Source: a virus
DNA: 21,404 bases
IMG/VR virus record: IMGVR_UViG_3300030101_001818
Location: 1-21,404 of that record
Direction: 5' to 3' (one strand)
Shown: in pieces, positions 1 to 21,404 of the stretch
How positions within the stretch are numbered: the stretch's first letter is position 1
Layout: every line of letters starts with the position of its first letter
Translations under genes and position numbers: made by a program
Notes under the pieces: generated by a model
Databases searched by the model: none
What the model saw: the letters and a program-made list of their open reading frames with translations, nothing else
What the model was told of the DNA's origin: nothing

Positions 1-233
1 GTAAAATGGGGCATTACATGACCAGAATTATTAGGAGATGTTGCAATTAATGTTCCTGTGCAAACAATAATACTTCCAGATTCTTTTTTATTAATAGTAC
101 CCATATCCCAAAGATCAGAAACTTGAGATCCACTATTATTTGATAGCACTCTTCTAGTTGCATCTGTTTTTTCAGTAACATTAACAAGGTGTGCTGCTCT
201 TACTTGAGCTTCATCGGAAAAATAAATAGCCAT
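1..233 (-). CDS. Partial fibre-associated structural protein, runs off left edge
   Basis: The reading frame opens with ATG at 233 and stays open to base 1, giving 77 residues that begin MAIYFSDEAQVRAAHLVNVT; the rest lies outside the window. Its start codon overlaps the stop of the tail fibre gene in the form TAATG, sharing one A, which suggests translational coupling and a product used with the fibre. The visible part is polar, rich in Ser, Asn and Thr, with no signal peptide or membrane segment. It resembles, from memory, small structural proteins found just after fibre genes in marine podoviruses, but I do not recognise a named family. It could be a fibre cap or adhesin subunit; that is inference from position only. 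The gene itself is well supported by the overlap and the uninterrupted frame. Confidence 0.75.
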   Translation of the reverse strand, partial: MAIYFSDEAQVRAAHLVNVTEKTDATRRVLSNNSGSQVSDLWDMGTINKKESGSIIVCTGTLIATSPNNSGHVMPHF

Positions 234-3200
234 TATGATACCTCCGTTAAATTAAATTTGTACTTCTTACCAGAACGGTTATTTTTTAAGAACAAGTCTG
301 ATTCTCCTTCTTGTATTGTCCAATCGCCCCAAGTTTGGTCTACATCGTTAGATGAACCTTTGTTAGATAAGTTAAGGTCATTGGTATAGACGTTTCTCCA
401 ACGGTTTGATGATGAACCTAAATCAAAGGCATTGTTTGATACAGGAATATAACTTGAACCTTCATGTGCAATATCATACTTACTAGCACCCATTGACCAA
501 CCGCCAACCGCCAGTTTGTTAGTATCTGCATTTAATCCAAAGTAACAAGCAAAATCACCACCAGTATGGAATGACATAAACGCATCATTACCAGCACCTG
601 AGTTATATACTTCAAAACCACCTAATGATCCTGTGCTAGTTGCTATGTTGTCATAGTTATTTTGAGAATTATAATCAAATATAATTCTTCCAGAACAGGT
701 ATCATTAGCATTTGATCTTAAAAAAACACCAGAAGATAAACCACTAAGAGACGTTGCATTTACGTTTGTAATGTTTGAGCCATCCCCATGAAGAGTATTT
801 GCATGAACATTATTCCACTTATTATTGCTTACTCCTACATTTCTATAATTAGCAGTATCAGGAAGAAGATCATAACTAACTAAATTACCTGTTACAGTAG
901 CTCCCGAACTTGTTGTCTCAAACTTCTTACTGTTGTCATAATATAGCTCTACGTTCCCATCAACATTAGCTTCAAGAGAAACCTTACTCCCTGCGGAGTT
1001 CATCAACCTAACAAGATCACCTTGAATTCTTAATTGACCTGTACTATTAGCAATAATTCCGTTACCACTACTGTTATGTTCTATTGTTAAATCATTACTA
1101 TTTCCAAAAAATGCTTTGTCATTATCAGCAAATTTAATATTATTACCATTGCTTTGTAAGTCACCGCCTAGCTGCGGGGAACTGTCACCGACTAGATCTG
1201 TGTTAACAGTGTTACCAGATGCTGCTGTGATTCTACCTTTAGCGTCTACAGTAATACTTGGAATAGAAGTTGACGAACCATAACTACCAGCACTTACACC
1301 AGAAGCCGCAAGTGTTAAGCTTGTAGAACCTGTAACGTCTCCTGTGTGAGTAGCATTAGTTGTCTTAGCTGTGTTAGCTGCAATCGCTGAGTTAATAGAG
1401 TTTGCAATCTTATCTGCTGTAACAGCATCGTCTGCAATCTTAGCTGTAGTTACGTTTGCATCTACAATCTTTGCAGTTGTAACTGATCCGTTCTGTAGTA
1501 TTGCTGTTGTAACTGTGTTGTTACTTGGTACACCTATACCTACGGATGATCCGATGGTAATGATGAAAAAATCAGCACCAGTAGGAGGAGCGGAACTAAA
1601 TATAATGTTAGTACCACTGACAGCAAATCCTTCACTTGGAACTGAGGTTCCAGAATTAGGTTTCTGAATGACTCCGTTAAGACTGACGAGGAGTTGAGCT
1701 GCGAACTGAGGAGGGTTAGATAAAGCAAATTTTTGAGCTGTGCCGTTAAATGTTGCACTACCACCTGGGGGGTTATCACTACCAGATCCAGTGCTAGATA
1801 AGGTGTTTATAAAGAAGTTACCAGTAGATGTCACCTCTTCCCACGCTGTCGTAGTAGAGTTGTACACCATTAACTTGTTATTAGTAGTGTCAAACCATAA
1901 GTCACCGCCATCTAATGAAGATGTAGGTGCAGAGGCTGATACTCTATATCTGTTAGAAAATGAGTTGACCGTAGCACTAATAGCTTGTATGTCAGCTGCA
2001 CTAGCTAATTGTTTATGAAATGTGTAAGTATGCAGTGTTGAGGTTGTTTGAACCTGTAAACCACTAGCAGCTGGTAATGTCTGACTTTGTAAGTTAGTTG
2101 GAAAACCAGTTATGGTTACTGTATTACCAGTTCCAGCACCATTAGATATTGTTGCTACACCGCTACCGTTGACTGCAAGACCGCTTGCAAGCTGTGATAT
2201 AGACACAACTGTACCCGCATTGTTACTTGGGTCAGGGTTAGCTGTAGGAAAACTTGTTTCGTTTGCTATTGCTACAAAACCGCCAAGGGCGTTTGTTACA
2301 GACAATACAAGATCGTTTACTGCCTTTGATGTAGGTATGCGTGTATCGCTGTTTCCAGTAACAGAAGTTTCTAGTGTTATACCGTCAAGCTGGTTTAACT
2401 CTGCTGTAGTAGCTGTAAGAGCTGTGCTATCAGCTAGTCTTGAAGCTGTACCAGACTGCATACCAGCTAGAGTTGTAAGTTCTCCATCCTGGATTTTGTC
2501 AGTTGTAACAGCATTGCTTGCTATCTTAGCTGCTGTTATATTAGCGTCAGCTATTTTTGCAGATGTGACTTGATTATCTTGTATATGAGCTGTTCTAACA
2601 GCATCGTCTGCAATCTGTGCATTTGTAACAGCATCATCAGCTATTTTAATCTCTGTAATTGCATCACTTGCTATCTTAGCTGTTGTAACGGCAGTATCAG
2701 CAAGTTTAGCTGTTGTAACGGCATTGTTAACAATCTTTGGTGTTGTAACCGAATCGTTAGCTAGTTTGTCAGTTGTAATGTTGCTATTAGCTATAGCATT
2801 TGATGTGACTGTATTAGATCCAAATTTTGCACCTGTAATTGACCCATCTGCTATTTTAGCAGTTGTTATAGCATTATTTGCAACTTTAGCAGTTGTCACG
2901 GCTCCATCAGCTATTTTGTCTGTGGTTACAGAGTTATTAGCTAAATCATCTGTAGCAATTGTACCATCTACAATATGTGATGATGTTACAAAGTTTCTAC
3001 TAGGTTGATCCCCGTTAAACAATACTCCTTCTATAGTTAATGCTTTATTCCTAGCCTCTTGTGCTGTAAAATTAGATTCAGTTGCTGAGTTGTTTAGATC
3101 TGTGGCTCTTATGGTGCTTCCACTAGCAAAAGTAGTATATGTTCCAGAGGCATCTCTTGTTCTACGTTCACAAAATACTACTGCACCTTGCGGTAGTGCA

Positions 3201-3490
3201 GAGTTAAATGTAATTGTATTGTTATCGCTGGATAGTGTGTAGTTGTATAAAGTTGTACCTCCTGATAACATTGGAGGGAAGTATAATCCGTCTGTGTTCT
3301 GCACCTGTGGGTGACTAGATTGTGCAGTGCTACCAGTAGACTGGCGTAACTGTAACACTCTAGTACCACCCGACAATGTGACATAAACATCTAGATCATC
3401 TTGGTTATTCAATTGTATCCCGACAGGACTAAATACAGTTGTAGTTGCATTAGAAGTGGCAGGGAAAGTCTTTTTAGTTGTAACTGCCAT
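233..3490 (-). CDS. Tail fibre protein (T7 gp17-like N-terminus)
   Basis: This 1085-residue protein should form the host-recognition fibre. Residues 1-150 resemble the tail-attachment domain of T7 gp17: beta-rich segments, then a stretch like STIRATDLNNSATESNF followed by AQEARN, equivalent to the T7 'LRAYDLN...AEEARD' region. Residues 172-341 are 17 consecutive ten-residue repeats of the type KIADGAVTTA, and a shorter copy of the same repeat lies around residues 655-700. The C-terminal third has the 'GNDIKFADNDKAFFG' style beta repeats common in marine phage fibres, ending with NRWRNVYTNDLNLSN and WGDWTIQEGESDLFLKN, a frequent fibre terminus. It is about twice the length of T7 gp17 (553 residues). 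The start lies 12 bases after the gp16-like stop with no clear Shine-Dalgarno sequence, and the stop overlaps the next gene. No enzymatic depolymerase motif was seen. Confidence 0.9.
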   Translation of the reverse strand: MAVTTKKTFPATSNATTTVFSPVGIQLNNQDDLDVYVTLSGGTRVLQLRQSTGSTAQSSHPQVQNTDGLYFPPMLSGGTTLYNYTLSSDNNTITFNSALPQGAVVFCERRTRDASGTYTTFASGSTIRATDLNNSATESNFTAQEARNKALTIEGVLFNGDQPSRNFVTSSHIVDGTIATDDLANNSVTTDKIADGAVTTAKVANNAITTAKIADGSITGAKFGSNTVTSNAIANSNITTDKLANDSVTTPKIVNNAVTTAKLADTAVTTAKIASDAITEIKIADDAVTNAQIADDAVRTAHIQDNQVTSAKIADANITAAKIASNAVTTDKIQDGELTTLAGMQSGTASRLADSTALTATTAELNQLDGITLETSVTGNSDTRIPTSKAVNDLVLSVTNALGGFVAIANETSFPTANPDPSNNAGTVVSISQLASGLAVNGSGVATISNGAGTGNTVTITGFPTNLQSQTLPAASGLQVQTTSTLHTYTFHKQLASAADIQAISATVNSFSNRYRVSASAPTSSLDGGDLWFDTTNNKLMVYNSTTTAWEEVTSTGNFFINTLSSTGSGSDNPPGGSATFNGTAQKFALSNPPQFAAQLLVSLNGVIQKPNSGTSVPSEGFAVSGTNIIFSSAPPTGADFFIITIGSSVGIGVPSNNTVTTAILQNGSVTTAKIVDANVTTAKIADDAVTADKIANSINSAIAANTAKTTNATHTGDVTGSTSLTLAASGVSAGSYGSSTSIPSITVDAKGRITAASGNTVNTDLVGDSSPQLGGDLQSNGNNIKFADNDKAFFGNSNDLTIEHNSSGNGIIANSTGQLRIQGDLVRLMNSAGSKVSLEANVDGNVELYYDNSKKFETTSSGATVTGNLVSYDLLPDTANYRNVGVSNNKWNNVHANTLHGDGSNITNVNATSLSGLSSGVFLRSNANDTCSGRIIFDYNSQNNYDNIATSTGSLGGFEVYNSGAGNDAFMSFHTGGDFACYFGLNADTNKLAVGGWSMGASKYDIAHEGSSYIPVSNNAFDLGSSSNRWRNVYTNDLNLSNKGSSNDVDQTWGDWTIQEGESDLFLKNNRSGKKYKFNLTEVS
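2468..2977 (-). repeat. Seventeen in-frame 30-nt repeats encoding decapeptides in the tail fibre
   Basis: The stretch encodes 17 units of exactly ten residues with consensus K-I-A-(D/N)-(G/N/D)-(A/S)-(V/I)-T-T-(A/D), fibre residues 172-341. At DNA level the units are diverged copies of a 30-base repeat such as 'ttagctgttgtaacggcattg' on the plus strand. The strict periodicity with hydrophobic I and V at fixed places suggests a regular trimeric shaft. There are no unrelated spacers, so this is not a CRISPR array. Unit number could vary between related phages by recombination. Confidence 0.9.
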
Positions 3491-3502
3491 TGATAATCAA
3501 TG
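3488..3502. promoter_or_regulatory. Perfect 15-nt inverted repeat over the tail fibre start codon
   Basis: CATTGATAATCAATG (plus strand) has two perfect 7-base arms around one central base. It fills the 12-base gap between the gp16-like stop and the fibre ATG and includes that ATG. No Shine-Dalgarno sequence is visible here, so the site could affect translation start through a small RNA hairpin or be a protein-binding site. Function is inferred only. Confidence 0.4.
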
Positions 3503-6500
3503 TTAAATTCCGTGTTTTTTTAATTCATTTAATACGTTATAGTTACCTTTCTTACTATAGAACCTTCTAAGTTCTCTATCTTTAATACGTGCATATAAAT
3601 CAGGGTTATTAGCACGTAATTTAGCTATTGCTTTTTTCTTTTCGTTTAAAAATATACTTTGTACTTGTAAATAAAACCGTTGATCTACAGGACGCATACC
3701 TTCTCTTGAAAGTAAACCATCATCTTTATACTGTTGTACAGCATCTTTCCACCGTTTACTCGTAACAAGTGTCTTTAATCTAGCATATAAATTACTTTCA
3801 GCTAAATATTTTTGTAATTCAGATTGTTCAAAAGAATTTAATTCTTCACCTTTCCAAGTTCTCAAAGCCTCTGGTAAATTATAACTAATACTTTGCAACG
3901 CTTCCTTTACAGGATCTCCAGCAGCGTAAGATATAGCAACAGGACTTAATGAGTTCCATAGTTTTAACAATGGATTAGAAGTATATGGTGTAAATCGTTG
4001 AGCTTTATTTCCAGGAGTTAATATATCGTACTTAGGAGCTAAAAATGACTTAAATCCTATGTCTCTTCTTATAGTGGTTTCCCAAAATCCTCTGGCTATT
4101 CTTTCATTTTCATCCATTAAGTTACCTAACTGACCCATAAGACCAGAATAAGGTACTTGTGATCTAACAAATTTTGCTGCTATCCTACCTAATTGTATCT
4201 CACTGATATTACCACTAAATACTTGAGCAAGATCGTCAACACCTGCTAACATAGATTTATCAACTATTACACTAGCAAACATAAATTGTATTTTTTGTAA
4301 CATATCATCTCTAACTGCTTCTCCTAACGAGTTTTGATAACCAGCTACGTTAGCAACAGCAGATAAAATAGTGTTATATGGTTCCATATCACCATAAGAT
4401 ATGTAAGTGTTACCTATTTTAAAAGAGTTAGGTTGTATTTTATTGTTTCTCCAGTGATCTCTAGTTTCTTTATCGTATGGTAGTGTACCTGTCATGTTAC
4501 CTGTTACAGCAGCAGTAAACGCCATAAAACTTAACATAGTACCTGTTGCTACTCTACCTTTCATTAAAGCTATAGCTTGAGGTATATCTTCTTTTCTAAT
4601 ACCGTACTCTATCTCTAATTGTTTAGCATTTTTACCACCATTATTAGCAAATTCCATTAAATCTTTGTATTTTTTATTGAATCTAGCTAATCCAGGGGTA
4701 TGTTGCCATGTTAAATCTAACGCATTAAAACCTGTACGCACAAATGGAAAGAAATTTTTAAAACCAGTTATTGATGAAAGTGATTCTAAACCTTTTAAAT
4801 TACCACTTAATGGTTTAGTTAAGGCAGTTTCGTCACCTGCTAGGGCTGCAGCTCTGTCTGATACAACCCACATATCATATGCGTCTTTTTTAAATATTTG
4901 TTCTCTAAAATTCTTTTCAGTTCTAGTTGCTACTTCCACTACGTCATCAAGATCTACACCATCATCTATTGCTTTTCTAGCTGCTCTCATACGCATTTCA
5001 AATCTACCAATTAAAGTTCTAGCTAATGCGTCACCTGCACCCATAGCATTTTGTGAATAACGTACCCAAGGTGAGTTGTTAAAATCTAACATAAAATTAG
5101 CTATAGCATAATACGTTTTCTCTGAATCCGTACCATACATTTCTACAAATTTACCTAATTGTTTAAATTCTGCTGAATTTGTTTCTACGTTAAATTTACC
5201 AACATAACTTTGAGCTTTACGGTTTATACCTAAATCCCAGTTATGTCTAAACATTTTAAAACCTTCTGCAAACATTTCACTGATACCATGTAACTGTGCT
5301 GCAGCAATAACCATTTCTTTTTTATTACTTTGTAATGCAGCTCCTACATAAGTTTGAAAAGGACGTAACAATGCAATAAAATTAGTACCAACGATAGCTT
5401 TAATAGGTGTACGTAAACTACTTAATACAGAATTATAAAACATTCCTTTAGCTTGTTCTCTAATACCAGATCTATAAGTTTGACCTTTGTATCTACCACC
5501 TTTTGTTCTTACTTTAACCCATTGCAAAGCATCATCAAGGGTAGTCACGCTACCTCCAGATAAGGCTTGTATTTCCATAAGTGTAGTACGTTCTACATTA
5601 TTACCATTTTTTGCTATTCTATCTAGTTCTTTATAAAACTCATCATACGCCTCATCTATACTAGCTAGTTCACCTTCTATAAGTTTTCTAGCATCCTCTG
5701 GCATAAGTTTGTTTTTAAATCTTTCTAGTGTACTACCTGCCATGTAGCTCATCTTCTTGTACTCTTTTAAGGCTAGTACAAGCGATTTGTTGGCGTGTTG
5801 CATTTGACGAACACCAGCTGCCCCTGGAGGTAGTTCTAGTGCTCCTGTAGCGTATAGAGAAGCTCTTTTAGACAATGTTTGTATAACCATCTCCAAAGCA
5901 ACCTTTTGTTCTGGCGTACCAGTAACAACTTGGTTACCATCAGTCATATAATCTATGTAATTATCCTTTCGTTTAGGATCAAAATAAGACATAAAATTCT
6001 TGTTTGTACCCTCTGCTACGTCAGCATTTACTCTAGAATATAACTCTTCAGATTTACGTAAAATTGCAGCTTGTACTTTCTTATAGTCAAATGAGTTTAA
6101 TTTATTGTCAAAAATTTCGTTGGCTAATTTTTCGGAAAATTCTTTAATAAATTTATAGAGTGACTCACTACCGTCAGCCATCCTTTCTATCTGTCTATGT
6201 ATTAGTACCTGTGAATTAGTTGTACCTTCGTCTAGTACTTCCTTAACAACTCTAGTAGCTTTACCTTGTAAGTCTTTATTATCATCTGGTACAAAGGTTT
6301 TATCCTGTTCACCAAACATATTAGGGTTACGATCTGGGTCAACTTGTTTACTACCAAAAGTATCACTGTAAGTTGCACCTTCTTCATCAAACCAAGGATC
6401 ACCTATTTCTTGACCTTTCTGTACAGCTTTGTTTTCTAAATCTTCAGCTCTAGGACTTTTGAATCCATCTTTATTTTCAGCATTGTCAAACTCATCAAGG

Positions 6501-9175
6501 TTAGTTGTAATAAAATCATCATCATCAATAAATGGATCCCATCCACCATAACCCTGTTGTTCTAATTCTAATGTATATTTACGTTGCATATTTTCGTAAA
6601 GTTGTTTACGATAATTTGTAAATATACGTCTAGTTTGACTGCCACCTAAACGTGAAGCAACAGAAGCATACAAATCTTTTACAAATATTGCAACCTCTTG
6701 AGTTATACGTTTAAATGTACCTTCGGGAGCTAGCTGATCGTAATTTACCATAAACATGTCAAATTCATCTGACATAGTCTCAGCAAAATATTCGTCTAAA
6801 TTTTTGTAACGATAATTTGAAGGTGTGTATCTACCTTTTTTAAATAACTCTACATCTTTACCACCTGCAGCTAACCATTTAGCTTTACGATTTTTAAACT
6901 CTACACCTAATTTTTCAACATCTTTTGCAGGTAAATATCTAGATAACGTATGCCACAATTCATGTATCATAGTTTGGGTAAAATCACCTGTTTCAAATAT
7001 TTTTCTACGTATTTCTACAAGTCTATTACCAAAATTAAACCTACCTTGAACACCTAATTTATTTGTTATAGATAAAGATACATCACCGAAAAACCTATCA
7101 CCCATCATGTTGATAAAATCTTCGATAGCTTCTACTTCAGATGGATCTAAACCATCAATAACAAATTTTTTCCTTAATCTATTTATTAAATATTCTGCCC
7201 CACGACTACCTTCTAATCCTCTACCAGCTTCTATGTTTGTTTGCCAAGGTTTCCTAGGTGGTCGTACTCCAAACCCTCTACTGTCAAATATAGGTAAATC
7301 AGTAGATACGTCTGGATCTAAGGTGTTTCTTAAACGATATTTGTCAAGTTCTATCTGAGTATCTGGGTTCCAGTATACTCTAACTTTATGTGTTTTCTCA
7401 CCATGATTAGCTGTGTACTGTATACCTCCATACCCTAACTCTTGTAAGTCAGAATGTATAGTATCTAATACCTGTGTAACTTCTTCACGAGGATATAACT
7501 GTTCATCTTTAATTCTTTGGACATAATCAGAATAACTTATACTACCCTCTGTTGGCCATGCAGACACAAACTCTGGGTTGCCTTCGGGGTTTCTAAGTCC
7601 TGGGCCTAGCTCTAAACCCTTATCTGTTATTCTTTCTTGAAGAAACCCTGCACGTTTAAATGCAGCAATTTCTGGATCTGTGCCATCAAAATCAAATTGT
7701 CTATCAGCATCAAAAAAGTTTACAGGTTCTCTTTCGTTAACTCTGTACATAACTTTTTTCTTACCACTAGCATCCATGCTAATTGTAAGTCCCTGTCCTT
7801 GAGGTCTAGCATCAGCAGCAACCGTAATATCATCAACAGTATAAAAACCATTGCCCATTAAGTTATCATCAGACCATCTACGACCATCTCTTACATAATA
7901 TGGAAAATCTCCTGGGAGTCCTCTACCACTACCATGAAAGAAAATATCATTGCCAATAACATCTTGTAAATTACCTTTAGTAAGGTGTACATACATCTTA
8001 CCTAGTTCTTCATCTAAATTACCAACAACATGATCTTCCCAAGGATCTGGAGGTATACCACGACCATCAACTGCAGCATCTTTTTTTAATTCTTCACGTT
8101 GTTTATACTCATTTCTAACTTCGTTTTTTAACCTTTCATCTAACACACCATTTGCATGTACGTTAGCTTCATCTATGCTTGCTCCAGATTTACGTTTACG
8201 TATAGCAGCAAACCTAGCTTTACCGAAAGCTATTAAATAATGAGCAACTATGTTAGCCCCAGCCCCCGCAAAGACAGTTTTAATTCTAGCTGTCCAAGGA
8301 TTATCCTCATCTGGATCAACAGACAAAAATTCTGAAAGTGGTAGCCAAGGTGCATACTCATCTATTAAATTTGCTAGGTTACCATAATCAGAGGATGATG
8401 ATATAAGATCAGCAACACCCCCTTCAAATGCTATGTTACTTAATTTAGCAGTATTTTTTGGTAAAAATTTAATAAATCTAGCACCTTTTCTTGTTTGTGC
8501 AAGTTTACTTATAATAGGTGTTTTACCTTTTACTGCCCCTGCAAGTAAATTTTTACCTATTTTGTTCTGTATTACAGCAGCTTTTCGTAATGTAGTAGCA
8601 GGTTTTAGTACCTTTGCAGCACCTCCTGTAGCATATAGTAGAAAACCAAACTCTGATAATCCTCTAACTAAATCACCATAACCAGATAAAGTCTCAGGTT
8701 GAAACCTATCTGGTACATTTAAGATTCCAGGTTGTGCCCCACCTATACCAAGTTCTTGTGCTTTTCTATACTCTTTAAAATTAAATGGGTTATTACCGTA
8801 TGATTGGTTCAAACCCATAATTTTGTTAGCAGTAGCAGAAATTGTATCTCCCGTAAGATCTAAAAAACTACCTGCACTTTCAACAGCATCTGTTAAACCA
8901 CCATAAACACCTTTGGCAGTTTCACCTATAAAATTTACAGGGCCATCTGGTAGCATCCCTTGTGGATTTTCACCAGCTTTAGCCTCTTCTTCTTGTTTTG
9001 TAATAATAGCAGCAGCAGCATCTCTTTCTTGAGCTTGCTCTAAAAAGTATGCTTCATCTTCACTATGTTTATTAAGGTCAGAATCTGTCCTATCATTCCA
9101 ACGTTCGGGGTCGTTGACCGTAGTCTCCCCTTGCTCCTCGACATTATCGAGTCGCATCAATTCATCTTCGTTCAT
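3503..9175 (-). CDS. Giant internal core/ejection protein, gp16-like, with ART-like and zinc peptidase domains
   Basis: An 1890-residue protein in the position of T7 gene 16, between the gp15-like and fibre genes; T7 gp16 has 1318 residues. Residues 1-400 are mixed helical with hydrophobic stretches near 173-190 and 301-318, and I see no lytic transglycosylase motif. Residues about 405-612 look like an ADP-ribosyltransferase of the polyvalent-protein type: IFFHGSGRG (H414), GNGFYTVDD (G443-Y445), then LGYGGIQYT and VRVYWNPDTQIEL. Residues about 670-810 look like a zinc metallopeptidase: HELWH at 738-742 and a possible third ligand in NLDEYFAE (E795 or E799). Residues 1240-1620 contain a hydrophobic run at 1542-1560 and a segment (NFFPFVRTGFNALDLTWQHT, near 1475) that I associate with large ejected phage proteins. 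Known for the family: gp16 is ejected and spans the inner membrane. Inferred: this version may also carry effector enzymes into the cell. The two domain calls are by eye. Confidence 0.85.
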   Translation of the reverse strand: MNEDELMRLDNVEEQGETTVNDPERWNDRTDSDLNKHSEDEAYFLEQAQERDAAAAIITKQEEEAKAGENPQGMLPDGPVNFIGETAKGVYGGLTDAVESAGSFLDLTGDTISATANKIMGLNQSYGNNPFNFKEYRKAQELGIGGAQPGILNVPDRFQPETLSGYGDLVRGLSEFGFLLYATGGAAKVLKPATTLRKAAVIQNKIGKNLLAGAVKGKTPIISKLAQTRKGARFIKFLPKNTAKLSNIAFEGGVADLISSSSDYGNLANLIDEYAPWLPLSEFLSVDPDEDNPWTARIKTVFAGAGANIVAHYLIAFGKARFAAIRKRKSGASIDEANVHANGVLDERLKNEVRNEYKQREELKKDAAVDGRGIPPDPWEDHVVGNLDEELGKMYVHLTKGNLQDVIGNDIFFHGSGRGLPGDFPYYVRDGRRWSDDNLMGNGFYTVDDITVAADARPQGQGLTISMDASGKKKVMYRVNEREPVNFFDADRQFDFDGTDPEIAAFKRAGFLQERITDKGLELGPGLRNPEGNPEFVSAWPTEGSISYSDYVQRIKDEQLYPREEVTQVLDTIHSDLQELGYGGIQYTANHGEKTHKVRVYWNPDTQIELDKYRLRNTLDPDVSTDLPIFDSRGFGVRPPRKPWQTNIEAGRGLEGSRGAEYLINRLRKKFVIDGLDPSEVEAIEDFINMMGDRFFGDVSLSITNKLGVQGRFNFGNRLVEIRRKIFETGDFTQTMIHELWHTLSRYLPAKDVEKLGVEFKNRKAKWLAAGGKDVELFKKGRYTPSNYRYKNLDEYFAETMSDEFDMFMVNYDQLAPEGTFKRITQEVAIFVKDLYASVASRLGGSQTRRIFTNYRKQLYENMQRKYTLELEQQGYGGWDPFIDDDDFITTNLDEFDNAENKDGFKSPRAEDLENKAVQKGQEIGDPWFDEEGATYSDTFGSKQVDPDRNPNMFGEQDKTFVPDDNKDLQGKATRVVKEVLDEGTTNSQVLIHRQIERMADGSESLYKFIKEFSEKLANEIFDNKLNSFDYKKVQAAILRKSEELYSRVNADVAEGTNKNFMSYFDPKRKDNYIDYMTDGNQVVTGTPEQKVALEMVIQTLSKRASLYATGALELPPGAAGVRQMQHANKSLVLALKEYKKMSYMAGSTLERFKNKLMPEDARKLIEGELASIDEAYDEFYKELDRIAKNGNNVERTTLMEIQALSGGSVTTLDDALQWVKVRTKGGRYKGQTYRSGIREQAKGMFYNSVLSSLRTPIKAIVGTNFIALLRPFQTYVGAALQSNKKEMVIAAAQLHGISEMFAEGFKMFRHNWDLGINRKAQSYVGKFNVETNSAEFKQLGKFVEMYGTDSEKTYYAIANFMLDFNNSPWVRYSQNAMGAGDALARTLIGRFEMRMRAARKAIDDGVDLDDVVEVATRTEKNFREQIFKKDAYDMWVVSDRAAALAGDETALTKPLSGNLKGLESLSSITGFKNFFPFVRTGFNALDLTWQHTPGLARFNKKYKDLMEFANNGGKNAKQLEIEYGIRKEDIPQAIALMKGRVATGTMLSFMAFTAAVTGNMTGTLPYDKETRDHWRNNKIQPNSFKIGNTYISYGDMEPYNTILSAVANVAGYQNSLGEAVRDDMLQKIQFMFASVIVDKSMLAGVDDLAQVFSGNISEIQLGRIAAKFVRSQVPYSGLMGQLGNLMDENERIARGFWETTIRRDIGFKSFLAPKYDILTPGNKAQRFTPYTSNPLLKLWNSLSPVAISYAAGDPVKEALQSISYNLPEALRTWKGEELNSFEQSELQKYLAESNLYARLKTLVTSKRWKDAVQQYKDDGLLSREGMRPVDQRFYLQVQSIFLNEKKKAIAKLRANNPDLYARIKDRELRRFYSKKGNYNVLNELKKHGI

Positions 9176-9179
9176 GTTT

Positions 9180-12100
9180 TTAACGTTCTAAGTTACATGA
9201 TCCCGTAGGATCCCAACTCCAATGCCACGCTTCGATTTCTCCAGCTTTGTTACCGCTGTCCATGTCTAAACTTGGTGTACCTGTGTGTGGACATAAATTA
9301 TAATTTTTATAATTATCTAATAACCATTGATAATCTGCCTTAGTAGCCCAATCTAAATCTAAGGATACACCTGCGTTATGATTAGATTTTCCAGGCTCTT
9401 TAACATCTTTCTTTAAATTTTTCTTTTCTTTTTCTTTTAATAAGTTTGCTTGTTGTTTATTAGTTCTGTAACCGTCATTTATACCAAACTTATGACCGTT
9501 TGCATTTGCATCTTGGAAGAAACGATACCAGTCGTTGTAAGCATCTTTTCTAATAAATACTCTACCTTGAGTTCTATCATAAGCATTAGGGAAACCACGT
9601 ATACCTATCAAATCGTCTTTAGATATGTTACCTACAAGATCACCTCCAACATCATATCGTTTAGAATCTACACTTAATTTCATATCTAAACTTTTAAGGT
9701 ATTTATCAGCTATATCTAAATTAGCAAACTCTGGTTGTTGTACTAATACATGTATCAAAGCTTTATCTTTAGTAACAAAACGACCTCGACTAAATAACTC
9801 CCCAGCCTCTGCACTAATTGCATTGTACTTTTCATCTCCTAAAACTCTACGTAATGAACTATAAAATATACCAGCATTTATATTTCCTTTACCTTCAAGT
9901 TGTTGAAAAATGTTTCTTTTATCTTCTAAATTTTGTTTAAATTTTATATATGTATTATATCTTTCATTAACAACACGAGTAGGATTTTTAGACAACATAC
10001 GTTGTAGTAAATTACTAACAACCCCTGTTTCTATAGGAGCAACATCAATAAATTGAGGTGGGATACCTTCAGCGTCTAACTTAGATAATTGTTCTAATAT
10101 ACCTTCAAAGTTATTTGCTGGTTCTTCATTATATACTGAACCTTCTGGGTGAATATAACTTTCATTAATACTGTAGTCAACCTTAAAGGTACTACCATTC
10201 ATATTAAATTCTTTTAATAAAGGCACGATAGCAGAGGTATCTCCACTTTTGTATGATGCCAAAACTTTAGATGTAAACATACGATATTCAGTACTATTCC
10301 AGTTGTTAACATCACCTGTTGCCATATAAGCTGCAACCATACGTATTCTAATATTATCGTTATTAGTAAGTTCTTTTGTTAATTCTAAACCTTTTCTAAT
10401 TTTAGCATTTAATACAGTTTCTAATAATTTAGGGTCAGCTAATAACTCATCGAACTTCATAGCAGATAGACCCATTTCGTTTAAAATAACATTTGCTTCT
10501 TCTCCATTTAAAGGTAATTTACCTTCTTCAGTCACCATAGATGACATAAGATTATAAGGAGAGAAAAACCCTATTCCCATTAAGGTTCTATTAAAACTTT
10601 CTGTTTCACCGCTAACAAGAGCTTTTTTTTGGTTTAAATCTAATTCTTCCCAAGCATCAATTCTTTGTTGTGTCGCTTCATCCCATTTTTTAACTAATGA
10701 TACACCTGCTATGGGTTCTAATAACCTTGCTTGCTGGTTGTATATTAGTTCAGCTGGTATAGTGCCTTCTGAAACGAGCGACATTTTATGAAAGATTGGG
10801 TGTAACTCTCCTTCGTTATTAAGAGCAAAATAAGCCAGATCATTCTTATCAAAAAATAATTTTTTACTAAATAAATTTGGACTTTCAGTATTATTAAATA
10901 TTTCAGTAACTTGAGATAATTTATTTTTAGCTTTAACAATTATGTCATCGCCACTAAGTATAGGTTTAGCTTTACTATTATATATACTATCATTTACCCA
11001 ACCGTATTGATTTACTGATAAATCAACATCACCTGCTTGCCATCCATCTTCAGCTTGACCATTCCAACCTTTAAGTTGACTTTTCCAATAACGGGCAGAT
11101 TGATCTAACGCCTCATTTAAAGTCATATCTGTGTTAGCAACATACTTACGTGCTTCAGATAATATCAAAGGACTGATAAAATCAGTAAACCTTGCTAGCT
11201 GTAGCTCAGCATCTTTTTCACTTAAAGAACCTGGGCCTACATGTTCATCAAACATTACTTCAGCTAAATCTGTTAAATCTTTTGTGTAACCTTGATGTTT
11301 TACTGCAGCTCCAGGTTCATTCTTATAAGGGTCACCTATCTTACCATCTTTTATATATGCTGCTAGCACTGCGGGGTCTATAAGTTCTAAGTTAATAGAA
11401 GATAAAGGTATGATTCCAAATTTTTGGTTTTTCTCATTACCAACATTATACTTCTTTTCTAGTCCAAGAAGTACCTGTACACTTTGATTTTCGTCATAAG
11501 GTTCTAAACCCTCATAATTATCAATGTTATTAGTTAATATAGTTTTAGCCCAGTACTTACCATAGTTCTCATTCATCACTTTGTTTAGTGCTAGAGCTTT
11601 ACCAGTAGGGTCTCCTTTAAATTCAATATTAATTTTTTCTAAAGTTTGCTTAAGATTGATTTTCTTACCTTCTATTTCTTTAGCTGCTCTTTCATACTGT
11701 TCTGCTAACATAGCAGCTTGTAACTGTTCCCTATTAATAGCACCTGCCATTAGCTCACTAAGAGATGATAACTTCATTGTGTTACCTTCCATCTTAGATA
11801 CACCTTTTACATAAAACAAAGGTTTTTCAAAAAAATCTAAAATATCGTTCTGGTCATCTTGATTAGCTAAACTTCCATTATATAAAAATGAACCTTTATC
11901 AGTTAACATTTCTATAAGTTTTGCTTTAGCAGCTTGGTTGTAACTACCCTCTACACCAGCCATTTTCATGGTAGATGGTAATATATTGAGAGCGTGTTGT
12001 ATAACAGCAACAGCTTTAGCTTGCCCTACATCAGTCTCTAACTCTGCAAAATTAGTTTCAAATTTAACTTTTAAATCATTTAATCTTTCTTGTGCTAACT

Positions 12101-12947
12101 CAACCTGTTCTTTTTGAAACTCTTTTTGTTGAAATAAATTAGTTCTTTCTATAATAGGATTTATTAAATGTTTGTTAACAAGAAATTTACTAAAACCATT
12201 ACCTTCTTTAGCTATATAGTCAGACTGTACACGAGCTAAAATTTTATCTCTTACATCTTGATTTTTAATATTATAATAATCACCAATTCTATAACGTTCA
12301 CCTTCATGTTCTACTTCTAAATTCTGTATTTCATAATCAGAGCTATTAGTCAAAACACTATCTCTGTATGCGTCCCAACCAGTAGCAGCTTCCATAAGCA
12401 TACCTTTACGGTATCCTCTAGCAAAGTTAGAATTTTGTTTTTTAAGATTAAGTAACCTATACTCTGTGCGTAAATCGTTTTGTAAATCTTTTTGATATTT
12501 TTCTTTTATTTGTTCTGTTTTAAATTCTGTTTCTTCTACAATTTTATTAGATCTTTGCTCTAGTTCTAATTCTTGTAAATCATTAAGACGTACTTTGTCT
12601 AAAGCATCTGCATCACCCTGTTGTGCTAATATACCTTGATTAATACCATCTTGCATTTGAGCATCAAATACAGGAGCAACAACATTTTTTATTGTACTAT
12701 CTAGAAAACCGTCTAATTCCTTACTAAATTTACGTAAATTGTTTAGTTCGTATGTATCTGCTGCAGCTTCTAATTTACTTACACGACCCATTTCTGTAAT
12801 CTGTGCAGCTGCTGCTTTGTTAAAATCTTTAAGAGTTTTAGAGTTTTCTTTTTCTAAATTTTTAGCAAGGTCTTTAAACTGTTTAGAATCATCGTTTGCA
12901 ATTCTTTGTCTAAAACCACTAAATTGTGTGCTTTTTTGATATGCCAT
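9180..12947 (-). CDS. Internal core/ejection protein, gp15-like, with C-terminal M15 murein peptidase domain
   Basis: This 1255-residue protein lies where T7 gene 15 lies, four bases from the gp16-like gene and two from the gp14-like gene; T7 gp15 has 747 residues. Residues 1-1100 are highly charged and mostly helical, with Glu/Lys/Gln-rich segments near 90-180 and 270-310, as expected of a core cylinder subunit. The last 130 residues form a zinc D,D-peptidase of the VanY/M15 type: GYRT at 1159-1162, SNHNAGVSLD with ligands H1190 and D1197, and EAWHW with catalytic E1239 and ligand H1242. Such enzymes cut peptide cross-links of peptidoglycan, so the protein probably opens the cell wall on ejection. 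An AAGGAG-type ribosome site lies inside the end of the gp14-like gene, about 13 bases before the ATG. It could also act in lysis, but fusion to a virion protein favours entry. Confidence 0.88.
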   Translation of the reverse strand: MAYQKSTQFSGFRQRIANDDSKQFKDLAKNLEKENSKTLKDFNKAAAAQITEMGRVSKLEAAADTYELNNLRKFSKELDGFLDSTIKNVVAPVFDAQMQDGINQGILAQQGDADALDKVRLNDLQELELEQRSNKIVEETEFKTEQIKEKYQKDLQNDLRTEYRLLNLKKQNSNFARGYRKGMLMEAATGWDAYRDSVLTNSSDYEIQNLEVEHEGERYRIGDYYNIKNQDVRDKILARVQSDYIAKEGNGFSKFLVNKHLINPIIERTNLFQQKEFQKEQVELAQERLNDLKVKFETNFAELETDVGQAKAVAVIQHALNILPSTMKMAGVEGSYNQAAKAKLIEMLTDKGSFLYNGSLANQDDQNDILDFFEKPLFYVKGVSKMEGNTMKLSSLSELMAGAINREQLQAAMLAEQYERAAKEIEGKKINLKQTLEKINIEFKGDPTGKALALNKVMNENYGKYWAKTILTNNIDNYEGLEPYDENQSVQVLLGLEKKYNVGNEKNQKFGIIPLSSINLELIDPAVLAAYIKDGKIGDPYKNEPGAAVKHQGYTKDLTDLAEVMFDEHVGPGSLSEKDAELQLARFTDFISPLILSEARKYVANTDMTLNEALDQSARYWKSQLKGWNGQAEDGWQAGDVDLSVNQYGWVNDSIYNSKAKPILSGDDIIVKAKNKLSQVTEIFNNTESPNLFSKKLFFDKNDLAYFALNNEGELHPIFHKMSLVSEGTIPAELIYNQQARLLEPIAGVSLVKKWDEATQQRIDAWEELDLNQKKALVSGETESFNRTLMGIGFFSPYNLMSSMVTEEGKLPLNGEEANVILNEMGLSAMKFDELLADPKLLETVLNAKIRKGLELTKELTNNDNIRIRMVAAYMATGDVNNWNSTEYRMFTSKVLASYKSGDTSAIVPLLKEFNMNGSTFKVDYSINESYIHPEGSVYNEEPANNFEGILEQLSKLDAEGIPPQFIDVAPIETGVVSNLLQRMLSKNPTRVVNERYNTYIKFKQNLEDKRNIFQQLEGKGNINAGIFYSSLRRVLGDEKYNAISAEAGELFSRGRFVTKDKALIHVLVQQPEFANLDIADKYLKSLDMKLSVDSKRYDVGGDLVGNISKDDLIGIRGFPNAYDRTQGRVFIRKDAYNDWYRFFQDANANGHKFGINDGYRTNKQQANLLKEKEKKNLKKDVKEPGKSNHNAGVSLDLDWATKADYQWLLDNYKNYNLCPHTGTPSLDMDSGNKAGEIEAWHWSWDPTGSCNLER

Positions 12948-12949
12948 AG

Positions 12950-13708
12950 TTATCCGTTATCTCCTTGTTTACCTCCAAAAATCTCCATACTTGAAAAGTA
13001 ATCTTTTCCACCAAGAGTAGTAGCAGTACCTAATCCAGTACTAATACCACTTAGTATGGGGCCAAGTGCGGATGGTTTACGTGGAGCTTGTTGTTCAATA
13101 GGTCTAGGTGTCATAAATGATGCGTATGGAGCAACAGAGGCAGAAGTTGTAATAGAATTTTTAGCCTTCATATCACCTGAATATTGTGAAAGATCAATAC
13201 CATATTGTTGAATACCGTAATTACGTGTAGCATCAAACACAGTTGCGTCTATTTGTGCTTGTGCAAAACCTAAATCACGTTCAGCTTGATTTAATTCTAA
13301 GAGCATAGATTGTCCAGCTGACATTCCACTAGCAAGTACAGTGCCTTGTGCTTGTATTGCTTTAGCAAGATTTGCTTGACTAGCAAACATCTGCTCGTTT
13401 ATTTTTTCTCTTAATTGCTGATCGTTAGCAACAGTTGCTCTAGTTGCTTCAGCTTGGTTAAGTTCTTTTTGTTTAAAATATGCTGCCCTAGAGGCTGCAT
13501 CTGCTTTTAGTTTCGCTGTAAAGACTTCTCCCTTACGTTGATCCTCATAAGCAGATATTGTAATTTGATTGATATAGTTCTGTCTAGCCATAGCATTGCT
13601 ACGGTTAACAGCATCGACTTGATTTGCATGTTGTCTGTTTTGCTCTGCAATTCCAGCAACAGTCTTAGTCACACCCATACCAATAGCAAATGCTGCTACT
13701 GTACACAT
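12950..13708 (-). CDS. Internal core/ejection protein, gp14-like
   Basis: A 252-residue protein in the T7 gene 14 position. It starts MCTVAAFAIGMGVTKTVAGI, a short hydrophobic N-terminus like that of T7 gp14, followed by a long alanine- and glutamine-rich helical section (residues 20-165) and a proline-rich, flexible C-terminus. In T7 (196 residues) gp14 is ejected first and forms a pore in the outer membrane; the same role is inferred here. The gene overlaps the end of the gp13-like gene by 13 bases and shows no clear Shine-Dalgarno sequence, so coupled translation is likely. Its own 3' end carries the ribosome site for the gp15-like gene. Confidence 0.82.
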   Translation of the reverse strand: MCTVAAFAIGMGVTKTVAGIAEQNRQHANQVDAVNRSNAMARQNYINQITISAYEDQRKGEVFTAKLKADAASRAAYFKQKELNQAEATRATVANDQQLREKINEQMFASQANLAKAIQAQGTVLASGMSAGQSMLLELNQAERDLGFAQAQIDATVFDATRNYGIQQYGIDLSQYSGDMKAKNSITTSASVAPYASFMTPRPIEQQAPRKPSALGPILSGISTGLGTATTLGGKDYFSSMEIFGGKQGDNG

Positions 13709-14163
13709 GGTTTAATAAATTGTATCAAGGGAACTCCATTGTAGACATGATAATTAACTAAAGTAAATCCTAAAAGTTTCAATAATTTTATGTGTGACTC
13801 ATTACGCATATCAGCTTGGTTACACAAATAAGGATTAAGTAAACTGTTTACCCAGCGTTTTGCTTCTTTAACAAATGTATGAGGATATTCTGTGCTGGCA
13901 TCAGTACATAACATCCATATTAGATTGTGCGGTGTCACTCCCGCCACTCCAGCAGCCTTGCCGTTGGGAACCGTGAAATACACGGAATAAGTTGATTCAT
14001 AAAATGATTGAAGAATAGAAGCCTCCGCACATAATCCTGTGGTTTCTTCGGCTTCTCGTCTATCTTCGTAACGTAGGTTAAGCCCTACACTCAAAGCTAA
14101 CTCTGGTGTGCAAGGCTTAATATACTTACCTTCGTACATGTCTTTTTTCGTTGTAGTTGCCAT
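13696..14163 (-). CDS. gp13-like internal virion/assembly protein with GNAT-like fold
   Basis: A 155-residue protein between the tail tubular B and gp14-like genes, the place of T7 gene 13. The segment from residue 60 on (FTVPNGKAAGVAGVTPHNLI, then WMLCTD, KRWVNSLL, DMRNESHIKLLKLLGFT) follows the pattern of the T7 gp13/DUF2833 family, which looks like a GNAT acetyltransferase: a beta strand, 'LGTD'-like turn, helix, and an N-x-x-x-x-x-x-L-L-GF motif. Whether it has enzymatic activity is unknown; in T7, gp13 is needed for normal particle assembly. The gene overlaps tail tubular B by 38 bases and gp14-like by 13 bases. The start ATG at 14163 gives MATTTKKDMYEGKY; an internal ATG at codon 9 is possible but leaves less of the overlap explained. 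Confidence 0.75.
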   Translation of the reverse strand: MATTTKKDMYEGKYIKPCTPELALSVGLNLRYEDRREAEETTGLCAEASILQSFYESTYSVYFTVPNGKAAGVAGVTPHNLIWMLCTDASTEYPHTFVKEAKRWVNSLLNPYLCNQADMRNESHIKLLKLLGFTLVNYHVYNGVPLIQFIKPCVQ

Positions 14164-17116
14164 CCCAGCTTGCTGAGAGTAAGGCGGTGGAAAATGGGTC
14201 TGGTATTTGTATTTGTAAAGTATACTTTTCGTTCTTTGCTTGTATAGGTACTCGTACTGATTTAGATAGTGTAGCTGGAGCTGAGTTAAAATTACTATTG
14301 TTTGTCAACATACCAGACTCAAACTGAGTGTAGGTACTACGACTAGATAATGTTGGAATAATCTTAAACTGCATAGGGCCACTAACACCTAACTCGAAGT
14401 TAAGTCCAGATATACGTAACTCACCGTCAGTATCATATCTAGCTTCTCCTCTGTTAAGATAGTAAGTTGGTAATTCTATAATACTTGTGTAACTATATCC
14501 TACTGCTACTTTAGCAGAGCTACTAATATTTATATTATTAAATGTTGCACTATTTGTAGTAACAGAATCTGCCTTTCTAACAATCCCAACGATAGAATTA
14601 CCATCGCTATCATTACCAGAAATACCTACCATAAAGAAGTTTGTGGCACCCGTAGGTGTATAAGGTATTGTTAATACTGTCTTCTCAGGAGATGTTGTAG
14701 TTTGTGCAGTACCTGTAACAACACTTGCTATAGCTAGGTTATCGAGGCATGGTTCAAACCAACGAGCTGTTTTAAGGGGTGAACCTACATCAGACACTGT
14801 GCCACCTAACACATAAGCTCTCGTGGAGTCAGCATCTGCTACATATTCATACCTACTTAAGATATAATCACTACCTTGTAGTGTAACAGTAAAAAAGCTA
14901 CCACCTGTATATAGTATATGTTGCATTGTACCTGTCAATGTCCAACTATACCACGCAGACTGTTCACGTCTTTGACCAGCGTTGTAATACTTGTAATGAT
15001 ATACTGCAGTATCACCTCTTTTACCATACGTAACAAGACCAATAGGTACTGAGTTAGCAGATTTAGTTATATCTTTTGGTAAAAATTCTGGAACTACTCT
15101 AGTCTGTTCTGTTATATTAGGCGGTGTATCATCATCTAATATTGTAGCTTCAAATGCTCTAGCATAGGCTGATACATTAGATGTAAATAGTACGGATGTA
15201 CCAAGGTCTACAGGTTGTATGGTAGAGTCACATTCGTAACTTGCTACCTTTTTTAATCTAGCTGTTTTAGGACTAAATATATCTGACTCAGTAAATAATA
15301 AGAACTGACCGTTATCACTAAACATCAATAAACCTTTCTGTATAGGTAATGTATGATTAATAAACGCAGGTTTTACATCAGATACTGTTATATCTATGGG
15401 GTTATCATCACTGGTGGATATAGCAGACACAATAAAGAAGTTAAAGTACCCCCCAGGTCTACTCATTACTATGTTTTCACCCGCAATAAACCCTAATCTA
15501 TTTCTGTGAAAGAATATTTCCTGTATTTCTGTCCCGTTAAATGTAGGAAAAGGGTTAGATGCGTTGTCTCCTACTACTCTATCTTTCCAATAATTTTCAT
15601 TATTTTGTGAATTTGCTGTAGCTTCATCTAATTTAACAAATGTAAACGTACCATTACGGTTGTTTATAAGTGCATGTGGCATTGTTGCGGGGTCTAAACC
15701 CTTAATCATGGGGTCACTATTAGATGAAAAGTTATGTGGTCTAACACATTCTTCCCAGCTACCAGCTCCAGACACGCCATTATCAGCTATAAACTCTACA
15801 TAGTAATCATCAACGTCTAAGTCAGCAGTGTTAGCTATTTGAGCAACATACCCGTGTTTACACATAGCAGGTAATCTACTAATATCCTGTGCCTTTTGAC
15901 CAATAACACTCATGTTTTCATTGACAGCACCACCAAGAAAGTTGACACCATCTGCAGCAGAACCGTGCATAAACAAACCACTACCTATAACTTCAGCAGT
16001 TACGTTAGATAGATCACTATTAACTTTATCTTTTAAACCTCTTAGAATGGTTGCCATACTTAACACACCATTGTCTGGATTTTTTGGAGATTTAAAATAA
16101 GCTATACCAGATACATCTCTGTAAGTAGTTACTGGTTCTACAGCTTCAACTGATATTCTATAAGTTTCTCCCTCTAAAGTAATGTCTATAAATAGTCCTT
16201 CTGCAGTAGATTTATTAGTAGTCCTAATTAAACCACCGTCTTGTAGGGTTACTGTAGCAGTGTATCTAACATCATAATCTTGTATATATCCTAAGAATTT
16301 ACTTTCATTAGAACTATCATTACCTTGATAAGTAGCAGTGTTGTTGGCAATAAAACTATTACCGTTAACTTGTAAACTGCCCTCAATATTTTCTGTAATA
16401 TTTGCACCACCTACTTGTGCACCACTGGTACTAACTGCACTACCTCCAGAGAATGACCACGTCAATGTACCAGATTTACTTTGGTCTTCGTTTGTGTCAT
16501 CAAAGGTTGGGCCTTGTGCACTGCCTCCAACCATCCTGTCTACTTTAACAGAGGTCACTCTGAAATAAGTATTAGGTGCAGGTGCTGTACCAGAATATAA
16601 TATATACTCAGTATTATAAGCCACAGTATCAAGCCTAGCATAAGAATAGTCCCCGCTATGGATAGGTGAAAAAGTATTTCCAGTAGTACCTACTGTTTTT
16701 TGTGGATTACATATAATCGTATAATCTTGTATAGTTTGTATTGAATATTCTTTATGTGTACCTGTCTGCTGCATGTATTGAAATAAAGAATCTCCATTAC
16801 TATTAGTGAGACTTTGTTCTACACCAGTTGATAGATCCCATATACGTATAGGTTTTGTACCAGAATAACTGGCAGCGGGTGTCATTTGTACAATATATTT
16901 TTCGTCACCATCTCTCAAAATTTCGTACCAAAATCCTGTGTTGTTTGCGTTAGTTAAAGTCTTAACAAACTCTCCAGCTGGACGTTTCTTTAAACCAAAT
17001 GTTATGTCTGGGACAGCATTATCACATACCCTTACCTGTCCTGGAAATTTAATTTTATCTGGCTGTTGAGATACACCCCCTAGAAAGTTTGGGATACGTT
17101 GATTTACTGTTGGCAT
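14126..17116 (-). CDS. Tail tubular protein B (nozzle), gp12-like
   Basis: A 996-residue protein that should form the tail nozzle. The N-terminus NFLGGVSQQPDKIKFPGQ, followed by the Asn-x-x-Pro and GLKKRPAGEF pattern, is the hallmark of T7 gp12 homologues (794 residues in T7). The centre, around residues 535-625, carries FHRNRLGFIAGENIVMSRPG and the 'MFSDNGQFLLFTESD' style motif of the same family. The rest is beta-rich, rich in Thr, Ser and Asn. Its ATG overlaps the TTPA stop as TAATG, so the pair is translationally coupled and made in related amounts. The last 38 bases overlap the gp13-like gene. Confidence 0.93.
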   Translation of the reverse strand: MPTVNQRIPNFLGGVSQQPDKIKFPGQVRVCDNAVPDITFGLKKRPAGEFVKTLTNANNTGFWYEILRDGDEKYIVQMTPAASYSGTKPIRIWDLSTGVEQSLTNSNGDSLFQYMQQTGTHKEYSIQTIQDYTIICNPQKTVGTTGNTFSPIHSGDYSYARLDTVAYNTEYILYSGTAPAPNTYFRVTSVKVDRMVGGSAQGPTFDDTNEDQSKSGTLTWSFSGGSAVSTSGAQVGGANITENIEGSLQVNGNSFIANNTATYQGNDSSNESKFLGYIQDYDVRYTATVTLQDGGLIRTTNKSTAEGLFIDITLEGETYRISVEAVEPVTTYRDVSGIAYFKSPKNPDNGVLSMATILRGLKDKVNSDLSNVTAEVIGSGLFMHGSAADGVNFLGGAVNENMSVIGQKAQDISRLPAMCKHGYVAQIANTADLDVDDYYVEFIADNGVSGAGSWEECVRPHNFSSNSDPMIKGLDPATMPHALINNRNGTFTFVKLDEATANSQNNENYWKDRVVGDNASNPFPTFNGTEIQEIFFHRNRLGFIAGENIVMSRPGGYFNFFIVSAISTSDDNPIDITVSDVKPAFINHTLPIQKGLLMFSDNGQFLLFTESDIFSPKTARLKKVASYECDSTIQPVDLGTSVLFTSNVSAYARAFEATILDDDTPPNITEQTRVVPEFLPKDITKSANSVPIGLVTYGKRGDTAVYHYKYYNAGQRREQSAWYSWTLTGTMQHILYTGGSFFTVTLQGSDYILSRYEYVADADSTRAYVLGGTVSDVGSPLKTARWFEPCLDNLAIASVVTGTAQTTTSPEKTVLTIPYTPTGATNFFMVGISGNDSDGNSIVGIVRKADSVTTNSATFNNINISSSAKVAVGYSYTSIIELPTYYLNRGEARYDTDGELRISGLNFELGVSGPMQFKIIPTLSSRSTYTQFESGMLTNNSNFNSAPATLSKSVRVPIQAKNEKYTLQIQIPDPFSTALLSASWDGNYNEKRHVRR

Positions 17117-17757
17117 TACATTCTTCTCAATACTTTAAATGGACGATACACGGTATTTGCATCTTGTTGATATTGGAAATCATTAAAGATATTATAGTCG
17201 CCTTGCTTTGCATCGTACTCAAGTGCAGTGGCTCTTGCATAGGCTTCATCAGCTTCAAGTAACTTAGCAGACTGCGGGTTGTTTACCATACGGTTAGAGG
17301 CGATTCTACAGGCTCTAGCGGTGATGTAATCTTTAAATGGTTGTGGTAGATCTTCAAAATCTATCATCCATATTACATCAAAAAATAATTTACTAACATT
17401 TGTAAATGTAAATGTATGACCTTTTTTATCATACACTTTGGCTACACCGTTATCACTACGTCTTACTACATCATAATCTTTTCCATGTTGGAATATATTA
17501 AGATCCATCTGTAGTATATTATTAGGAACTACCACTTGGTTGTTGGTATCGGTGTCAATAGGATACTCATTCTCTGTGTTGTATGACCATCCCTCAGATT
17601 GTATCTCACGGCAGACTTGCCTTAGAGTAGTCTGTGCCATAACCACTTCGGGGCTTTGCACATTAGTTATAGTATTAACTGGGGATTCTCCAACGCTCAT
17701 CAAGATTGAGTTTACAGCATCTAGTTCGGTAGACACTCCGTAAGATATTACTGACAT
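17116..17757 (-). CDS. Tail tubular protein A (gatekeeper), gp11-like
   Basis: A 213-residue protein, close to T7 gp11 (196 residues). The N-terminal pattern STELDAVNSILMSVGESPVN matches the T7 gp11 family, as do the helical segment VVMAQTTLRQVCREIQSEGW and the DYITARACRIASNRMV stretch. It forms the ring between portal and nozzle and holds DNA in the head. The start ATG lies directly after the T-run of the terminator that follows the capsid gene, and no Shine-Dalgarno sequence is visible; a short leader made after terminator read-through is the likely message. The stop overlaps the tail tubular B start. Confidence 0.92.
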   Translation of the reverse strand: MSVISYGVSTELDAVNSILMSVGESPVNTITNVQSPEVVMAQTTLRQVCREIQSEGWSYNTENEYPIDTDTNNQVVVPNNILQMDLNIFQHGKDYDVVRRSDNGVAKVYDKKGHTFTFTNVSKLFFDVIWMIDFEDLPQPFKDYITARACRIASNRMVNNPQSAKLLEADEAYARATALEYDAKQGDYNIFNDFQYQQDANTVYRPFKVLRRM

Positions 17758-17760
17758 AAT

Positions 17761-17782
17761 AAAAAAGGGGGACTAAGCCCCC
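17761..17782 (-). terminator. Intrinsic terminator after the capsid gene (Tphi-like position)
   Basis: On the minus strand the sequence is GGGGG, a six-base loop CTTAGT, CCCCC, then six T. This is a standard Rho-independent terminator located 14 bases after the capsid stop and 3 bases before the tail tubular A start codon. T7 has its terminator Tphi in the same place, after gene 10, where it reduces but does not stop late transcription, giving more capsid than tail mRNA. The same use is inferred here. Confidence 0.88.
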
Positions 17783-17796
17783 ATATAAATAAATAG

Positions 17797-18966
17797 TTAT
17801 GAGAAAGCAGCTGGCTTTGTAGTTGTTCCAGCGAACAATTCTACACAAGCTGCTGGGTTTACATAGTCTGCTCCCATAGCTAGTCTTCCTAGGATGACAT
17901 CGCCTTGGTAAACTACAGAAACGTCCCCAGAAGTTACTTGAACCTGTGGGCCAATAGTTTCAACTACACCTGCAGCCTCACGCTGGAATATTAATCCGCA
18001 TGTGTTTGCAAAGTTAGAAGCAGCACCGTAGTTCTGACGAGCTCCGTAGTTGTTGCCTGTAACTGTTGTAGCTGTTTCAATTGCCTCAGATACAAATGAA
18101 CCTGTATTTCCAGGATCTACTGTATCAAGGTCAGTAGCAGCTGAAGCACCACTAGCAGGTGCATACTTTGTACCATACTTAGAGAAGAATGGAGCGTTCA
18201 TTGACTTGAAGATTCTGATACCTGCAATTTCAATTACACCGTTTCCACTCTGTAAAGCTGTACCTTGTACATCTCTGTTAATTAAACCGTTAGAGCCTGC
18301 CTCTTGTATGAGGGAATAATATTGCCTAGGGTTTAATACGGCTACTCTTCCGTCATCACTCACCCCTTTTTCATCTAAAGCAGCTGCAGCATCATAGAAA
18401 GCTGTAACTAATTTAGCTGAATCAAGAGCATCGTCTGCGTTAGAACCCGCACCAACTCTGATTTGTGTACCACCTGGCTCAACGAAGTTGGTTAGTGATA
18501 CTGGAGATGCCTGTCTAGCACCTTTAGCAATAGCTCTGAAGATTAGTCTATCATACTTTTGTGCAAGTGCGTAGCCGATCTTCTTAGAGATCTCTCCTCT
18601 CAATTCATAGTGTGCTAGTGTCTCATCTAGCTCATAAACAAAAGCCGAGCTGATTAATAGGTCATCGACTGTAATTGTTTTTTCTGCTACTGGAGGAGTT
18701 TTGTCAGAGTTTCCTAATATACTGTTTCCAGGTGTGTGGTATTCCGCACTTGTGCGACCAGTATAGATGAACTGCAAACTCTTCCCGTTGGTTAACGTAC
18801 GCTTCATGACTAAGTCACGTGCGATAGTTTCCCTCTGGAATCCAGTAAACATCTCACCTGAGAACAGCTTTAAATAAAGGTCTCTGTTGTTTGTAGCGTT
18901 TGTCGCTGTATTTATTCTACCCAGAAAGGTTTGTGAAGCTGGGTTATTTGTTGACTGTTGTGCCAT
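17797..18966 (-). CDS. Major capsid protein, gp10-like
   Basis: A 389-residue protein in the T7 gene 10 position, with the family features: N-terminal polar arm (MAQQSTNNPASQTFLGRINT), LYLKLFSGEMFTGFQRET, the RTSAEYHTPGN loop, the helix FVYELDETLAHYELRGEISK and the IAKGARQASP segment, consistent with the HK97 fold of T7 gp10 (345 residues). The C-terminus ends VELFAGTTTKPAAFS. It is preceded by a 173-base structured non-coding stretch and followed at once by a strong terminator, so the mRNA may be capped by stable structure at its 3' end. I see no strong Shine-Dalgarno sequence before the ATG (AATACCTTATAAAA). No frameshift signal for a longer gp10B-like form was recognised. Confidence 0.94.
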   Translation of the reverse strand: MAQQSTNNPASQTFLGRINTATNATNNRDLYLKLFSGEMFTGFQRETIARDLVMKRTLTNGKSLQFIYTGRTSAEYHTPGNSILGNSDKTPPVAEKTITVDDLLISSAFVYELDETLAHYELRGEISKKIGYALAQKYDRLIFRAIAKGARQASPVSLTNFVEPGGTQIRVGAGSNADDALDSAKLVTAFYDAAAALDEKGVSDDGRVAVLNPRQYYSLIQEAGSNGLINRDVQGTALQSGNGVIEIAGIRIFKSMNAPFFSKYGTKYAPASGASAATDLDTVDPGNTGSFVSEAIETATTVTGNNYGARQNYGAASNFANTCGLIFQREAAGVVETIGPQVQVTSGDVSVVYQGDVILGRLAMGADYVNPAACVELFAGTTTKPAAFS

Positions 18967-19139
18967 TTTTATAAGGTATTAATTATCGTTTCTAGATCTA
19001 GTTTTGTTGGAATCTTATTTGTTTCAGTTAAGACTCATACTGATGTTGTGGTCTATCCCACCGTCATGACGGCATTAGGTATCTCCGTAGAGGCTGATGC
19101 CAATAGGTAAGGGAGGACTCGAACCTCCCTGTATGCCAT
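18967..19139 (-). other. Structured 173-base non-coding leader upstream of the capsid gene
   Basis: No supported open frame lies here. Read on the minus strand, it holds in order: the tRNA minihelix mimic (entered separately), a stem GGCAT/ATGCC (19097-19101 with 19071-19075) enclosing a second stem CTC/GAG closed by the stable C(UACG)G tetraloop, an alternative perfect palindrome CCGTCATGACGG (19061-19072) that would compete with it, a GTGG/CCAC stem (19048-19061), and a 10-base palindrome CTAGATCTAG (18992-19001) close to the capsid start. The density of complementary arms points to a functional RNA leader or processing region for capsid mRNA. A promoter may also be present, but I cannot name one with confidence. 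Confidence 0.5.
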
Positions 19140-19145
19140 TTACCT
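19105..19145 (-). other. tRNA acceptor/T-arm minihelix mimic
   Basis: On the minus strand, AGGTA pairs with TACCT and AGGGAGG pairs with CCTCCCT, making 12 perfect base pairs, the length of a tRNA acceptor plus T stem (7+5). The loop is TTCGAGT, seven bases with the conserved T54 T55 C56 and A58 of a T-loop. A 10-base bulge (AATGGCATAC) stands where the D and anticodon arms would be. The 5' strand includes the stop codon of the DUF4278-like gene. There is no CCA end and no room for a complete tRNA, so it is not a tRNA gene. It may be a tRNA-like RNA element, an RNase P/Z processing site, or a remnant of a tRNA-type attachment site. Confidence 0.55.
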
Positions 19146-19241
19146 GTTTGGTGTATATGCGATGCCACGATACTTAAGTTTCATAGCTCTAGCATGATCC
19201 TTCTGCTCTTTAAGACGAGCTTGTAGTTCTACTTGAGTCAT
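19140..19241 (-). CDS. DUF4278-like small protein (33 aa)
   Basis: A 33-residue protein, MTQVELQARLKEQKDHARAM followed by KLKYRGIAYTPNR. The ending LKYRGIAY matches the core of the cyanobacterial DUF4278 family (short proteins with a 'YRGxxY' motif), here preceded by a charged helix. The ATG at 19241 is chosen because a clear Shine-Dalgarno sequence (GAGGT) lies 6 bases upstream; the frame remains open to 19331, but that upstream part covers several RNA stems and has no ribosome site. The function is unknown. Its place between psbA and the capsid gene and its family suggest a host-derived gene. Its stop codon lies inside the tRNA minihelix mimic. Confidence 0.7.
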   Translation of the reverse strand: MTQVELQARLKEQKDHARAMKLKYRGIAYTPNR

Positions 19242-19378
19242 AATATACCTCAGTATCAGACCCCCGTTCCATGATCTGATTGCATGCGTCCCGAAGGATG
19301 AACGGACGTGGCTGCCAGTGTCTAGTGACACCAGCTATGATAAATAGATTTGTAATTAAAGTTAAAATTAATGTAAAT
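19242..19378 (-). other. psbA 3' region with three hairpins
   Basis: This 137-base stretch between psbA and the DUF4278-like gene has no supported gene. It begins with an AT-rich segment of about 43 bases, then on the minus strand shows GCTGGTGTC-ACTA-GACACTGGC (19314-19335), nine pairs that include two G-U wobbles and so form properly only in the minus-strand RNA; CGTCC/GGACG with a 12-base loop (19287-19308); and ATCAGA/TCTGAT with a 14-base loop (19255-19280) ending just before the Shine-Dalgarno sequence of the next gene. None has a T-run, so they are not typical intrinsic terminators. The AT-rich part could hold a promoter, but no clear one was identified. Confidence 0.5.
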
Positions 19379-20413
19379 CTATGCAAGGTCTAGTGGAAAA
19401 TTATGTGCGTTACGCTCGTGCATTACCTCAAATCCAAGGTTCTGTCTGTTAACTATGTCAGCCCATGTGGGAATAACCTTCCCGTTTGCATCAACAACTG
19501 ATTGGTTGAAGTTGAAACCGTTTAAGTTAAATGCCATAGTAGCTATACCCATAGAGGTAAACCATATGCCAACCACGGGGAGAACAGCCAGAAAGAAGTG
19601 TAGAGAGCGAGAATTGTTAAAACTTGCATATTGGAAAAGTAAACGTCCGAAGTAGCCGTGAGCTGCAACGATGTTATATGTCTCCTCTTCCTGTCCAAAT
19701 TTATAACCATAGTTCTGAGCTTCCAATGCAGTTGTCTCCTTGATAAGAGAAGAAGTAACAAGACTTCCGTGCATAGCAGAGGCAAGAGAACCACCGAATA
19801 CCCCAAGAACACCGAGCATATGGAACGGGTGCATAAGGATATTGTGTTCGGCTTGGAATACAAACATGAAATTAAAAGTACCAGAAATACCAAGAGGCAT
19901 ACCATCACTGAAACTCCCCTGCCCGAAAGGGTAGACAAGAAATACAGCAAAGGCTGCTGAGACTGGAGCTGAGTATGCTACTGCTATCCAAGGTCTCATA
20001 CCTAATCTGTAACTAAGTTCCCATTGTCGTCCCATATAAGCAGAGACACCGATGAGGAAATGGAATACGATAAGTTGGTATGGCCCACCATTGTAGAGCC
20101 ATTCGTCAATGGTTGCAGCCTCCCAGATTGGGTAGAAGTGCAGACCGATTGCGTTTGATGACGGGACGATTGCCCCAGAGATGATGTTGTTTCCATAGAG
20201 TAGAGAGCCAGAAACTGGTTCACGTATCCCGTCTATGTCAACAGGTGGAGCAGCTATGAAGGCGATAATAAAACAGGTTGCAGCTGTAAGTAATGCAGGG
20301 ATCATAAGTACACCGAACCAACCAACGTATAGTCTGTTGTCTGTGCTTGTAACCCACTTACATAACTCTTGCCACTTATTGGTTGTTTCTCTTTGTAATG
20401 AGATTGCAGCCAT
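19379..20413 (-). CDS. psbA: Photosystem II reaction centre protein D1
   Basis: The 344-residue protein is D1, which with D2 binds the photosystem II pigments, quinone QB and the Mn cluster; phage copies replace damaged host D1 during infection. Visible key residues by standard numbering are H118, Tyr161 (TyrZ), D170, E189, H190, H198, H215 region (AAHGYFG), S264 (QYASFNNS), H332, E333, D342 and Ala344. Residue 130 is Gln, the form found in low-light type D1. The protein stops exactly after Ala344 (HNFPLDLA), so the C-terminal extension normally removed by CtpA is absent. It follows hli after a 76-base leader with a strong hairpin and no Shine-Dalgarno sequence. No intron or homing endonuclease interrupts it. 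The gene is less AT-rich than its structural neighbours, in line with acquisition from a cyanobacterium. Confidence 0.98.
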
Positions 20414-20445
20414 GTGTATAAATATGTAAAATGTACGAGGTTATA

Positions 20446-20484
20446 ATGCTCCCACCAGCTAGAGCCGACCTCTTATGGGAGCAT
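20446..20484 (-). ncRNA. Two-tier hairpin in the psbA leader, candidate PhotoRC-II motif
   Basis: On the minus strand, ATGCTCCCA and TGGGAGCAT make nine perfect base pairs. Inside, after an asymmetric internal loop (2 and 6 bases), AGAG and CTCT close a five-base loop GTCGG. The element fills most of the 76-base space between the hli stop and the psbA start, ending 33 bases before the psbA ATG. There is no following T-run, so it is not an intrinsic terminator. An RNA motif named PhotoRC-II has been described in the leaders of psbA genes of marine cyanophages; position and hairpin form fit, but I cannot confirm the match to its consensus here. Confidence 0.55.
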
Positions 20485-20489
20485 GTTGA

Positions 20490-20621
20490 TTATAAAATTC
20501 CAGGTATAATCTGACCTGTAAAGAAGTATGTACCTATAGCAGCTACTACTCCTATCATTGCAAGGCGACCATTGAGCTCTTCAGCTACGTGCCACTTGTC
20601 ATTGTTGTGGTTGTGTGTCAT
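20490..20621 (-). CDS. hli: High-light-inducible protein (Hli/Scp)
   Basis: A 43-residue, one-helix chlorophyll-binding protein: the motif EELNGRLAMIG (residues 15-25) is the Hli/CAB signature with the pigment-ligating Glu and Asn, followed by a membrane helix VVAAIGTYFFTGQIIPGI. Such proteins bind chlorophyll and carotenoid, protect photosystem II under stress and are common in cyanophages beside psbA. It starts with ATG inside ATGA, overlapping the stop of the preceding small basic protein gene, so it is probably translated by coupling. It is short compared with host Hli proteins, having little more than the helix, which is usual for phage copies. Confidence 0.95.
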   Translation of the reverse strand: MTHNHNNDKWHVAEELNGRLAMIGVVAAIGTYFFTGQIIPGIL

Positions 20622-20776
20622 TTCTTTTTACGTTTTTTTGCGGTTTTTGCTGACCTTCTAAAATTGGCAGCGGTGGGAGCTCCTTTGCTCCCTGGTTTTC
20701 TCATCTTCTCACCAGAACCAGCTTTGATACGCTTACGCTTGGCGTGGATGTTTGCGTATAATCCTCGTTTAGCCAT
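20618..20776 (-). CDS. Small basic conserved phage protein (52 aa)
   Basis: A 52-residue protein beginning MAKRGLYANIHAKRKRIKAG and continuing with SGEKMRKPGSKGAPTAANF and a Lys/Arg-rich tail. It is strongly basic with no acidic face and no membrane segment. I recall very similar small proteins in many marine cyanophages and pelagiphages, but no function is established to my knowledge. The ATG follows the previous stop with no gap (TAAATG), and its own stop overlaps the hli start as ATGA. Location beside assembly genes and the charge suggest a DNA- or RNA-contacting or packaged protein; this is inference. Confidence 0.85.
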   Translation of the reverse strand: MAKRGLYANIHAKRKRIKAGSGEKMRKPGSKGAPTAANFRRSAKTAKKRKKK

Positions 20777-21022
20777 TTAACATTTCCATCTGCGTAGTGC
20801 CAACGCTTTACGGGTTGGCTTTCCGTTCTTTTTCATTGGCCCTTTGTTACCTTTCATGCGAGCACAAAAGGAACGCTTACGTGCACCGCCCCCAGGCTGT
20901 GGAGCCTTGAGGTTGGAGCCAGTTGCACGATTATATTTAGCTCTGCCTTTAGCAGTGAGACCACCCTTGCGGGACTTCTCGCCTCTACCTATACTTAGAC
21001 TTACGCTTTTTTTTCTTGCCAT
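20777..21022 (-). CDS. Small basic conserved phage protein (81 aa, DUF6321-like)
   Basis: An 81-residue, Lys/Arg/Gly-rich protein with the ordered motifs SIGRGEKSRKGGLTAKGRAK, YNRATGSNLKAPQP, SFCARMKG and ending ALALRRWKC. This pattern is conserved in many marine phages and from memory matches the uncharacterised DUF6321 family. Two cysteines (in SFCARM and at the C-terminus) could bind metal or form a disulphide, but no full zinc site is visible. The ATG at 21022 has no Shine-Dalgarno sequence and lies within a possible 19-codon ORF in another frame, so coupled translation is likely. The function is unknown; a virion or nucleoid-binding role is a guess from charge and position. Confidence 0.88.
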   Translation of the reverse strand: MARKKSVSLSIGRGEKSRKGGLTAKGRAKYNRATGSNLKAPQPGGGARKRSFCARMKGNKGPMKKNGKPTRKALALRRWKC

Positions 21023-21044
21023 GTTTACAAGGACATTTAGCCAT
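20985..21044 (-). CDS. Possible 19-aa basic peptide, coupling ORF
   Basis: ATG at 21044 overlaps the stop of the 42-aa gene as TAATG and opens a 19-codon frame, MAKCPCKHGKKKKRKSKYR, that ends 38 bases inside the 81-aa gene. The peptide has a Cys-x-Cys-x-x-His beginning and an extremely basic tail. It may be a true micro-protein or only a leader that carries ribosomes to the 81-aa start, which has no ribosome site of its own. Evidence is the stop/start overlap alone. Confidence 0.4.
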   Translation of the reverse strand: MAKCPCKHGKKKKRKSKYR

Positions 21045-21172
21045 TACTTTTTCTTTTTAAGAATCTTCTTTCTTACTGCTGTTGGTAATTTAGATAAGCC
21101 CTTGTTCATCTTCTTACCCTTTGCAGGTGGTCTACCTTTCTTACTTCCGTAAGTACCTTTACCCATTGGCAT
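21044..21172 (-). CDS. Small basic phage protein (42 aa)
   Basis: A 42-residue protein, MPMGKGTYGSKKGRPPAKGK followed by KMNKGLSKLPTAVRKKILKK and two further Lys. The start at 21172 is supported by a strong Shine-Dalgarno sequence, AGGAGA, that overlaps the stop of the assembly protein gene and lies about 6 bases upstream; a second ATG two codons later is also possible. About 40% of residues are Lys or Arg. The opening MPMGKGTYG is a pattern I recall from other marine phage small proteins, with no assigned function. It is the first of the run of tiny basic genes and probably shares their role. Confidence 0.8.
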   Translation of the reverse strand: MPMGKGTYGSKKGRPPAKGKKMNKGLSKLPTAVRKKILKKKK

Positions 21173-21182
21173 AATTAATCTC

Positions 21183-21404
21183 CTATACTTTTAAGTTTGA
21201 TGCGGATAATTTTCTAAGAACGTCATCTCTGAACGCCTCATCATTTGTGTATTCTGGCTTATTCATATCTCTTACAACCTCTGCCATACTTCTGTAAGTT
21301 TCTTGAGGTGATTGTTTACCAGTAACTATTTTAGAATCACGTCCGTTGGCATCTTCATACTGTCCCATAAGTGCTTTCACTGCAAATTTTATAGCTGTTT
21401 TATT
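21183..21404 (-). CDS. C-terminal part of probable capsid assembly (scaffolding) protein, gp9-like
   Basis: The frame is open from the right edge to a TAG at 21183, giving 73 residues with no upstream stop, so this is the end of a longer gene and not a 65-aa gene. The visible part has FAVKALMGQYEDANGRDSK, then YRSMAEVVRDMNKPEYTND and EAFRDDVLRKLSASN. The 'M-x-x-(V/M)-x-R-D-M-x-x-P-x-Y-x-x-D-x-A-(Y/F)-R' pattern is one I associate with the C-terminal helices of podovirus capsid assembly proteins, the part that contacts the capsid protein in this class. Position upstream of the capsid gene fits T7 gene 9. A long insertion of cyanobacterial and small genes separates it from the capsid gene, unlike T7. 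Confidence 0.62.
   Translation of the reverse strand, partial: NKTAIKFAVKALMGQYEDANGRDSKIVTGKQSPQETYRSMAEVVRDMNKPEYTNDEAFRDDVLRKLSASNLKV

Follow-up and report, generated by a model that had tools for sequence, protein, structure and literature searches.

A predicted peptidoglycan peptidase on an exchangeable C-terminal cassette of a cyanopodovirus gp15-like ejection protein

In T7, the N-terminus of gp16 carries a lytic transglycosylase (SLT) domain, a virion-borne wall hydrolase of the ejected core proteins that is thought to be active at DNA entry. On ejection, T7 gp15 enters the periplasm and builds a tunnel together with gp16 (PMC8954989). gp15 proteins evolve fast, and most assignments rely on gene order and protein size (PMC8954989). 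In the SP6-like phages K1E and K1-5, a hydrolase has already been located on gp15 and not on gp16: their gp15-like protein has lysozyme activity (PMC8954989). The cyanopodovirus locus described here resembles T7 in that a wall hydrolase domain is carried by a putative ejected core protein, and K1E/K1-5 in that this protein is gp15-like and not gp16. Nevertheless, it differs from T7 in the protein used, in the enzyme family and in the bond predicted to be cleaved, and from K1E/K1-5 in that an M15B peptidase, instead of a lysozyme, stands beside a degenerate SLT domain on the same chain. In the open-access literature, we found no report of an M15 domain on a cyanopodovirus gp15, of a disabled SLT domain beside it, or of cassette exchange.

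The window, i.e., the whole stretch of DNA that was analysed (21,404 nt, IMGVR_UViG_3300030101_001818), is a cyanopodovirus fragment of the Autographiviridae type and, based on its translation, contains psbA. Its genes follow the order capsid (gp10), gp11, gp12, gp13, gp14, gp15, gp16 and gp17, which is a T7-type late structural block. The internal virion proteins are encoded as follows:

12950..13708, minus strand: gp14-like internal virion protein (Pfam T7_gp14 2.1e-6; phrog_15746 1.6e-35)
9180..12947, minus strand: gp15-like internal virion (ejection/tunnel) protein, 1255 aa, between gp14 and gp16
3503..9175, minus strand: gp16-like internal virion protein, 1890 aa (phrog_6651 internal virion protein, 3.8e-251)

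The 1255-aa protein was identified as gp15 by synteny, because its gene lies between gp14 and gp16. Outside its M15 part, the protein had no Pfam or PHROG match; a relative with 53% identity (L011) showed a weak blastp match to gp15 of P-SSP10 (7.6e-4). The same gene, intact and with 100% protein identity, is present on a separate 34.8 kb contig (L012). A tblastn search of annotated phages with the whole gp15 gave no match; thus, its relatives were taken from IMG/VR. Compared with the relative L009, the window gp15 is 97% identical at residues 1-480, 64% identical at residues 481-720 and again 92-94% identical thereafter, and residues 481-720 (window 10788-11507, minus strand) form an internal mosaic patch relative to L009.

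A previous sequence-only reading of this DNA had placed an M15/VanY murein peptidase at the extreme C-terminus of the gp15-like protein. Profile and fold comparisons confirmed this assignment:

9210..9554, minus strand: M15B/VanY zinc-peptidase domain, gp15 residues 1132-1246 (Pfam VanY, fold match, invariant residues)

The Pfam VanY profile (PF02557) matched gp15 with E=7.5e-10 and 39.1 bits, the curated cut-off being 25. Peptidase_M15_4 (PF13539) was rejected as the family of the domain, since its profile had no match in the window and PF02557 fits. The motifs GYRT (residues 1159-1162), SNHNAGVSLD (1188-1197) and EAWHW (1239-1243) are where that reading had located them, and its residue numbering was correct. 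These motifs contain the zinc-ligand pattern (SxHxxGxxxD plus a final His) and the catalytic-Glu pattern (ExxH) of M15B/VanY enzymes; H1190, D1197 and H1242 are the predicted zinc ligands, and E1239 is the predicted catalytic base. We looked for the loss of these four residues in relatives and found that they, as well as R1161 and S1188, are invariant in 9/9 of the M15-bearing gp15s compared, whose M15 domains show identities down to 26%. A search of PDB sequences with the domain returned LdcB/YodJ chains at ~1e-4. In the AlphaFold2 model of gp15 residues 640-1255, the mean pLDDT was 77, with values mostly of 80-94 in the M15 domain, and Foldseek matched this model to LdcB, VanY, VanXY and Ply500 with a probability of 1.00 and TM-scores by target of about 0.4-0.6. 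The dN/dS ratio in the domain is about 0.3. The assignment of the last ~125 residues of gp15 to the M15B/VanY peptidases is thus far beyond chance, and on these sequence grounds the domain is predicted to cleave peptidoglycan peptides.

Ply500, LdcB and VanY share their fold, Pfam family and zinc/catalytic motif with the gp15 domain, but they are soluble endolysins or host enzymes, whereas the gp15 domain forms a cassette at the C-terminus of a virion ejection protein. The closest solved structures, LdcB and VanY, belong to carboxypeptidases, and enzymes of this kind would leave the wall unopened. Since carboxypeptidases are among the structural neighbours, the main rival to a wall-opening role is a D,D- or L,D-carboxypeptidase activity, by which the domain would trim stem peptides without opening the wall alone and would condition the wall locally or limit cross-linking during ejection. 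The best structural and sequence matches of the domain (LdcB, YodJ and VanY) agree with such trimming. However, the endolysin peptidase Ply500 matches as well, and sister phages hold a lysozyme-like enzyme at the same position, suggesting selection for wall cutting. We consider trimming unlikely and favor wall opening.

Upstream of the peptidase on the same chain, we identified a second, degenerate hydrolase domain:

10239..10712, minus strand: degenerate lytic-transglycosylase (SLT) domain, gp15 residues ~746-903 (profile-profile comparison, alignment, HMM)

The first HMM of this region, built under the name "9515 C-terminus", was initially taken as a gp15-specific domain, a view given up once SLT became apparent in the alignment. 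As window-type sequences had entered the iterations of that HMM, the comparison was redone with intact SLTs only and with profile-profile searches. The region matched the intact gp15 SLTs of relatives with a probability of 99.5% (E=3.6e-23) in the profile-profile comparison. An HMM made from intact SLTs alone matched window gp15 residues 832-890 with an E-value of 1e-4 and the relatives L044, L045 and L075 with E-values of ~1e-8 to 1e-9, against a background of at least 0.4. Comparing a profile of the intact gp15 SLTs with T7 gp16 as a single sequence was too insensitive; therefore, the domain was named after its motifs and after Pfam SLT matches in two relatives, L049 (8.3e-5, above the cut-off) and L237 (0.00095, below the cut-off). 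The MltE matches of the gp15 model were weak (E~2) and carry no weight for this reading.

In the alignment, the active-site segment [Q/K]ES...GKYQ is present in 20/20 intact SLT proteins and in 0/18 window-type proteins. In the window gp15, the deleted segment lies between the Glu position (~807/808) and the GKYQ motif. The catalytic-Glu position is occupied by Glu in the window and L009 and by Asp or other residues in the remaining window-type sequences. Because the active-site segment is missing from all 18 aligned window-type sequences, the remnant was taken as inactive. The dN/dS ratio of the remnant between the window and L009 is about 0.2, and the domain, while apparently inactive, seems to have been kept under purifying selection, probably as a structural part.

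To place these domains among relatives, gp16-based IMG/VR searches and annotated phages were combined, which yielded 195 loci with a gp15/gp16 pair, duplicates included; an alignment of gp16s from all cyanopodoviruses proved too diverse for use as a search query. The gp15 C-termini were classed by local profile models. An intact SLT domain is located on gp15 itself in 28 related loci, corresponding to 26 non-redundant gp15s. In the window clade, the C-terminal position is held by M15 in most gp15s and by a lysozyme-like domain, "GH_TIP37" (PHROG endolysin), in one sub-clade; GH_TIP37 is also found on gp15 of S-TIP37 and some others. In the Syn5/P60 group, gp15 carries a Phage_lysozyme2-like domain, which is above the Pfam cut-off in S-CBP2 and below it in P60. 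S-CBP1 and DSL-LC07 have a glucosaminidase plus an M23-like domain on gp15, and S-RIP2 has Hydrolase_2. No hydrolase was recognised by the profile models used in about 76 non-redundant gp15s, most of them from the P-SSP7 group (L097-L176), and neither gp15 nor gp16 of P-SSP7 had a Pfam hydrolase match. At the level of these models, a predicted wall hydrolase sits on gp15 in many cyanopodoviruses, not demonstrably in all.

Other arrangements were also observed. In three loci (L079:9233-9724, L082:9448-9771 and L002:8292-8806), SLT is encoded by a small ORF of its own that lies between gp15 and gp16; L002 is NATL2A-133, in which this ORF is split over two frames. S-CBP2 has an M23 peptidase (3.5e-8) on an additional ORF of 1051 aa (L020:5531-8683), located between its gp15-like gene and a gp16-like gene that is short (773 aa). 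In L209, L213 and L239, gp15 contains three hydrolase-like regions in series (a Lyz2-like part, a lysozyme-like region and an M23-like region).

The sequence-only reading had also noted the lack of a transglycosylase in gp16, which holds at the sequence-profile level. Pfam SLT matched 0/21 cyanopodovirus-type gp16s (the window and 20 relatives), whereas the T7 gp16 control, whose N-terminal transglycosylase that reading had correctly stated, gave 1.7e-31. A profile of the gp16 N-terminus had no match to the intact SLTs, and contig-wide searches found no SLT on the sister contig of the window phage or on the contig of a relative. The structural model of the window gp16 had a mean pLDDT of 49, and its fold search was not significant.

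From the contrast with T7, that reading had concluded that wall opening moved in the window lineage from a gp16 transglycosylase to a gp15 peptidase, with a change from glycan to peptide cleavage. The presence of SLT on T7 gp16 and its absence from the detectable domains of the window gp16 agree with such a move. Nevertheless, SLT is equally undetected in the other cyanopodovirus-type gp16s, sister phages have it intact on gp15, and the window gp15 keeps an inactivated copy at that place; we regard the move as very improbable. The change of chemistry itself can be retained, since the predicted activity of the M15 domain differs from that of its glycan-cleaving relatives. Judging from the sequences, it would have occurred in place on gp15, from SLT (glycan) to M15 (predicted peptide cleavage), without a transfer from gp16 in this lineage.

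The window gp16 contains two inserts:

7271..7993, minus strand: gp16 insert, residues ~395-635, with ART-like H-Y-D motifs (FFHGSG, GNGFYT, VRVYWNPD), based on alignment and motif only
6536..7228, minus strand: second gp16 insert, residues ~650-880, with the zincin motif HELWH...DEYFAE, conserved in the window clade

ART and zincin domain types have been described in injected polyvalent proteins of phages (PMC5512222). The gp16 inserts resemble these by motif only; they had no Pfam match, and the fold search with the low-confidence model was not significant. The ~500-aa insert region (~395-880; window 6536-7993, minus strand) is absent from 9515-10a and the SLT-bearing relatives. ART without zincin is found in gp16 of L035, L036, L044, L045, L066-L068, L075 and L076.

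Comparison of the M15-bearing and lysozyme-bearing gp15s showed that their homology ends just past a ...(Q/E)PEFA motif, at about residue 1076, which defines the exchangeable unit in the window:

9183..9722, minus strand: C-terminal exchangeable cassette, gp15 residues ~1076-1255, starting just past the conserved ...LVQQPEFA

With its start at ~9722, this unit is slightly longer than the span first noted (9180-9590). L044 and L045, which have near-identical gp16s, are about 94-97% identical in the flanking parts of gp15 that were compared and only 49% identical in M15; the L045 M15 domain is closer to that of L075 (53%) than to that of L044. Within the nearest clade, the M15 cassette is swapped for a lysozyme-like domain. 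A full SLT was never found together with an M15 or GH_TIP37 cassette among the surveyed gp15s, and every M15-bearing gp15 of the window clade has a partial SLT. In a quick gp16 tree with some long branches, the M15 rows are spread over several branches of a 15-row clade with good support, and the lysozyme-like group is nested within it; by parsimony, M15 would have come first and been replaced once by the lysozyme-like domain.

The gp15s of L038 and L039 end at the PEFA motif without a cassette, and that of L073 ends near the corresponding place. In these three, a degenerate SLT is present and no cassette or wall hydrolase was detected; thus, either some phages do without a hydrolase on gp15 or it sometimes escapes recognition.

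The nearest M15 domains outside this group are located in large proteins adjoining the baseplate hub of the cyanomyoviruses S-SSM4 and ACG-2014d. In these hub neighbours, M15 was found with E-values of 3e-21 and 7e-21, respectively, and a lysozyme-like domain on the adjacent protein with E-values of 3e-41 and 2e-19. These hub-region "endolysin" proteins have, on adjacent virion genes, M15 and lysozyme-like domains homologous to the podovirus cassettes. However, these cyanomyoviruses are long-tailed and carry both enzymes at once, whereas each gp15 of the podovirus clade has one or the other. The location next to the hub, an apparent entry apparatus, is consistent with an entry role.

This location also bears on whether M15 serves mainly late host lysis, with the late-made gp15 doubling as an endolysin. 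A peptidase M15 reportedly serves for lysis in HTVC010P-type pelagiphages (PMC10504331), which supports this alternative, and neither an Amidase_2 nor a Phage_lysozyme gene was detected in the 34.8 kb contig of the phage (G001) or in the 42.8 kb contig of the 53% relative (G002), although both contigs are incomplete and these two families were the only ones searched. In contrast, M15 is fused to a 1255-aa core protein within the gp14-gp15-gp16 block, its slot is common to M15 and the lysozyme-like domain, and its nearest relatives adjoin the hub. A main role in lysis is a lesser rival than trimming, and we consider it quite improbable.

We estimate a probability of roughly 70% that M15 is an entry-phase peptidoglycan peptidase, carried as an exchangeable C-terminal cassette on the ejected gp15 after the SLT domain lost its active site. 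By analogy with T7, gp15 would be packaged in the head and ejected into the periplasm at infection. Its M15 tip would then cut the stem-peptide network along the path of the tunnel, and the cut stem peptides would let the gp15/gp16 conduit cross the wall. The older, glycan-cleaving SLT of gp15 would have lost its active-site segment and stayed as a probable structural part, and wall cutting would have passed to the cassette past the QPEFA junction, either M15 or, in one sub-clade, the lysozyme-like domain. It also seems reasonably likely that gp15 of cyanopodoviruses has, at its C-terminus, a general slot at which wall hydrolases can dock interchangeably. The built-in transglycosylase of the window clade would then be disabled and kept as a scaffold, behind which peptidase or lysozyme-like modules, also found in the cyanomyovirus hub-region proteins, would plug in.

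Little is known about how short-tailed cyanophages get across the cyanobacterial wall, and this locus provides a testable answer, in which the enzyme would be located on gp15 and be exchangeable between phages. The switch of chemistry on gp15 would have left the old active site visible as a deletion. The natural swaps, such as that between L044 and L045 or that of M15 and the lysozyme-like domain, can be used to ask whether the wall chemistry of the host selects the enzyme. The same two modules appear to be in use by short- and long-tailed cyanophages.
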